Shown in pieces: positions 1-64,000 of a stretch of 64,000 nt of DNA. This stretch comes from Rhodanobacteraceae bacterium ZG21-1. GTDB taxonomy: Bacteria; Pseudomonadota; Gammaproteobacteria; Xanthomonadales; Rhodanobacteraceae. Numbering within the stretch: position 1 is the first letter of the stretch; every line of letters starts with the position of its first letter. The stretch spans positions 434,001 through 498,000 of the forward strand of contig JAJEJU010000024.1 in assembly GCA_021390615.1 (NCBI GenBank). Direction: 5' to 3'. The notes beneath the pieces are model-generated. The model made no database searches. It saw only the letters and a program-made list of their open reading frames with translations, and was not told the DNA's origin. A program made the position numbers and the translations under genes.

Positions 1-446
1 TCGGGCGCGGCCATGGTATGGCGCGACGCGGCCGCGGCGTTGCTCATGGCCTGCAGATGCGACAGCGCCGCGATCAGCGCGTAGGTGGTCACATTCTCCA
101 GCGACTGCCACACGGTGCCGCCGGCCGAGAGGGGGTGTACCACGAAGCCGTTCGGACCCACGCCGTTGAACAAGCCGAACAGGATGATCAGCAGGCCGTA
201 CGACAGGGCGCAGAACGCAGCGCACAGCAGGATATGGGCGATCAGCTGAAGCAGCGCCGGCCTGCCGACCAGCTGCCGCACCACGATATGGCGCACCATC
301 GCCCCGAAGATCACTACCGGCACGGTATTGGCGACCGCGCCGAGCAGGCTCCCGGCAAGATCGAGGCCCATGGCCAGCCGCATCGTGACCGCATAGGCCA
401 CGAAGATGCCGGCGATCACCAGGAGATCAAAGTGCCGTGGCTTCAT
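1..446 (-). CDS. Multi-helix membrane protein, N-terminal part only (possible membrane sensor/regulator)
   Basis: Reading the minus strand from an ATG at 446 gives an uninterrupted frame of 148 codons that runs off the left edge. The start MKPRHFDLLVIAGIF is followed by about four hydrophobic stretches (near residues 7-25, 30-50, 62-90 and 115-130). The layout, N-terminal helices followed by a more polar Ala/Ser-rich linker (HTMAAPD) at the window edge, is typical of LytTR-type membrane regulators or histidine kinases in this group. No catalytic or DNA-binding domain is inside the window, so the function is a guess. An AAGG lies directly before the ATG. The coding call is fairly safe; the family is not. 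Confidence 0.65.
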   Translation of the reverse strand, partial: MKPRHFDLLVIAGIFVAYAVTMRLAMGLDLAGSLLGAVANTVPVVIFGAMVRHIVVRQLVGRPALLQLIAHILLCAAFCALSYGLLIILFGLFNGVGPNGFVVHPLSAGGTVWQSLENVTTYALIAALSHLQAMSNAAAASRHTMAAP

Positions 447-812
447 CCTTTATCCCGCATCCCATCCCCGTTCAGATTCAAAGCGCATTCGATTTTCCCC
501 ATGCCGCTGCGCTTGCGCCGATCGCCTGCCGAGGAGCCAGACGCCATCCTAGCCGCTTAACGCCGTGCGGCAACTTGACGGCACCCGGGCGATTCCGCCG
601 CGGCGTCACAAACCTGATGGCTCGCGTGCGCCGTCACTCTCCGCCGCAGGCATGAGAGCAAAGCCGCTTCCATAGTGACCGGCGCCGAAGCTATCGGCGG
701 ATCGGGAGACCAGGGCCGAATCAGGCGCGTTGCGCTGCGAAGCGGCGCCGCCGGCCGGGTGCCAGGCGCAGCCGCAGGACACGCCGCCCCGTTCCCTGCG
801 CGAGTCGCCGGA
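447..812. other. Intergenic stretch with no convincing gene
   Basis: This 366-base region lies between two leftward genes. Frames that are open here have compositions typical of GC-rich antisense frames and show no recognisable domain. It must hold the promoter of the truncated leftward membrane gene, but I see no clear -35/-10 pair and no terminator hairpin with a T tract after cnoX. Confidence 0.5.
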
Positions 813-1694
813 TCAGAACAGCAGCGAGGCCATCCGGCGACGATAGCGGCCGACCAGTTCCGCGTCGTTGAGCGTGGCGAAGGCCGCCAGCAGGCGCTTC
901 TTGGCCTGGCCGTCCTGCCAGTCGCGGGCGTGCTGCAGGATCGCCAGGAACTGCTCCAGTCCGCCGCTGGCGTCACCTTCCAGCAACAGCCGCACGCCGA
1001 GCAGGTCGCGCGCCGCCCAGTCGCTGCCGTCGGCCTGCACCCGGCGCTGCAGCTCTTCCAGCGCCGGCGCACCGTCCAGCGCTCGCGCCAGATCGAGCTG
1101 GCTGCGCAGGCGTACGGCGCGCTCGTCGGTAGCGAGCTTGGCCGGCAGGGCCTGCAGCTCCGCCGCCGCGGCATCGACCTGGCCGACGCGCATCAGCGCC
1201 AGGGCCAGGTCCAGCTTCAGTTCGGCCTTTTCAGGTTCGGCGGCGATCGCCTGCTGCAGGCGGTTCAGCGTCTGCTCCGGCGTCTCGGCAGGCGCCTGAT
1301 CGAGTGCGGCATCGGCTTCGTCGGCTTCCAGCGGCTGCACATGGCGCGACAGGAACTCGCGCAACTGGCCCGCAGGCAGCGCGCCGGCGAAGCCGTCCAG
1401 GATCTGGCCGTCCTTCACCAGCATCACCGTGGGAATGCTGCGGATGCCGAAGATGCCTGCCAGTTCCTGATGCTTGTCGACGTCGACCTTGCCCAGCCGG
1501 AACGCGCCGTTGTATTCGGCGGCGAGCTTCTCCAGCAGGGGCCCCAGGGTCTTGCACGGTTCGCACCACTCGGCCCAGAAATCGAGCAGCACCGGCGTAT
1601 CCAGCGAGCCCTGCAGCACCTCGGTCTCGAAATTGCCCTGATCCACGTCGAACACATGGCTGGAAGCTGGGCCTGGGGCGGTGGCGTCGGTCAC
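813..1694 (-). CDS. cnoX: Thioredoxin-TPR co-chaperone CnoX (YbbN)
   Basis: The protein combines an N-terminal thioredoxin fold with a C-terminal TPR-like helical region. The active-site segment FWAEWCEPCKTLGP carries a CEPC motif, followed by the cis-proline segment RSIPTVMLVKDG. The second half has repeated helical pairs rich in Ala and Leu (PEKAELKLDLALALMRVGQ and similar), as in CnoX/YbbN, which protects proteins from over-oxidation and hands them to GroEL. I place the start at the GTG at 1694 because GGAG lies six bases upstream, giving 293 residues, close to the family size. An ATG at 1745 would add 17 residues with no family support. CEPC, unlike the degenerate motif of E. coli YbbN, suggests an active redox site. 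Confidence 0.85.
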   Translation of the reverse strand: MTDATAPGPASSHVFDVDQGNFETEVLQGSLDTPVLLDFWAEWCEPCKTLGPLLEKLAAEYNGAFRLGKVDVDKHQELAGIFGIRSIPTVMLVKDGQILDGFAGALPAGQLREFLSRHVQPLEADEADAALDQAPAETPEQTLNRLQQAIAAEPEKAELKLDLALALMRVGQVDAAAAELQALPAKLATDERAVRLRSQLDLARALDGAPALEELQRRVQADGSDWAARDLLGVRLLLEGDASGGLEQFLAILQHARDWQDGQAKKRLLAAFATLNDAELVGRYRRRMASLLF

Positions 1695-1812
1695 AATGAA
1701 CTCCGGGGCAGGGAATGCGCCCCAGATCGGGGCATGCGTCAGCATATCAAGAGCAGGCGAAGGCCATCTCGGGTTGCGCCAGGTTCAGCAGTGTCATGGT
1801 GGATTTGCGAGA

Positions 1813-2466
1813 ATGCCCGTCATGTCACCGCCGCCAGCCACCCCCGCCACGTCTGCGCCGCCGCACTCGCGGTGGCTGGTCTGCGAGCATTGCGACACGG
1901 TCTACCACCGGCGTGAACTGGCCCGTGGCGAAGCGGCCTACTGCGCCCGCTGCGACGCCCTGCTGGAGCGCCACCATCTGTTCGGCGTGAACGCCATGCT
2001 GGCCCTGGTGCTCACTGCGCTGGTGGTGTTCATCCAGGCCAATATCTGGCCGATCGTCACCCTGGGCCTGAACGGCCAGCAGAACAGCACCACCTTGTGG
2101 GGGACCATCCTGATGATGTGGCGCGAGCATTCGCAGGTGGTCGCGCTGATCGCCGCCTTCACATTGTTCTTCTTTCCGCTAGGCAAGATGTTGTCGCTGG
2201 GCTGGCTGCTGTCGTTCGCGCGGCTGGGGCGTCGGGCGCCGGGTTTCCGGCCGATGATGGTGGCGTTGCATTACCTGAGGCCATGGACGATGAGCGAGGT
2301 GTTCGTGCTGGGCGCGCTGGTGGCGATCGTGAAAGCGCGCGCGTATTTCGACGTGCTGCCCGACCCGGGCATCTACGCCTATGCCGCGCTGACCCTGCTG
2401 ATCACCTTGTTCGCCACCATCGACCTGCGTCGCCTGTGGGACCTGGTGCCCGAGGGCGGTGCGTGA
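1813..2466 (+). CDS. pqiA: PqiA-family membrane protein, first half
   Basis: This is the first of two consecutive PqiA-domain genes. It opens with a zinc-ribbon-like pair of motifs, CEHC and CARC, then has about four transmembrane helices (HLFGVNAMLALVLTALVVFI, VVALIAAFTLFFFPLGKML and later ones). PqiA proteins sit in the inner membrane and work with the MCE protein PqiB and lipoprotein PqiC in transport between the two membranes. In E. coli the two homologous halves are one polypeptide; here they are separate, and this gene's stop overlaps the next start by four bases (GTGA). The start at 1813 (MPVMSPPP) is preferred; an ATG at 1822 is also possible. It is divergent from cnoX, so its promoter lies within about 120 bases. 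Confidence 0.85.
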   Translation: MPVMSPPPATPATSAPPHSRWLVCEHCDTVYHRRELARGEAAYCARCDALLERHHLFGVNAMLALVLTALVVFIQANIWPIVTLGLNGQQNSTTLWGTILMMWREHSQVVALIAAFTLFFFPLGKMLSLGWLLSFARLGRRAPGFRPMMVALHYLRPWTMSEVFVLGALVAIVKARAYFDVLPDPGIYAYAALTLLITLFATIDLRRLWDLVPEGGA

Positions 2467-3086
2467 GCGCGCTGCCGCGTGCGAGCGAGCTCGGCCTGAT
2501 CGGCTGCCACGTGTGCGGCCTGGTCTGCCGCGACAGCGGGCGGGACGATACCGACTGCCCGCGCTGCGGCGCGGCGCTGCACCGGCGCAAGCCATCCACC
2601 TACGTGCGCAGCTGGGCCCTGCTGGCGGCCGCCTTCATGTTCTACATCCCGGCCAACGTGCTGCCGATCATGCGCACGGTGAGCCTGGGCGATGTCGACG
2701 ACAACACCATCCTCAGCGGCGTGGTCGAGCTGTGGGTGAAAGGCTCGCCCGGACTGGCGGTGATCGTGTTCAGCGCGAGCATCGTGGTGCCGATGCTGAA
2801 GTTCTTCGCCATGACCGTGTTGCTGATCGGCGCGCAGCGGCATACCGACTGGGCGCAGCTGCAGCGCGCCAAGCTCTACCGGCTGGTCGAGTTCATCGGC
2901 TACTGGTCGATGCTCGATGTGTTTGTGGTGGCGCTGCTGACCGCGCTGGTGCGCTTCAACGTGCTCAGTTCGGTGGAGCCGCTGCCGGGAGTGATCTTTT
3001 TCGGGCTGACCGTGGTGCTGACCATGCTCGCCTCCATCAGTTTCGATCCGCGCCTGACCTGGGACGACAGGAATACGCATGACTGA
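2463..3086 (+). CDS. pqiA: PqiA-family membrane protein, second half
   Basis: A 207-residue protein starting at the GTG that overlaps the previous stop codon. It repeats the PqiA plan: CHVC and CPRC zinc-ribbon motifs near residues 15-36, then helices including SWALLAAAFMFYIPANVLPI and IVVPMLKFFAMTVLLIGA. The IPANVLPIM segment is a PqiA hallmark. Its end overlaps pqiB by eight bases (ATGACTGA), so all three are translationally coupled. It probably forms a heterodimeric PqiA-like inner-membrane unit with its neighbour. The GTG start is supported by exact overlap spacing and because no other start fits the domain boundary. Confidence 0.85.
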   Translation: MSALPRASELGLIGCHVCGLVCRDSGRDDTDCPRCGAALHRRKPSTYVRSWALLAAAFMFYIPANVLPIMRTVSLGDVDDNTILSGVVELWVKGSPGLAVIVFSASIVVPMLKFFAMTVLLIGAQRHTDWAQLQRAKLYRLVEFIGYWSMLDVFVVALLTALVRFNVLSSVEPLPGVIFFGLTVVLTMLASISFDPRLTWDDRNTHD

Positions 3087-4755
3087 CCCACGCAATCCGA
3101 ACGCCGACGAGGATCTGCCCCAGCCGATCGTGCGCAGGCACCGCCACAACGCCTGGCTGATCTGGCTGGTGCCGGCGCTGGCGGCGCTGGTCGGCATCTC
3201 GCTGGTGGTCAACAGCTGGCTGCAGGCAGGCCCGGTGATCGCCATCAGCTTCCAGAGCGCCGAAGGCCTCGAAGCCAACAAGACGCCGGTGAAGTACAAG
3301 AACGTGGTGATCGGCAAGGTCCACAGCATCCGGCTCAGCGAGGACCGCAGCAAGGTGGTGGTGAAGGTGGCGCTGGAGAAGAACGCGGCCAGCTTCGCCA
3401 CCAAGGACACCCGCTACTGGGTGGTGCGCCCGCGCATTGGCCTGGGCGGCGTGTCCGGCGTGGACACCTTGCTGTCCGGCGCCTTCATCGGCGCCGACGT
3501 TGGCGATTCGAAAGAGTCGCGCAACGACTTCGAAGGGCTGGAGATCCCGCCCAGCGTGACCCACGGCGTGCCGGGCAAGAGCTTCACCCTGCATGCCGAC
3601 GACCTCGGTTCGCTGGATATCGGCTCGCCGGTGTACTACCGGCGCATCCAGGTCGGCCAGGTGGTGTCCTACAAGCTCGACGCGAACTGCAAGTGCGTGT
3701 CGGTGCAGGTGTTCGTGAAGGGCCCGAACGATCAGTACGTGACTCATTCGACGCGCTTCTGGAACGCCAGCGGGGTGGACCTCACGGTGGGTGCGGACGG
3801 GCTCAAGCTGAATACCCAGTCGCTGGCCACCGTGCTGGCCGGCGGCGTGGCCTTCCAGGATCCGGCCGGTCCGCACGACGCCAGCCCGGCCTCGGAAAAC
3901 GACAGCTACCAGCTGTTCGGCGACATGACTACGGCGATGGCGCCGCCCGACGGCGAGCCGCGCTACATCCGCATGCGCTTCGACCAGTCCCTGCGCGGCC
4001 TTGCGGTGGGCGCGCCGGTGGAGTTCCTCGGCATCAACATCGGCAAGGTGGTGTCGGTCAACCTCGACTACGACGAAACCACCCATCGCTTCCCGATCCT
4101 GGTCGGCGCGGTGGTCTATCCGCAGCGGCTGGGGCGTGCGCAGGACAAGCTGGCCGCGCAGGCGCAGCGGCAGGGCGACGACGTCGACATGTCGCACATG
4201 ATGGGCGTGCTGATCGAGCACGGCCTGCGCGCGCAGGCGCGCAGCGGCAACCTGCTGACCGGTCAGCTGTACATAGCGCTGGACTTCGTGCCCAAGGCGC
4301 CGAAGGTGGACTACGACCCGAGCGCCAAGCCGCTGATGATTCCGACCGTGCCGGGCAGCTTCGACAAGCTGCAGGAGCAGCTCGGCGAGATCGTCGACAA
4401 GATCCAGAAGATTCCGTTCGACAGCATCGGCAAGCATCTCGACGACACGCTCGGCCAGCTCGACACCACGCTCAAGCAGGTCAACGGCGAAGTGCTGCCG
4501 GCCTTCACCGGCACCTTGCAGAACGCCAAGCAGACCCTGGGCCATGCCGATCAGGTGCTGTCCAGCGATTCGCCGCTGCAGCAGAACCTCGGCAACACCT
4601 TGCAGGAACTCGAGCGCATGGCCCGTTCGCTGCGCGTGCTCAGCGACTATCTCGGCAGCCATCCGGAGTCGCTGATCCGCGGCCGCCGCGCCGACGCCCC
4701 CCAGCCGCCGCCGGCCGAGCCACCCGCCGCCACACAATCAGGGAGCAAACCATGA
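3079..4755 (+). CDS. pqiB: PqiB-like MCE-domain intermembrane transport protein
   Basis: This 558-residue protein has one N-terminal transmembrane anchor (about residues 27-50) followed by three MCE domains. Each shows the VxYxxxxVGxV-type signature: near residue 70 (TPVKYKNVVIGKV), near 192 (SPVYYRRIQVGQV) and near 312 (APVEFLGINIGKV). The C-terminal 130 residues are predicted alpha-helical (KLQEQLGEIVDKIQKI, LDTTLKQVNGEV), matching the long needle-forming helix of PqiB. In E. coli PqiB hexamers span the periplasm and move lipids between membranes. It overlaps pqiA upstream and pqiC downstream by a few bases, forming one operon. A Pro/Ala-rich tail ends the protein. Confidence 0.92.
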   Translation: MTDPRNPNADEDLPQPIVRRHRHNAWLIWLVPALAALVGISLVVNSWLQAGPVIAISFQSAEGLEANKTPVKYKNVVIGKVHSIRLSEDRSKVVVKVALEKNAASFATKDTRYWVVRPRIGLGGVSGVDTLLSGAFIGADVGDSKESRNDFEGLEIPPSVTHGVPGKSFTLHADDLGSLDIGSPVYYRRIQVGQVVSYKLDANCKCVSVQVFVKGPNDQYVTHSTRFWNASGVDLTVGADGLKLNTQSLATVLAGGVAFQDPAGPHDASPASENDSYQLFGDMTTAMAPPDGEPRYIRMRFDQSLRGLAVGAPVEFLGINIGKVVSVNLDYDETTHRFPILVGAVVYPQRLGRAQDKLAAQAQRQGDDVDMSHMMGVLIEHGLRAQARSGNLLTGQLYIALDFVPKAPKVDYDPSAKPLMIPTVPGSFDKLQEQLGEIVDKIQKIPFDSIGKHLDDTLGQLDTTLKQVNGEVLPAFTGTLQNAKQTLGHADQVLSSDSPLQQNLGNTLQELERMARSLRVLSDYLGSHPESLIRGRRADAPQPPPAEPPAATQSGSKP

Positions 4756-5363
4756 TGCACGCGCGACATTGGCTGGCCGGCGCCCTGGCGCTGGCGCTCG
4801 GCGCCTGCGCCTCGGCCCCGGTGAGCTACTACACGCTGATCGCGCCGGCGAACGACGGTGCGGCGGCCCCGCCGGCCTCCGCGGCGCTGCAGTTCGAGCT
4901 GCTGCCGGTCGGCGTGCCGGCCCAGGTGGACCAGCCGCAGCTGGTGGTGCGCCAGGGCGGGCAGGGCGTGGCCATCCTGGAAGGCCAGCGCTGGATCGCG
5001 CCGCTGGGCGAGGAAGTGCGTGGCGCGCTGTCGGCCGATCTGGCGCGCGAACTGCATGCGCGCGATGTCACCGGCCTGCCCGACAACGGCAAGCCGCTGT
5101 TGCGCATCAAGCTCGACCTGCGTCGCTTCGATTCCCAGCCGGGCGCCTACGCGCTGATCGACGCGGCCTGGAGCCTGCGCCTGCCGAACAGCGCCAACAG
5201 CACCGGCCTGGCCTGCGATACCCGCATCAGCGAGAGCGTGGGACCCGGCTACGATGCGCTGGTGCAGGGCCATCAGCGCGCCATTGCGCGGCTGGCCGAG
5301 CGCATCGCGGCGGCGGCCCGGCCGTTCGCCGCCGGCCAGGATGCGAGCTGCCCGGCGGACTGA
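4752..5363 (+). CDS. pqiC: PqiC-like outer-membrane lipoprotein
   Basis: A 203-residue lipoprotein. The signal peptide MMHARHWLAGALALALGAC ends in a lipobox LALGAC, so the mature protein would be acylated on Cys 19. Right after it comes SAPVSYYTL, the start of the ABC-type transport auxiliary (PqiC/DUF330) domain, with the typical GVPAQVDQPQLVVRQG strand. The start codon overlaps the pqiB stop by four bases. PqiC binds the tip of the PqiB needle at the outer membrane, so the four genes from 1813 form a complete PqiAABC transport unit. No terminator with a T tract is visible before leuS. Confidence 0.88.
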   Translation: MMHARHWLAGALALALGACASAPVSYYTLIAPANDGAAAPPASAALQFELLPVGVPAQVDQPQLVVRQGGQGVAILEGQRWIAPLGEEVRGALSADLARELHARDVTGLPDNGKPLLRIKLDLRRFDSQPGAYALIDAAWSLRLPNSANSTGLACDTRISESVGPGYDALVQGHQRAIARLAERIAAAARPFAAGQDASCPAD

Positions 5364-5425
5364 GGCGTCGCGCCGGCGCCCGGGCTGACCGCCGCCGACT
5401 TGGCGGCCGGGGCGCGCTCGGCTAG

Positions 5426-8281
<2,856 letters not shown>

Positions 8282-8290
8282 GGATTTGAG

Positions 8291-8860
8291 ATGAGAGCCA
8301 GCATGAGCCGCCTTTTTCGAGCCTCGCTGCTGCTGATCGTCCTGGCGGGGCTGGGCGGCTGCGGCTTCCACCTGCGCCAGAGCGTGGCGCTGCCGCCGAC
8401 CATGCAGCACATCCACATCAACGGCAACGGCGACCTGCAGCGGCGCCTCACCCGTGCGCTGGTGGCGTCCGGCATCACGGTCGAGGACAAGGGCGGCCCG
8501 GGCATCGCGGAGATGCAGTTCCCGACGTCTAGCTTCAGCACCGAGACGGTGAGCGTGAGCGGCTACGCCCAGGTCACCGAGTACGCGGTGCACTACCACG
8601 TGCAGTTCTACGTCAACGACCACGAGAGCAAGCCGCTGGTGGCGCTGCAGAACATCGAGATGTCGCGCGAGTTCAGCTACGACGCCTACGATCCGATCGG
8701 CAACGCCTCGCAGGTGCAGGAGATCCAGGGCGGTCTGATCGGCGACATGGTGCAGTCGATCCTGTTCCGCCTGCGCGCCGCCGAGAAGCACCCGGAGGCG
8801 CTGAAAGTGCCGCAGTCGGTGGCGCCGCTGCCGACGATCAAGCCGTCGGGATCGCTGTAG
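8291..8860 (+). CDS. lptE: LPS-assembly lipoprotein LptE
   Basis: A 189-residue lipoprotein with a signal peptide (MRASMSRLFRASLLLIVLAG) and a lipobox ending LGGC, followed by the LptE hallmark GFHLRQSVALP. LptE plugs the LptD barrel and delivers lipopolysaccharide to the outer leaflet. It sits between leuS and holA, its normal place. The ATG at 8291 is used; a second in-frame ATG five codons later (MSRLFRAS) would also make a good signal peptide. Spacing of nine bases from leuS and six bases to holA suggests cotranscription. Confidence 0.92.
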   Translation: MRASMSRLFRASLLLIVLAGLGGCGFHLRQSVALPPTMQHIHINGNGDLQRRLTRALVASGITVEDKGGPGIAEMQFPTSSFSTETVSVSGYAQVTEYAVHYHVQFYVNDHESKPLVALQNIEMSREFSYDAYDPIGNASQVQEIQGGLIGDMVQSILFRLRAAEKHPEALKVPQSVAPLPTIKPSGSL

Positions 8861-8866
8861 GCCGCG

Positions 8867-9877
8867 ATGCCGCTGGCGATTCCGCAATGGCAGAAGGCGC
8901 TGGCGGCCGACAGCCTGCGCGCGGTGTACCTGCTGGCCGGCGAAGAGCTGCTGGTGCTGGAGGCCGCCGACGCCCTGCGCGCGCAGGCGCGCCGGCTCGG
9001 CTATGCCGAGCGCGAGGTGCTCGACGTAGGCAACCACTTCGACTGGGACGACCTGGCCCGCGCGGCCGCCGGCATGTCGCTGTTCGCCACGCGGCGCCTG
9101 CTCGACCTGCGCCTGCCCACTGGCCGGCCCGGCAAGGAAGGCGCGGCGGCGATCGGCGAGTTCTGCGCGCAGCCGCCGCCTGACGTCACCCTGCTGATTA
9201 CCGCCAGCGAGTGGAGCAACAAGCACGAGGGTGCCTGGACCAAGAACATCGACAGCGCCGGCGCGCTGGTGGTGTTCAATGCGCCGCGGCCGAACGAATG
9301 GAACGCCTGGATCGGCGCGCGCCTGAGTTCGCGCGGCGTGTCCGCCAGCGCTGACGCGGTGGCCCTGCTGGCCGAACGGGTCGAGGGCAATCTGCTCGCT
9401 GCCGCACAGGAAGTCGACAAGTTGGCGGTGCTGCACGGCCAGGGCCGCCTGGACGCGGCGCAGATGGAAAACCTGGTGGCCGACAGCGCGCGCTACGACG
9501 CCTTCAAGCTGACCGATGCCGCCTTCGCCGGCGACGGCGGCCGGGCGCTGCGCATCCTCGCTGGCCTGCGTGCCGAGGGCGACGAGCTGATCGCCCTGAT
9601 GGGCTGGCTGGTGAACCAGTTGCAGCTCGCCCTGCGCCTGGCCAATGCGCACGACTTCGCCGCGCAGGTGCGCGCCGAACGGTTGTGGCCCGCGCGCGAG
9701 CAGTTGTTCCGCAAGGCCCTGCGCCGCGCGCCGCGCGAGCATTGGCTGCGCTGCCTGGCGCGCGCGGCACGCATCGACCGCATCGCCAAGGGCCGCGAGG
9801 GCGGCGACGCCTGGCTGGAGGCTGAGCGGCTGATCGCCGCGATCGCCGAGCCGCGCGCGGCCGCCGCTCTGGCTTGA
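8867..9877 (+). CDS. holA: DNA polymerase III delta subunit
   Basis: A 336-residue HolA protein, the clamp-loader subunit that opens the beta ring. It begins with the typical YLLAGEELLVLEAADALRA segment, continues with a RecA-like N-terminal domain (SLFATRRLLDLRLPTGRPGK, LLITASEWSNKHEGAW) and ends with a helical collar domain (DAFKLTDAAFAGDGGRALRI). Length and domain order match the family. The frame starts six bases after lptE. Nothing is unusual apart from a long Ala-rich C-terminus. Confidence 0.93.
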   Translation: MPLAIPQWQKALAADSLRAVYLLAGEELLVLEAADALRAQARRLGYAEREVLDVGNHFDWDDLARAAAGMSLFATRRLLDLRLPTGRPGKEGAAAIGEFCAQPPPDVTLLITASEWSNKHEGAWTKNIDSAGALVVFNAPRPNEWNAWIGARLSSRGVSASADAVALLAERVEGNLLAAAQEVDKLAVLHGQGRLDAAQMENLVADSARYDAFKLTDAAFAGDGGRALRILAGLRAEGDELIALMGWLVNQLQLALRLANAHDFAAQVRAERLWPAREQLFRKALRRAPREHWLRCLARAARIDRIAKGREGGDAWLEAERLIAAIAEPRAAAALA

Positions 9878-9899
9878 ACAGGCGCTAGCGAGAACCCTC

Positions 9900-10535
9900 A
9901 TGCAGCCGCTGGCGATCTTCGGAGGCACTTTCGATCCGGTGCATATCGGCCACCTCAGCGTGGCCTGGGAAGCGGCCGAGCTGCTCGGCGCCGAGGTGCG
10001 CCTGCTGCCGGCCAGCGTGCCGCCGCATCGCCCCGCGCCACAGGCCAGCGCAGCGCAACGGGTGGCCATCCTGCATGCGGCGCTGCAGGGCCAGACACGC
10101 TTGAGCGTGGACACGCGCGAGCTGGATCGCGACGGTCCTTCCTACACCATCGACACGCTTGCCGAACTGCGCGCGGAGCAGGGCGAGCGTCCGCTCGTGC
10201 TGCTGCTCGGCGCCGACGCCTTCGCCGGGCTGCCGAGCTGGCACCGCTGGCGCGAGCTGTTCGGCGTGGCGCATATCGGTGTGCTGAGCCGGCCCGGGGT
10301 GGAGATATCTTTTGGCGAGGCCTTACAGCAGGAGCTTGCTGCGCGGCGCGTCGACGACCCCATGACCCTGCACGAAACGCCTGCGGGTCGGGTGGTCGAG
10401 CTGGCGGTGACGCCGCTGGAAGTCTCGGCGACGCGCATTCGCGAGCTGCTGGCGGACGGCCGCGACCCGCGTTATCTATTGCCCGCTGGCGTCTTCGCCG
10501 ATCCGCGCCTGCTGCTGCCTTACCGGAGCGGGTGA
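9900..10535 (+). CDS. nadD: Nicotinate-nucleotide adenylyltransferase
   Basis: A 211-residue nucleotidyltransferase that makes nicotinate adenine dinucleotide in NAD synthesis. The ATP-binding signature is clear: IFGGTFDPVHIGHLS near residues 6-20 includes the HIGH-type motif, and EVSATRIRELL near the C-terminus is the ISSTxIR-like motif. It lies 22 bases after holA. In related genomes rsfS follows directly; here the next gene is a membrane protein and rsfS is 7.3 kb away. Short hairpins (10544-10566 and 10609-10624) follow the stop, but neither is followed by a T tract. Confidence 0.94.
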   Translation: MQPLAIFGGTFDPVHIGHLSVAWEAAELLGAEVRLLPASVPPHRPAPQASAAQRVAILHAALQGQTRLSVDTRELDRDGPSYTIDTLAELRAEQGERPLVLLLGADAFAGLPSWHRWRELFGVAHIGVLSRPGVEISFGEALQQELAARRVDDPMTLHETPAGRVVELAVTPLEVSATRIRELLADGRDPRYLLPAGVFADPRLLLPYRSG

Positions 10536-10692
10536 GGTGAGAGCTGCGCGCTGCATCAGTGCGCAGGTACGGTTGTTCAGATGAAGAATCGGACTTGGGC
10601 AGGGCAAGCTGCCTGACCAGGCAGGGCGGCCAAAAACGAGCGACGTAAGCGACGGGGGCAGGGACGTGACGACGACGCGACAGTGCATTTCA

Positions 10693-11454
10693 ATGGCGCA
10701 ACTCCGCTTTTCGTTGGCGTTGAGCTTGACCGTGATCCTGGCGCATGCCGCCGCCTATCTGCTGCACGAATACGCGCACTCGCTCAGCGCCTGGGCGCTG
10801 GGATGGATGGCCGGCCCGTTCGACATCGATTACGGCCCGCGCACGCTTTACAACATGATTTTCCTCGGCGGCGTGTCGGACAACGTGGACTATCAGCGGA
10901 TCTTCGCCGCGGGCCATGGCTTCGAGGCGGCCTTTATCGCGCTGGCCGGCGCCTTTATCGGCAACGGAGTGGTCTATGCGCTGTGCTACGCGATCATGCG
11001 GTCATCGCGGATAACCTGGCCGGCCGCAGCGATGGCCATCTACGGCCTGGCCCTGATGAGCGCAGGAAACGTGTGGAGCTATGTGCCGATCCGCACCATC
11101 ACCGATCATGCGGACATGGCGATCGCCGCACAGGGCATCGGCCTGCCGCCGCTGCTGCTGTGCCCGTTCCTGCTGGTGCCTGCGCTCTTCATCGTCTATC
11201 ACTTCCACCGGAAGATGCTGCCGCTGGCCCTGAGCAAGGTTGCAGGCGGCTCGCGCGCCAACATGGCCGTGCTGATCGTGGTCACTGCCTACTGGTACTT
11301 CTCCTTCTTCGGCGACGACGGCACCGGTGGCAGGTACGGCCTGGTTTCCCAGCTGCTGTCGATCGCCTCCGTATATTTTCTGTTCCCGCTCAGCGCAATG
11401 TATTTCCTGGTCAGGTATTGCCTGGACGGATCGCCCGCGCGCGCCGCGGACTAG
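10693..11454 (+). CDS. Six-helix membrane protein with an M50-like HExxH motif
   Basis: I do not recognise a named family. The 253-residue protein has about six transmembrane segments. At the end of the first helix is HEYAHSLSAWALG (residues 25-37), which fits the site-2 protease pattern HExxHxxxAxxxG with the same spacing as the clear M50 gene at 38913-40091. A later segment, GNVWSYVPIRTITDH, could supply the N...P...D motif that holds the third zinc ligand. An intramembrane metalloprotease is therefore possible, but the small residue before the second His is Ala rather than Gly. The start could also be the GTG at 10666, preceded by a purine-rich stretch. It has no obvious operon partner and opens the block that separates nadD from rsfS. 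Confidence 0.7.
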   Translation: MAQLRFSLALSLTVILAHAAAYLLHEYAHSLSAWALGWMAGPFDIDYGPRTLYNMIFLGGVSDNVDYQRIFAAGHGFEAAFIALAGAFIGNGVVYALCYAIMRSSRITWPAAAMAIYGLALMSAGNVWSYVPIRTITDHADMAIAAQGIGLPPLLLCPFLLVPALFIVYHFHRKMLPLALSKVAGGSRANMAVLIVVTAYWYFSFFGDDGTGGRYGLVSQLLSIASVYFLFPLSAMYFLVRYCLDGSPARAAD

Positions 11455-11508
11455 GGACCTGCGCGCCACGGCGCCGCGGTTCGCCGCGAAGCATCGGATA
11501 TCGATGCC

Positions 11509-12615
11509 TCAGCGAGGCGGCGTTGCCGGCGCGGCCGCGGGTGACAGCGCAAAACGGGCCACATAGTGGCTGGCGGCGCTGCCGATCCACAGCATCTGCC
11601 CGAGCTGGATCGCGCCCGTGCCGAGTCCGAAGCGGGCATCGCCGGCGTCGAGCAGCGGCGTTCGTGCCAGCGTGTCCGGCCGGATGCGCTCAACCTTGAA
11701 GCGCGGCGGGCAGGCGGTCTTGCCGAGCACACAGCCGAACACGGCTTGCGGCGTGGCCATCTGGCCGGTGGCCAGCAGCTGGCCGTCATCGGCCCAGCGC
11801 AGATTGTCCGGCAGATAGTCCACCGACACCGAGCTTGGCTTGGCCTCGATATCGAGCGGCAGCCGCCAGATGCGGCGAGCCGCCCATTCGGAAACATAGA
11901 GCCAGTGCCGGTCGGGCGAGACCTCGATGCCGTTGGCACCGGACAAGGCCACCGGGCTGGCCCGTTGCCAGCCCGACGACGGCGACCAGCGCAGCACGTA
12001 GCCGGTCGGTTCGGCACGGGCGAACTGGCGCAGATAATCGCGTCGCGGATCGTACATGCCGGTGACCACGAAGCCGTCGTCCAGGGCGGCGACCGCATTC
12101 GGCCAGGCATCCACCGGCATGACTACGCAGCGTTTCCAATGCAGACGGGGTTGTCCGTCGACCAGATCCAGGTCGAAGGCCTCGATCGATTCGCGGCCGC
12201 CGTGATTGACCACGAGCACGTCCAGCGAACCGTCGCTGCGCCGCTGCACGTGCAGGCCGTGCGGCGCGAAAGTGCTCGCGGCGGGAGCGGCGCAGCCTGC
12301 CGTATGCACGGCATCGGATGGCCTTGCGAGCGTGGCGAGAGGGAACAGCTTGAGCGCGCGTGACGGTTCCGCCGCGTCGACGGCGTACAGCGCGCCGGCC
12401 TGGCTGCCGTCCGCGGCGGCCATGCTGCTGAGCAGGACCCAGCCGGTGCCTGGAATCTGTTGCAGGTCCTCGGCGCGCTGGACCGGCACCGGCGGAGCCA
12501 GCGGACTCGGCGCCGAAGAGGCTGCAGGCGCGAGGCAGCACAGCATGGTCGCAGCGAGGAACAGCGAACCGTGCCGGCGCGGCGGCGCCGGGAAAAAGGC
12601 GAGTGGGGAAGGCAT
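11509..12615 (-). CDS. Exported beta-propeller protein of unknown function
   Basis: A protein of about 368 residues with a signal peptide (FLAATMLCCLAPAASS) and a mature part built of repeated four-stranded blades such as GTGWVLLSSMA, DGSLDVLVVNHGG, NAVAALDDGFVVTGMY and NGIEVSPDRHWLYVSEWAARR. The last of these resembles the NGI...D...Y segment of SMP-30/gluconolactonase and paraoxonase-type calcium hydrolases. NHGG and the EV/EW acidic positions fit metal binding, but the full ligand set cannot be assigned. I chose the ATG at 12615, just before the signal peptide; an upstream frame reaches 12744 but adds an unlikely Cys/Pro-rich leader. A strong hairpin separates it from the upstream msrB, so it is probably its own unit. 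Confidence 0.75.
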   Translation of the reverse strand: MPSPLAFFPAPPRRHGSLFLAATMLCCLAPAASSAPSPLAPPVPVQRAEDLQQIPGTGWVLLSSMAAADGSQAGALYAVDAAEPSRALKLFPLATLARPSDAVHTAGCAAPAASTFAPHGLHVQRRSDGSLDVLVVNHGGRESIEAFDLDLVDGQPRLHWKRCVVMPVDAWPNAVAALDDGFVVTGMYDPRRDYLRQFARAEPTGYVLRWSPSSGWQRASPVALSGANGIEVSPDRHWLYVSEWAARRIWRLPLDIEAKPSSVSVDYLPDNLRWADDGQLLATGQMATPQAVFGCVLGKTACPPRFKVERIRPDTLARTPLLDAGDARFGLGTGAIQLGQMLWIGSAASHYVARFALSPAAAPATPPR

Positions 12616-12725
12616 GATCGTCTTGCGCTCCGGAGCCAACTGCCGGCTTGGCGACATGCCTGCCGAGCGCGGGCATCTTGGGCAGCCGGGAGCGTGCGGA
12701 CAATCGGTTTTGCCGGCCAAGCAAC

Positions 12726-12795
12726 GCGGAAAAAATTTCCGCAATCGAGTTGTCGGTGGCGCGTCTCGCGTCGAAACGGCGACGCGAGACGCGCC
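12726..12795 (-). terminator. Strong hairpin ending the dipZ-msrB transcript
   Basis: Positions 12758-12773 and 12780-12795 form a perfect 16-bp inverted repeat (arm GGCGCGTCTCGCGTCG) with a six-base loop AAACGG. In the leftward direction a second small hairpin follows (12742-12726, arms GCGGAAA/TTTCCGC), containing a run of T on the minus strand. It begins 19 bases past the msrB stop. Location and strength fit a transcription terminator or a 3'-end stabiliser; the T tract is further from the large stem than in a classical intrinsic terminator. Confidence 0.65.
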
Positions 12796-12813
12796 GCAAA
12801 ATAGCTGTGCGTG

Positions 12814-13452
12814 TCAGCCGCCTGCGCGTGCCACGAAACGCAGCGCCACCGAGTTCATGCAGTAGCGCAACCCGGTCGGTGGCGGACCGTCGTCGAAGAC
12901 ATGACCGAGATGGCCGTCGCAGCAGGCGCAGCTGATCGCGATGCGTTCCCAGCCGAAGCTGGTGTCGCGGATCTCGCGCACGTTCTGTTTGGCGATCGGC
13001 TGCCAGAAGCTGGGCCAGCCGGTGCCGGAGTCGAACTGGGTGGCGTCGTCGAACAGCGCGGTGTCGCAACCCACGCAGCGGTACAGCCCGCGTGCGGCGG
13101 GCTTCTCATGCTGGCCGCTGAAGGCGCGCTCGGTGCCGGCCTGGCGCAATACGTCATAGGCCTCGTCGGACAGCCGCGCGTGCCACTCCTGGTCGCTGAG
13201 CACCAGCTTGTTGGCGTGACAGGGGCCGAGGTCGCGGCCGTCCTGGTCGGCGAAGCATTCGAGCATCAGATCGCCGCCGGTAGCGGCCACGCCCGCCACG
13301 CCACCCATGGTGCTGGTGGTGCCTTGGCGTCCGGCGGCGAGCAGGCGCGGCAGCGCCAGACCACCGCCCACCGCCAGCAGCGCGCCGCCGGTCAGCGCGG
13401 TGCGCAGAAAGCGGCGACGGTCCTGCGCGAGCCTTTCATCGATGCGAGACAT
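12814..13452 (-). CDS. msrB: Tat-exported peptide-methionine (R)-S-oxide reductase
   Basis: MsrB reduces the R epimer of methionine sulfoxide in proteins. The C-terminal 130 residues hold the whole domain: zinc-binding pairs CVGC and CACC, GTGWPSFW, HLGHVF and the catalytic-cysteine segment RYCMNSVALRF. The N-terminus is a twin-arginine signal, DRRRFLRTALTGGALLAVGG (residues 11-30), so the enzyme should work in the periplasm. Start ATG 13452 has AGGAGG nearby. The gene follows dipZ by 30 bases and shares its promoter, which suggests that DipZ supplies electrons. Most cytoplasmic MsrBs lack any signal, so the export signal is a real feature. Confidence 0.93.
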   Translation of the reverse strand: MSRIDERLAQDRRRFLRTALTGGALLAVGGGLALPRLLAAGRQGTTSTMGGVAGVAATGGDLMLECFADQDGRDLGPCHANKLVLSDQEWHARLSDEAYDVLRQAGTERAFSGQHEKPAARGLYRCVGCDTALFDDATQFDSGTGWPSFWQPIAKQNVREIRDTSFGWERIAISCACCDGHLGHVFDDGPPPTGLRYCMNSVALRFVARAGG

Positions 13453-13482
13453 GCGAACCTCCTGAAAGGATGGAACGAGGGT

Positions 13483-15204
13483 TCAACCGAAGGTGAAGGC
13501 GTAGGCGTGTACGCCGGGATCGAGGAACTCGATCTCGAACAGCCGCTCGCCGGTACCATGGGCTTGCCGCACCAGTTGATAGAGGCGCTGGCTGTCCACC
13601 GTGCCGTTGCCGTCGGCGTCGATGTCCATGCCGTGGTCGGCGCCGGGCGCCTTGCCGTCGATCCGCACGCGGAAGCGCACTGGCTTGCCGTCCGCGCCGG
13701 GGCCGAGCACCAGGTGCAGGTCGCGGCCGCGGAAGCGGTAGACGATGCGGCCGCCGGCGCGATCCAGTTGCGCGTTCTCGTCGTGCACCGTCCAGCGTCC
13801 GTCCAGGGTCCATTGATTGACCGCCAGTGTGGTGGGCGCGTGATAGTCGAAGCTGTCGTCGTGCGCCACCGCGCCACCGGCGAAGCCTTCCGCCCGCGCG
13901 TAGCCGACGTAGGTTTCCGACGAGCGCTGCGCGTCGCCGGACGAGGCCGCTTCGGCGCCGCCGGCGCCGGGCTGCGCATAGCCGCCCGGCAGGTTCTTCT
14001 GGCCGGCCTCCGCGAGCAGCTGGCGGATCACGTCTTCGCTGTGCTGGTACTCGCCTTCGCCGAAGTGATGGGCGCGAATGCGTCCCTGCGCATCGATGAA
14101 GTAGTGCGCCGGCCAGTATTCGTTGTTGAAGCCCTGCCAGATCGCATAGTCGTTATCCATCGCCACCGGATAGTCGACGCCGAGGTCCTTGATCGCCTTG
14201 GCCACATTGCCTTCGTCCTTCTCGAAGGCGAACTCCGGCGCGTGCACGCCGATCACCACCAGGCCGTGGTCGCGGTATTTGTCGGCCCAGGCGCGCACAT
14301 AGGGCAGCGAGCGGATGCAGTTGATGCAGGAATAGGTCCAGAAATCGACCAGCACCACCTTGCCGCGCAGGGACTGCGCGCTCAGCGGCGGGCTGTTGAA
14401 CCAGCGTGTGGCGCCGGCCAGCGAAGGCAGTTCGCCTTCCACCGGCAGCGCGGCGCCGGCCTGCACCACGGGCTGCGGCGGCGGCGCCGGGCGCACGCTG
14501 TCGATCAGGCCCTGCTCGAGGCGATTGGTGCCGCCCAGCGACAGCCGGGTCAGCACGCCGGTGTCGGCCCCCAACGCGATCGCCACCACGCCGGCCAGCA
14601 CCAGTGCGCCCAGTAGCTTGCGCAAGGATTCGCCGGCGCCGAGCGAGCGCTTCATCGCGGCGAACAGCTTGCCGCCGATCAGCAGCACCAGGGCCAGCGA
14701 AGTAGCCGCGCCGGCGGCGTAGGTGAACAGCAGCAGGGTGGTCTGCACGCTGGCCCCTTTCAGCGCCGCGCCGGTCAGCAGCAGGCCGAGGATGGGCCCG
14801 GCGCAGGGCGCCCACAGCAGGCCGGTGGCGACGCCCAGGCCGACCGCGGCCAGCGGCGAGTCGCCGCCTGCCTCGGAGCGCTGGCTGAGCCGGTTGCCCA
14901 GCGCGACGAACGGCCGCGCCAGCCATTCGGCGAGGTGGGTCGACAGCAAGGTCAGGCCCAGCAGGCCCAGTACCACGAGCGCGATCCAGCGTCCGTACTG
15001 GTTGGCGTGCACTGCCCAGCCGCCGCCTACCGCGGCCAGCGAGGCGACCAGGGCGAAGGTCACCGCCAGGCCCAGCAGCATCGGCAGTCCGCTGCGCAGG
15101 AACGGACGGTCGGCGCGGGCGAATACGAACGGCAGCACCGGCAGGATGCAGGGGCTGAGGATGGTCAGTACGCCGCCGAGGTAGGCGAGGATCAGCACAA
15201 TCAT
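13483..15204 (-). CDS. dipZ: DipZ-type fusion: CcdA-like membrane reductase plus periplasmic thioredoxin
   Basis: A 573-residue fusion. Residues 1-235 are a CcdA/DsbD-beta-like membrane domain with the two conserved cysteine segments LTILSPCILPVLPF and LLWAPCAGPILG. Residues about 260-415 form a TlpA/AhpC-like periplasmic thioredoxin domain with WTYSCINCIRSLPY (CINC active site). The last 130 residues form a beta-rich domain seen at the end of DipZ proteins. Such proteins pass electrons from cytoplasmic thioredoxin across the membrane. With msrB directly downstream, the likely end use is reduction of oxidised envelope proteins. It is expressed from a promoter that mirrors that of the divergent sigma gene. 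Confidence 0.93.
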   Translation of the reverse strand: MIVLILAYLGGVLTILSPCILPVLPFVFARADRPFLRSGLPMLLGLAVTFALVASLAAVGGGWAVHANQYGRWIALVVLGLLGLTLLSTHLAEWLARPFVALGNRLSQRSEAGGDSPLAAVGLGVATGLLWAPCAGPILGLLLTGAALKGASVQTTLLLFTYAAGAATSLALVLLIGGKLFAAMKRSLGAGESLRKLLGALVLAGVVAIALGADTGVLTRLSLGGTNRLEQGLIDSVRPAPPPQPVVQAGAALPVEGELPSLAGATRWFNSPPLSAQSLRGKVVLVDFWTYSCINCIRSLPYVRAWADKYRDHGLVVIGVHAPEFAFEKDEGNVAKAIKDLGVDYPVAMDNDYAIWQGFNNEYWPAHYFIDAQGRIRAHHFGEGEYQHSEDVIRQLLAEAGQKNLPGGYAQPGAGGAEAASSGDAQRSSETYVGYARAEGFAGGAVAHDDSFDYHAPTTLAVNQWTLDGRWTVHDENAQLDRAGGRIVYRFRGRDLHLVLGPGADGKPVRFRVRIDGKAPGADHGMDIDADGNGTVDSQRLYQLVRQAHGTGERLFEIEFLDPGVHAYAFTFG

Positions 15205-15238
15205 GGGTCGGGTCGCTTGGGTGGAGTCTGCTCGGTTA

Positions 15239-15264
15239 TTCGCTGCGACGGTCCGATCGGTTAC
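15239..15264 (-). promoter_or_regulatory. ECF-sigma promoter for dipZ-msrB
   Basis: On the minus strand GTAACC (15264-15259) is followed by exactly 16 bases and CGAA (15242-15239). The dipZ ATG lies 34 bases further. The same elements and spacing occur on the plus strand before the sigma gene, 23 bases away. The pattern equals the one I recall for SigF/NrsF-type (ECF16) systems, so recognition by the adjacent sigma factor is inferred. Confidence 0.8.
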
Positions 15265-15287
15265 CCGAGTCCGCCATCACCAGGCAT

Positions 15288-15313
15288 GTAACCGTCGGCC
15301 CGGCAGCAGCGAA
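15288..15313 (+). promoter_or_regulatory. ECF-sigma promoter for the sigma-nrsF operon
   Basis: GTAACC (15288-15293), a 16-base spacer and CGAA (15310-15313) lie 32 bases before the sigma factor ATG. It is the mirror image of the dipZ promoter, so the sigma factor probably activates its own operon. Confidence 0.8.
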
Positions 15314-15345
15314 TGCAAGGTAACGCCGCAATTAAGGAGGCGAGC

Positions 15346-16008
15346 ATGTCATTTCGCTTGACCGCCGGCGGCGCTTTGGTCCTAGATGGCGAGGTTTTCC
15401 CACCGGCAGCCTCGATCCGGACCGTGCAAGCTTCTGCCAGCGACAACGAGCGGCCCGACCAGCAGCGGGCACAATGGATGGCGGCCGCGCAAGCCGGCGA
15501 CCGCCAGGCCTACGAGCGCGTGCTGGCGGCCTCGACCGGCCTGATCCGCGCCGTGGCGCGGCGGCAGGGCGTGCCGGTGGATCAGCTCGACGACGTGGTG
15601 CAGGAGACTTTGTTGACCGTGCACCGCGTGCGCCACACCTATGATCCTTCGCGCTCCTACGACGCCTGGCTGGGCGCGATCGCGGCGCGCCGGGCAATCG
15701 ACCTGCTGCGCGGCGACGGTCGGCGCGGCCGGCGCGAAGTGCACGATCCGCTGGCGCTGGAAAGCTATGCCGGCCACGACGAAGCCGGCGCCGAGAGCGA
15801 GCGGGCGCAGCAGGCGCAGCGTCTGCGCGAGGCGATCGCCACGCTGCCGCCGGGACAGCGCGAAGCGGTCGAGCAGCTAGGTCTGCAGGAACGCAGCCTG
15901 GCCGAGGCCGCCGAGCACACCGGCCGCAACGCCGGCGCGCTGAAAGTGAATCTGCACCGTGCGATGAAGGCGCTGCGCAAGCGCCTGCAAGGAGGCTCCG
16001 ATGTCTGA
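15346..16008 (+). CDS. ECF sigma factor, SigF/NrsF-associated type
   Basis: A 220-residue ECF sigma factor starting at the ATG preceded by AAGGAGG. Region 2 spans about residues 45-120 (LDDVVQETLLTVHRVRHTYD and the aromatic/basic segment SYDAWLGAIAARRAIDLLR). Region 4 spans about 160-215 (LPPGQREAVEQLGLQERSLAEAAEHTG, then AGALKVNLHRAMKALRKRL). The first 40 residues are an extra N-terminal extension. It overlaps the next gene by eight bases, and that gene encodes an NrsF-type membrane anti-sigma factor. In Caulobacter such a pair responds to chromate/cadmium and oxidative stress. The signal here is unknown. Confidence 0.92.
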   Translation: MSFRLTAGGALVLDGEVFPPAASIRTVQASASDNERPDQQRAQWMAAAQAGDRQAYERVLAASTGLIRAVARRQGVPVDQLDDVVQETLLTVHRVRHTYDPSRSYDAWLGAIAARRAIDLLRGDGRRGRREVHDPLALESYAGHDEAGAESERAQQAQRLREAIATLPPGQREAVEQLGLQERSLAEAAEHTGRNAGALKVNLHRAMKALRKRLQGGSDV

Positions 16009-16654
16009 TCAACGCGCGGTGGAGGCCCTGATCCACAGCCTCGGGGCAGAACTGGCCCCGGTGCGGCGGCTGGCGCCGCCATGGCGGCGCACCCTGGGCT
16101 GGCTGCTGGCGGTAGCCGTGATCGCCGGCGTGCTGCTGATGCACTACGGCGCCACCCACATGCTGCAGCGCTGGGCCGGTGCGCCGGATCTCGGCTGGGC
16201 TGGACTGGGCGCCCTGCTCACTGCGGTCAGCGCGGCCTGGGCCGCCTTTTCGCTGGGCGTGCCGGGACGCCGCGCGGCCTGGGCCTGGCTGCCGGTGCCG
16301 CCGGCACTGCTGTGGATCAGCGCCAGCGGCGCCGGTTGCCTGCGCGGCTGGCTGGCGCCGGACACCCATATCGCGACCTTGTCGGAAGCGCCGGATTGCC
16401 TGTCTTTCATCGTCGGCTTCTCGGTGCCCTTGTCGGCGCTGCTGATCCTGCTGCTGCGCCGCGCCTTCCCGCTGCGGCCGGTGCTGGCCGCGGTGATGGT
16501 GGGGCTGGCCAGCGCGGCTGCTTCGGCCAGCCTGCTGGAGATCTGTCACGCCTTCGACGCGGCGCTCACCGATCTGCTGACCCATGCCCTGGCGGTGCTG
16601 CTGGTGGTGGCCGTCAACGCGGCGATGGGTGGCCGCCTGCTGACGCGCCGCTGA
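16001..16654 (+). CDS. nrsF: NrsF-type (DUF1109) membrane anti-sigma factor
   Basis: A 217-residue inner-membrane protein with about six helices after a short cytoplasmic N-terminus (DQRAVEALIHSLGAELAPVRRL) that typically holds the sigma factor. The plan, six helices with cysteines near the periplasmic side, is that of NrsF/DUF1109 proteins. Cysteines occur in SGAGCLRGW, APDCLSF and LEICHAF. In the Caulobacter homologue two conserved cysteines are needed for signal sensing, so the first two here are candidates. Overlap with the sigma gene (ATG within its last codons) indicates translational coupling and matched stoichiometry. Confidence 0.88.
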   Translation: MSDQRAVEALIHSLGAELAPVRRLAPPWRRTLGWLLAVAVIAGVLLMHYGATHMLQRWAGAPDLGWAGLGALLTAVSAAWAAFSLGVPGRRAAWAWLPVPPALLWISASGAGCLRGWLAPDTHIATLSEAPDCLSFIVGFSVPLSALLILLLRRAFPLRPVLAAVMVGLASAAASASLLEICHAFDAALTDLLTHALAVLLVVAVNAAMGGRLLTRR

Positions 16655-16738
16655 GTTGCGCCACCGCGCGGCGCGTATCAGCGGGCCCGGACCACGATGG
16701 TGGATAATCGGGGCCCCTTTCCGGCGCGTGCCTTCCCC

Positions 16739-17809
16739 ATGCATCAGCACTGGCTGTCCTCGCTCGGCGTCGAACATCCCCTGATCCAGGCGCCGATGGC
16801 CGGTTCCACGCCGCCCGAACTGGTCTCCGAAGTCAGCCGCGCCGGCGCGCTGGGCTCGCTGGGTGCGGGCTATCTGGAGCCGCAGGCGATCCTCGATCAG
16901 GCCGCGCGGATCCGCGCGCAGACCGATCGCCCCTACGGCATCAACCTGTTCGTCTTGCCCGACGAGTTCGAGGCGGACCTGGCAATGGTGGATCGACTGC
17001 GCGCCCGCCTCGACGCATTGATGGAACGCGAAGGGCTGGAGGTACGCACCAGCCTGCCGGCGCGCTGGGCGCCGCGCTACTCGGAGCAGTTCGCGGCGCT
17101 GTGCGAGGCGCAACCAGCCGTGGCCAGCTTCGCCTTCGGCCTGCCCAGCGCGGCGCAGATGGGCGAACTGAAGCGGCGCGGCATCGTGGTGGTCGGCACT
17201 GCGACCAGCGTGGTCGAGGCGCGTGCCTGGGCCGCGCTGGGCGCCGACGCGATCTGCGTGCAGGGTGCCGAAGCCGGCGGCCATCGCAGCACCTTCCTGC
17301 ATGAGCCGGAGGACGCGATGATCGGCCTGTTCGCGTTGCTGCCGTTGACTGTGCGTGCGGTGGAGATTCCGGTGATCGCCGCCGGCGGCATCATGGACGG
17401 TCGCGGCATGGCGGCGGCGGAAGTGCTCGGCGCGGCCGCCAGCATGCTGGGCACGGCCTTCCTGGCTTGTCCCGAGTCCTCGGCGGCGCCGGCCTGGAAG
17501 GCGGACCTGGCCCAGGTCGAAGAGCATCGGGTGACCACCATCCGCAGTTTTTCCGGACGCGCCGCGCGCGGCCTGCGCAATCGCTACGTCGAGGCCATGC
17601 CCAACACGGCGGCGGAACTGCCGCCGTATCCGGTGTTGAACGCACTGACCGCGCCGCTGCGCCGCGCCGCGGCCCAGGCCGGCCGGGCCGACCTGCTGTC
17701 CGAGTGGTGCGGGCAGGCGGCGGCGCTGGCACGCGGCTTGCCGGCGGCGCAGCTGGTGGCAGGGCTGATGCATGAATACCGGCTCGCCAGGCGCTCGCTG
17801 GCTGGCTGA
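16739..17809 (+). CDS. Nitronate monooxygenase family flavoprotein
   Basis: A 356-residue FMN-dependent TIM-barrel enzyme of the 2-nitropropane dioxygenase/nitronate monooxygenase family, which detoxifies alkyl nitronates. Diagnostic segments are LIQAPMAGSTPPELVSEVS at the N-terminus, GADAICVQGAEAGGHRST (flavin site with the conserved AGGH) and PVIAAGGIMDGRGM with the following LGTAFLACPES. The start is ATG 16739; a frame opening 42 bases earlier adds only a non-conserved leader. It is the last gene of the block before rsfS. FabK-like enoyl reductases look similar, but MAGSTPPEL and the overall length favour nitronate monooxygenase. Confidence 0.9.
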   Translation: MHQHWLSSLGVEHPLIQAPMAGSTPPELVSEVSRAGALGSLGAGYLEPQAILDQAARIRAQTDRPYGINLFVLPDEFEADLAMVDRLRARLDALMEREGLEVRTSLPARWAPRYSEQFAALCEAQPAVASFAFGLPSAAQMGELKRRGIVVVGTATSVVEARAWAALGADAICVQGAEAGGHRSTFLHEPEDAMIGLFALLPLTVRAVEIPVIAAGGIMDGRGMAAAEVLGAAASMLGTAFLACPESSAAPAWKADLAQVEEHRVTTIRSFSGRAARGLRNRYVEAMPNTAAELPPYPVLNALTAPLRRAAAQAGRADLLSEWCGQAAALARGLPAAQLVAGLMHEYRLARRSLAG

Positions 17810-17830
17810 TGCCACGGCGAAAGCGGGGGC

Positions 17831-17836
17831 TATAAT
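17831..17836 (+). promoter_or_regulatory. Candidate -10 element for rsfS-rlmH
   Basis: A perfect TATAAT lies 46 bases before the TTG start of rsfS. The -35 position holds no good TTGACA match. It suggests rsfS has its own promoter, which fits its separation from nadD. Confidence 0.5.
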
Positions 17837-17881
17837 GCCCCGGCGCCATCCCGCGCCAGGTCCGCACCGAGGTCCTCCCTC

Positions 17882-18289
17882 TTGAGTCCCACGCCAAGCA
17901 GCTCCGCCCCGCGCTCCCGCAAGTCGGTCACCACCGCCACGCTCCGCAAGCATGTCAACGATGCGCTGGAAGAGCTGAAGGCCAAGGACATCCGCGAGAT
18001 CGACGTGCGCGGCAAGACCTCGATCGCCGACCTGCTGTTCGTTGCCTCGGGCACCTCGGCCCGCCACGTGAAATCGATCGCTGACGAAGTGCAGAAATTC
18101 GCCAAGAAGGCGGGCGTGATGCCGCTGGGCGTGGAAGGCGAGCAGGAAGGCGAATGGGTGCTGGTCGATCTGGGCGACGTGATCGTGCACATCATGCTGC
18201 CGCGCATCCGCGAGTTCTATGGCCTCGAGCGGCTGTGGACGGTAGGCGACCAGGGGCATGGCGACAGCGAGGCGGCGCAGGCCGGCTGA
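17882..18289 (+). CDS. rsfS: Ribosomal silencing factor RsfS
   Basis: RsfS binds ribosomal protein L14 and blocks subunit joining when nutrients are low. The 135-residue protein carries the signature [33 protein letters not shown] split over residues 34-66, with [30 protein letters not shown] at the end (described by position: about 91-120). The start is a TTG; no ATG occurs before the core and the first 20 residues are Ser/Pro-rich and non-conserved. A TATAAT lies just upstream. It forms a pair with rlmH, 139 bases downstream. Confidence 0.93.
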
Positions 18290-18428
18290 GCGCTGCCGTG
18301 GCACCCGGATCGATGAATCGTGGCAGCGCCGTTGCGTTCGGTGCGCGAGGCGTCGGCTCCGCGAGATCCAGCGCCAGCTTGCGGCGCGAATCGGCAAGCG
18401 TTGATTCTCCGGCACGGCGGGCCAGCGC

Positions 18429-18899
18429 ATGCGCGCCAAACTGATCGCCGTCGGCGAACGCATGCCCGCCTGGGTGGCGGAAGGCTTCGCCGAGTATCGC
18501 AAGCGGCTGTCCCACGAGTTGCCGCTGGAGCTGATCGAGCTGAAGCCGGGCCTGCGCGGCAAGGGCCGCGACGATGCGCGGGCGATGCAGGACGAAGGCG
18601 CCGCCATCCTCGCCGCGCTGCCGCGCGACATCCACGTGATCGTCCTGGACGGTCGCGGCAAGTCGTGGTCGAGCGAGGAACTGGCCGTCCAATGGGATGC
18701 CTGGCGCATGGCCGGGCGCGATCTCGCCTTCCTGATCGGCGGGCCCGACGGGCACGCGCCCGAAGTGCTGGCGCGCGCCGACCAGCGCTGGTCGCTGGGG
18801 CCGCTGACCTTGCCGCACATGCTGGTGCGGCTGGTGCTAGCCGAGCAACTGTATCGGGCGATGACGATCTCGACCGGGCACCCGTATCACCGGGCTTGA
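18429..18899 (+). CDS. rlmH: 23S rRNA pseudouridine-1915 N3-methyltransferase
   Basis: A 156-residue SPOUT-class methyltransferase. It starts MRAKLIAVGERMP, has the SAM-binding knot segments HVIVLDGRGKSWSSEELA and FLIGGPDGHAPEV, and ends with the conserved RLVLAEQLYRAMTISTGHPYHR. Length matches the family exactly. It modifies the ribosome decoding region and is usually next to rsfS, as here. Confidence 0.95.
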   Translation: MRAKLIAVGERMPAWVAEGFAEYRKRLSHELPLELIELKPGLRGKGRDDARAMQDEGAAILAALPRDIHVIVLDGRGKSWSSEELAVQWDAWRMAGRDLAFLIGGPDGHAPEVLARADQRWSLGPLTLPHMLVRLVLAEQLYRAMTISTGHPYHRA

Positions 18900-18987
18900 T
18901 GCCGAGCCGCGATGGTGAGCCTGCCTCGATCGTGACGACGATATGCAAGGATTCGGGCCGATGCCGTGCCTGTCGGAGCAAGGAGCG

Positions 18988-19638
18988 ATGATGACCGAGC
19001 TGGAACAAGAGCCCGCCCGCAGCGGCGCCACCGATCCGGCGAGTCTGCGCGCCCAGCGGCTGGCGGCCTACGTCGACGAGCTGGGCGAGCCGGACCACCT
19101 GTTCGAGGACGACGAGGCCGCGCGCATCGACGTGCATGCCTTCGGGCGCGATTTCGTGCCTCACTGCGAAGCGGGTTCCGACGATGGCTATGTGCTGCTT
19201 ACCAACGGCATGAGCGATCGTCGCATGACCCTGCCGGCCTCCGGCTTGGGCGAGGACGAGAAGCCGCGCGCGGAATTGATGTGGTACGTGCGCGCGCCGA
19301 CGCCGGAACGCGTCGCCTGGCTGCGCTGGCTGGCCCGACTGCCGTTCATCGATGCCACCTGGTTCGGCTTCGGCCATCGCGTGCCGATGCCGGAACCGCC
19401 GCTGCGCGACTGCGGCTTCAAGACCTTCTTGTTCCTCACCCCGATCATCCGGCCGGACCAGCGCATCGCCGAGTCGCTTTCGATCGACGGCGACGCCGTG
19501 GAAATCCTCACCGTGAACCTGATCGCCGATCTCGAATACGACTTCATCAAGCGGGAAGGCCTGGGACCATTCCTCGACCTGCTGGACGAACGGGATTACC
19601 CGCCCATCTTCGATCCGCAGCGGAAGTCCTACATCTAG
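18988..19638 (+). CDS. Suppressor-of-fused (SUFU) domain protein
   Basis: A 216-residue cytoplasmic protein with the bacterial SUFU-domain pattern. Segments such as DDGYVLLTNGMSDRRM, ELMWYVRAPTPE and TWFGFGHRVPMPEPP match the family. The domain is named after the eukaryotic Hedgehog regulator; in bacteria it is common beside toxin-immunity or unknown genes, and its role is not established. I start it at ATG 18988 because AAGGAG lies five bases upstream; a frame opening at 18943 lacks such a site. It sits alone after rlmH, with no polymorphic toxin next to it. Confidence 0.82.
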   Translation: MMTELEQEPARSGATDPASLRAQRLAAYVDELGEPDHLFEDDEAARIDVHAFGRDFVPHCEAGSDDGYVLLTNGMSDRRMTLPASGLGEDEKPRAELMWYVRAPTPERVAWLRWLARLPFIDATWFGFGHRVPMPEPPLRDCGFKTFLFLTPIIRPDQRIAESLSIDGDAVEILTVNLIADLEYDFIKREGLGPFLDLLDERDYPPIFDPQRKSYI

Positions 19639-19765
19639 TCATCGCGTGGGCTGGTCGCCGAGCGGGCCGCCCTTGCGGCAGCTGCACGAAAGGCACGACA
19701 GTCAGGCTGCCGATGGGCAAGTCGCGTGCGATCCCTTGCTCGTCCACCCACAGGAGGCAACGCCG

Positions 19766-20218
19766 ATGAGCTTCGAGATCCGCCAGGCCACCATCCACGA
19801 GCTGGATACGCTGGCTCGGCTGTTCGACGCGTATCGCCAGTTCTATGGTCAGCCCGCGGACCTCGCGCTGGCCAGGCGCTTTCTGGCCGAGCGTTTCCAT
19901 CATCGCGAATCCGTGCTGCTGCTGGCGCTCGATGCCGAAGGTGGCGGCCTCGGCTTCGTGCAGTTGTATCCGCTGTTTTCCTCGGTGCGCGCTACGCGTC
20001 GCTATCTGCTCAACGACCTGTTCGTGGCGCCGGCGTCACGGCGCCTGGGCGTGGCGAAGGCCTTGCTGCACGCCGCCGCGGCGCACGGTCGCGCGATGGG
20101 CGTGACCGGCATGTCGCTGTCGACCGCGCTGGACAATCGGCCGGCGCAGCGTCTCTACGAGTCGCTGGGCTGGCGGCGCGACGAGCAGTTTTGCGAGTAC
20201 GGCCTCGAGCTTGCCTAG
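19766..20218 (+). CDS. GNAT-family N-acetyltransferase
   Basis: A 150-residue acetyltransferase with one GNAT domain. It begins SFEIRQATIHELDTLARLFDAYR, has the acetyl-CoA-binding loop VAPASRRLGVAKALL (R-x-x-G-x-A type) near residues 89-103, and ends NRPAQRLYESLGWRRDE. AGGAGG precedes the ATG at 19766. The substrate cannot be told from sequence. It stands between the SUFU protein and maf with gaps of over 90 bases on both sides. Confidence 0.85.
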   Translation: MSFEIRQATIHELDTLARLFDAYRQFYGQPADLALARRFLAERFHHRESVLLLALDAEGGGLGFVQLYPLFSSVRATRRYLLNDLFVAPASRRLGVAKALLHAAAAHGRAMGVTGMSLSTALDNRPAQRLYESLGWRRDEQFCEYGLELA

Positions 20219-20316
20219 CGCTCGGCAAGCCCCGGTGACGCGACGCGTCTTCGGCAGTTCAAGCTCGCCGTCGCTGCAGGTATGCTCGGGCTTCTGCCCG
20301 CGTCCGGAATCCGCGC

Positions 20317-20889
20317 ATGCTTTATCTCGCCTCGCAGTCGCCTCGCCGCCGCGAGCTGCTGACTCAGTTGGGTATCGAATTCAGCGTGCTCGACGTCGAG
20401 GTGCCCGAGCTGCGTGCGCCCACCGAGTCGCCGATGGAATACGTGAGCCGGGTGGCGCGTGAAAAGGCGCATGCCGGTCTTGGCCGCCTCGACAGCGCGG
20501 CGGGCGCCTACGTGCTCGGCGCCGACACCGAGGTGGTGCTCGATCAGGAAGTGTTCGGCAAGCCGCGCGATGCCGAGGAAGCCGCGGCCATGCTGCGCCG
20601 GCTCTCCGGTCGCACGCACGAGGTGATCTCGACGGTGTGGGCGATGGGCGCGGTGAGCGCGCTCAGCGAGGTGTCGGTGTCGCAGGTGCGTTTCGCCGAA
20701 CTGGACGACGCGGCGATCGCTGCCTACGTGGCGACCGGCGAATCGTTCGGCAAGGCCGGCGCGTATGCCATCCAGGGCCGCGGGGCGGCGATGGTGGAAC
20801 ATCTGCAGGGCAGCTATTCCGGCGTGATGGGCCTGCCTCTGTTCGAGACCGCGCGGCTGCTGCGCCGGTTGGGGCTGATCGTCGCCTGA
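20317..20889 (+). CDS. maf: Maf-family nucleotide pyrophosphatase (YhdE type)
   Basis: A 190-residue Maf protein that hydrolyses dTTP/UTP and modified nucleotides. The N-terminus YLASQSPRRRELLTQLGI carries the SxSPRR phosphate-binding motif, and YVLGADTEVVLDQEVFGKP and YAIQGRGAAMVEHLQGSY are the other family landmarks. The SPRRRELL plus Q at the GRG segment favour the YhdE (dTTPase) branch over YceF. It is often followed by rng; here a leftward CPBP gene comes next, ending one base after the maf stop. Confidence 0.93.
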   Translation: MLYLASQSPRRRELLTQLGIEFSVLDVEVPELRAPTESPMEYVSRVAREKAHAGLGRLDSAAGAYVLGADTEVVLDQEVFGKPRDAEEAAAMLRRLSGRTHEVISTVWAMGAVSALSEVSVSQVRFAELDDAAIAAYVATGESFGKAGAYAIQGRGAAMVEHLQGSYSGVMGLPLFETARLLRRLGLIVA

Positions 20890-20890
20890 G

Positions 20891-21727
20891 TCAGCCGGCG
20901 CCGTGCGCGCCGGCCAGCCAGCCGAGCACGGCGATCAGGTTGTTGACGCCATGCAGAAGCACGGCGGGCCAGATCGAGCCGGCCCGCAGGCGCAACCAGG
21001 CCGCGCCCAGGCCGACCAGGGCCAGGTTGGGCAAGGCGTACCACAGGAAATTCAGCCCGGGCAGATGCACCAGGGCAAATGTCGCGGCGCTGAGCAGGAT
21101 CGCCCAGATCGGATGCATATGCCGCAGCAAGGCCGACAGCAGCACGCCGCGGAACAGCAGTTCCTCCACCAGCGGACCGATCGTCACCAGGGTGACCACG
21201 AACAGGATCTGGGCGGCCAATCCGGTGCCGGCCATGACCTGCTTGACGTCCTGCGGCACCGCATGGCCCTGGGCGAGCAGCATCGTCAGCACGCCGCCGA
21301 GCACCGGCGTAGCCAGACCCAGCATCAGGCCGATGACGACGTCGGCGGCATGTGGCGGGCGGCGCATGCCGAAGCCCGGCGTCTGCGCCAGCGGCCACAG
21401 CGCCGCCCAGCGTTTGCGTACGAAAAAGATCGTTGCGCCTGCGGCCAGCAGCAGGGCCAGGCTGATGGTGAACAGCTTGATGTCGGGCTGCTGCAGCAAG
21501 GCCGCCACGTCGGCGCGCATGCTTGAGCGATGCGCGCCCTGTACCAGCATGTAGCCGAGCAGGCCCAGGCCGGCCAGCAGGCCCAGCAGTATCCCGGCGG
21601 CCAGTTGCAGCACGAAGTACAGCGCGACCAGCGCCGCCGCCGCCAGCACGCTGGGTGCGGCCGACGTAGCCGGCAGCATCGGCGGCGCCAGTCGGGGCGA
21701 CAGCATGTCGGTGGACTCGACGGACAT
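20891..21727 (-). CDS. CPBP-family intramembrane metalloprotease
   Basis: A 278-residue multi-helix protein of the CPBP (CAAX protease / bacteriocin-processing, M79) family. Motif 1 is GPLVEELLFRGVLL (EExxxR), motif 2 is ATFALVHLPGLNFLW (FxxxH), and motif 3 is LLHGVNNLIAVLG (HxxxN). All catalytic positions are present. The first 45 residues are a soluble tail before the first helix. Function in this organism is unknown; family members process prenylated proteins, peptides or confer bacteriocin tolerance. It is divergent from nothing nearby and reads in the same direction as the MAPEG gene 91 bases upstream. Confidence 0.9.
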   Translation of the reverse strand: MSVESTDMLSPRLAPPMLPATSAAPSVLAAAALVALYFVLQLAAGILLGLLAGLGLLGYMLVQGAHRSSMRADVAALLQQPDIKLFTISLALLLAAGATIFFVRKRWAALWPLAQTPGFGMRRPPHAADVVIGLMLGLATPVLGGVLTMLLAQGHAVPQDVKQVMAGTGLAAQILFVVTLVTIGPLVEELLFRGVLLSALLRHMHPIWAILLSAATFALVHLPGLNFLWYALPNLALVGLGAAWLRLRAGSIWPAVLLHGVNNLIAVLGWLAGAHGAG

Positions 21728-21818
21728 CAGCTTTCCGGAGTGCTTGAACAGATCGACAGCACGCTAGCGCCTGGCCGCCGCGCTGCGCAAGCGACGGAAG
21801 TCATCCGGCCAGTGCGAG

Positions 21819-22214
21819 TCATCCGGCCAGCGCGGCGCGCAGCCAGCCGAAGCCGGCCAGCACGCCCAGCGCACCCCAGCAGAACGTGCTGAGCATGAAG
21901 CCGAAGGCGCGCCTGGACGGATCGCGCATGTAGCCGACCATGTAGCTGACGCGACCGAGCACCCAGGCCAGGCCCAGCACGCCGGCCCACAGCGGGAAGC
22001 CGTAGTAGGCCGCAAGCCACAGCACCGGCAGGAACATCAGGGTGCCCTCCAGCGTGTTCATCTGCACCCGGTAGGCGCGTTCGAACAGCGGGTGGCCACT
22101 GACTGCAGGGGCCTTGATCTCGTATTTCCCGCGCGCGCGGCCGACCAGGACCAAGGTGGCGAACTGCAGCAGCACGTTGAGCAGGGTCACGAGGGCAGGC
22201 AGTTGCTGGATCAT
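21819..22214 (-). CDS. MAPEG-family membrane protein
   Basis: A 131-residue protein with four helices and the MAPEG segments GRARGKYEIKAPAVSGHPLFERAYRVQ (about residues 25-52) and NTLEGTLMFLPVLWLAAYYG. ERAYRVQMNTLE is the R-x-x-N/E motif that in eukaryotic relatives binds glutathione. MAPEG proteins include glutathione transferases and leukotriene synthases; bacterial substrates are mostly unknown. I use ATG 22214 because the upstream ATG adds only MPRRLR. Confidence 0.87.
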   Translation of the reverse strand: MIQQLPALVTLLNVLLQFATLVLVGRARGKYEIKAPAVSGHPLFERAYRVQMNTLEGTLMFLPVLWLAAYYGFPLWAGVLGLAWVLGRVSYMVGYMRDPSRRAFGFMLSTFCWGALGVLAGFGWLRAALAG

Positions 22215-22326
22215 GCGGAGGCGCCGAGGCAAGAGGAATTCGGAACTTTACCCGGTGACAGCTTCGCGCGGGAGGCGCTATCGTCGCGCCGAGGACGCCC
22301 CTGCGGCGTGGCGAGGCGAGGAAGGC

Positions 22327-23226
22327 ATGGACTGGCAGAAGGGTCGATCCAGCGACAATGTCGAAGAGGGCAGCGGCGATTCCGGTGGCGGCGGCGGCGG
22401 CGGTTTCCTGCCCGGCGGCGGGCGCGGCCTGAGCCTGGGCGGCCTGCTGGTGCTGCTGGTGCTCAGCCTGATCTTCAAGCGCGACCTGATCACGCCCTTC
22501 CTTGGCGGCGGTGGCGACACCACGGGTGCGCAGACCAGCAGCCAGCCGCAGGCGACCACGGCGGTCCGCTGCGCCAATCAGCCCAACCAGCAGGTCGATT
22601 TCGTCTGCCGTGTGCTGGGCAGTACCGAGGACGTGTGGGGGCAGATCTTCGCCCAGGCTCACCAGCAGTATGTGCAGCCCAAGCTGCACCTGTTCCAGGG
22701 CAGCGTGGGCACGGCCTGCGGCAGCGCCTCCACTGCGGTGGGGCCGTTCTACTGCCCGGGCGACCAGAAGGTGTATCTCGACCTGGCCTTCTTCCAAGAG
22801 CTGCAGGATCGCTTCCATGCGTCCGGCGATTTCGCGCGCGCCTACGTGATCGCCCACGAGGTGGGCCATCACGTGCAGAAGCTGACCGGGGTGTTCGACC
22901 GCGTGGAGCAGGCGCGCCGCCGCGGTGCACCGATGGACGGCGCGGACGGCCTGTCGGTACGGCAGGAGCTGCAGGCGGACTGCTACGCCGGCGTGTGGGC
23001 CAATCACTCGCAGCAGCAGCTGCAATGGCTGCAGCCCGGCGACGTGGAGTCGGCGCTGAACGCCGCCAGCCAGATCGGCGACGACACCTTGCAGCGCGAG
23101 GCGCAGGGGCGGGTGGTACCGGATTCGTTTACCCATGGCACCTCGGCGCAGCGGGTGAAGTGGTTCCGCACCGGCTTCAGCAGCGGCGATGTCGGCAGCT
23201 GCAACACCTTCGCTGGCGAACCCTGA
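22327..23226 (+). CDS. ypfJ: Neutral zinc metallopeptidase, YpfJ/KPN_02809 family
   Basis: A 299-residue membrane-anchored peptidase. After a Gly-rich N-terminal stretch (residues 15-35) comes one transmembrane helix (LSLGGLLVLLVLSLIF), then the peptidase domain with YVIAHEVGHHVQKLTGV (HExGHH zinc site) and QELQADCYAGVWA supplying the third ligand region (ExxxD). Cysteine pairs (RCANQ, FVCRVLG; TACGS, FYCPGD) suggest disulphides in the periplasm. Family members are common in proteobacteria without a proven substrate. Start ATG 22327 has GAGGAA upstream. Confidence 0.92.
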   Translation: MDWQKGRSSDNVEEGSGDSGGGGGGGFLPGGGRGLSLGGLLVLLVLSLIFKRDLITPFLGGGGDTTGAQTSSQPQATTAVRCANQPNQQVDFVCRVLGSTEDVWGQIFAQAHQQYVQPKLHLFQGSVGTACGSASTAVGPFYCPGDQKVYLDLAFFQELQDRFHASGDFARAYVIAHEVGHHVQKLTGVFDRVEQARRRGAPMDGADGLSVRQELQADCYAGVWANHSQQQLQWLQPGDVESALNAASQIGDDTLQREAQGRVVPDSFTHGTSAQRVKWFRTGFSSGDVGSCNTFAGEP

Positions 23227-23583
23227 GCGCAGCGAGCGCTTCGTTTCCGTCAGGTCAGCGAGCCTGTCGCGCCAGGACATCTCCGGACTCGGCAGCTCGA
23301 TGAGCTTGCATTGATGCGAGTGCCTCGTATTGCCGTCATGCCTGGCGACCGTGCGGTGCGAACGCAACGAGACCCGCGCCGCGACGCGCCGTGAGCCATC
23401 GCGCCTGCCGACGAAGATGCCGACCCATGCCGGCGTACAACGACCGAGCGGTTGCCGGCGCAGATGGAAGCGCAGATGCGCATGCCCCGTGATGCCGACA
23501 CGGCTACGCAGTGACGCCCCGCCCAGAAACAGGAATCGTCCTATGGGTCCTGGCTGCGCAGGACGTAGCATGCCCGCACGAGG
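23227..23583. other. Intergenic stretch with no convincing gene
   Basis: This 357-base gap precedes the diguanylate cyclase. Open frames on both strands are short and Arg/Ser-rich, as expected from antisense or random GC-rich sequence. I see no hairpin with a T tract and no strong -35/-10 pair, though the promoter of the downstream gene should be here. Confidence 0.5.
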
Positions 23584-26500
23584 ATGGGGGCGGCATTGCA
23601 ACGGCATGACATTTTCGCCGGCCAGGGCGGGCGCGGCGAACGCAACAGGGCCACGGGGGCCGCAGTACTGAAACGCTGGGCGCGCGGCTGCGTCGGCTGG
23701 CTGCTGCTTTGGCTCGGCAGCAGCGCCGCGCATGCGGCGCCGGTCGATCCATGGGCGCCGTTCGGCGCCGTCTGGTTCAACCATGTGACCGTGGCGGATG
23801 GCCTGCCGCACCCGACCACCACCTCGATGGTGCAGGACCGCCGCGGCCTCGTGTGGATCGGCACGGTCGCCGGCCTGGTGCGCTACGACGGCTATCACAT
23901 GCAGGTGTTCGGCAGCAAAGGCAGCAGCCTGGCGGCCTTCCCGGACGCGTATGTGCGCGCGCTGGCAGCTCTGCCGGACGGCGGCCTGCTGATCGGCACC
24001 AATGCCGGCGGGCTGTTGCGCTATGACGCCATGGCGCAAACCTTCCAGGCCTATCCGATCGGCGCTGGCGGCACTGCAAGCGCGAAGATCTTCGCCATGT
24101 CGCCCGAGGTCGGGACGGCGGACCGCGGCTTCTGGATCGCTACTGACGCCGGCCTCGACCATCTGGACACGAGCAGCGGCGCACTGCGCCACGTGCCCTT
24201 GTCCACCGGAGCGGTCGACACGGTGGTGCGCAGCTTCGCGGTGCTGCAGGATCGCCGCGGCGATCTGTGGGTCGGCAGCGGCGGCGGCCTGCTGCGGCGT
24301 GCGGCCGGCACGCAGACCTTCGCCGCGGTAAACGATGCCGACCCGCTGGTCGCGTCCGTGTTGCACGATCAGGTGTGGTCGATCCTGGAAGATCGCGAGG
24401 GACGGCTATGGGTCGGCACGCTGCGTTCCGGCATGGTCTATCGCGACCCGCAGGGCCACTGGCATGCACCGCCCCCACTGGCCGGCACGGGCAGCCTGCT
24501 GCAGCGGCGCACCGTGCGTGGCCTGCTGCAGGCGGCGGACGGCAATCTATGGATCGCCACCGATGGCGCCGGCGTGGTGGTCTACGACCCGACCAACGAC
24601 CACGCACGCGTGCTGCAGCACGATCCGGCGGTGCCCTCCAGCCTGAGCGGCAGCGTGGCCCGCGCGCTGCTGCAGGATCGCTCGGACAATATCTGGGTGG
24701 CCACCGAACTGGGCGCGTCGATCTACGACCCGCGGCCGCATGCGGTGCTTTCGGTGCTGGCCTCGCCGCTGGAGCCCAAGACGCTGGCGATGCCCGACGT
24801 GTACAGCATCCTGGTCGATGCGCGCGGGCGCATCTGGTTGGGGCTGGGGCGCGGGCGCATCGACGTGCTGGACCTGGCGCAGGGCAGCATGCGCCATCTG
24901 GAGCTGCTCGGCGAACAGGACGACAGCGACGTGCAGGCCATGAGCGTGGCGCCGGACGGCTCGATCTGGGCAGGCTCGAAAGGCGTCGCGCGGATCGACC
25001 CGGACAGCTTCGAAATCCGCAGCTCGCAGATTCCCGCGCTGGATCCGCAGACGATCCTGTTCATGCAGCGCGACGGCGCAAACTTGTTGATCGGTACCTA
25101 CGACGGCGTCTACCGCTACGATCCGGCGACGGCGCGGATGGAGCATTTCCGCCACGACCAGGCTGATCCGAACAGCCTGGTCAGCGACCAGGTGCGCAAC
25201 GGCGTGCGCATGCTGGGCGCGTGGTGGTACCTCACCGTGAACGGCATCAGCATCGCCGAGGACGGCGCCAGCCGCTTCCGCACGATCCGCCACGATCCCG
25301 CGGACCCGCACAGCCTGCCGCAGAACTACGTGGATGCGCTGGCGCTGGACTCGCACCAGCGCCTGTGGGTCGGCACCTACAACGGCCTGGCCTGGGCGGA
25401 CCATGCGCAGCCGGCCGAGTCGTATCGCTTCCATCGCATCGGCATTCCCGAAGGGCTGGAGAACGACAAGGTCAACGCGATCCTGATCGATCATGCCGAC
25501 CGCGTCTGGGCCAGCCTGGAAAGCGGCCTGGCGATGGTCGATCGCGCGCTCAAGGTGCACATGCTGGGCCCGCGCGACGGTCTGCACATTCTCAACTACG
25601 TGCATTCCTCGGCGGCGGTGACCCCGCAGGGCGATCTGCTGTTCGGCGGTCTCGGCGGGCTCACCGTGCTGCGGCCGCAGGCGCTGCAGCCATGGCCGGT
25701 GGTGCCCGAGCTGGCGGTCACCTACGCCTCGATCGGGCAGCGCATGCTGGCGTTCGGCCGCCTGCCTGCCGCGGGCGAACCGATCGAGTTGGGCTCGCAC
25801 GAGCGCAGCCTGTATATCGCCTTCGCGCTGCTCGAATACCGCGCGCTGTCCTCGACGCAATACAGCTATCGCATGCAGGGGCTGGAATCCGGCTGGACCG
25901 ACATTCCCTACGGCACGCCGCCGGTGGCGATCTACACCAACCTGCCGCATGGCGAATACACCCTGCAATTGCGCGCGGTGACCCAGGGCGCCGATGCCCG
26001 CACCATCGAAACCGCGGTGCGCGTGGTGGTACAGCCGCGCTGGTACGAAACCGGTCTGGCCGGCACCGGCCTGGTCCTGCTCGGCGTGTTCGCGTTCTTC
26101 GGCCTGGTCTACCTGCGCACGCGCTATCTGCATCACCGCGCCGCGCGCCTGCAGGAGGAGGTCGAGCTGCGCACCTACGATCTGAAGCTGGCCAACCAGC
26201 GGCTCGACCAGATCGCCGGCACCGACGAACTCACCAGCGTGTACAACCGCCGGCGCTTCCTCGAGCTGGCCGAGCGCGTGCGTACGCTGGCGCTGGAGCA
26301 GCAGGGAGGATTCTGCATGCTGCTGATCGACCTGGACGAGTTCAAGCGCGTCAATGACACCTACGGTCACCTGGCCGGCGACCAGGTCCTGCGTTCCGCG
26401 GTGCAGGCGGCTTCCACGCTGTGCCGACCGCCCTGGCTGCTGGGACGCTACGGCGGCGAGGAACTGGTGCTGTGCCTGCCCGGCGTGGACAGTTCGACCG

Positions 26501-26715
26501 CCATGCGCATCGCCGAGCGCATCCGCGTGGCGGTGGCCGAGACCGAGGTGCAGTACGAAGGCATGACGATACGCATCACGGTCAGCATCGGCGCCGCTGC
26601 GTGGCAATCGCCGGAATCGCTGCAGGCGCTGTTGGGGCGGGCCGACAAGGCGCTCTACGCAGCCAAGCATGCCGGTCGCAACACCTGCATGCTGGCCGAG
26701 GAGACGCCGGCTTGA
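23584..26715 (+). CDS. Periplasmic two-component-propeller sensor fused to a GGDEF diguanylate cyclase
   Basis: A 1043-residue membrane protein that should make cyclic di-GMP in response to an envelope signal. A signal sequence (GCVGWLLLWLGSSAAHA) is followed by repeated Reg_prop blades (about residues 60-700; e.g. DRRGLVWIGTVAGLVRYDG, DREGRLWVGTLRSGM, DHADRVWASLESGLAMVD). A Y_Y_Y domain follows (about 720-815; QYSYRMQGLESGWTD), then one transmembrane helix (about 823-843), a short coiled linker, and a GGDEF domain with GGEEL at 957-961. The RxxD inhibitory site before it reads RPPW, so product inhibition is probably lost. Related two-component proteins carry kinase domains; here the output is a cyclase only. 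No ligand can be named. Confidence 0.92.
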   Translation: MGAALQRHDIFAGQGGRGERNRATGAAVLKRWARGCVGWLLLWLGSSAAHAAPVDPWAPFGAVWFNHVTVADGLPHPTTTSMVQDRRGLVWIGTVAGLVRYDGYHMQVFGSKGSSLAAFPDAYVRALAALPDGGLLIGTNAGGLLRYDAMAQTFQAYPIGAGGTASAKIFAMSPEVGTADRGFWIATDAGLDHLDTSSGALRHVPLSTGAVDTVVRSFAVLQDRRGDLWVGSGGGLLRRAAGTQTFAAVNDADPLVASVLHDQVWSILEDREGRLWVGTLRSGMVYRDPQGHWHAPPPLAGTGSLLQRRTVRGLLQAADGNLWIATDGAGVVVYDPTNDHARVLQHDPAVPSSLSGSVARALLQDRSDNIWVATELGASIYDPRPHAVLSVLASPLEPKTLAMPDVYSILVDARGRIWLGLGRGRIDVLDLAQGSMRHLELLGEQDDSDVQAMSVAPDGSIWAGSKGVARIDPDSFEIRSSQIPALDPQTILFMQRDGANLLIGTYDGVYRYDPATARMEHFRHDQADPNSLVSDQVRNGVRMLGAWWYLTVNGISIAEDGASRFRTIRHDPADPHSLPQNYVDALALDSHQRLWVGTYNGLAWADHAQPAESYRFHRIGIPEGLENDKVNAILIDHADRVWASLESGLAMVDRALKVHMLGPRDGLHILNYVHSSAAVTPQGDLLFGGLGGLTVLRPQALQPWPVVPELAVTYASIGQRMLAFGRLPAAGEPIELGSHERSLYIAFALLEYRALSSTQYSYRMQGLESGWTDIPYGTPPVAIYTNLPHGEYTLQLRAVTQGADARTIETAVRVVVQPRWYETGLAGTGLVLLGVFAFFGLVYLRTRYLHHRAARLQEEVELRTYDLKLANQRLDQIAGTDELTSVYNRRRFLELAERVRTLALEQQGGFCMLLIDLDEFKRVNDTYGHLAGDQVLRSAVQAASTLCRPPWLLGRYGGEELVLCLPGVDSSTAMRIAERIRVAVAETEVQYEGMTIRITVSIGAAAWQSPESLQALLGRADKALYAAKHAGRNTCMLAEETPA

Positions 26716-26739
26716 ATTAAGCGGTCTTGGCGTGCGTGT

Positions 26740-27543
26740 TCAGCCGGCCGCGCCGTCGAAGCGGTAGATGTCCATCGCCAGGATGCCCAGGTCGATGCCG
26801 GCATCCAGCCGTTGCGCCCGCGCGCCCGCGCCGGCGGCGCCGAGCGCGACGAACAGCGGCAGCAGATGTTCGTCGCTGGGATGGGCACGTTCGGCGAACG
26901 GTGCCTGCCGGCGATAGTCGAGCAAGGCAGCGAGATCGCCTTCGGCCAACTTGCGCTCGATCCACTCGATGAACGGGCGCACATAGGGCGCTTCCCGTCC
27001 GCTGCTGTAGCCGGCGCGCAGGTCGTGCAGATTGTGGGTGATGCTGCCCGAGCCGATCACCAGCACGCCTTCGTCGCGCAGAGGCGCCAGCGCGCGGCCG
27101 AGCGCCAGGTGATGGGCGGGATCCTGCTGCGGCTGGATCGACAGCGGCACCACCGGAATATCGGCGGCAGGATAGAGCAGGCGCAGCGGCGTCCACATGC
27201 CGTGGTCCAGCCCGCGGCGGGCGTCGAGCTGCGGCGCCAGGCCGGCCTGCGCCAGCAGTTCGTGCACGCGCGCCGCCAGCGCCGGTGTGCCGGGTGCGGG
27301 ATAACGCAGCTGGTACAGCGGTGCGGGAAAGCCGGAGAAATCGTGCACCGTTTCGGGCTGCGCTGCGGCGCCGACGCTGGGACGGTGCGCCAGCCAGTGC
27401 GCGCTGGCGATCACGATGGCCTGCGGCCGGGGCAGGGCATGCGCCAGCTCGGCCAGGCGCTCGCCGCTGAGGCCGGGCTGCAGCGCGGTCATCGGCGAGC
27501 CGTGCGAGATATAGAGGCTGGGCAGGGCGGTAGTCGTAGTCAT
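26740..27543 (-). CDS. ygiD: 4,5-DOPA dioxygenase extradiol family protein (YgiD/LigB-like)
   Basis: A 267-residue class III extradiol dioxygenase. The metal-site segments are LYISHGSPMTAL (His near residue 14), IVIASAHW, ETVHDFSGFPAPLYQLRYPAPG and DHGMWTPLRLLYP, which all match the YgiD family. YgiD-type enzymes open catechol rings such as L-DOPA; the physiological substrate is usually not known. It follows doxX by 62 bases, and both are divergent from a LysR regulator that probably controls them. The ATG at 27543 is the first residue of the conserved fold. Confidence 0.92.
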   Translation of the reverse strand: MTTTTALPSLYISHGSPMTALQPGLSGERLAELAHALPRPQAIVIASAHWLAHRPSVGAAAQPETVHDFSGFPAPLYQLRYPAPGTPALAARVHELLAQAGLAPQLDARRGLDHGMWTPLRLLYPAADIPVVPLSIQPQQDPAHHLALGRALAPLRDEGVLVIGSGSITHNLHDLRAGYSSGREAPYVRPFIEWIERKLAEGDLAALLDYRRQAPFAERAHPSDEHLLPLFVALGAAGAGARAQRLDAGIDLGILAMDIYRFDGAAG

Positions 27544-27605
27544 GGCATCAGGCTCGTTGGGCCGTTCCTTCGTGGGCGTCGGAACGGCGATACGGGTGGG
27601 CGAGT

Positions 27606-28004
27606 TCAGGCGCTCTTGCGCAGCGCGTAGGCGCCGTCGCCGAGCAGGAACTGCACGAACAGTGCGACGGCCCAGAACGCCGGGAACTCCCAGCCGCCAC
27701 CGGTGTTGCTGAACAGCCAGCCGTTGGCTCCATGCACGGTGACGATGGTACCCAGCAGCAGCGGGATGCCGAGCAGAGCCAGCCAGCGTGCGTAGATGCC
27801 GCCGATCAAGGCGATGGCGATGAGCAGCTCGAGACCCATGGTGAGATAGGCCGCAGCAGCAGGCAGGCCGAGATGCACGAAGTAGGCTGCGGTGCCTGCC
27901 GGGGTGAAGACCAGCAGCTTGAGCAGCAGATGGGCCAGGAACAAGGTGCCCAGGGCGAGTCGCAGCAGCAGGGCGGCATAGGGAGTGGTGGCATTCGGAT
28001 GCAT
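27606..28004 (-). CDS. DoxX-family membrane protein
   Basis: A 132-residue four-helix protein with the DoxX pattern: LRLALGTLFLAHLLLKLLVF, GLPAAAAYLTMGLELLIAIALIGG and a final helix ending LLGDGAYALRKSA. DoxX proteins are often found beside catechol-type or redox genes and may pass electrons to quinones. Here the partner is ygiD and both are divergent from a LysR gene 110 bases away, a frequent arrangement in which the regulator responds to an aromatic or quinone stress. Confidence 0.9.
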   Translation of the reverse strand: MHPNATTPYAALLLRLALGTLFLAHLLLKLLVFTPAGTAAYFVHLGLPAAAAYLTMGLELLIAIALIGGIYARWLALLGIPLLLGTIVTVHGANGWLFSNTGGGWEFPAFWAVALFVQFLLGDGAYALRKSA

Positions 28005-28114
28005 GGAAGAACTCCAGGTCGGAACCCGCTAGCGGGCGATGAACCCAGGTTATTGATTCCAATCGTGAGGATAAATATCTTAAAATGGATGAAACTGCTT
28101 CGTAGAATGAAATA
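28005..28114. promoter_or_regulatory. Divergent control region of doxX-ygiD and LysR gene
   Basis: This 110-base region is clearly AT-richer than its surroundings (around 28050-28114). It contains candidate LysR-type T-N11-A motifs such as ATCGTGAGGAT (28067-28077). Exact -35/-10 elements cannot be assigned with confidence. Confidence 0.45.
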
Positions 28115-29011
28115 ATGGATACCCTGGACTGCATGCGGGTGTTCGCTGCCGTGGTGGAACGGCAGGGTTTCAGCGCCGCCGCGGAAGCGCTGCAACTGTC
28201 TACCGCCAGCGTGACCCGCCAGGTGGCCTATCTGGAAAAGCGCTTGGGCACGCGCCTGCTCAACCGCACCACGCGGCGGGTCAGCCTGAGCACGGCGGGC
28301 GCGGCCTACTACGAACGCTGCCAGCGCCTGCTGGCCGAACTGGACGAGACCGAGGCGGCCGTCGCCGCGCAGACCCTACGGCCTGCCGGCGCCTTGCGCA
28401 TCAACGCGCCGGTGAGCTTCGGCATCGGTCATCTGGGCGACCGCCTGGCCCGCTTTTGCGAGCGCTATCCGGAGATCAGCCTGGAAGTCTCGCTGGCCGA
28501 TCGCCTGGTGGATCTGGTCGAAGAGGGCTTCGATCTGGCCGTGCGGATCACCCGCGAGCCGGCGCCCAGCCTGGTCGCGCGCAAGCTGGCCGACCTGCCG
28601 ATCTGGCTATGCGCCTCGCCCGCCTACCTGCGCCGGCATGGGCGGCCGCGACGGCCGCAGGAGCTTTCCGCTCATCGCTGCCTGTCCTACACCTACTGGT
28701 CCGGCGGCGACATCTGGCGACTGCGCGGGCCGGCCGGCGAAGAGGCTGTGAAGGTGGGTGGCCATCTGCGCGCCAACAACGGCGACCTGCTGTGCGCCGC
28801 GGCGCGTTCCGGCATGGGCATCGTGCTGCAGCCGGAATTCCTGATCAGCCGCGATCTCGCCGAAGGCCGGCTGCAGCGCGTGCTGCCGGACTACGACGTG
28901 GCGCCGACCGCCTTGTGGATCGTCTACGCCAGCCGGCACTACCTTCCGCCCAAGCTGCGCGCCTTCGTCGACTATCTGGTGGAAGATTTTCGTCGCGAGC
29001 CTTTGGCCTGA
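28115..29011 (+). CDS. LysR-family transcriptional regulator
   Basis: A 298-residue LysR regulator. Residues 1-65 form the winged helix-turn-helix (MRVFAAVVERQGFSAAAEAL, then STASVTRQVAYLEKRLGTRLLNRTTRRVSL). Residues about 90-295 form the substrate-binding domain (LRINAPVSFGIGHLGDRLARFCERYPEISLEV, described by position 94-125). It resembles the large PA2758/DsdC-like group that controls a divergent oxidoreductase operon. The adjacent doxX-ygiD pair is the likely target; the inducer is unknown. Confidence 0.92.
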   Translation: MDTLDCMRVFAAVVERQGFSAAAEALQLSTASVTRQVAYLEKRLGTRLLNRTTRRVSLSTAGAAYYERCQRLLAELDETEAAVAAQTLRPAGALRINAPVSFGIGHLGDRLARFCERYPEISLEVSLADRLVDLVEEGFDLAVRITREPAPSLVARKLADLPIWLCASPAYLRRHGRPRRPQELSAHRCLSYTYWSGGDIWRLRGPAGEEAVKVGGHLRANNGDLLCAAARSGMGIVLQPEFLISRDLAEGRLQRVLPDYDVAPTALWIVYASRHYLPPKLRAFVDYLVEDFRREPLA

Positions 29012-29370
29012 GGGCGCTTGCTCCGCCATCTTCCAGCCCGCTGCGTCGCTCGCCGCTGGTGGCGATGGGAGTTGGACGCAGTGCAGACCTCGCAGGCCGC
29101 ATGGGCAAGTTCGCGCAAAGAGGCAAGCGTGCTGTGACGAGATAAGAAGGCTGCGAGCGCATGGCGGCACCTCGCAAACCACGCTCTCCGGTGAGCCGGC
29201 TTGGCGCCGATGAGCGCCGTCACCTCTCGCGTGCCTGTGTGCCCCGTTGTCCGTTGACTTATGCGTTTGGCCTGGGCGCGGAAGGCACGCGATGCGCACA
29301 GTGAATCCTCGCCCTGAACACGTGCCGTGGCAGACCTGGAACAGCTGCCAGGTCTGTCGCGTCAGATGTC
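29012..29370. other. Convergent intergenic stretch with one clear hairpin
   Basis: No gene is evident between the LysR and deaD stops. A perfect 9-bp inverted repeat (CAGACCTGG at 29331-29339, CCAGGTCTG at 29348-29356, 8-base loop) begins 15 bases past the deaD stop. No T tract follows on either strand, so it could be a Rho-assisted terminator or an mRNA 3'-end structure. Confidence 0.55.
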
Positions 29371-31203
29371 TTACTTGCGCCGAGGCGGCCGCCCGCCGCC
29401 ATGGCCGGGTGGGCGTGGCCGGCCCTTGAAGCCGCCGCCGGTGGGGCGGCGCGGCGGCGCTTCCACGGCGCCGCTGTCGTCGCCGTCCCAGGGCTTGATG
29501 CGCAGCTGCTGCTGGCTCACCCAGACCTTCTGCAGGTGCTGGAAGATCTCGCTCGGCATGCCGTCGGGCAGGTCGATCAGGCTGTATTCGCCACGGATGC
29601 TGAGGCGGCCGATGAAGCGGCTTTCCAGGCCGGCCTCGTTGGCGATCGCGCCGATGATGTTGCCGGGCTTCACGCCGTGCTCGTGGCCGACCTCGATGCG
29701 GTAGGTGCGCTTGCCTTCCTCGGTCTGGTGCGGCCGCACCGGGCGCGCCACGAAATCGCGCGGCGCCTCGGCGCGGTCGCGCGCACGCGGCTCGCGTTCG
29801 TGGCGCGCATGCGCGCCGTGCTCGTGCGAGGCGGCTTCGCGCGGCGCGTGCTCGCGCTTCGGCGGCGGCGTCAGCAGCAGCGGCTGGCTGCCCTGCGCGA
29901 TGCGCGCCAGCGCGGCGGCGATCTCGATCGCCGGCACGTTGTGCTCCTGTTCGTACTGCTCGATCAGCTGCTGGAACTGTTCCAGCGCGCCGACCGCCAG
30001 GGTGTCGCTGATGCGCTGCTTGAACTTGGCGATGCGCTGGTCGTTGACCGCCTCGACGGTGGGCAGCTTCATTTCCTCGATCGGCTGCCGGGTGGCGCGC
30101 TCGATCGCGCGCAGCATGCCTTTCTCGCGCGGCGTGACGAACAGGATCGCCTCGCCGCTGCGGCCGGCGCGGCCGGTACGGCCGATGCGGTGCACGTAGC
30201 TCTCGGTGTCGTACGGGATGTCGTAGTTCATCACGTGGCTGATCCGCTCCACGTCGAGGCCGCGGGCGGCGACGTCGGTGGCGACCAGGATGTCGAGCTT
30301 GCCGTCCTTGAGCTGCTGGATCACCCGCTCGCGCTGCGGCTGGGCGATGTCGCCGTTGATCGCGGCGGCGGCCAGGCCGCGCGCCTGCAGCTTCTCGGCC
30401 AGTTCCTCGGTGGCCTGCTTGGTGCGCGCGAAGATGATCATCGCGTCGAACGGCTCGGCTTCCAGGATGCGCGTCATCGCGTCCAGCTTGTGCATGCCGC
30501 TGACCCACCAGTAGCGCTGGCGGATGTTCGCCGCGGTGGTGGTGGCGGCCTTGATGGTGACCTCGACCGGCTCCTTCAGGTGCTGCTGCGCGATCTTGCG
30601 GATCGGCACCGGCATGGTGGCGGAGAACAGCGCCACCTGGCGCTGCGGCGGGGTCGCCTGCAGCACCTTCTCGACGTCGTCGATGAAGCCCATGCGCAGC
30701 ATTTCGTCGGCTTCGTCGAGCACCAGGAACTTCAGCTCGGACAGGTCCAGCGTGCCGCGGTCGAGATGGTCGATGACCCGGCCGGGGGTGCCGACAATGA
30801 TGTGCACGCCGCGCTTGAGCGCATGCAGCTGCGGGCCGTAGCTCTGCCCGCCGTAGATCGGCAGCACCTGCAGGCCGGGCAGGTGCGCGGCGTAGCGCTG
30901 GAACGCCTCGGCTACCTGGATCGCCAGCTCGCGCGTGGGCGCCAGCACCAGTGCCTGCGGCTTGCCCGGCCGCAGCTGCAACCGCGACAGGATCGGCAGC
31001 GCGAAGGCGGCGGTCTTGCCGGTGCCGGTCTGCGCCTGCCCGAGCACGTCGCGGCCTTCCAGCAACGGCGGGATGGTGGCGGCCTGGATCGGCGACGGCG
31101 ACTCGTAGCCGACGTCGGCCAGCGCGCGCAGCACATCCGAGTGCAGTCCAAGCGTGTTGAAGCCGGCGCTGGCCGGGACGGAATCGGAGTCTGCGGAGGA
31201 CAT
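29371..31203 (-). CDS. deaD: DEAD-box RNA helicase DeaD/CsdA
   Basis: A 610-residue helicase. The N-terminal RecA core shows the Q motif (SPIQAATIP), Walker [21 protein letters not shown] and [10 protein letters not shown]. After a charged linker a DbpA-like RNA-binding domain appears (about residues 495-575: YRIEVGHEHGVKPGNIIGAI and LPDGMPSEIFQHLQ). The tail is Arg/Gly-rich (GGGFKGRPRPPGHGGGRPP). DeaD helps ribosome assembly and mRNA unwinding, especially in the cold. A candidate -10 (TACAAT, minus strand 31259-31254) gives a leader of about 45 bases. Confidence 0.95.
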   Translation of the reverse strand: MSSADSDSVPASAGFNTLGLHSDVLRALADVGYESPSPIQAATIPPLLEGRDVLGQAQTGTGKTAAFALPILSRLQLRPGKPQALVLAPTRELAIQVAEAFQRYAAHLPGLQVLPIYGGQSYGPQLHALKRGVHIIVGTPGRVIDHLDRGTLDLSELKFLVLDEADEMLRMGFIDDVEKVLQATPPQRQVALFSATMPVPIRKIAQQHLKEPVEVTIKAATTTAANIRQRYWWVSGMHKLDAMTRILEAEPFDAMIIFARTKQATEELAEKLQARGLAAAAINGDIAQPQRERVIQQLKDGKLDILVATDVAARGLDVERISHVMNYDIPYDTESYVHRIGRTGRAGRSGEAILFVTPREKGMLRAIERATRQPIEEMKLPTVEAVNDQRIAKFKQRISDTLAVGALEQFQQLIEQYEQEHNVPAIEIAAALARIAQGSQPLLLTPPPKREHAPREAASHEHGAHARHEREPRARDRAEAPRDFVARPVRPHQTEEGKRTYRIEVGHEHGVKPGNIIGAIANEAGLESRFIGRLSIRGEYSLIDLPDGMPSEIFQHLQKVWVSQQQLRIKPWDGDDSGAVEAPPRRPTGGGFKGRPRPPGHGGGRPPRRK

Positions 31204-31253
31204 GGGACCTGCAATCGCACGCGTGAAGCATGCAAGGAACGGGGAAGGCCTTT

Positions 31254-31259
31254 ATTGTA
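31254..31259 (-). promoter_or_regulatory. Candidate -10 of deaD
   Basis: TACAAT on the minus strand lies 51 bases before the deaD ATG, in the only AT-rich part of the 120-base gap. No convincing -35 is present. Confidence 0.4.
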
Positions 31260-31323
31260 ACAGGCTACTGCGCGCCGGCTGGCCGTTCCCGCCACGGCGG
31301 CGCATGCCATCCCGGGAGTTCGC

Positions 31324-32073
31324 ATGAGATTTTCCATGAAGGATCGCGTCGCCCTGGTCACCGGGGCCTCGTCGGGCATCGGCGAGGCCACCGCGCTGGC
31401 CCTGGCCGAAGCCGGCGCCAAGCTCGCCATCGCGGCGCGCCGCGCCGATCGGCTGCAGGTGCTGGCCGAACGCCTGCGCGAGGCCGGCGGCGAGCCGCTG
31501 GTGCTGGCTGCCGACCTGCTGGACGAGCGCGAGGCGCAGCGCATCGTCGCCGCGACCGAGTCGCACTTCGGCCGTCTGGACGTCCTGGTCAACAACGCCG
31601 GCGTGATGTACCTGGAGCCGGTGGCCGAGGCCGACCTGGGGCGCTGGCGGCGCATGCTGGAGCTGAACGTGCTCAGCCTGATCGCCTCCACCCAGGCCGC
31701 GCTGGGCGGCATGATCGCCCGCCGCGACGGGCACATCGTCAATGTCGCCTCGGTGGCGGGGCGGGTGGCCAATCCGGCCGCGGCCGCCTATGCCGCCACC
31801 AAGTTCGGTGTGGTCGGCTTCTCCGAATCGCTGCGTCGCGAGGTCTACCAGCACAATATCCGGGTCAGTGTGATCGAGCCGGGCATGGTGGACACCGAGC
31901 TGCGCGAGCACATCGGGCATGCGGCCAGCCGGCAGGCGCTGAATACGCGGGCGCAGGAGATGCGCCAGCTGCAGTCGACCGACATCGCCGACACCATCCT
32001 GTTCTGCGTGAGCCGTCCGGCCCACGTCAATATCAACGAAGTGCTGATCCGACCCACCGACCAGGAGCGCTGA
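31324..32073 (+). CDS. Short-chain dehydrogenase/reductase
   Basis: A 249-residue classical SDR. The NAD(P) site is [20 protein letters not shown], the NNAG motif is present ([11 protein letters not shown]), and the catalytic Ser and YxxxK are in NVASVAGR and [13 protein letters not shown]-type residues ([16 protein letters not shown]) follow. It resembles YdfG/clavaldehyde dehydrogenase-like SDRs that reduce diverse carbonyls with NADPH. It is five bases upstream of S-formylglutathione hydrolase, which suggests a shared role in aldehyde handling, but no formaldehyde dehydrogenase gene lies nearby. Confidence 0.92.
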
Positions 32074-32078
32074 ACGCG

Positions 32079-32927
32079 ATGAGCGCCTTCGAGACCCTTG
32101 CCGAACAGCGCTGCTTCGGTGGCGTGCAGGGCTTTTATCGCTTCGACTCGGCGGCCTGCGGCGGGCCGATGCGCTTCGCTGTCTACCTGCCGCCGCAGGC
32201 CGAGCGCGGTGCTTGCCCGGTGCTGTACTTCCTGGCCGGGCTGACCTGCACCGAGGAAACGGCCACCATCAAGGCCGGCGCGCAGCGCGTGGCCGCGGAG
32301 CTTGGCCTGGCCTTGGTGATGCCGGATACCAGCCCGCGCGGCACCGGCATCGAGGGCGCCACCGGCGACTGGGAGTTCGGCGAAGGCGCCGGCTTCTACC
32401 TGGACGCGACGCAAGCGCCATGGGCCGCCCGCTTCCGCATGTACAGCCATGTCGCCGAGGAGCTGCCGGCCTTGCTGGCCGCGCATTTTCCGGTCGACGG
32501 CGCGCGCAGCGGCATCCTGGGGCATTCGATGGGCGGGCACGGCGCGCTGACCATCGCTCTGAAGCATCCGGAGCGCTATCGCTCGGTGTCTGCCTTTGCG
32601 CCTATCGTCGCGCCCAGCCAGGTGCCGTGGGGGCGCAAAGCACTGCCGCGCTATCTCGGCGAGGACCCCGCCGCCTGGCAGGCTTACGACGCCTGCGCGC
32701 TGGTGCGGCAGCGAACGCATCCGGGCACGATTCTGATCGATCAGGGCGAGGCCGACGGCTTCCTGGCCGGCCAGCTGCGCCCGGAGCTGTTCGAGCAGGT
32801 CTGCGCCGAAGCCGGTCAGGCCCTGCGTCTGCGCCGTCAGCCAGGCTACGACCACAGCTATTACTTCATCGCCAGCTTCATCGCCGAGCACCTGCGCCAC
32901 CATGCGCAGGCCTTGGGGGCGGCATGA
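32079..32927 (+). CDS. fghA: S-formylglutathione hydrolase
   Basis: A 282-residue serine esterase of glutathione-dependent formaldehyde detoxification; it splits S-formylglutathione to formate and glutathione. The nucleophile elbow is [10 protein letters not shown] near residue 148, the catalytic His is in [12 protein letters not shown], and the oxyanion/GSH region shows [15 protein letters not shown] and [13 protein letters not shown]. Length matches the family. It follows the SDR by five bases and overlaps the acetyltransferase gene by four bases (ATGA), so all three are probably one transcript. The usual partner adhC is not in the window. Confidence 0.94.
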
Positions 32928-33481
32928 ACCGGCACAGCAACGAGCTGCGCACGGCGCGCACGCGCACCCGCTTGCTGCAGGAAGCGGAGGCGCCGGTGCT
33001 GCTGCGCTACCGGGTCGACAACCGCGAGCACCTCGCCGCCTGGGAACCGCTGCGCGACGCCTCGTATTTCACGCTGGAGCACTGCCGGCGCACCATCCTC
33101 GGCGGCTGGCAGGCCGCGCAGCAGGACCAGGGCTTTCCCTTCGCCATCTTCGCGCTCGACGACGGCGAAATGATCGGCACCTACACCTTCGCCAACCTGG
33201 TACGCGGGGTATTCCAGGCCTGCCATCTCGGCTACGGCCTGGCCGCCTCGCGGCAGGGACAGGGCCTGATGCAGGAGGCTCTGCAGGCCGGCCTGGACTG
33301 GGCCTTCGGCCCGCTGGGACTGCATCGGGTGATGGCCAATTACCTGCCGCGCAACGAGCGCAGCGGACGCCTGCTCGAGCGGCTGGGTTTCGAACGCGAG
33401 GGCCAGGCCCGGCGCTATCTGCAGATCGCCGGGGTGTGGGAAGACCACGTGCTGACCGCGAAGATCGCGCCGGGCGGCTAG
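32924..33481 (+). CDS. RimJ-like GNAT acetyltransferase
   Basis: A 185-residue GNAT protein of the RimJ/RimL group that acetylates protein N-termini. The signature is in [26 protein letters not shown] (acetyl-CoA loop, about residues 106-130) and [28 protein letters not shown]. The start overlaps the fghA stop by four bases. Being annotated as RimJ would claim ribosomal protein S5 as substrate; that cannot be verified here, so no symbol is given. Confidence 0.88.
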
Positions 33482-33516
33482 GCTCGCGTCAAGACCCGTG
33501 GCGTACCCGTGGCAGA

Positions 33517-34848
33517 TCAGGCCTTGGCGGCAGTGCCGCGGCGGCGGCGGCGCTTGCGGTTGCCGGCGGCGTGCTCGCCGCCACCGCCGTTCGCCTGGGC
33601 ATGACCGCGCGGGCGATGCGCGGGCGAGCCGGGCGAGGCCTTCGGCGCGCGCGCTGGCCGCTGCTGCTGGCGTTGCTGCTGCGGGCGCGGCGCGCCCGCG
33701 TCCAGCCGCAGCGGCTGCGACGGCGCGAAGCCGTCCACGTCGACGATGGCGATGTCCTGCTTGAGCAGGCGGCCGATGTCGCGCAGCAGGCCGGATTCGT
33801 CGTGGCTCACCAGCGACACCGCCAGTCCTTCGGCGCCGGCGCGACCGGTGCGACCGATGCGGTGCACGTAGTCCTCGGCGACCATCGGCAGGTCGAAGTT
33901 GACCACGATCGGCAGCTGGTCGATGTCGATGCCGCGCGCAGCGATGTCGGTGGCCACCAGCACGGTGGTGCGGCCGCTCTTGAAATCGGCCAGCGCACGG
34001 GTGCGCGCATTCTGGCTCTTGTTGCCGTGGATCGCCGCCGCGCGCAGGCCGGCCGCTTCCAGGAACTTCACCAGCTTGTCGGCGCCGTGCTTGGTGCGGC
34101 TGAACACCAGGGTCTGGCGACGGCTGTCGAGGCTGAGCAGATGCAGCAGCAGGTCGCGCTTGCGCGAGGCGTCGACCGGATGCACGCGATGGCTGACCAG
34201 GGCGGCCACGGTATTGGCCGGGCTCACCGAGATCTCGCGCGGCTCGCGCATGAACTCCAGCGCCAGCGCCTTGATCGCCGGCGCGAAGGTGGCCGAGAAC
34301 AGCAGGGTCTGGCGCTGCCGCGGCAGCGCGGCGAGGATGCGCTTGAGCGCCGGCAGGAAGCCCATGTCGAGCATGCGGTCGGCTTCGTCCAGCACCAGCA
34401 CTTCCACCGCGGAAAGATCGACAGTGCGCTGCTGCATGTGGTCGAGCAGGCGGCCGGGCGTGGCGATCACCACGTCCACGCCGCGGCGCAGGGCCTGCAC
34501 CTGCGGGCCCATGCCGACGCCGCCGAAGATGGTGGTGCTGCTGACCTTCACGTACTTGCCGTAGTCGCGCAGGTTGTCGTGGATCTGCGCGGCCAGTTCG
34601 CGCGTCGGCGTCAGCACCAGCGCGCGCGGTCGGCGGCCGGTGGCGTGCCCGGCGGCGGCCATGCGCTGCAGCAGCGGCAGGGCGAAGGCGGCGGTCTTGC
34701 CGGTGCCGGTCTGCGCGGCGGCGAGCAGGTCGCCGCCTTCGAGCACAGCCGGGATGGCCGCGGCCTGGATCGGGGTGGGCTGCTCGTAGCCGTATTCGGC
34801 CAGCGCGCGCAGCAACGCGGGCGCCAGGCCCAGCGATTCGAAAGACAT
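33517..34848 (-). CDS. rhlE: DEAD-box RNA helicase RhlE
   Basis: A 443-residue helicase with the standard core: F-x-x-L...Q motif ([24 protein letters not shown], about residues 5-28), [32 protein letters not shown] and [10 protein letters not shown]. The C-terminus beyond about residue 380 is Gln/Arg-rich and low-complexity with the basic end [12 protein letters not shown], as in RhlE. ATG 34848 has GGAG upstream. An about 190-base 5' untranslated region is implied by a TATACT (minus strand, 35047-35042) next to a palindrome, which would fit post-transcriptional or cold control. Confidence 0.93.
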
Positions 34849-35020
34849 GGATGAACTCCTGCGAGAAGACCCGGAGCGTTCCCTGAATACCGCGCTGCGA
34901 GTTGAGTAATTTGGGCGGCCGCGTGTCCGACGGACGGCTGGCCGGCGCAGCGCGCATTGCCGAGGGCAGCGGACCGGGTGGGGAGGATTCACCACCATGG
35001 GGTACGCGCGGGAAGTCGGT

Positions 35021-35047
35021 TGCAGCGCAGCTGCGTTGCACAGTATA
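35021..35047 (-). promoter_or_regulatory. Candidate rhlE promoter with a near-perfect palindrome
   Basis: TATACT on the minus strand (35047-35042) is followed immediately by a 20-bp palindrome, TGCAGCGCAGCTGCGTTGCA at 35021-35040, with one mismatched pair. The palindrome covers the expected start site, a typical operator position; a 5'-end RNA hairpin is the alternative. Confidence 0.45.
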
Positions 35048-35130
35048 GCGTGTGATAGCCCCGCACGGCCAGCGGACCCGCTGTGCTAGCCTCCGACGGC
35101 CCTGCCGTGCGGGCGTCGCCGGAATCGCCG

Positions 35131-36420
35131 ATGTCGTTTTTCTCGCCACTGCGCGAACTCAGCCACGAGCAGCGCCACACCGTGCTGGCCAGCTTTCTCG
35201 GCTGGACCCTGGACGCCTTCGACTATTTCCTGCTCACCATGGTGATCGTGGGCGTGGCGCAGACTTTCCGCGCCAGCGAACAAGAGGTGCTCACCGGTTT
35301 GTTTCTCACCCTGGCGGCGCGACCGTTCGGCGCGCTGCTGTTCGGCCGGCTGGCGGACCGCTTCGGGCGGCGGCCGATCCTGATGATCGACGTGATCCTG
35401 TTTTCGCTGTTCGAACTGGCCAGCGCGTTCGCGCCGACGCTGTGGGCGCTGCTGGCCCTGCGCTTCCTGTTCGGCGTGGCGATGGGTGGCGAATGGGGCA
35501 TCGGCGCCTCGCTGGCGATGGAGTCGATTCCGCCCAAGGCGCGCGGGATGGTCTCCGGCCTGCTGCAGAGCGGCTATCCCTGCGGTTTCTTTCTGGCGGC
35601 GCTGGTCAACTGGCTGCTGGTCGGCTACATCGGCTGGCGCGGGCTGTTCGTGGTCGGCGCGCTGCCGGCCCTGCTGGTGCTGTACATCCGCCGCAAGGTG
35701 CCGGAATCGCCGGTATGGGTGGAGGCAGGCCAGACGCAGGCGCAGCGGCCGGGCCTGCTGGAATCGATGCGCGGACACTGGAAGCTGGCGATCTATCTCG
35801 GCCTGCTGATGGCGGCCTTCAACATGTTCAGCCACGGCTCGCAGGACCTCTACCACACCTTCGAAGAGAAGGACCTGCATCTGGCGACCAACTCTGGCAC
35901 GGCCTTCATGCTGGTGGCCATGCTCAACTTGGGCGCGCTGGTCGGCGGGCTGTTCTTCGGCGCGTGGTCCGAGCGGGTAGGGCGGCGCCGGGCGATGATC
36001 GTGGCGGCCCTGCTGGCGCTGCCGGTGATCCCGCTGTGGATGTATGGCAGCACGCTGTGGCAGCTCGCGCTCGGCGCCTTCCTGATCCAGGTGATGGTGC
36101 AGGGCGCCTGGGGCGTGGTGCCGACCTATCTCAACGAGCTGTCGCCCAGTGCGGTGCGCGGCACCTTGCCCGGCTTCGCCTACCAGGTCGGCAATCTGCT
36201 GGCGGCCATCACCGGCAATGCGCAGAAGGCGATCGCCAGCTGGCACGGCGGCAGCCTGGCCTTCGCGATGTCGCTGTGGATTGCCGTGGTCGCGGTGGTA
36301 CTGGCCCTGCTGGCCTGGCTGGGGCCGGAAGCACGCGGCGCCAGCCTGGTCCGGGACGCATCGGAGCTCGGCCCAGCTGTTAGAATGGACGGCTTGCAAC
36401 CCACACGAGACAGGCAATGA
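35131..36420 (+). CDS. MFS transporter, metabolite:H+ symporter type
   Basis: A 429-residue, twelve-helix major facilitator. Sugar/metabolite symporter signatures include LGWTLDAFDYFLL in helix 1, the loop motif GRLADRFGRRPIL and the second-half copy GAWSERVGRRRAM. The early aspartates in TLDAFDY and the MGGEWGIGASLAMESIPPKARG segment resemble NanT/ShiA/JEN-like acid transporters. The substrate is unknown. I start it at ATG 35131, which begins the conserved SFFSPLRELS region. Its last four bases overlap the slyD ATG, and the slyD promoter may lie within its final codons. Confidence 0.9.
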   Translation: MSFFSPLRELSHEQRHTVLASFLGWTLDAFDYFLLTMVIVGVAQTFRASEQEVLTGLFLTLAARPFGALLFGRLADRFGRRPILMIDVILFSLFELASAFAPTLWALLALRFLFGVAMGGEWGIGASLAMESIPPKARGMVSGLLQSGYPCGFFLAALVNWLLVGYIGWRGLFVVGALPALLVLYIRRKVPESPVWVEAGQTQAQRPGLLESMRGHWKLAIYLGLLMAAFNMFSHGSQDLYHTFEEKDLHLATNSGTAFMLVAMLNLGALVGGLFFGAWSERVGRRRAMIVAALLALPVIPLWMYGSTLWQLALGAFLIQVMVQGAWGVVPTYLNELSPSAVRGTLPGFAYQVGNLLAAITGNAQKAIASWHGGSLAFAMSLWIAVVAVVLALLAWLGPEARGASLVRDASELGPAVRMDGLQPTRDRQ

Positions 36421-36902
36421 AGGCTGGCAAGGACAAGGTCATCGCGTTCCATTACACGCTCACCGTGGACGGCGACCAGGTGGAAAGCTCGCACGAGCGG
36501 GGCGAGCCCTTGTGGATCCTGCTGGGTCACGGCCAGCTCATCCCGGGGCTGGAAAAGGCCCTCGAGGGCCATGAGGCGGGCGACAGCCTGCAGGCGGAAA
36601 TCTCGCCGGCTGAGGGTTACGGCGAGCGCCAGGACGGCCAGATCCAGCGCGTACCGAAAAAGTATTTCCAGGACGGCAAGCGCCTCAAGCCGGGCCAGGT
36701 CACCGTGCTGCGCCTGAAGGACGGCGGCCAGCGTGTGGTCACCGTACACAAGGTGGGCATGAGCGCGGTGGACGTCGATGTGAACCATCCGATGGCCGGC
36801 AAGACCCTGCACTTCGACGTCAGCATCAGCGAAGTGCGCGACGGCACCGAAGAAGAAATCCAGCACGGCCATGCGCATCCGCCGGGCGCCGAAGCGCACT
36901 GA
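36417..36902 (+). CDS. slyD: FKBP-type peptidyl-prolyl isomerase, SlyD family
   Basis: A 161-residue SlyD. The FKBP halves (VIAFHYTLTVDGDQVESS, LIPGLEKALEGHEAGD and NHPMAGKTLHFDVSI) flank the IF flap domain. The His-rich tail EEIQHGHAHPPGAEAH is shorter than E. coli's but could still bind nickel. SlyD is a folding helper for hydrogenase and Tat substrates. A TAGAAT (36380-36385) in the end of the upstream gene could be its own -10. A terminator hairpin follows the stop. Confidence 0.93.
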   Translation: MKAGKDKVIAFHYTLTVDGDQVESSHERGEPLWILLGHGQLIPGLEKALEGHEAGDSLQAEISPAEGYGERQDGQIQRVPKKYFQDGKRLKPGQVTVLRLKDGGQRVVTVHKVGMSAVDVDVNHPMAGKTLHFDVSISEVRDGTEEEIQHGHAHPPGAEAH

Positions 36903-36929
36903 GCGCCAGCGCCAAGCCATGAAACGAAC

Positions 36930-36959
36930 ACGGCGCCCGCGGGCGCCGTGCTTGTTTTC
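36930..36959 (+). terminator. Bidirectional terminator between slyD and ohr
   Basis: ACGGCGCCCGCGGGCGCCGT (36930-36949) is a perfect inverted repeat followed on the plus strand by GCTTGTTTT. It ends slyD from the left, and the convergent ohr from the right, where it is 26 bases past the stop. Confidence 0.85.
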
Positions 36960-36975
36960 AGGATCGTCGCTGCGA

Positions 36976-37404
36976 TCAGACCAGACTGATCTGCACGTCC
37001 ACATTGCCGCGGGTGGCATGCGAATACGGGCAGATGTCGCGGTGGGCCGTGTCGACCAGCTCCTGCGCCACTTCGCGATCCAGCCCCGGCAGGCTCACTT
37101 CAAGCTTCACGCCGATGCCGAAGCCAGTGGGCTCGCGCGGGCCGATGCCGACATGGGCGGTCACCGAGGCGTCCTTCAGCGCGACCTTCTTCTCGCGCGC
37201 CACATAACGCACCGCGCCCTCGAAGCAGGCCGCATAGCCGGCGGCGAACAACTGCTCGGGATTGCTGCCGTGGCCGCCGGGGCCGCCCAGTTCCTTCGGG
37301 ACCTTCAGATCGAAGTCCAGCACGCCGTCGCTGCTGCGCACGTGGCCTTCGCGGCCGCCATGAACCGTGGCGGTGGCGGTGTAGAGGATCTTGCTGACGC
37401 TCAT
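36976..37404 (-). CDS. ohr: Organic hydroperoxide resistance protein Ohr
   Basis: A 142-residue peroxidase of the OsmC/Ohr family that reduces fatty-acid and other organic hydroperoxides using lipoyl thiols. The two catalytic cysteines are in GYAACFEGAVRYVA (about residue 60) and AHRDICPYSHATRGN (about 124). The N-terminus KILYTATATVHGGREGHVRS has the Arg that completes the site. Its ATG overlaps the ohrR stop by four bases, so it is translated from an ohrR-ohr transcript. Confidence 0.96.
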   Translation of the reverse strand: MSVSKILYTATATVHGGREGHVRSSDGVLDFDLKVPKELGGPGGHGSNPEQLFAAGYAACFEGAVRYVAREKKVALKDASVTAHVGIGPREPTGFGIGVKLEVSLPGLDREVAQELVDTAHRDICPYSHATRGNVDVQISLV

Positions 37405-37871
37405 GTTGCTTCTCCTTCGACGGGGGACGGATGGATGCGCGCGACCAGTTGCCGCAGGTCGTCACGCAGTTGCTTGAGTTCGGGAAGATCGAGGCACAGC
37501 CGTTCCAGCATGCAGGCTGGGATGTTCTCGGCGTGTCGACGCAGTTCGCGGCCGGCCGCAGTCAGGTCGATCTGCACCTCGCGCTCGTCGCTATGGCGGC
37601 GCTGGCGCTGCAGCAATCCAGCCTGCTGCAGCCGCTTCAGCAACGGGGTGAGCGTGCCGGAATCCAGCATCAGGCGCCGCCCCAGCTCGCGCACCGTGAT
37701 GCCATCGCGCTCCCACAGCACCAGCATCACCAGATACTGCGGATAGGTGAGGCCCAGCGGCTCCAGCAGCGGCCGATAGATCCCGGTGACGCTGCGCGAG
37801 GCCGCATACAGCGCGAAGCAGAACTGTTCGTCCAGCAGCATGTGATTCGGCGGGGCGGTTCGGCTCTTCAT
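37401..37871 (-). CDS. ohrR: MarR-family peroxide sensor OhrR
   Basis: A 156-residue MarR-type repressor. The sensing cysteine is in LLDEQFCFALYAASR (Cys 18 from the ATG used), the DNA-binding wing is ERDGITVRELGRRLMLDSGTLTPLLKRLQ (about 58-86), and the 1-Cys or 2-Cys partner ENIPACMLERLCLDL is present, so the 2-Cys Xanthomonas type fits. The frame extends to a GTG at 37877, but ATG 37871 starts MKSRTAPP. An inverted repeat upstream is the likely operator, giving autorepression and peroxide induction of ohr. Confidence 0.94.
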   Translation of the reverse strand: MKSRTAPPNHMLLDEQFCFALYAASRSVTGIYRPLLEPLGLTYPQYLVMLVLWERDGITVRELGRRLMLDSGTLTPLLKRLQQAGLLQRQRRHSDEREVQIDLTAAGRELRRHAENIPACMLERLCLDLPELKQLRDDLRQLVARIHPSPVEGEAT

Positions 37872-37890
37872 GGCCACATGAGATCACAAA

Positions 37891-37914
37891 ATTAAATTGT
37901 GTGCAATTGAATTT
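37891..37914. promoter_or_regulatory. OhrR operator upstream of ohrR-ohr
   Basis: AATTG-TGTG-CAATT (37895-37908) lies 24 bases before the ohrR ATG in a local AT-rich patch. An AATTG/CAATT repeat is the core of known OhrR boxes. Placement over the expected promoter supports repression. Confidence 0.75.
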
Positions 37915-38100
37915 TTGAATCGAAGCGATAGCCGCCTGCTTTGCTCAGACGAGCAGGGGATCGCCAACAGCAAGGAAGCGGCAGGTGCGGTTCGGGCCGA
38001 TGCCGATCGCACGGTTGCCGAGTGCTTCGGATCAGGGGTTCGATTGCTCGTGCCTGGCGCCCGAGAAACGGGCGTGTGGCTATGCCGAAGGCATTTCGCC

Positions 38101-38679
38101 TCAGTCGAGCAGGCGCTTGCCGTAGGCGAAATGATCGCGCCAATAAGGGCCGTCGATATCGTCCAGGCGGACCGTGCCGCCGCTGTTCGGCGCATGCACG
38201 AAGCGGCCCTTGCCGACGTAGACGCCGACGTGGCTGATGCCGCCGTGGCCGCCGAAGAACACCAGGTCGCCGCTGATCAGATCGGTCATGCGGCGCAGGG
38301 TCAACCCGCTCATCTGGGCCATTTCGCGCGAAGTGCGCGGCAGCTGCAGATTGGCGGCGTTGCGATAGATGTAGTCGACCAGGCCGCTGCAGTCGAAGCC
38401 GCCGGTTGGCGTATTGCCGCCCCAGTGGTATGGCGTGCCCACCAGCGCGATGGCGCGGAACAGCACGTCATTGGCGGTGCCGATGTCCTGCGGGCCGCGC
38501 GCCTGTTCGTCGGAAAGCGAGGTGTGTGAAGGCTTGAAGGTCGCTTCGGTGCGTGGTGCGCGGCGTGGCGCCGGATTGCTGGCGCAGGCGGCGAGCACCG
38601 CCAGCAGGGCGGCGAGCGAAAGTAGCCGCGTCGCGCGCCAGGCGGAGACGGGGGATAGAAGGGCGGTAGCCAGGCGCAT
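38101..38679 (-). CDS. NlpC/P60-family lipoprotein, putative cell-wall endopeptidase
   Basis: A 192-residue lipoprotein. The signal (TRLLSLAALLAVLAAC) ends in a lipobox and the mature part has the NlpC/P60 (C40) domain. The catalytic Cys is in GGFDCSGLVDYIYR, the His in ISHVGVYVGKGRFVHAP, and the third polar residue near VRLDDI. Such enzymes cut peptide crosslinks in peptidoglycan. The start is ATG 38679; an upstream TTG at 38718 in frame is less likely. It is separated from ohrR by 230 bases and has its own AT-rich upstream region. Confidence 0.9.
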   Translation of the reverse strand: MRLATALLSPVSAWRATRLLSLAALLAVLAACASNPAPRRAPRTEATFKPSHTSLSDEQARGPQDIGTANDVLFRAIALVGTPYHWGGNTPTGGFDCSGLVDYIYRNAANLQLPRTSREMAQMSGLTLRRMTDLISGDLVFFGGHGGISHVGVYVGKGRFVHAPNSGGTVRLDDIDGPYWRDHFAYGKRLLD

Positions 38680-38912
38680 AAGAGGCAACCTCGCCAAAAG
38701 TTGGCTCGAGGTTATCAAATCAATGAGTTGCCTGGAAGTATTCAGAATTTGGGCGAGAGTATGGCAACAAGCTGCGAGTTATCTGGCAGTCAGCTAAATC
38801 GCCAAATCAGCGACCTGCGGTCGACGGGTCGAGCCGTGGCGATGCCGACGGGCGTGGGCAAGCCTGATGGCCTGTGTCGGTATGCAAGCGTCGATAGCCG
38901 CGGATAGAGGAT

Positions 38913-40091
38913 TCAGGACGCGATCTGGGTGGTGTAGGTCGGCATGGGCGGTACCGCGGCGGGAAGCCGTTCCTCGGCGATGTGCATGATGTAGCGGCCG
39001 ATCATTTGCTCGCTCTTGGCCAGCGATCGGTCTGGCGAGTTGCGGGCGTGACGCATGGCCTGCGCCAGCAGGCGCAGGCTTTCCTCGCGACGACCGGCCA
39101 GCGCCGCCTGCAGCGCAAGGCAGCGCGGCCAGAGCGCGGGTTCGGACCAGGCCAGTTCGCGCGATGGCGTGGCTTCGTCCAAAGCGCTCGCGTCGCGTCG
39201 ATGAATCGCGATGCAGAACGCGGATTCCGTTTTGGCATAAGCGGCAAGCTGTTTGGTCAGCTTGGCAAAGGCGGGCGCGTCCCGCAGCAGCGCTTCGAAG
39301 CGATCGGCATAGCCGATCGCTTCGTCCCATGCCCCGCGATGCTGCGCTGCTTTCAGGCGATACAGGAGCGGGATCAGCGGTGCCGGCATCGGGCGGGATT
39401 CGAGTTCCGCCAGATCGACCTCGGGCAGATGCTCGGCGGTGGTTCCCGCGACCAGGCGCGCCTGCAGACGGGCAAAGGCGAGGTCCGGCCGGTCGTCGCG
39501 ATCGTGCCGCAGCCATTGCAGCAGGCGCTTGCCGTCGCTCGCCGTCACGCCGCCCCAGGGCAGCAGGTTGGACACGCCCATGGCAAGGTTGATCGCCGCG
39601 AAGGCGGTGGCCAACGGCGCCGCCAGCGGCGGCAGTCCGGGCCACTGCAATACGCCGAACAGCAGTGCGGCGACGAGCAGATTCAGTAGCGGGCCAAGCA
39701 GGACCATCAGCAGCATCTGCGTGCGCAAGGGGCGCTGCAGGTTGAGGGCGGCCACGACCAGGCCGCCGTACTTCCTGCCTTTCGGCTGCGGCGACCAGCG
39801 CATAGCCCAGAGCTTCCGCCGTACGCGAATGTCCACCGCGCCGATGCGGATCTGCAGCACCGGCATGCCCATCCAGCGCGCGCCCAGATAGTGGCCTCCC
39901 TCGTGCACCACCACGGCGATAGGCTGCAGCAGCACCGCGATGAGCCAGGCGATGATCGGGGTCGCAGGACCCAGTTCCATCCGGGCCAGGCAGTAATAGG
40001 AGAAGAAGAAGCCGGCACCGAAGATGACGACGCGCAGGAGGTAGCCCAGCTTGCTCGTCCAGTGCTTGCTGCGATGGCCTTCCATGGGCAC
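38913..40091 (-). CDS. M50-type intramembrane metalloprotease with C-terminal helical domain
   Basis: A 392-residue protein. The N-terminal 200 residues hold five or so helices with AVVVHEGGHYLGARWMG (HExGHxxxAxxxG zinc site) and GVSNLLPWGGVTASDGKRLL (N-P...DG third ligand), the full M50 signature. The C-terminal half is soluble, Ala/Leu/Arg-rich and TPR-like (APLIPLLYRLKAAQHRGAWDEAIGYADR). No PDZ domain is present, so it is unlike RseP. The substrate is unknown. Start at 40091 (MPMEGHRSKHW); an ATG two codons later is possible. It reads with the exported ChaN/EreA-like gene 75 bases upstream. Confidence 0.87.
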   Translation of the reverse strand: MPMEGHRSKHWTSKLGYLLRVVIFGAGFFFSYYCLARMELGPATPIIAWLIAVLLQPIAVVVHEGGHYLGARWMGMPVLQIRIGAVDIRVRRKLWAMRWSPQPKGRKYGGLVVAALNLQRPLRTQMLLMVLLGPLLNLLVAALLFGVLQWPGLPPLAAPLATAFAAINLAMGVSNLLPWGGVTASDGKRLLQWLRHDRDDRPDLAFARLQARLVAGTTAEHLPEVDLAELESRPMPAPLIPLLYRLKAAQHRGAWDEAIGYADRFEALLRDAPAFAKLTKQLAAYAKTESAFCIAIHRRDASALDEATPSRELAWSEPALWPRCLALQAALAGRREESLRLLAQAMRHARNSPDRSLAKSEQMIGRYIMHIAEERLPAAVPPMPTYTTQIAS

Positions 40092-40165
40092 TCCCCGATT
40101 GGCCGCATCAGGATAGTCGAAAGCGGCAGAGAGAGCCGTTTCTTCTTATCGGCGATGAGGGTGTG

Positions 40166-41428
40166 CTAGCGCGGCACAGGCACCTTGATGGTCTCTTCGT
40201 CCAGGGGCTTGCCGTCGAGCCCCCAACTGCGCAACCGATAGCTGCCCGGATACAGATAAAGCGTGCCGTGCGTATGCCTGGGCAGCAGCATCTGCCGATC
40301 GGCCGCGATGGCCTGGTCGGATTCGCCGGGATAGCGCGCCTCGACCACGCAAGGCAGCACCTTGAGGCAGAAGTCGTCATTGAGTTCGAAGGTGTCCCGC
40401 TGGCCGCCCAGGCTGAGCCATGCCGGCCGTTGCCGCTCGTCCAGCGGCGGCAGGATCACGCTGATGTCGTGCTTGGTCGGGTCGGCGCTCCAGGGCGCAC
40501 CGCTGCTCTGCTGGACCAGCACGACCGGGCGCTCGACGCGGAAGTCCTCCACCAATTGGCGGTAGGCGCCGATCAGCGGCTTGCCGACGTCTCGAAACTG
40601 AGTCTGGTCGATGGACAGCGGATCGCAGCCGCACAGCTGACCCAGGCGCATGCCCATCGGCACGGCATCGCCCAGATTGCCGGCGGCCTTGTCCACGTGC
40701 GCGTAGCCGCCGTGCACGAACAGGCGCGCTTTAGGGTCCTGGGCCAGCACTCGTTCGTACAAGTGCTTCGCCTGTTCGTCTTCGCGCACCGCCAGCGACT
40801 CGGCGTCGGAATCGTAGGGCACCACGATGTAGCCCAGCCGCAATGCCTGTCGCACGATCTCGCCGTAGAGCGGCTCGTGCAGGTATTCGCTGCCGCTGGA
40901 TGCCACCGGATAGCCGCGTTTCGCCAGGGAGATGTCTTTGTCGCTCAGCGCCTCGGCGGCGAAATAGCGGTAGCCGAGCGCGCGCAGCCTGGGCAGCAAG
41001 GCCAGCGTGAGGCGGCGGGTCGAGACGTCGTGATGCGCTTCGTTGATCAACACGATGCGTCGCTGGCTGGCCAGCTTCGCAATGACGTCGGAGGCTTCCT
41101 CGGCTGCCCATTGCGGCCGTTGCGGCAGCACCAGGTGCGGCGATACCGCGACGCGGTTGTCGAACGGGAAGTTGTGCACGGCGTCGTAGTACAGGCCCAG
41201 CTCGCTTTCGGTGGTGGCCAGGAGCTGCAGAGCCGTCTGCCTGGTCGCCGGATCGTGCACGGTCGATCGCCGCGCCAGGTAGCCCAGGCGGGCCAGATCG
41301 TTCGGCTGCTGGTCGAGGGCGGCGAGCGGATCCGCGCTGCCGGTCAGCTGCCGGTCCAGCCCCATGGCCGAAGCGGAGGCGAGCAGCAAGGCTGCGCCGA
41401 GAGCGAACATGGACGAACGAACGTGCAT
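40166..41428 (-). CDS. Exported protein resembling the ChaN/EreA/TIKI superfamily
   Basis: A 420-residue protein with a signal peptide (MHVRSSMFALGAALLLASASA). The core RIVLINEAHHDVSTRRLTLALL followed by ALGYRYFAAEA, and later ARLFVHGGYAHV, resembles the E...H/GxxH pattern of the ChaN (haem-binding), erythromycin esterase and TIKI protease fold. I cannot assign an activity. A Cys pair (QLCGCDPL) and late Cys residues could form disulphides, in keeping with a periplasmic site. It is divergent from the DadA-like gene and probably cotranscribed with the M50 protease. The chosen ATG directly begins the signal. Confidence 0.75.
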   Translation of the reverse strand: MHVRSSMFALGAALLLASASAMGLDRQLTGSADPLAALDQQPNDLARLGYLARRSTVHDPATRQTALQLLATTESELGLYYDAVHNFPFDNRVAVSPHLVLPQRPQWAAEEASDVIAKLASQRRIVLINEAHHDVSTRRLTLALLPRLRALGYRYFAAEALSDKDISLAKRGYPVASSGSEYLHEPLYGEIVRQALRLGYIVVPYDSDAESLAVREDEQAKHLYERVLAQDPKARLFVHGGYAHVDKAAGNLGDAVPMGMRLGQLCGCDPLSIDQTQFRDVGKPLIGAYRQLVEDFRVERPVVLVQQSSGAPWSADPTKHDISVILPPLDERQRPAWLSLGGQRDTFELNDDFCLKVLPCVVEARYPGESDQAIAADRQMLLPRHTHGTLYLYPGSYRLRSWGLDGKPLDEETIKVPVPR

Positions 41429-41517
41429 GAAACGACTCCGCGCAGGGCCCCGCGCCATAGTGCGTCCGGGTATTTCGCGGTGCAAGTACCGCCTTCCGCG
41501 CGACTACAATGCAGCGG

Positions 41518-42777
41518 ATGGATGCTAGCCAAAGCGATGTATTGATCCTCGGCGGCGGCGTGATCGGGCTGGCCAGTGCGCTGTGCCTGCTGCGGGCCGG
41601 CGCCACGGTGCGCGTGCTCGAGCAGGGCACGCCGGGCTGCGGCAGCTCGCACGGCAATTGCGGCACCATCACGCCCAGCCACGCGCTGCCGCTGGCCATG
41701 CCAGGCATGCCGGCGCTGGCGCTGCGCTCGGTGTTGCGCGCGGATGCGCCGCTCTACCTCAATCCGCGCCTCGACGGCGCGCGCCTGCGCTGGCTGCTCG
41801 GTTTCGCGCGGCGCTGCAACTGGCGCGACTTTGCCCAGGCCACACAGGCGCGTGCGGCGATCCTGCGGCGTTCGCGCACGCTGCTGGCGGACTGGGTGCG
41901 CGAACATGGCCTGGATTGCGAGTTCCGCGAGGAAGGCGTGCTGTACGTCTATCGCAGCGACCCGGCGCTGGCGAAGGACGAGAAGCATCATGCCGGCGTG
42001 CTCGACCGGCTCGGCGTGGAAGTGCGGCGCCTGCGCGGCGATGAAGTGGAGGCGATGGAGCCGGCGCTGAAGCCTGGCGTGCGCGGTGGCCTGTTCCATC
42101 CGGGCGATGCGCGATTGCGTCCGGACCGATATGTGGCCGAGCTGGCGCGGCGCGTGCGCGAGCTGGGCGGAACGATCGAGAGCGGCGCCCGCGTCGAGGC
42201 GATCGATGCTGCACAAGGTCGCCTGCAAGCGGTGAAAAGCACGCGCGGCGAGTTCTCCGGAGAGCGCGTCTTGCTCGCGCTCGGCGCCTGGTCGCCGCTG
42301 CTGGGCCGCACGCTGGGCCTGCGCCTGCCGATGCAGCCCGGCAAGGGTTATTCGCTGACTTACACGCGTCCGAAGCAGGCGCCGCGGCACGCGCTGGTGC
42401 TGCGCGAGGCCTCGGTCTGCGTCACTACCTGGGAAGACGGCTATCGGCTGGGCAGCACCATGGAATTCTCGGGCTACGCGGAAGGCCTCAACCGCCGCCG
42501 GCTGGACGCCTTGCGCCGCGGCGCCGCCAGCGGCCTGCGCGAACCGGAAGGGCCGACCTTGCTGGAAGAATGGTGGGGCTGGCGCCCGATGAGCGTGGAC
42601 GAAGTGCCGATCATCGGGCCGAGCACGCGCTGGTCGAACCTGCATCTGGCCACCGCGCACGGCATGCTGGGCGTGAGCATGTCGGCCGCCACCGGCGAAC
42701 TGGTCGCCGCCCAGCTCGCCGGACAGGCACCTGCGATCGATCCTGCGCCCTATGCGCCGGCACGATTCGGGCTTTGA
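41518..42777 (+). CDS. FAD-dependent D-amino acid dehydrogenase-like oxidoreductase
   Basis: A 419-residue DAO-superfamily flavoprotein with the dinucleotide motif LILGGGVIGLASALCLLRAG and the FAD-linked GSSHGNCGTITPSHALPL. C-terminal GWRPMSVDEVPIIGPS and HGMLGVSMSAATGELVA are typical of DadA-like enzymes that oxidise D-amino acids or related substrates such as hydroxyproline. DadA itself and cis-4-hydroxy-D-proline dehydrogenase are both possible. An in-frame ATG nine bases earlier (MQRMDAS) is an alternative start. Confidence 0.87.
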   Translation: MDASQSDVLILGGGVIGLASALCLLRAGATVRVLEQGTPGCGSSHGNCGTITPSHALPLAMPGMPALALRSVLRADAPLYLNPRLDGARLRWLLGFARRCNWRDFAQATQARAAILRRSRTLLADWVREHGLDCEFREEGVLYVYRSDPALAKDEKHHAGVLDRLGVEVRRLRGDEVEAMEPALKPGVRGGLFHPGDARLRPDRYVAELARRVRELGGTIESGARVEAIDAAQGRLQAVKSTRGEFSGERVLLALGAWSPLLGRTLGLRLPMQPGKGYSLTYTRPKQAPRHALVLREASVCVTTWEDGYRLGSTMEFSGYAEGLNRRRLDALRRGAASGLREPEGPTLLEEWWGWRPMSVDEVPIIGPSTRWSNLHLATAHGMLGVSMSAATGELVAAQLAGQAPAIDPAPYAPARFGL

Positions 42778-42853
42778 GGGCAAGCGTTGCGCATTCCAGG
42801 ATGTCGCCGCGGCAGCGGGCACCGCGTCCGACAGGATCTTTGCGCTGCACGCC

Positions 42854-42875
42854 GTGTTGCGGTCGTGTTGCGGTC
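42854..42875. repeat. Short perfect tandem duplication
   Basis: GTGTTGCGGTC occurs twice head to tail (42854-42864 and 42865-42875) in the gap between two rightward genes. It may be a simple slippage product. Confidence 0.7.
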
Positions 42876-43042
42876 GTATCGCGGCGATATGTCGATGACA
42901 GCGAGTCGTCGCCTGCTCTTGGCGTGAGCCTACGGCAGGCCTGGCTGTGAGCTAAGCCCTAGTCTGTTGCGGCTGCGTATTCGTTCGCAGCAGGAACGAC
43001 CGCGGTTGCTGGCCCGATCGCCCTGGCCTCACACTTGCGTGC

Positions 43043-43831
43043 ATGGAAACTTTCGTACTCGAACGCGGCCGCGCGCCGCTGCTGATCAGCCTGCCGCACG
43101 ACGGCAGCCATATTCCCGCCGAGATCGCTGAACGCATGCTTCCTGCAGCACAGCGTTCGATCGACAGCGACTGGCATGTCGGGCGTCTGTATGCGCCGCT
43201 GGCGCAGATGCTCGGCGCCAGCCTGCTGCGTCCGATCGCCTCGCGCTACGTGGTGGATCTCAATCGTCCGGCGGATGGGCAGGCGCTCTATCCGGGGCGG
43301 CGCGAAACCGGCCTGGTGCCGACCATCGGCTTCGACGGCGCGCTGCTCTATCGCGACGATTTGGAGCCTGGGCGCGATGAAATTCAACGGCGCGTGAATG
43401 ATTTCTGGGCGCCGTATCATCAGGCCATCACGCACGAAATTGCGGCCTTGCTGAAGGAGCACGGTCGCGTCGTGCTATGGGAAGGGCACTCCATCCGCAG
43501 CCGCGTGCCGATGCTGTTCGAGGGTGTGCTGCCGGATTTCAATCTGGGCACTGCGGACGGAGCCAGCTGCGGCCCAGCCTTGCAACAGCGGCTGCAAGCC
43601 TGCCTGCAGACCCAGTCCCGTTACAGCCACGTGGTCAATGGTCGCTTCAAAGGCGGCTACATCACGCGCCATTACGGCGTGCCGGCGCAGGGCGTGCAGG
43701 CCGTGCAGCTGGAGCTGGCGCAGTGCAACTACATGGACGAGGAAAGCCTGGAATACGATGCAGGCAAGGCCTCCGCGGTGCAGGAGCTGATTGGCCGATT
43801 GCTGCAGCAGTGTCTGACGGATTCGCAATAA
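43043..43831 (+). CDS. hutG: N-formylglutamate deformylase-like hydrolase
   Basis: A 262-residue hydrolase of the N-formylglutamate amidohydrolase family, the last step of one histidine-degradation route. The start LISLPHDGSHIP, the segment DSDWHVGRLY, RYVVDLNRP and WEGHSIRSRVP are family hallmarks and provide metal ligands. No other hut gene is in the window, so N-formylglutamate as substrate is inferred from the family. It begins at ATG 43043. Confidence 0.9.
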   Translation: METFVLERGRAPLLISLPHDGSHIPAEIAERMLPAAQRSIDSDWHVGRLYAPLAQMLGASLLRPIASRYVVDLNRPADGQALYPGRRETGLVPTIGFDGALLYRDDLEPGRDEIQRRVNDFWAPYHQAITHEIAALLKEHGRVVLWEGHSIRSRVPMLFEGVLPDFNLGTADGASCGPALQQRLQACLQTQSRYSHVVNGRFKGGYITRHYGVPAQGVQAVQLELAQCNYMDEESLEYDAGKASAVQELIGRLLQQCLTDSQ

Positions 43832-44013
43832 ATTGCGATTCGGCGCAATTGTCCGAATGTCAAGGCGCCTGTCATGAAATTTGTGCCCAACGGTCACACC
43901 GATTCAGTATCAGTAAGCCGGTCCGGCTGCTAATGTTGGCTCGTCGCGCCACCCGAGCTCGCCGGGTTCCGGCCGGGTCCGCGGCACATCATTCAAGTTC
44001 GAGGCTAATTACC

Positions 44014-44223
44014 ATGCGTAAACTTGCGATCGCTTCCCTGCTCGTGATGGGCGTGGCTCTTTCCGGTTCTGTGCTGGCTCAGGCTGCCGCCCCTCAGGCG
44101 GCGGATACTGCGGCCAAGTCGACGACTGCGGCTCCGAAGGCTGCCAAGCACCACAAGGCTCACACCCAGAAGGCGCCGAAGAAGCACAAGGACGCTGCTG
44201 CTGCTCCGGCTGGCGGCCAGTAA
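44014..44223 (+). CDS. Small exported Ala/Lys/His-rich protein
   Basis: A 69-residue protein with a clean signal peptide (MRKLAIASLLVMGVALSGSV, cleavage near LAQA) and a mature part of Ala, Lys, His, Thr and Pro (KAAKHHKAHTQKAPKKHKDA). The composition resembles acid-shock protein Asr, a disordered basic periplasmic protein. GAGG precedes the start and a strong terminator follows the stop, so it is an independent short gene. Function unknown; Asr homology is only by composition. Confidence 0.8.
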   Translation: MRKLAIASLLVMGVALSGSVLAQAAAPQAADTAAKSTTAAPKAAKHHKAHTQKAPKKHKDAAAAPAGGQ

Positions 44224-44235
44224 TCAGTAACGCCA

Positions 44236-44274
44236 ACAAACCCCGGCCGGCCTTGCCGGCCGGGGTTTGTTTTG
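44236..44274 (+). terminator. Terminator after the small basic protein gene
   Basis: ACAAACCCCGGCCGGC (44236-44251) pairs with the sequence to 44270 through a CTTG-type loop, giving a stem of about 15 bp, then TTTG. The convergent ridA ends 49 bases to the right, so it may serve both strands. Confidence 0.9.
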
Positions 44275-44318
44275 TCCGGAATCTGCTCAGCGCGAGATTG
44301 GCCCAGCGCTGAATTTGC

Positions 44319-44744
44319 TCAGCGGTCAGATGACAGCGCCGCGACGCATTTCAATTCGATGGCGATCGGCGTCGGCAGGGCGCTGATGCCGACGGTGGTG
44401 CGGCACGCATCCACGCCGGCGAAGTATTCCGCGTACAGGCGGTTGTAGACCGGAAAGTCGCGCGCCATGTCGGTGAGGAACACGGTGACGTCCACCAGGT
44501 CCTGCCAGCGCGCACCGCTGGCCTCCAGCACGGCACGCACGTTGGCGAACACTTGCCGGCACTGCGCTTCGATGTCGTAGCCGATCAGCTTTCCCTCGGC
44601 ATCGTGGACGTTGCCGGGAATCGCGTTGCTGCCGGGCTGGCGCGGACCCACCCCGGAGAGAAACAGCAGATCGCCGACCCGCCGCGCGTGCGGATAGGCG
44701 CCGACCGGCGCCGGTGCCGTGTCGGTGCGCACCACGTCAGTCAT
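44319..44744 (-). CDS. RidA-family deaminase, probable 2-aminomuconate deaminase
   Basis: A 141-residue RidA/YjgF protein with PVGAYPHARRVGDLLFLSGVGPRQ at the N-terminus, VFANVRAVLEASGARWQDLVDVTVFLTDM in the middle and the active-site segment DACRTTVGISALPTPIAIELKCVA (Arg and Glu). RidA-type enzymes hydrolyse enamines; related proteins deaminate 2-aminomuconate in tryptophan breakdown. That role is suggested by the aldehyde dehydrogenase 756 bases upstream in the same direction. Its ATG overlaps the carbonic anhydrase stop by eight bases. Confidence 0.87.
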   Translation of the reverse strand: MTDVVRTDTAPAPVGAYPHARRVGDLLFLSGVGPRQPGSNAIPGNVHDAEGKLIGYDIEAQCRQVFANVRAVLEASGARWQDLVDVTVFLTDMARDFPVYNRLYAEYFAGVDACRTTVGISALPTPIAIELKCVAALSSDR

Positions 44745-45408
44745 GCGGCAGCCGCGGCATCCGGGTGAGTCGTTGCAGCGCCTGTTCGTAGGCCGGGGCC
44801 AGCGCAGCGCGCGTGTCGATGTGCATGCCCAGATCGTTGATGTGGCCGTTGGCGAGGCTGTAGCACCAGGCGTGCACCGACAGCTTCTGCCCGCGCTCCC
44901 AGGCGTCCATCACCATGGTGGTGTGGCACACGTTGAGCACCTGCTCGATCGCGTTGAGCTCGCACAGGCGCGCATGGCGCAGGTCCATCAGGTCGATCGA
45001 GGCGAGCAGCGGCGAGTGCTTCTGCGCCACGTCGCCGACGTGCCGCAGCCAGTTGTCGACCAGGCCCAGCCGGCGCTCGTCAAGCACCGCCTGCACGCCG
45101 CCGCAGCCGTAGTGGCCGACCACGATGATGTGCTCGACCTTGAGGATGTCGACCGCGAACTGGATCGCGCTGAGGCAGTTGAGGTCGGTATGCGAGACCA
45201 CGTTGGCGACGTTGCGCTGCACGAAGATCTCGCCGGGCGGCAGGTCCACGATCTGGGTGGCCGGCACGCGCGAGTCGGAGCAGCCGATCCACAGATACTT
45301 CGGCGACTGCTGCTGCGCCAGGCGTTCGAAGAAGCGCGGGTCCTGCGTGCGCATCGCCGCCGACCAGACGCGATTGCTGTCGAGCAGGTCTTGCAGGGGA
45401 CTGGTCAA
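44737..45408 (-). CDS. can: Beta-class carbonic anhydrase
   Basis: A 223-residue carbonic anhydrase that interconverts CO2 and bicarbonate. Zinc ligands are in LWIGCSDSRVP (Cys, Asp/Arg dyad) and VVGHYGCGGVQA (His and Cys), and the N-terminal helix SNRVWSAAMRTQDPRFFERLA fits the E. coli Can form. The start is a TTG at 45408 with GAGGAAG about nine bases upstream; an ATG at 45424 is out of frame. It lies between ridA and the aldehyde dehydrogenase in an apparently shared transcript. Confidence 0.95.
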   Translation of the reverse strand: MTSPLQDLLDSNRVWSAAMRTQDPRFFERLAQQQSPKYLWIGCSDSRVPATQIVDLPPGEIFVQRNVANVVSHTDLNCLSAIQFAVDILKVEHIIVVGHYGCGGVQAVLDERRLGLVDNWLRHVGDVAQKHSPLLASIDLMDLRHARLCELNAIEQVLNVCHTTMVMDAWERGQKLSVHAWCYSLANGHINDLGMHIDTRAALAPAYEQALQRLTRMPRLPHD

Positions 45409-45500
45409 GGCGGTTCTTCCTCATGGCCGGCCGCACGCCGGCGCGCAACGCGTAAGCCTAGCACGGCCCTCCCGCCGGCTTCCCGCGGCAGGCGGTCCGC

Positions 45501-46967
45501 TCAGTAACGGATGCAGACGTTTTTGGCCTCGGTGAAGAAGCGCAACGCTTCGACGCCTCCTTCGCGCCCGAGGCCGGATTGCTTGACGCCGCCGAATGGC
45601 GTGCGCAGGTCGCGCAGCATCCAGCAGTTGGTCCAGACGATGCCGAACTGCAGTTGCGCGGCGAAGCGGTGCGCGCGCGCCAGGTCGCGCGTCCACACCG
45701 AGGCGGCCAGGCCGTAGCCGGTGCCATTGGCCAGCGCCAACGCTTCGGCCTCGTCCTCGAACGGGATCAGGGTCACCACCGGGCCGAAGATTTCCTGCTG
45801 GTTGGTGGCGGCCTCGTTGGGCAGGTCTTCGATCACCGTGGGTGCGATGAACCAGCCGTCGCTGCAGCGGCCGGTCGGCACTGCCGCCGCACCGCCGCAC
45901 AGCACATGCCCGCCTTCGCCGCGCGCCTGTGCGATGTGGCCGAGCACCTTGTCGAAGTGCGCCTTGGAAACCACCGCACCGAGCTCGCTGGCGTCGTCCT
46001 GCGGATCGCCGACGCGTAGCGCGCGGACGCGCGCCAGATAGCGTTCGCGGAATTCCCGGTAGATCGCGCGCTGCACCAGCAGGCGCGAGCCGCACAGGCA
46101 GATTTCGCCCTGGTTGGCGAAGCCGGAGCGCACGATGGTGTCGAGGTTGGCATCGCTCAGGTCAGCGTCGGCGAATACGATCGCCGGATTCTTGCCGCCC
46201 AGCTCCAGCGAAAGTTTCTTGAACTGCGCAGCAGCGGTCGTGGCGATGCGCGCGCCGGTGGCGGTGCTGCCGGTAAAGGAGACCGCCTTCACCGCCGCAT
46301 GCTCGACGATGGCCTGGCCCACACCGGGGCCGGTGCCCTGCACGATGTTCAGCACGCCGGGCGGGAAGCCAGCTTCGAGGCTGAGCTCGCCAAGCAGGGC
46401 CGCGGTGCAGGGGGTGATTTCCGAGGGCTTGGCCACCACCGCATTGCCGGCGGCCAGTGCCGGGGCAATTTTCCAAGTGAACAGGTAGAGCGGCAGGTTC
46501 CATGGGCTGATGCAGCCGACCACGCCCAGCGGCTGGCGCAAGGTGTAGTTCAGCGCTGCTGCATCGGCCGAGCCGAGCTCGGTGTGGTGGGATTCGCTGG
46601 ACCAGTTCAGGATGGCCGCGGCGAAGTAGCGCAGATTGGCTACCGCGCGCGGGATGTCCAGGCTGCGCGCGAGTTTCACCGGCTTGCCGCTGTCGCGCGA
46701 TTCCAGCGCGGCGAATGCGTCCAGCCGAGCCTCGAGCAGATCGGCCAGGCGCTGCAGCAGGCGGGCGCGCTGTTCGAGCGGCGTGCTGGCCCAGCCGGGA
46801 GCCGCGCGCTGGGCTGCTGCGACCGCACCCGCCACGTCGCGCGCATCGGAATCGGGGCAGGCGGCGAACACGGCGCCGGTGGCTGGCTCGAATACGTCGA
46901 GATAACGTTGGTTCGCCGGGGGCTGCAGGCGGCCGTCGATCAGGTTGGCAAGTCGCGACTGGGGCAT
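45501..46967 (-). CDS. Aldehyde dehydrogenase, 2-aminomuconate/2-hydroxymuconate semialdehyde type
   Basis: A 488-residue NAD-dependent aldehyde dehydrogenase. The cofactor and active-site segments are PWNLPLYLFTWKIAPALAAG, LELGGKNPAIVF (general base Glu) and SGFANQGEICLCGSRLLV (catalytic Cys in GEICLCG). NQGEICLCGSR is the pattern of AMSDH/HMSDH, which oxidise muconate semialdehydes. The nearby RidA and SDR genes support the aminomuconate branch of tryptophan breakdown. The upstream dioxygenase (haaO) and ACMSD decarboxylase are not in the window. Confidence 0.93.
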   Translation of the reverse strand: MPQSRLANLIDGRLQPPANQRYLDVFEPATGAVFAACPDSDARDVAGAVAAAQRAAPGWASTPLEQRARLLQRLADLLEARLDAFAALESRDSGKPVKLARSLDIPRAVANLRYFAAAILNWSSESHHTELGSADAAALNYTLRQPLGVVGCISPWNLPLYLFTWKIAPALAAGNAVVAKPSEITPCTAALLGELSLEAGFPPGVLNIVQGTGPGVGQAIVEHAAVKAVSFTGSTATGARIATTAAAQFKKLSLELGGKNPAIVFADADLSDANLDTIVRSGFANQGEICLCGSRLLVQRAIYREFRERYLARVRALRVGDPQDDASELGAVVSKAHFDKVLGHIAQARGEGGHVLCGGAAAVPTGRCSDGWFIAPTVIEDLPNEAATNQQEIFGPVVTLIPFEDEAEALALANGTGYGLAASVWTRDLARAHRFAAQLQFGIVWTNCWMLRDLRTPFGGVKQSGLGREGGVEALRFFTEAKNVCIRY

Positions 46968-47044
46968 GCGGCAAGCTTAGGCGCTGTCCGCGCGCTTTGC
47001 ACGGCGACGAGTCACCGATCCTCCGCTGGTTTTCGGTGTAGTGC

Positions 47045-47836
47045 TCAGCTCAGCGCGCGGGTGCGGCCGCCATCCACGGCAATGCTGACGCCGTTGACGT
47101 AGGCGGCAGCCGGCGTGCACAGGAAGGCGATCACGGCGGCGATCTCGTAGGGCTCGCCGAAGCGGCGCGCCGGCACCGAAGCCAGCATGCCCTGCGCGAT
47201 CTCCTCCTCGCTGCGCCCGCTGTGCTTCACCTGGTTGGCCAGCAGGCCGTCGAGGCGATCGGTGCGGGTGTAGCCGGGCAGCACGTTGTTGACGGTGATG
47301 CCGTCCGCGCCCAGTTCGCCGGCGAGCGTCTTGGCCCAGCCGGCCACGGCGGCGCGCACCGTGTTGGACACGCCCAGGCCGGCGATGGGTTCCTTCACCG
47401 AGGTGGAGATCACGTTGACGATGCGGCCGTAACCAGCCTCGCGCATGCCGGGCAGCAAGGCCTGCGCGAGCACCTGGCCGGCCAGCAGATGCTGGCGGAA
47501 CGCCGCCTCGAACGCCGCCGGCTCGGCGGTGTGGATGGCGCCGCCGGGCGGTCCGCCGGTGTTGTTGACCAGGATGTGGAACGGCGCCGAGGCGGCCAGA
47601 TCGATCGCGGCATTCTGCAAGGCGAAGGTGTCCAGCATGTCCACGCTGCGCCAGCTGTGCTGCTGGCCGGGATGCGTCCGCGGCAGCGCGTCGACCAGCG
47701 CATGCAGGCCGTCGGCGGAGCGCGCCAGCGCGACCACCTCGGCGCCCAGTCCTGCGAGTTCGACGGCAGCGGCACGGCCGATGCCTTTCGAGGCGCCGCA
47801 TACCAGGGCGCGTTTTCCACTCAGGTCCAGTTGCAT
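47045..47836 (-). CDS. SDR-family protein with atypical catalytic site
   Basis: A 263-residue SDR with LVCGASKGIGRAAAVELAG and VNNTGGPPGGAI. At the usual YxxxK position the sequence is GLGVSNTVRAAVAG, so Tyr is replaced by Ser and Lys by Arg. The rest (GITVNNVLPGYTRTDR, CTPAAAYVNGVSIAVDGG) is typical. SDRs with this change are common in muconate or catechol gene groups and may use another acid. The start ATG 47836 has GGAGGAG at good distance. Confidence 0.9.
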   Translation of the reverse strand: MQLDLSGKRALVCGASKGIGRAAAVELAGLGAEVVALARSADGLHALVDALPRTHPGQQHSWRSVDMLDTFALQNAAIDLAASAPFHILVNNTGGPPGGAIHTAEPAAFEAAFRQHLLAGQVLAQALLPGMREAGYGRIVNVISTSVKEPIAGLGVSNTVRAAVAGWAKTLAGELGADGITVNNVLPGYTRTDRLDGLLANQVKHSGRSEEEIAQGMLASVPARRFGEPYEIAAVIAFLCTPAAAYVNGVSIAVDGGRTRALS

Positions 47837-47891
47837 GCGTGACTCCTCCACGGATTCGGCAGTGACAGGGGCGCCTCGCTGCGGCGGCGCT

Positions 47892-48215
47892 TCAGCGCGC
47901 CTTCCACTGCAGGATCAGCGCGCCTAGCCAGCAGGCCCAGGCCAGCCACGGCGTCAGCCGCCACAGGCGCACCCAGCGGTCGACCACCGGGTCCTGCATC
48001 GCGGCCAGCGCGGGCGAGCGCGCCACCTGCAGCATGCGCACCCACAGGCTCGGCAGGCTGGAGCGGACGCCGTCGGTTTCGGTGACGATCTTCCACTGCT
48101 GCGGATGCTGGCGCTGCAGCCGACGCGCCAGTTGCAGCAGGGATACGTAATGCATGACGAAGCAGCCGATGCCGAGCAGCAGCAGGCCGATGTAGAGAGC
48201 GACCAGGGCGTTCAT
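47892..48215 (-). CDS. Small two-helix membrane protein
   Basis: A 107-residue protein with one helix at the N-terminus (NALVALYIGLLLLGIGCFVM) and one at the C-terminus (WLAWACWLGALILQW), joined by a polar region (RRLQRQHPQQWKIV). Its ATG overlaps the stop of the upstream lipoprotein gene by four bases. The plan is similar to universal stress protein B of enterics, but I see no diagnostic motif. Function unknown. Confidence 0.75.
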   Translation of the reverse strand: MNALVALYIGLLLLGIGCFVMHYVSLLQLARRLQRQHPQQWKIVTETDGVRSSLPSLWVRMLQVARSPALAAMQDPVVDRWVRLWRLTPWLAWACWLGALILQWKAR

Positions 48216-49009
48216 GTGCCGGCTCCGCCCCAGTGTTCCGGCAGCGCCGTGCGCAAGGTGTTGAGCACGCCCTGGCCCTGCGGCGGCTTGCCGCAAATGG
48301 CATTGTCGACCGCCTTGGCGTAGCCCTTGTCCATGATGCCGACCCACAGCGTGCCGTTCGGCCCGTGCGGCACCTTGAAGCTGCCGGCGGAGTTCATCTT
48401 CAGCGGCGCATCGGCGGAAAACGCAGCCGGCGACTGCTCCCAGTAGGTGTCGCTGGTCTGCTGCTTGGCCGAGCTGTAGACCACCAGGTAGCGCGCCTTG
48501 TCGTTGTCCACGCTGACCCCGCCAAAGGCGCCGCTGCTCGCGTTGCTCCAGCCCATGTATTCGCACAGGGTGATGTCGTGACTGGCGATCGGCTGGAAGG
48601 CCTCGTCCAGCAGCACTGCGGTCGGGGCGAACAGATAGCTGGATTGCAGCGAGCGGCCGCTCAGCTCCGACTTGAAGCCGATGCGATAAGGCAGCTTGGC
48701 GTCCTGCGGCAGCCGGAACGCCAGGAAATAGCTGTGCACGTTGTCCAGGCTGGCGACCGGGCTGCCGCTGCCCAGCTCGAACTTGGCCGGATGCCAGGGC
48801 AGCGTGGTCTCGTAGGAGAAGTCGGCGAAGCTGCCGCAGCAGGGCGTGGCCGCCTGCAGCTGCTTCTTGGCCTGATCGAGCGCCTTGCCGGGATCTTCGG
48901 TGGGGCGCAGGTTGGGCGGCACCAACGAATCCACGCTGACGTGGTGGCAGGCGCCTAGCAGCAGGCCGAGGCAGGCCAGCAGCATCACGGTAATGAATCG
49001 ACGTGTCAT
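48212..49009 (-). CDS. MalM-like lipoprotein
   Basis: A 265-residue lipoprotein with signal MTRRFITVMLLACLGLLLGAC (lipobox LLGAC). The mature part contains TPCCGSFADFSYETTL, a double Cys region resembling MalM family proteins, and later EYMGWSNASSGAF. MalM is a periplasmic protein of unknown role encoded with maltose genes in E. coli; no maltose genes are near here. It overlaps the small membrane gene by four bases and is 70 bases after asnS. Confidence 0.7.
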   Translation of the reverse strand: MTRRFITVMLLACLGLLLGACHHVSVDSLVPPNLRPTEDPGKALDQAKKQLQAATPCCGSFADFSYETTLPWHPAKFELGSGSPVASLDNVHSYFLAFRLPQDAKLPYRIGFKSELSGRSLQSSYLFAPTAVLLDEAFQPIASHDITLCEYMGWSNASSGAFGGVSVDNDKARYLVVYSSAKQQTSDTYWEQSPAAFSADAPLKMNSAGSFKVPHGPNGTLWVGIMDKGYAKAVDNAICGKPPQGQGVLNTLRTALPEHWGGAGT

Positions 49010-49078
49010 GGCTCTAGGGGACTGGGTGGGCGCTGATGTCCGATTCTCGCGCGCAAACATGAAGGCAGGAATGCAGCC

Positions 49079-50479
<1,401 letters not shown>

Positions 50480-50594
50480 GGATTGAAACTCCTGCAAGGC
50501 GCCGCATATCGGACGCATAAGGGCAAACCGGCATGATAATGTAGGCCCTCGGCGGCCGCGACCGTTTCAGCCGCATCGAACTTCAATTGACGCC

Positions 50595-50921
50595 ATGACC
50601 ATCACCATCACCGATTCCGCCAACCAGCGCATGCGCCAGTTCCTCGCGCAGGCGCCCGCCGCGCATGGCGTGCGCTTCGGCGTGAAGCGCACCGGCTGCT
50701 CGGGCTTCGCCTATGTGGTGGATCTGGCCGAGGCCGTCGGCAGCGACGATCAGGTGGTGGAGATCGATGGCGTGCGCGTGGTGGTGGACCAGAAGAGCCT
50801 GCCGCTGATCGACGGCACGGTGATCGACTTCCAGCGCAAAGGCCTCAACGCCAGCTTCGTGTTCCACAACCCCAACGCCACCGGCGAGTGCGGTTGCGGC
50901 GAAAGCTTCACGGTCGGCTGA
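50595..50921 (+). CDS. iscA: Iron-sulfur cluster assembly protein IscA/HesB family
   Basis: A 108-residue A-type carrier. The three cluster ligands are present: Cys 35 in KRTGCSGFAY and Cys 99/Cys 101 in ATGECGCGESF. IscA passes Fe-S clusters to target proteins. It stands alone, without iscS or iscU, divergent from asnS and followed by an epimerase. ErpA and SufA share the motif, but the overall length and FVFHNPNATGECGCG favour IscA-like. Confidence 0.9.
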   Translation: MTITITDSANQRMRQFLAQAPAAHGVRFGVKRTGCSGFAYVVDLAEAVGSDDQVVEIDGVRVVVDQKSLPLIDGTVIDFQRKGLNASFVFHNPNATGECGCGESFTVG

Positions 50922-50980
50922 AGGCGGCGCACGGGCCGTTGCGATCGGGGATCGCGGCGCGTCCTACAGAGGCATTCGAC

Positions 50981-51979
50981 ATGACGATCCTGGTCACCGG
51001 CAGCTCGGGCCATCTCGGCGAGGCGCTGATGCGCCGCCTGCGCGAGCAGGGCAGGCGGGCGATCGGTCTGGACCTGCGCCCGGGAGCGTTCACCGACCGG
51101 GTCGGCTCGATCCTCGATCGCGACTTGCTGCGCGCTAGCCTGGCCGGCGTGCGCACGGTGTTCCACGCGGCCACCTTGCACAAGCCGCACGTGGCCACGC
51201 ATACCCGGCAAGCCTTCGTCGACACCAATATCAGCGGCACGCTCCAACTTCTGGAAGCAGCGGTGGCCGAGGGCGTCGAGGCTTTCGTCTACACCAGTAC
51301 CACCAGCGTGTTCGGTGACGCGCTGGTGCCGGCGCCCGGTGCGCCGGCGGCCTGGGTGACCGAGGACACCGTGCCGCGGCCGAAGAACATCTACGGCGTC
51401 ACCAAGGCCGCCGCCGAGGACCTGTGCCAGTTGTTCCAGCGCAACCAGGGCCTGCCCTGCGTGGTGCTGCGCACGGCGCGCTTCTTCCCCGAGCCCGACG
51501 ACGCGCGTGCCGCGCGAGCCAGCTACGAGGACGCCAACCTCAAGCTCAACGAATTCCTGCATCGGCGCGTCGAGCTGGCGGACGTGGTCGACGCCCATCT
51601 GCTGGCGGCGCGCCAGGCGCCGGCACTGGGCTTCGCCCGCTACATCCTCAGCGCCACCACGCCATTCGCGCAGGACGATCTGGCGCAGCTGCGCGTCGAC
51701 GCGCCGGCGGTGGTGCGGCGACTGGTCCCGGGCTACGAGGCCGCATACCTGCGACGGGGCTGGCGCCTGCCTCCGGGCATCGACCGGGTCTACGTCAACG
51801 AGCGGGCGCGGCGCGAACTGGGTTGGCGGCCGCGCTACGATTTTGCCCATCTGATCGAGCAACTGCGCGCCGGCGCCGAGTTGCGCAGCCCGCTGGCCGT
51901 GCAGGTGGGGGCGAAGGGCTACCACGCCGAAAGCTTCGCCGAGGGGCCTTATCCGGTCGAGGAGCCCGGCGGCGATTAG
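50981..51979 (+). CDS. NAD-dependent epimerase/dehydratase family protein
   Basis: A 332-residue extended SDR. It has ILVTGSSGHLGEALMRRL (GxxGxxG) at the N-terminus, YTSTTSVFGDALVP (catalytic Ser/Thr) and NIYGVTKAAAEDLCQLF (YxxxK). Nucleotide-sugar epimerases share this plan, but no sugar-nucleotide biosynthesis gene is adjacent. The substrate is unknown. The frame begins at ATG 50981. Confidence 0.9.
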   Translation: MTILVTGSSGHLGEALMRRLREQGRRAIGLDLRPGAFTDRVGSILDRDLLRASLAGVRTVFHAATLHKPHVATHTRQAFVDTNISGTLQLLEAAVAEGVEAFVYTSTTSVFGDALVPAPGAPAAWVTEDTVPRPKNIYGVTKAAAEDLCQLFQRNQGLPCVVLRTARFFPEPDDARAARASYEDANLKLNEFLHRRVELADVVDAHLLAARQAPALGFARYILSATTPFAQDDLAQLRVDAPAVVRRLVPGYEAAYLRRGWRLPPGIDRVYVNERARRELGWRPRYDFAHLIEQLRAGAELRSPLAVQVGAKGYHAESFAEGPYPVEEPGGD

Positions 51980-52026
51980 CTTGCCGGCGCCGGCAGACCC
52001 GGCAAAGCGCGAGTCCATTCAATCGC

Positions 52027-52056
52027 TTGCGCCCGGCAGCCGGGCTGGCTTAGAAT
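52027..52056 (+). promoter_or_regulatory. Promoter of the rpsF operon
   Basis: TTGCGC (52027-52032), an 18-base spacer and TAGAAT (52051-52056) precede rpsF by about 105 bases, leaving a transcribed structured leader. Confidence 0.65.
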
Positions 52057-52065
52057 TCCGCTTCT

Positions 52066-52138
52066 GTCCGTGCCCGATAGGGCCGGGCGGACACTTGCCT
52101 CACCGCATCCGGCGGGAGGCTGCGAGGCCGTAACGGCC
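52066..52138 (+). ncRNA. Structured 5' leader of rpsF (possible S6:S18 autoregulatory element)
   Basis: Three consecutive inverted repeats are present: GTCCG...CGGAC (52066-52092), GCCTC-A-CCGC...GCGG-GAGGC with a bulged A (52097-52120), and GGCCGT-A-ACGGCC (52126-52138). S6 with S18 is known to bind its own leader in many bacteria. I cannot confirm the specific CCG-type consensus without a covariance model. Confidence 0.4.
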
Positions 52139-52162
52139 GCATCCACAAGGAGTTCTGATCCA

Positions 52163-52597
52163 ATGACCCTGCGTCATTACGAAGTTGTGTTCATGGTCCA
52201 TCCGGACCAGAGCGAGCAGGTCCCGGCGATGGTCGAGCGCTACAAGGCGCTGATCGAGACCGACGGCGGCAAGGTCCACCGTCTCGAGGACTGGGGCCGC
52301 CGTCAGCTGGCCTACCCGATCGTGAACCTGGCCAAGGCTCACTACGTCATGTTCAACATCGAGGCCAGCCAGAACGCGCTCAACGAGCTCGAGTCCGGCT
52401 TCCGCTTCAACGACGCCGTGCTGCGCCACCTGATCATCAAGCGCGACATCGCCGACACCGAGCCGTCCTTCATCCTGAAGAGCAAGGAAAAGGATGACGC
52501 CAAGGCTTCCTCCCGCCGCCGCGACGACGATGGCGACGGCGAAGGCCAGGGCCGCCGTGATCGCGACGATCACAACGACCGCGACAGCGACGACTGA
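52163..52597 (+). CDS. rpsF: 30S ribosomal protein S6
   Basis: A 144-residue S6 with the usual fold ([40 protein letters not shown]). The C-terminus beyond residue 105 is an acidic/basic low-complexity tail ([20 protein letters not shown]), longer than that of E. coli. AAGGAG precedes the ATG. First gene of rpsF-rpsR-rplI. Confidence 0.96.
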
Positions 52598-52611
52598 AAG
52601 GGAGCCTGACC

Positions 52612-52842
52612 ATGTCCAAGTTTTTCCGCCGCCGCAAGTTCTGCCGCTTCACTGCCGAGAACGTGAAAGAGATCGACTACAAGGATCTCAACACGCTGCG
52701 CCAGTACATCACCGAGAACGGCAAGATCGTGCCCAGCCGCATCACCGGCACCAAGGCGCGCTACCAGCGCCAGCTGAGCACCGCGATCAAGCGCGCGCGC
52801 TTCCTCGCCCTGCTGCCGTACACCGACAACCACGACGTCTGA
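52612..52842 (+). CDS. rpsR: 30S ribosomal protein S18
   Basis: A 76-residue S18 ([52 protein letters not shown]-type end). It forms a heterodimer with S6 in the 30S platform. The start is 14 bases after rpsF. The CRF Cys may be structurally relevant but zinc motifs are incomplete, as in most C- forms. Confidence 0.97.
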
Positions 52843-52852
52843 TCGTGGTGGC

Positions 52853-52902
52853 CGCCTGCTCGCAGGCGGCTCCCGGCGCGGGCCCGGCCTAAGCGGGCCC
52901 AG
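52853..52902 (+). promoter_or_regulatory. Two hairpins between rpsR and rplI
   Basis: GCCGCCTGC/GCAGGCGGC (52853-52872) and GGGCCCG/CGGGCCC (52882-52902, loop GCCTAAG) stand between S18 and L9, without a T tract. They could attenuate or process the transcript so that L9 level differs from S6/S18. Confidence 0.5.
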
Positions 52903-52975
52903 CGTCCAGACAGTCTTCGGACAGCCGTCCATGGCTGCGTCGGGCCACTCCGGCGCTAACGAACTGGAATTATTT

Positions 52976-53434
52976 ATGGAACTCATTCTTCTTGAGAAAG
53001 TCCGCAACCTCGGCAACCTGGGCGACAAGGTCAAGGTGAAGCCGGGCTACGGCCGCAACTACCTGCTGCCGCAGGGCAAGGCCGCGCCGGCCAATGCCGC
53101 CAACCTGGAAGCGTTCGAAAAGCGCCGCGCCGAGTACGAGGCCAAGGCCAATACGCTGCTGAGCGACGCCGAAGCGCGCAAGACCAAGCTGGCCGAAGTG
53201 TCGGTGACCATCGCCGCGCACTCCAGCCCGGAAGGCAAGCTGTACGGCTCGGTCGGTCCGCGCGACATCGCCGAGGCGCTGCAGGCTGCCGGTCACGAAG
53301 TCAGCAAGGGCGAAGTGATCCTGGGCGAAGGCCCGCTGCGTCACACCGGCGAATTCGACGTGATGCTGCACCTGCATGCCGACGTGCACACCCCGATCAA
53401 GGTGATCGTGGTCGGCGACAAGGCCGAGAAGTAA
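52976..53434 (+). CDS. rplI: 50S ribosomal protein L9
   Basis: A 152-residue L9 ([32 protein letters not shown] and the C-terminal domain ending [11 protein letters not shown]). ATG 52976 is the family start; an earlier in-frame start at 52931 adds an unlikely leader. It is followed by a strong terminator. Confidence 0.97.
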
Positions 53435-53468
53435 GCCGCACGCGCGGCCAGTCCGCGCGATGCTTCGG

Positions 53469-53497
53469 ACGGGCGCCTGCGGGCGCCCGTTTTATTT
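53469..53497 (+). terminator. Terminator of the rpsF operon
   Basis: ACGGGCGCC-TGC-GGGCGCCCGT (53469-53490) forms a near-perfect stem followed by TTTATTT, 35 bases past the rplI stop. Confidence 0.9.
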
Positions 53498-53553
53498 GGT
53501 GCGGCCTGCATGGAAGCAAGGCAGGCGATCGGCCTGGTCCGGCCGCGGTCGAT

Positions 53554-53583
53554 TTATCCACGCCAAATCACAGCTTATCCACA
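53554..53583 (+). promoter_or_regulatory. Two DnaA boxes upstream of dnaB
   Basis: TTATCCACG (53554-53562) and a perfect TTATCCACA (53575-53583) lie in the same orientation, 21 bases apart start to start, i.e. two helical turns. They are about 90 bases before the dnaB ATG and after the rplI terminator, where the dnaB promoter should be. Confidence 0.75.
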
Positions 53584-53673
53584 GACTTATTGTCTCGGCC
53601 CGCGAGAATGCGCCGCGTATGATGGCCCCAGGCCGCCGCGGCGCGGTGGCCGCCGCTCGAGCGAGGAAGATCG

Positions 53674-55071
53674 ATGCCCAGCGCCCCCGAACGCAAATCC
53701 GGCCAGTCCTCGGCGATCGAATCGCTGCGCGTGCCGCCGCATTCGATCGACGCCGAACAAGCGGTGCTGGGCGGCCTGATGCTGGCGCCCGATGCGCTGG
53801 ACAAGGTGGCCGACCGCCTCAGCGAGCAGGACTTCTACCGCAAGGATCACCGCCTGATCTGGCGCGCCATCACCGAGCTGGCCAACAAGGGCATGCCGTG
53901 CGATGCGGTGACCCTCGGCGACTGGTTCGAGGCGAACGGGCTCGCCGAAATGGTCGGCGGCGCCGGCTATCTGATCGAGCTGGCCAACGCCACGCCCAGC
54001 GCGGCGAACATCAGCGCCTACGCGGACATCGTGCGCGAGAAGTCGATCCTGCGCCAGCTGATCGATGCCGGCACCTCGATCACCGAGGACGGCTACCGGC
54101 CGGAAGGCCAGAGCGTGCAGGAAGTGCTGGAGCACGCCGAGCAGCGCGTGTTCCACATCGCCGAGTCCGGCGCGCGCGGCAAGAAGGATTCGGTTTCCAT
54201 GCGCGAGGCGGTGAAAGACGCCTTCCGCCTGCTCACCGAGCGCTACGAGAACCGCGGCCAGCTCACCGGCATCTCCACCGGCTTCACCGACCTGGACAAT
54301 CTCACCTCGGGCCTGCAGCCGTCTGACCTCATCATCGTGGCGGCGCGCCCGTCGATGGGCAAGACCGCGTTCTCGGTGAACATCGCCGAGGCCGCCGCGC
54401 TCAAGGCGAAGAAGGCGGTGGTGATCTTCTCGATGGAAATGTCGGCCTCGCAGCTGGCCTTCCGTCTGATCTCCTCGATCGGCCGCATCCATCAGCAGCA
54501 CCTGCGCAACGGCGACCTGGACGAAGAGGACTGGCCGCGCGTCACCAACGCCATCGCAATCCTGTCGGAAGCGAAGATCTTCATCGACGACACCCCGGGC
54601 CTGTCGCCGGTCGAGCTGCGTTCGCGCTCGCGCCGTCTGCACCGCGAGCACGGCGGCCTGGGTCTGATCGTGATCGATTACCTGCAGCTGATGCAGGTGC
54701 CCGGCAACAAGGAAAACCGCGCCACCGAGATCTCCGAGATCTCGCGTTCGCTGAAGGGCCTGGCGAAGGAACTCAACGTGCCGGTGATCGCGCTGTCGCA
54801 GCTGAACCGCTCGCTGGAACAGCGCGCGGACAAGCGACCGATGATGTCGGACTTGCGCGAGTCGGGCGCTATCGAACAGGACGCCGACGTCATCATGTTC
54901 ATCTACCGCGACGAGTACTACAACAAGGAATCGCCGGACAAAGGCCTGGCCGAGATCATCATCGGCAAGCAGCGTAACGGCCCCACCGACACGGTGAAGC
55001 TGGCCTTCCTCGGCCACTACACCAAGTTCGAGAACTACGCCGCGGATTCCTTCGTGGGCGCGTTCGAGTAA
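53674..55071 (+). CDS. dnaB: Replicative DNA helicase DnaB
   Basis: A 465-residue helicase. The N-terminal domain (PPHSIDAEQAVLGGLMLAP) is followed by the RecA-like motor domain with Walker A ARPSMGKTAF near residues 223-232, Walker B GLIVIDYLQLM, and the arginine finger region in DLRESGAIEQDADVIMFI-type motif 4. It unwinds the replication fork. No intein is present. Upstream DnaA boxes suggest control by the initiator protein. Confidence 0.97.
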   Translation: MPSAPERKSGQSSAIESLRVPPHSIDAEQAVLGGLMLAPDALDKVADRLSEQDFYRKDHRLIWRAITELANKGMPCDAVTLGDWFEANGLAEMVGGAGYLIELANATPSAANISAYADIVREKSILRQLIDAGTSITEDGYRPEGQSVQEVLEHAEQRVFHIAESGARGKKDSVSMREAVKDAFRLLTERYENRGQLTGISTGFTDLDNLTSGLQPSDLIIVAARPSMGKTAFSVNIAEAAALKAKKAVVIFSMEMSASQLAFRLISSIGRIHQQHLRNGDLDEEDWPRVTNAIAILSEAKIFIDDTPGLSPVELRSRSRRLHREHGGLGLIVIDYLQLMQVPGNKENRATEISEISRSLKGLAKELNVPVIALSQLNRSLEQRADKRPMMSDLRESGAIEQDADVIMFIYRDEYYNKESPDKGLAEIIIGKQRNGPTDTVKLAFLGHYTKFENYAADSFVGAFE

Positions 55072-55125
55072 GCGGAGGCTCGTGCTGCGGCGATCGTCGC
55101 CGCCACTGGCGTCGCTGCCACCGAA

Positions 55126-56007
55126 CTAGCGCAAGGGCAGAAAGATATCCGTCACCGCTTCGTGCTCGGGCACGTCCGGGTAGTAGCGGATGCGTTGCAG
55201 ATAGAGCGGAAAATCCCGCAACTGCTCGCCGCTTTGCGGCAGCCAGGTCGCATGCAGGTAGCTGATCGCGGCGCCCAGCCCATGGTCGGCGCCGGTATGC
55301 CGCAGCACGGCGCAGCGGCCGCCGGGCATGAGGCCGGCCATGACGCCGTGCGGATTGCTCTCGATCGCGCGATCGGTGGCGGCGCACAAGTCCATGCGGA
55401 AATCCGCGGGCGCCACCCGCTGCGGATCGTTGTACAGGATATTGAAGGTCGCGCTGATCCGCGGCGGCAGATGCTGCGCGCGGCGCCAGTCGATAAAGCG
55501 CCGGATGCTCTCGCCGAGACCGGCAGGATCGCCTCGGTGGTGCAGTACCGCGACGCAGGTAGGCTCGACGTGGATCAGCTTCACCTGGTCGGGGCGGTGT
55601 TCGCTTTTCACCTGAAGGTTTCTCCGCGCCGCGAGCGGCAGATAGAGCTTGTGCCAGCCGCTCCATTGCGGCGCACGCCGGAAGGCCGACGGCGTCTGCC
55701 CGATCAGTTTGCGGAAGCCTCGCGTGAAGGCTTCCGGGCTTTCGTAGCCGCTGGCCAGCGCGATATCCAGGATCCGTTCGTGCGGACGGAAGGCCAGCCG
55801 ATAGGCGGCGCGCTTCAGTCGCAGAACTCGCACGTAGCGATGCACGCCCATGCCCAGCCAGGCCGAGAAACGGCGCTGGAAGTGGTAGCGGGAAAAGCAG
55901 GCTGCCGCGCTGAGCTGGCTCAGGTCCAGCGGCTCTTCCAGGTGGGTATCGATATAGTCCAGCACGTGCTGGAAGCGGGCATGGCAGGGGTCGAGGCTGG
56001 CGGTCAC
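55126..56007 (-). CDS. AraC-family regulator with GyrI-like effector domain
   Basis: A 293-residue protein. Residues 1-110 form the AraC DNA-binding domain (DLSQLSAAACFSRYHFQRRFSAWLG and DIALASGYESPEAFTRGFRK), and residues 130-293 form a GyrI/Rob-type ligand-binding domain (VKLIHVEPTCVAVLHHRGD). The start is GTG 56007, with GGAG seven bases before it. Such regulators respond to drugs or small hydrophobic compounds. It breaks the usual dnaB-alr neighbourhood. Confidence 0.9.
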   Translation of the reverse strand: MTASLDPCHARFQHVLDYIDTHLEEPLDLSQLSAAACFSRYHFQRRFSAWLGMGVHRYVRVLRLKRAAYRLAFRPHERILDIALASGYESPEAFTRGFRKLIGQTPSAFRRAPQWSGWHKLYLPLAARRNLQVKSEHRPDQVKLIHVEPTCVAVLHHRGDPAGLGESIRRFIDWRRAQHLPPRISATFNILYNDPQRVAPADFRMDLCAATDRAIESNPHGVMAGLMPGGRCAVLRHTGADHGLGAAISYLHATWLPQSGEQLRDFPLYLQRIRYYPDVPEHEAVTDIFLPLR

Positions 56008-56253
56008 AGGCTTGCTCCGTGGCGTCGTCCAGCATAAACGCGGCGGAGCCGGCGCACCTGACCGAAATTGCGCGATGCGTCTGCCCGGGAAATTCCCTCG
56101 CCTGGCCTTGCCGGCTCCATGCCTGAAGTACGCGAGGGCTTTAGCCTTGCACTGCTAAAATACGCGCCCAAGCGTGCTGGCTGCCCGCTGCACAAGCCGT
56201 TCCTTTCACCCGACCGATCCTGTCGCCTCTTGCACGGCGACGAAGCTGGAAGC

Positions 56254-57342
56254 ATGAGCCGCACCACTGTCGCCACCATCCATCTCGGCGCCTTGCGCCA
56301 CAACCTGGCCCGCATCAAGCAGCTGGCCGCGCCGGCGCAGGTGATGGCGGTGATCAAGGCGGATGCCTACGGGCACGGCCTGGAACGCGTGGCGCGTGCG
56401 CTGGATGGCGAGGCCGAGGCCTTTGCGGTGGCGGCGCTGGGCGATGGCCTGCGCCTGCGCGCGGCCGGCCACCGCCAGCGCATCGTGGTGCTGTCGGGGC
56501 CGGACGGTCCGGGCGACATCGCCGAGATGCAGCGGCTGGGCCTGGAGGCGGCCATTCACCACGATGCGCAGCTGCTGTGGCTGGCCGAGGCCAGCCCGGC
56601 GCGCGGGCGCCTGCGCGTATGGCTGAAGATCGACAGCGGCATGCACCGGCTGGGCTTTCCGCCGGAACGCGCGGCCGCCGTGTATGCGCAGCTGGCGGCG
56701 ATGCCCGGGCTCGATCAGGAAATCGGCCTGCTCACCCATTTCGCCGAGTCCGAAGTCTTCGAGGGCCGGGCGACGCGGCAGCAGATCGAGCGTTTCAACG
56801 CGGCCACGCAAGGCCTGGCCGGTCCGCGTTCGCTGTCCAACTCTGCCGCCGTGCTGGGCTGGCCGGAGGCGCGCGCCGACTGGGTGCGCAGCGGCGGCCT
56901 GCTGTATGGCCTGTCGGTGGTGGACGGCAAGAGCGGCGCCGACTTCGGCTTCCGCCCGGCGATGACGTTGTCCAGCCGCCTGATCGCGATCAACCGCATC
57001 GGCAAGGGCGAGCGGATCGGCTACAACGGCACCTGGGTCTGCCCGGAAGACATGCCGGTGGGCGTTGCCGCGATGGGCTACGGCGACGGCTATCCGCGCA
57101 GCGCCGCCAGCGGCACGCCGGTGCTGGTGGGCGAGCGGGCAGTGCCCTTGATCGGCCGCGTGTCGATGGACCTGATCACGCTGGACCTGCGCGAGGCGCC
57201 ACAAGCCAAGGTAGGCGACCGGATCACCCTGTGGGGGCCGGACCTGCCGGCCGAGCGGGTGGCTGCCGGCGCCGGCACGATTTCCTATGACCTCACCTGC
57301 GGCATGACCCGGCGCGTGCTGTTCGTCGAGGATGATGGTTGA
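56254..57342 (+). CDS. alr: Alanine racemase
   Basis: A 362-residue PLP enzyme that makes D-alanine for peptidoglycan. The PLP Lys is K35 in MAVIKADAYGHG, and the second catalytic base is Tyr in RIGYNGTWVCP. The C-terminal segment VPLIGRVSMDLITLDL matches. It is the biosynthetic form near dnaB, as in relatives. A TAAAAT (56156-56161) upstream is a candidate -10. Confidence 0.95.
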   Translation: MSRTTVATIHLGALRHNLARIKQLAAPAQVMAVIKADAYGHGLERVARALDGEAEAFAVAALGDGLRLRAAGHRQRIVVLSGPDGPGDIAEMQRLGLEAAIHHDAQLLWLAEASPARGRLRVWLKIDSGMHRLGFPPERAAAVYAQLAAMPGLDQEIGLLTHFAESEVFEGRATRQQIERFNAATQGLAGPRSLSNSAAVLGWPEARADWVRSGGLLYGLSVVDGKSGADFGFRPAMTLSSRLIAINRIGKGERIGYNGTWVCPEDMPVGVAAMGYGDGYPRSAASGTPVLVGERAVPLIGRVSMDLITLDLREAPQAKVGDRITLWGPDLPAERVAAGAGTISYDLTCGMTRRVLFVEDDG

Positions 57343-57355
57343 CGAGGGCAGGCGC

Positions 57356-57877
57356 CTAGCCTTCCGCGATGACCAGGTCGCAATGCATCTGGAGACTCTC
57401 GGTCTTATTTCGGTGTGGCTTGAAGCCGTGATTTATCAGTTGGGACTGGACTGATCGCACGGCTGGCAGGTACTTGTCCGTCAGTCTGTTTTGCCAACGG
57501 ATGGGAGTGAAGACGCCCAGCGGAAGCAGGCGCAATCTCCTGCCGTGCAGCGAAATGGAAATATCGACGTGCGTGCCATCCCGGTCATGGCCGTTGGCGC
57601 CGAAAATGTCGTCTATCTCGCTTGCGCGGCTTCGGTAGAGCAGGCCGAACAGCCGGACTCCTGTTTTTCGGGCGATCCGTCGCACCAGGGAGGTGCGCGT
57701 TCCTGTGGGTTCATACGCACGAGTCAGGATCAACTGAATTCCGGCAGGCAGAGCCTGCTGGACGCTGCCGAGCCTGTCCCAGGCGCGTCGGTCGATGGCG
57801 ATGCCGGCAGACGGCCAGCGCGGACGAACCAGGATGCCGTTATAGGTGCCGCGTTTGAACGGGAGCAGCGATGACAT
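57356..57877 (-). CDS. Uncharacterised protein with M15-like (D-Ala-D-Ala peptidase) features
   Basis: A 173-residue protein I do not recognise with certainty. LPAGIQLILTRAYEP resembles the LxIxxGYRP strand of M15/VanX peptidases, and GHDRDGTHVDISI resembles their HxxGxAxD zinc motif with one extra residue. The end, ESLQMHCDLVI, is near in place to the EWWH motif, but the spacing differs (Glu to His five residues, not three). Active-site loss is therefore possible. Adjacent alr makes a link to D-Ala metabolism attractive but unproven. The ATG 57877 begins MSSLLPFKRG; a longer frame from 57943 is possible. Confidence 0.65.
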   Translation of the reverse strand: MSSLLPFKRGTYNGILVRPRWPSAGIAIDRRAWDRLGSVQQALPAGIQLILTRAYEPTGTRTSLVRRIARKTGVRLFGLLYRSRASEIDDIFGANGHDRDGTHVDISISLHGRRLRLLPLGVFTPIRWQNRLTDKYLPAVRSVQSQLINHGFKPHRNKTESLQMHCDLVIAEG

Positions 57878-58087
57878 GGATTTCGTGGCCTGGCATCCGA
57901 GGGCGGTATGGGGCAGGTGCCACCGGCTTGTCCGCATCGCCATGCGGGATGAGGGGCCGGTCGTTCACCCCGGCGAAGATAGCGTATTCGTCCGAGCGTC
58001 CGCTTGCACCGACGGGGGCGTCTCGCGGTATGCAACGCGTGGACGCTAAGCTCGCCGATATCCATCAACCGCCTTGTCGAGAATTTC

Positions 58088-59464
58088 ATGGCCAAAGCCA
58101 AGACCGCCTATGTCTGCGCCGACTGCGGCGCCGAGCACAGCAAGTGGCAGGGCCAGTGCCTGGAATGCGGCGCCTGGAACACCTTGTCCGAGTTCGTGGT
58201 GCAGCCGGCGGCGAAGTCGCCCGGCGCGGCGCGCGGCGGCTATGCGGGCAAGGCGGCGGGCGCCACTCGGGTGACCCCGCTGGCCGAAGTGGCGGTGACT
58301 GCCGAGGCGCGCACGCTGACCGGCATCGGCGAGCTGGATCGCGTGCTCGGCGGCGGCCTGGTCGACGGTTCGGTGGTGTTGATCGGCGGCGATCCGGGCA
58401 TCGGCAAGTCCACCCTGCTGCTGCAGATGCTGGGTCGCCTGGGCGAACGGCTGCCCAGCGTCTACGTCACCGGCGAGGAATCGCTGGCGCAGGTGGCGGC
58501 GCGCGCGCAGCGCCTGGACCTGCCGCTGGCGCCGCTGCATGCGCTGGCCGAAACCTGCATCGAGCGCGTACTGGAACAGGCCGCCGTCACGCAGCCGCGC
58601 GCACTGGTGGTCGATTCGATCCAGACCATCTGGACCGAACTGCTGACCGCGGCACCGGGCTCGGTGAGTCAGGTGCGCGAGTCGGCGGCCAAGCTCACTC
58701 GCTACGCCAAGGAAACCGGCACCTCGGTGTTCCTGGTCGGCCATGTCACCAAGGAGGGCGGCATCGCCGGTCCTCGCGTGCTCGAGCACATGGTCGATGC
58801 GGTGCTGTATTTCGAGGGCGAGTCGGGCAGCCGCTTCCGCGTGCTGCGCGCGTTCAAGAATCGCTTCGGCGCGGTGAACGAACTCGGCGTGTTCGCGATG
58901 AGCGAAAAGGGCTTGCGCGAGGTGCCCAATCCCTCGGCCATCTTCCTTTCCGCGCACAGCGGCCCGACCCCCGGCAGCGCGGTGATGGTGACCCGCGAAG
59001 GCACGCGCCCCCTGCTGGTGGAGGTGCAGGCGCTGGTCGACCAGAGCTCGCTGGGCAACCCGCGCCGCGTGGCCCTGGGCCTGGAGCAGAATCGCCTGGC
59101 CATGTTGCTGGCGGTGCTGCACCGGCACGGCGGCGTGGCGGCCTACGACCAGGACGTGTTCGTCAACGTGGTGGGCGGCATTCGCGTGCAGGAGACCGCG
59201 GCCGACCTGCCGGTGCTGCTGGCGGTGCTCTCCAGCCTGCGCGATCGGCCGCTACCGGAGAAGACCATCGCCTTCGGCGAGGTGGGCCTGTCCGGCGAGA
59301 TCCGCCCGGTGCCGAACGGCGAGGAGCGCCTGAAAGAGGCTGCGCAGCACGGCTTCCGCCGCGCCATCGTGCCCAAGGCCAACGCGCCGAAGAACGCGCG
59401 GATCGGCGAGCTGGAGGTGGTCGGCGTGGAGCGCCTGGCGCAGGCGATCGACGCGGTGCGCTAG
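58088..59464 (+). CDS. radA: DNA repair protein RadA
   Basis: A 458-residue RadA (Sms). The N-terminal zinc finger is CADC...CLEC, the RecA-like core has GGDPGIGKSTLLLQ (Walker A) and the KNRFGAVNE motif, and the C-terminal Lon-like domain is intact (KTIAFGEVGLSGEIRPV). It helps branch migration in recombination. Start ATG 58088; a TG-rich gap follows alr, and the M15-like gene lies between them on the opposite strand. Confidence 0.96.
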   Translation: MAKAKTAYVCADCGAEHSKWQGQCLECGAWNTLSEFVVQPAAKSPGAARGGYAGKAAGATRVTPLAEVAVTAEARTLTGIGELDRVLGGGLVDGSVVLIGGDPGIGKSTLLLQMLGRLGERLPSVYVTGEESLAQVAARAQRLDLPLAPLHALAETCIERVLEQAAVTQPRALVVDSIQTIWTELLTAAPGSVSQVRESAAKLTRYAKETGTSVFLVGHVTKEGGIAGPRVLEHMVDAVLYFEGESGSRFRVLRAFKNRFGAVNELGVFAMSEKGLREVPNPSAIFLSAHSGPTPGSAVMVTREGTRPLLVEVQALVDQSSLGNPRRVALGLEQNRLAMLLAVLHRHGGVAAYDQDVFVNVVGGIRVQETAADLPVLLAVLSSLRDRPLPEKTIAFGEVGLSGEIRPVPNGEERLKEAAQHGFRRAIVPKANAPKNARIGELEVVGVERLAQAIDAVR

Positions 59465-59865
59465 ACGGCGGTTCGAGAGGCGCCATGCATCGTCGTGAGC
59501 GATGGCTTGTGCATTCGGCGACCGACTTCGAGTGATCCTCGGCGTTACGGTCTCGCGTGTCGCTCAAGTGACGATCGGCCAAGAAGCATCGAAGCGAAGA
59601 CATTCCGCAGGCGCGCAGCCGCGCTGTCCCGGACGTGCGGCCTCGCTATCCACAACTTGCCGTCTCGGCGGTTTGCGGCAGCGTCCGCGCCGATCCCGGC
59701 AAGGCTATGGGCCGCTCCGGATTCGGGCGACATCCCGAGTAGTCACGGTGAAATCGCTGCAGCAGACGCGAGATTGGCCGTGCAGCCGACTTGCGCGAAG
59801 AGCTTTCAGCATGGCTCGAATGCATGCCTTCCGAGCCACGCGCGTTGCGCCCGAATCTTTCTGCG
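59465..59865. other. Convergent intergenic stretch with no gene
   Basis: About 400 bases between radA and the aspartyl protease stops. Frames in it are short, Arg/Ser-rich and without a ribosome-binding site. A weak DnaA-box-like CTATCCACA (59647-59655) is probably chance. No T-tract terminator is evident. Confidence 0.5.
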
Positions 59866-60759
59866 TCAGCGAGAGCAGCGCGACGGACGTAACCACAGAT
59901 GGCGCGCCTGGTGGTCGTAGATCACCCGATAGCGGTCGAGCAGGTCGGTGCCGATCTGGACCGCCGGCCGCTCGCCGAAGTCCTCGCGCAGGCTGGCCAG
60001 GTCAAGCACCTGCGCGGTGGCGTCCGGAATCGTGATGCCGGCGAAGTTGAGCGTGCCGATCGGGCCGGTTCGCGGGACGCTGGCCTTGGAGTTGGCGCCG
60101 TAGATCGGTGCGCCGTCGTGGAAGGACGGTGCGTTCACGTCGATGCCCGCGGCGGCGGCGAAGGCGCGGTTGATCTTGGAGACGCGCATGCCGGTGTCGA
60201 GCACGCCGATGCCGGTGACGCCGTTCACGCTGATCGGCAGGTTGAGCAAGCTGTTGCCGGATACGCCATGCAGCTCGGTGGGCGCGAACTTGCCACCGAC
60301 CAGGGCGTCGATGTCGGTCGGCTTGGTGTGCAGCTCGACCTGTCGACATGGATAGTCGTAGACCACCACTGCACCGTCCATCAAGTCGTTGCCGAGCGCG
60401 CCGGCTTCCCGTCCTTGGTCGTGCCGCGCCGGCATGCCGAAGGCCTGGTTCTTGCCGAGGCGGTGGCCGTCCAGCGTCACTGAATCGAGCTGGTACATCG
60501 ACACTTGCGTGCTGCCGGTGGCGCCGCCCAGCTCGGTCTTCGGGCCCGGTACGGGCTTCAGTCCGAGCCGCTGCACCAGCCAGGGATAGATTGCCGAGCC
60601 GTCGGCGCCGCTGTCCAGGATAAAGGCGAAGGGGCCTTGTCCATTGACGTAGGCGGGCACGGTGTAATGCGCGTCGGGCGAGCTAGAGAGTGGCACGGCG
60701 GCGCGCGCGCAGGGCACCAGGGCCAGCAGCGCGGCGGCGAGGGCGAGATGTTTCGTCAT
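59866..60759 (-). CDS. Exported two-lobed aspartyl protease
   Basis: A 297-residue protein with signal MTKHLALAAALLALVPCARA. It contains two aspartyl protease motifs, FILDSGADGSAIYP near residue 48 and IGVLDTGMRVSKI near 187, so the two lobes seem to be in one chain (retropepsin-like halves fused). Family members in Xanthomonadales are annotated as aspartyl protease family proteins without a substrate. DSG versus DTG in the halves is normal variation. Divergent from nothing; reads leftward toward radA. Confidence 0.85.
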   Translation of the reverse strand: MTKHLALAAALLALVPCARAAVPLSSSPDAHYTVPAYVNGQGPFAFILDSGADGSAIYPWLVQRLGLKPVPGPKTELGGATGSTQVSMYQLDSVTLDGHRLGKNQAFGMPARHDQGREAGALGNDLMDGAVVVYDYPCRQVELHTKPTDIDALVGGKFAPTELHGVSGNSLLNLPISVNGVTGIGVLDTGMRVSKINRAFAAAAGIDVNAPSFHDGAPIYGANSKASVPRTGPIGTLNFAGITIPDATAQVLDLASLREDFGERPAVQIGTDLLDRYRVIYDHQARHLWLRPSRCSR

Positions 60760-60861
60760 GGGAGTCCTGTCGGCTCGGCGAGGGAGAGGCCGGACCTGCC
60801 TGGTCCGGCGATGCCGGTCGATCTGATGCGGGCCGCAGCCGTCTGGTTTAACGCTGCGCGT

Positions 60862-61659
60862 TCAGGTCTTGCGATGAAGGATCAGCTCGAGCACCAGCTT
60901 CGAGCCGAAGAACGCCAGCAGCAGCATCGCCATGCCGATCAGGGTGAGGTTGACCGCGCGGCGTCCGCGCCAGCCGTGGCGCCAGCGGCCGTACAGCAGG
61001 GCGCCGAATATCAGCCAGGCGACGATCGAAAGGACAGTCTTGTGCACCAGATGCTGGCCGAACAGGTCGGCGACGAACAGGATGCCGGTCAGCAGGGTCA
61101 GGGTGAGCAGGGCGAAGCCGGCACCGATCAGCTGGAACAGCAGGGTTTCGGTCAGCGTCAGCGGCGGCAGCGCGCGCAGCCACGGGCCGAACTGGCGATG
61201 GCGCAGCGCGCGTTCCTGCAGCGCCAGCAGGATCGCCAGCACGGTGGCGATCGACAGCACGCTGAAGGCCAGCAAGGCCACCGTCACGTGCAGCTTGATC
61301 TGCCAGTCCATCGGCTGCGGCAGGGTGGGCGGCGCCAGGAAGCTGTCCAGCCCGAGCAGCAGGGCGGTCAGCGGGAACACCACGACGCCCAGCGCGGCGA
61401 CCGGTCGCGACAGATTCACCAGCAGGGTCATCGCCGACACCACGCAGGCCACCAGCGAGAGCGCTGCGAAGAAGTGCAGGTCGAGCGCGCCGCGGTGCAT
61501 GCCCAGCAGATTGCCGGCGTGGATCAGCACTGCACCGCCGGCCAGCAGCAGCGCGGTCTTGTTGAGCGGCTGCCCTCCGCCCAGCAGCGGGCGCGCCAAG
61601 CCTGCGGCTGCAGCGGCGTAGAGCACGATGGCGAGCAGGGCGAGGACGTGGAGGACCAT
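60862..61659 (-). CDS. YpjD/CcsA-like cytochrome c assembly family membrane protein
   Basis: A 265-residue protein with eight helices. Heme-handling family features are AVLIHAGNLLGMH, DLHFFAALSLVA, LHVTVALLAFSVLSIATV and GQHLVHKTVLSIVAW, with the conserved His set. It is adjacent to ffh, as in related bacteria (ypjD-ffh). In E. coli YpjD is of unknown function. The start is taken at 61659; another ATG at 61677 is possible. Confidence 0.88.
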   Translation of the reverse strand: MVLHVLALLAIVLYAAAAAGLARPLLGGGQPLNKTALLLAGGAVLIHAGNLLGMHRGALDLHFFAALSLVACVVSAMTLLVNLSRPVAALGVVVFPLTALLLGLDSFLAPPTLPQPMDWQIKLHVTVALLAFSVLSIATVLAILLALQERALRHRQFGPWLRALPPLTLTETLLFQLIGAGFALLTLTLLTGILFVADLFGQHLVHKTVLSIVAWLIFGALLYGRWRHGWRGRRAVNLTLIGMAMLLLAFFGSKLVLELILHRKT

Positions 61660-61797
61660 GAAGGTGCAGTGTCGCATAGCCCTGCCGCGCCGTGAATGCG
61701 AATGCGTGGCATGCGCATGGCAGCGTGAATCGGGCGCCGTGTCCGGTCCGGAGGCGGGGCTTCGCGGCGGACCGCGAATCCCTCCGGCCGGGTCCGC

Positions 61798-61803
61798 TAT
61801 ACT
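61798..61803 (+). promoter_or_regulatory. Candidate -10 of ffh
   Basis: TATACT lies 31 bases before the ffh ATG; no strong -35 is present 17 bases upstream. Confidence 0.45.
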
Positions 61804-61833
61804 TAGCCTCTTTTATCGCTGACCGGCCTGCCC

Positions 61834-63213
61834 ATGTTCGAGTCACTCAGCCAACGTCTTTCCACCACCGTCAACCGCCTGCGCGGGCGGGGTCGTCTGA
61901 CCGAGGAAAACATCCGCGAATCGCTGCGCGAAGTGCGCATCGCCCTGCTCGAGGCCGACGTGGCCTTGCCGGTGGTGCAGGCGCTGATCGAGCGCGTCAA
62001 GGTGCGCGCGGTCGGCCAGGAAGTGCTGAAGAGCCTGTCGCCGGGCCAGGCCCTGGTGAAGGTGGTCAGCGACGAGCTGACCGCGCTGATGGGCACCGCC
62101 AACAGTGAGCTGAATCTGGCGCAGCAGCCGCCGGCGGTGGTGCTGATGGCCGGCCTGCAGGGCGCCGGCAAGACCACCACGGTGGCCAAGCTGGCCCGCT
62201 TCCTCACTGAGCGCAAGAAAAAGAAAGTGATGGTGGTGAGCTGCGACGTCTACCGTCCGGCCGCCATCGAGCAGCTGCGCACCCTGGCCGAGCAGGTCGG
62301 GGTGAAGTTCTTCCCGTCCGAGGCCGGGCAGAATCCGGTCGATATCGCCAAGAACGCCATCGCCGCGGCGCGCCGCGAAGTGATCGACGTGCTGCTGGTG
62401 GATACCGCCGGCCGTCTGCACGTGGACGAGGCGATGATGACCGAGATCAAGGCGCTGCACGCCGCGATCACCCCGGTCGAGACGCTGTTCGTGGTCGATT
62501 CGATGACCGGCCAGGACGCGGCCAACACCGCCAAGGCCTTCGCCGAGGCGCTGCCGCTGACCGGCGTGGTGCTGACCAAGACCGACGGCGACGCCCGCGG
62601 CGGCGCCGCGCTGTCGGTGCGCTACGTCACCGGCCGCCCGATCAAGTTCCTCGGCGCCGGCGAGAAGAGCGACGCGCTGGAGCCGTTCCATCCGGACCGC
62701 GTGGCGCAGCGCATCCTGGGCATGGGCGACGTGCTCTCGCTGGTCGAGGAAGTCGAGCGCAAGGTCGATCAGGAAAAGGCGCAGAAGCTCGCCACCAAGG
62801 TGATGAAGGGCAAGCGCTTCGACCTGAACGACATGAAGGACCAGCTCGAGCAGATGACCAACATGGGCGGCCTGGCCGGTCTGATGGACAAGCTGCCCGG
62901 CGTGTCCGGCCTGCCCGACAGCGTGAAATCCAAGGTCAACGACGGCGAGATCAAGCGGATGGTGGCGATCATCCAGTCGATGACCAAGAAAGAACGCCGC
63001 CATCCCGATCTGCTGAACGGCTCGCGGCGTGCCCGCGTGGCGCGCGGTTCGGGCACCCAGCCGGCCGACGTCAACCGCCTGCTCAAGCAGTACATGCAGA
63101 TGGAGAAGATGATGTCCAAGCTCTCCAAGGGCGGCAGCAAGGGTCTGCTGCGGCAGATGCGCGGCGCCATGAAGGGCATGGGCGGCATGGGCGGGCTGCC
63201 GCCGCTGCGCTGA
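61834..63213 (+). CDS. ffh: Signal recognition particle protein Ffh
   Basis: A 459-residue SRP GTPase. The N domain is followed by the G domain with [38 protein letters not shown] and [13 protein letters not shown]. The Met-rich M domain (about 330-459: [26 protein letters not shown] and [13 protein letters not shown]) binds 4.5S RNA and signal peptides. Length matches the family. Confidence 0.97.
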
Positions 63214-63222
63214 ATGCGGTGA

Positions 63223-63257
63223 GCGCGCCGCCATATGGCGCGGCGCGTTGCATTTTT
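63223..63257 (+). terminator. ffh terminator overlapping the rpsP promoter
   Basis: CGCGCCGC (63224-63231) pairs with GCGGCGCG (63240-63247), loop CATATGGC, followed by TTGCATTTTT. Confidence 0.6.
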
Positions 63258-63275
63258 CTCGCCGTTCGCTAAAAT
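63248..63275 (+). promoter_or_regulatory. rpsP promoter
   Basis: TTGCAT (63248-63253), 16 bases and TAAAAT (63270-63275), about 65 bases before rpsP. Its -35 is part of the ffh terminator tail. Confidence 0.65.
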
Positions 63276-63341
63276 ATCGCGTTTACCGCGCACGGACTCG
63301 TGCGTGTGGCCGGCGATTCCGGCATCTCTGGAGCTTTTATC

Positions 63342-63596
63342 ATGGTCAAGATTCGTCTTTCGCGCGGTGGCGCCAAGGGCCGTCCGTTCTACCACGTCGT
63401 CGTCACCGACCAGCGCAACAAGCGCGACGGTCGCAATATCGAGAGTGTGGGCTTCTACAACCCGGTGGCGTCCGGCAAGGACAAGCGCCTAGAGCTGAAC
63501 GTGGCGCGCGTGCAGGAATGGCTGGGCAAGGGTGCGCAGCTGTCCGACAAGGTCGCCGCCCTGGTGAAGGAAGCCGGCAAGCAGCCGGCGGCCTGA
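63342..63596 (+). CDS. rpsP: 30S ribosomal protein S16
   Basis: An 84-residue S16 ([40 protein letters not shown] and the [13 protein letters not shown] end). It starts the rpsP-rimM-trmD-rplS operon type; rimM follows after two bases. Confidence 0.97.
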
Positions 63597-63598
63597 GC

Positions 63599-64000
63599 GT
63601 GACCGCAGCCGGTCGGCGCGTCCTGGTCGGACGCATCGTCGGGCTGTATGGCGTGCAAGGCTGGCTCAAGATCGAATCCTGGACCGAGCCGCGCACGCAG
63701 ATCTTCAAGTACCAGCCCTGGCAGCTCGAAGCGGCGCCGGGCCAGGTCCAGGAGATCGGGCAGGTCGCGGGGCGTGCGCAGGGCAAGGGCCTGGTGGCCA
63801 AGTTGCCCGGCGTGGACGAACGCGATGCTGCGGCAGCGCTGGTGGGACAGGACATCTATGTCGCCCGCGAACTGCTGCCGCCGCCCGGCAAGGATGAGTA
63901 TTACTGGGTCGACCTCGAAGGGCTTGAGGTCGTCACCACCGAAGGTGTGGCGCTGGGGCGGGTGAGTCACCTGTTCGCTACCGGTGCCAACGATGTGGTG
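63599..64000 (+). CDS. rimM: Ribosome maturation factor RimM, N-terminal part
   Basis: The frame from GTG 63599 stays open for 134 codons to the window edge. It shows the RimM landmarks [26 protein letters not shown] (about 5-30), [20 protein letters not shown] and [20 protein letters not shown] (start of the PRC barrel). RimM helps 30S maturation and binds S19. Truncated by the window end, not by mutation. Confidence 0.93.

Follow-up and report, generated by a model that had tools for sequence, protein, structure and literature searches.

Two copies of the motif GTAACC-N16-CGAA, one on each strand, lie between a sigma factor-nrsF operon and a divergent dipZ-msrB operon of Rhodanobacteraceae bacterium ZG21-1; with a probability of roughly 0.88, as judged from sequence, they are the −35 and −10 elements of two independent promoters for the adjacent ECF16-type sigma factor, which would thus head an autoregulated, NrsF-braked circuit for the repair of methionine sulfoxide in the periplasm. 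The reading is based on the box being conserved ahead of the sigma gene, of dipZ or msrB, and of msrA, and on its lack at msrA-type genes of genomes that do not encode the sigma factor. The features concerned lie in the window (the whole 64-kb stretch of DNA that was analysed) as follows.

12814–13452, minus strand: MsrB, 212 residues (PF01641 and TIGR00357), with a twin-arginine-type signal (RRRFL); its gene begins 30 bp after dipZ
13483–15204, minus strand: DipZ-like protein, 573 residues, with a DsbD-type membrane part, a redoxin domain containing CINC and a C-terminal Thioredoxin_10 domain
15239–15264, minus strand: predicted ECF16-type promoter of dipZ-msrB, −35 GTAACC at 15264–15259 and −10 CGAA at 15242–15239 (exact motif and conservation)
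15288–15313, plus strand: predicted ECF16-type promoter of sigma-nrsF, −35 GTAACC at 15288–15293 and −10 CGAA at 15310–15313 (exact motif and conservation)
15346–16008, plus strand: ECF sigma factor, 220 residues, with Sigma70_r2, Sigma70_r4_2 and Sigma70_r4 domains (regions 2 and 4 only)
16001–16654, plus strand: NrsF-type anti-sigma factor, 217 residues (PF06532, 73.8 bits against a cut-off of 26.8)

The locus in ZG21-1

Pfam and NCBIfam assign the genes as the initial annotation had read them, with one box ahead of sigma-nrsF and the other ahead of dipZ-msrB. For the sigma factor, only the general ECF superfamily model scored above cut-off among the matches listed (25 of 67 for NCBIfam). 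Its start is most likely the ATG at 15346, which has aaggag in front of it; the longer open reading frame, from 15313, would start within the −10 box. The sigma gene and nrsF overlap by 8 bp, and the latter encodes the single PF06532 match found in the ZG21-1 genome. DipZ proteins combine a DsbD membrane part and a periplasmic thioredoxin-like part in one chain; in the ZG21-1 protein Redoxin and Thioredoxin_10 exceed their cut-offs, while the membrane part is the weaker assignment because DsbD_TM (22 bits, E = 1.1e-4) stays under its cut-off of 27.1. A CxxC motif is present in 61 of 62 DipZ proteins of the family. All 62 full-length MsrB proteins of the family set contain RRx[FLM][LMVI] (a strict count, excluding the partial hits in L160, L188 and L203; no MsrB was detected in the stretches of L195, L206, L210 and L211), and from this twin-arginine-type signal the enzyme is predicted to be periplasmic. 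Downstream of nrsF, the window holds a nitronate monooxygenase-type gene, which carries no box.

The initial annotation had noticed the motif on both strands within 75 bases and with identical spacing; both copies are exact, they are the only two in the 64-kb window, and 100 dinucleotide shuffles of the window contained none. From the end of the −10 element it is 32 nt to the likely ATG of the sigma gene and 34 nt to that of dipZ (15204), both of which are promoter distances. With two mismatches allowed, 34 copies were counted against a shuffle mean of 22.5, and three shuffles reached 34; only the exact form is therefore informative in the window. A copy with one mismatch, at 42984–43009 on the minus strand, lies within an open frame of the plus strand and is taken as a chance match. 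A consensus scan of 15100–15500 found neither a sigma-70 promoter nor a terminator, and a search for RNA elements across 12500–17000 gave zero Rfam matches at the gathering score.

Conservation in Rhodanobacteraceae and further putative targets

When 147 sampled family genomes were searched with the sigma protein, an ortholog (E ≤ 2.4e-54) was found in 69, ZG21-1 included, representing 14 genera; nine further genomes with a match of 5.7e-27 or weaker were not counted, and all 69 loci were read. GTAAC-N17-CGAA stands ahead of the sigma gene in every one of them (69/69, ZG21-1 included) and ahead of the nearest divergent gene in 64 (dipZ in 58, msrB in 6); in those six no dipZ was found in the stretch read and msrB itself bears the box. 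In four more genomes the spacer of the dipZ box is shorter by one base; in the last one, G133, the stretch read contains neither dipZ nor msrB. The distance from the −10 element to the homology-placed start of dipZ or msrB is 29–36 nt in 59 of the 64 cases, and over all family sigma loci (383,303 bases) the motif occurs 159 times versus 24 times for the pattern written backward. Lack of conservation of the two motifs in relatives, which the initial annotation had named as evidence that would speak against its proposal, was looked for, and the opposite was found.

Their arrangement is far less constant. The gap between the two −35 boxes ranges from 2 to 2424 bp (median 24, 68 loci), and one genus includes six genomes where dipZ and the sigma gene are about 0.9–2.4 kb apart, with the box kept on each side. 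The mirror-image geometry emphasized at the outset is thus incidental, and the two sites are best regarded as two independent promoters rather than one mirrored element. The exact mirrored form with a gap of 10–40 bp occurs in 33 of the 147 family genomes; of 30 such loci inspected, 20 separate sigma from dipZ or msrB, eight separate a more distant sigma gene from a DUF2282-like gene, and two precede a cytochrome b561-like gene. One genus has a gene for a 215-residue, beta-barrel-like protein (by eye) upstream of sigma; it is situated between sigma and dipZ in L188 and L211, and upstream of sigma in L195.

Many relatives carry a third box. It follows nrsF in 22 of 68 genomes (L225 from G057 was excluded because it has no nrsF before the contig end) and precedes the gene for a small methionine-rich protein in 20 and for a DUF2282-like protein in two, one of these Pfam-tested. 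The methionine-rich proteins contain repeats such as MKHDAMK and have signal-like starts (by eye). Five of the 68 have a methionine-rich frame without a box after nrsF and 41 have neither, ZG21-1 among them; a search of the ZG21-1 genome with one such protein gave no match, a weak negative, as the gene of this kind in G007 escaped the same search. According to the accessible part of PMC8315932, methionine-rich MXKDX proteins act as a sacrificial scavenger in A. suillum and have a homolog in Brucella; the proteins seen here are likely to be an oxidant bait that Msr enzymes could recycle.

Genome-wide, the exact motif was counted nine times in ZG21-1 (5.52 Mb) versus three times for the backward pattern, and 94 versus 93 times over 13 relatives, which were picked one per genus for their sigma ortholog and not for targets. 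The bare motif is therefore not rare in relatives, the shuffles overstate its rarity, and it is position and conservation, not the motif alone, that identify targets. A looser form, GTAAC-N14-16-GCGAA, brought no gain (13 versus 17 for backward controls, genome-wide). The scan of this and related genomes for the motif upstream of genes, proposed in the initial annotation, did lead to further sites ahead of msrA and trx, with raw counts in the relatives near the control. Besides those of sigma and dipZ, the ZG21-1 sites lie ahead of msrA (L006), a thioredoxin and CcdA-like pair (L008), trxB (L004) and a Cupin_6/AraC regulator (L009); the remaining three (L005, L007 and L001, the last within a long frame) may be chance matches, since the motif counts of the relatives do not exceed the backward control.

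Of the 94 sites in relatives, 26 belong to the sigma locus and 68 lie elsewhere; for 23 of the latter an msr, trx or ccd gene lies within the next 1 kb, and for the other 45 none was found there. The ortholog of the secreted msrA of ZG21-1, whose product starts like a lipoprotein (LTAC, by eye), bears the box in all 13 relatives. In contrast, the box is missing between 300 bp before and 160 bp after the start of all 20 msrA-type genes taken from 16 sigma-less family genomes, in a comparison where seven of the 20 control proteins are at least 50% identical to ZG21-1 MsrA and 13 are below 50%, and where the sigma-bearing loci were reached through the motif, their 13 genomes not being motif-chosen. 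The ZG21-1-type trx gene is found in 6 of 14 genomes, ZG21-1 included, and has the box ahead of it in all six; G020, G027 and G143 encode close counterparts, G039 and G037 proteins of 35–37% identity. A ccdA-like gene follows trx in four, faces it across mirrored boxes in G039 and was not seen within 1 kb in G037.

For the sites at trxB and the Cupin_6/AraC gene, relatives provide weak support. A trxB box (L004, 501–1463, minus strand; L289) occurs in 2 of 14 genomes, ZG21-1 and one of the 13 relatives, and trxB was therefore rejected as a general target; if real, this box would close an electron path NADPH-TrxB-Trx-DipZ. A boxed AraC/Cupin_6 gene was also seen in one relative (L260). On contig C18 of ZG21-1, at about 907–912 kb, the boxed trx-ccdA pair (L008) and the AraC/Cupin_6 gene (L009) flank a DUF2282-like/DUF692/DUF2063 group (named by eye), for which a loose scan found no box of its own. 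Catalase-family genes lie behind a box in 5 of the 13 relatives (L245 and L291, Pfam-tested; L232, L280 and L287, by eye), and cytochrome b561 genes (PF01292) do so in L226, L237 and L062 (Pfam-tested) and in L013, L014 and others (by text rule); the latter are perhaps partners of molybdenum-type reductases.

The putative circuit and its alternatives

Directly observed are the genes and motifs, how far they are conserved, and that they occur together with the sigma factor. From these observations a mechanism can be proposed, for which promoter recognition, inhibition by NrsF and redox sensing are inferred by analogy to described ECF16 systems. NrsF, a predicted six-helix protein of the inner membrane, would keep the sigma factor inactive until a periplasmic oxidant alters its cysteines at the periplasmic face; the sigma factor set free would then transcribe its own operon, combining positive feedback with renewal of the brake, and the divergent operon for MsrB with its Tat-type signal and DipZ as its electron conduit. 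Elsewhere in the genome it would drive the genes for the secreted MsrA and for thioredoxin with a CcdA-like protein as a second conduit, and in many relatives the same sigma factor may also act at the promoter of the small methionine-rich protein. The conservation of both promoters across 14 genera and the msrA and trx sites support the closed circuit predicted in the initial annotation, in which the sigma factor would activate its own gene, the NrsF anti-sigma and dipZ-msrB.

NrsF is the putative sensor. Its AlphaFold model (mean pLDDT 90.6) has six long helices of 20–27 residues and some shorter ones; a Foldseek comparison with solved structures (PDB) gave no match at E ≤ 0.001. Residue C133 appears equivalent to Cys129 of B. 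japonicum OsrA, because in an aligned Brucella protein (L099) this column and that of His183 both hold Cys, separated by 50 residues like C129 and C179; Cys occupies the C133 column in all 68 family sequences and all 36 of the other set (invariant in 37). OsrA Cys179, reported in the accessible text of PMC3420878 to be needed for the H2O2 response, falls in a column that is His183 in 68 of 68 family proteins, with Cys182 one residue earlier in 58 of the 68; in the 36 other-set sequences this column holds Cys in 27 and His in nine, the nine being family-like by identity. Cys113 is present in all 68 family proteins. With His in place of OsrA Cys179, sensing by the ZG21-1 protein may differ; the cysteine shift is a lead and not a result, because the alignment could be one residue off. 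If the N-terminus is cytoplasmic, the model would place C113, C133 and C182 toward the periplasmic ends of helices.

Several other explanations of the two boxes were weighed. That they are two random matches between divergent genes can for practical purposes be dismissed, although the motif is no more frequent than its backward control in the 13 relatives; the presence of the box at 69/69 sigma and 64/69 dipZ or msrB genes speaks against it, and so do the 13 boxes seen at the msrA orthologs of 13 genomes, where random sites would give about 0.002 by a rough calculation that takes 150 bp and 4.3 Mb. The original judgement that chance is unlikely is thus borne out by conservation rather than by motif counts. 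Perfect inverted repeats, as formed by the half sites of the window, could also constitute an operator (GGTTAC-N23-GTAACC) for a dimeric regulator, the CGAA tails being incidental, but this reading was rejected because the half-site distance varies so widely; it is exceedingly improbable also in view of single copies that keep CGAA and its spacing ahead of msrA (13/13), the trx genes and the third gene, and of the published SigF box, which is the half site plus CGAA (PMC3511200, as far as its text is accessible). Real promoters might, on the other hand, be read mainly by another sigma factor while the neighbouring sigma-NrsF pair acts elsewhere. A −35 box can be common to several ECF sigma factors, yet the box at msrA-type genes goes with this one (14/14 genomes with it, 0/20 genes without it, 13 of these 20 being less than 50% identical to ZG21-1 MsrA), only a single NrsF was found in the genome, and the motif equals the published ECF16 box (available parts of PMC3511200, PMC8315932 and PMC3420878); this possibility is considered highly unlikely.

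Compatible with the promoter part is a further alternative, in which promoters and sigma factor are the same and the signal or main task is metal stress or disulfide reduction, not oxidized methionine. DipZ-type conduits can also act for other thiol proteins of the periplasm, and DUF2282 genes occur at many mirrored loci elsewhere (among the matches listed). Further, C. crescentus SigF is involved in the response to chromate, dichromate and cadmium (PMC3511200, accessible part). The targets shared here, however, are MsrB, MsrA, reductant conduits and, in relatives, the methionine-rich protein, a set resembling the HOCl-tied one of Brucella, so that this alternative seems rather unlikely. The preferred reading, an oxidant-responsive methionine-sulfoxide repair circuit, may be extended, tentatively and at somewhat less than even odds, to a full periplasmic bait-and-repair cycle run by one sigma factor in Rhodanobacteraceae: a secreted methionine-rich protein would absorb oxidant, MsrA and Tat-exported MsrB would restore it, DipZ (plus Trx-CcdA in some) would supply electrons in place of the MsrPQ of Brucella, and NrsF would sense through rearranged cysteines (C113, C133, C182; His183 at OsrA Cys179).

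Relation to known ECF16 systems and distribution

ZG21-1 has the traits of ECF16 (SigF/NrsF) systems, namely a sigma factor with regions 2 and 4, an NrsF/DUF1109 anti-sigma factor encoded in the same operon, six helices in the model of the latter, and the box; the comparison below refers to the accessible parts of the published reports. The ECF16 box, tGTAACc-N16-CGAA, stands ahead of the sigma operon and of targets (PMC3511200, PMC3420878). Among the closest known systems is EcfF/OsrA of B. japonicum, which is autoregulated and has three Msr genes and a DsbD-like/thioredoxin pair, bll1027-1026, under its control; OsrA is a DUF1109 anti-sigma factor with six membrane spans and the promoters are of the GTAAC type (PMC3420878), and ZG21-1 has the same kind of conduit pair behind a box (L008). 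The EcfF/OsrA targets, in contrast, are spread over several separate units, the consensus has a spacer of N14-15 and CG(t,a), and a DipZ fusion is not mentioned in the part of PMC3420878 available; the OsrA Cys179 column is His in ZG21-1. In Brucella melitensis the HOCl-inducible BcrS/AbcS system (ECF16) autoregulates and drives the neighbouring bcrXQP; there, too, the sigma/anti-sigma operon adjoins a repair operon, both with mapped GTAAC/CGAA-type promoters, and the methionine-rich MXKDX protein resembles those encoded after nrsF in ZG21-1 relatives (PMC8315932). The Brucella repair enzymes are MsrPQ-like, whereas ZG21-1 has MsrB with DipZ, and the methionine-rich gene lies within the Brucella repair operon (PMC8315932), whereas it has its own box after nrsF in 20 ZG21-1 relatives.

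Caulobacter crescentus SigF/NrsF shares the anti-sigma family and the very box GTAACC-N16-CGAA (PMC3511200); the initial annotation had cited the known SigF/NrsF regulon pattern in favour of the circuit. The regulon of C. crescentus SigF differs, comprising DUF2282, DUF692 and DUF2063 genes and others, and msrA expression was unchanged in SigF arrays (PMC3511200); PMC8315932, citing another source, counts Msr genes in the SigF regulon. RpoE7/EcfR7 of Sinorhizobium meliloti resembles ZG21-1 in having divergent sigma and target operons, both with ECF16-type promoters; RpoE7 drives the divergent operon and appears to drive itself, the target is a DUF692/DUF2063 operon, unlike that of ZG21-1, and H2O2, cadmium and chromate failed to induce the ECF16 fusions that were assayed (PMC6180224). 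In Haemophilus influenzae (RpoE2/HrsE) an ECF sigma factor likewise drives a nearby periplasmic Msr gene, msrAB, but HrsE is a cytoplasmic anti-sigma factor of 67 residues and not an NrsF, and autoregulation is very limited (PMC7907618).

Autoregulation through the box, control by NrsF, and Msr or DsbD-like targets are thus already published for other ECF16 systems, as far as the accessible texts go. The suggestion that DipZ-MsrB as a direct target is little described may hold for DipZ-MsrB itself; it does not for the principle, given the reports on EcfF/OsrA, BcrS/AbcS and RpoE7. In the open-licence literature, "ECF sigma", "DsbD" and "methionine sulfoxide" occurred together in PMC3420878 alone. 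Among the matches listed there, as judged from titles and the opening of the abstracts, no study of an NrsF system in Rhodanobacteraceae was found, and the searches gave no report of a DipZ-MsrB target, of its adjacency to the sigma gene, of a Rhodanobacteraceae regulon, of a separately promoted methionine-rich gene or of the altered cysteine pattern.

Beyond the family sample, a scan of 84,980 species genomes yielded at least 118 stretches with the mirrored pattern, at least 75 of them with a sigma factor on one side (rough text rules). Among the matches listed, the partner of sigma was DUF2282-like in 36, cytochrome b561-like in nine, dipZ in nine, a methionine-rich protein in five, msrA in three, trx in two and a VHCYG-type Cys-rich protein in two; msrB, a DUF1223-like and a radical-SAM-like gene occurred once each, and six partners were unclassified. 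Without sigma, again among the matches listed, DUF2282 faced the VHCYG type in 18 of 118, and in ten neither side was classified. This small Cys-rich protein (HCYGVNSCKG...) faces DUF2282 across mirrored boxes in L060, L073, L085, L112, L147 and others; one 70-residue stretch gave no Pfam match. In L074 and L148 (Variovorax ginsengisoli and a Sphingobium bin) mirrored boxes lie between msrB and msrA with no flanking sigma gene. The nine dipZ cases among the matches listed comprise seven from Rhodanobacter/Dyella, one Lysobacteraceae bin and one bin labelled Candidatus Eremiobacteraeota, some being the same contigs as in the family genomes; the contig from the last bin (L129) carries a Rhodanobacteraceae-like sigma-nrsF//dipZ-msrB locus, and the bin is probably misassigned. 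At E ≤ 1e-40, sigma orthologs were found in 45 of 299 genomes of the order, 43 of them from the same family, and in 1 of 369 genomes of the class, namely ZG21-1; in the sampled genomes, this version is essentially a family trait.

The modules behind the box are DipZ-MsrB, MsrB alone, MsrA, Trx-CcdA, cytochrome b561 genes, DUF2282 genes and methionine-rich proteins, which suggests that the promoter of ECF16 sigma factors stays the same as the modules it serves are swapped; box and position together may therefore help to find unknown genes for periplasmic stress. The cysteines of NrsF, shifted yet conserved, offer a direct route to asking how this protein senses oxidant. For Rhodanobacteraceae, a sequence observation becomes a defined and clearly testable regulon.
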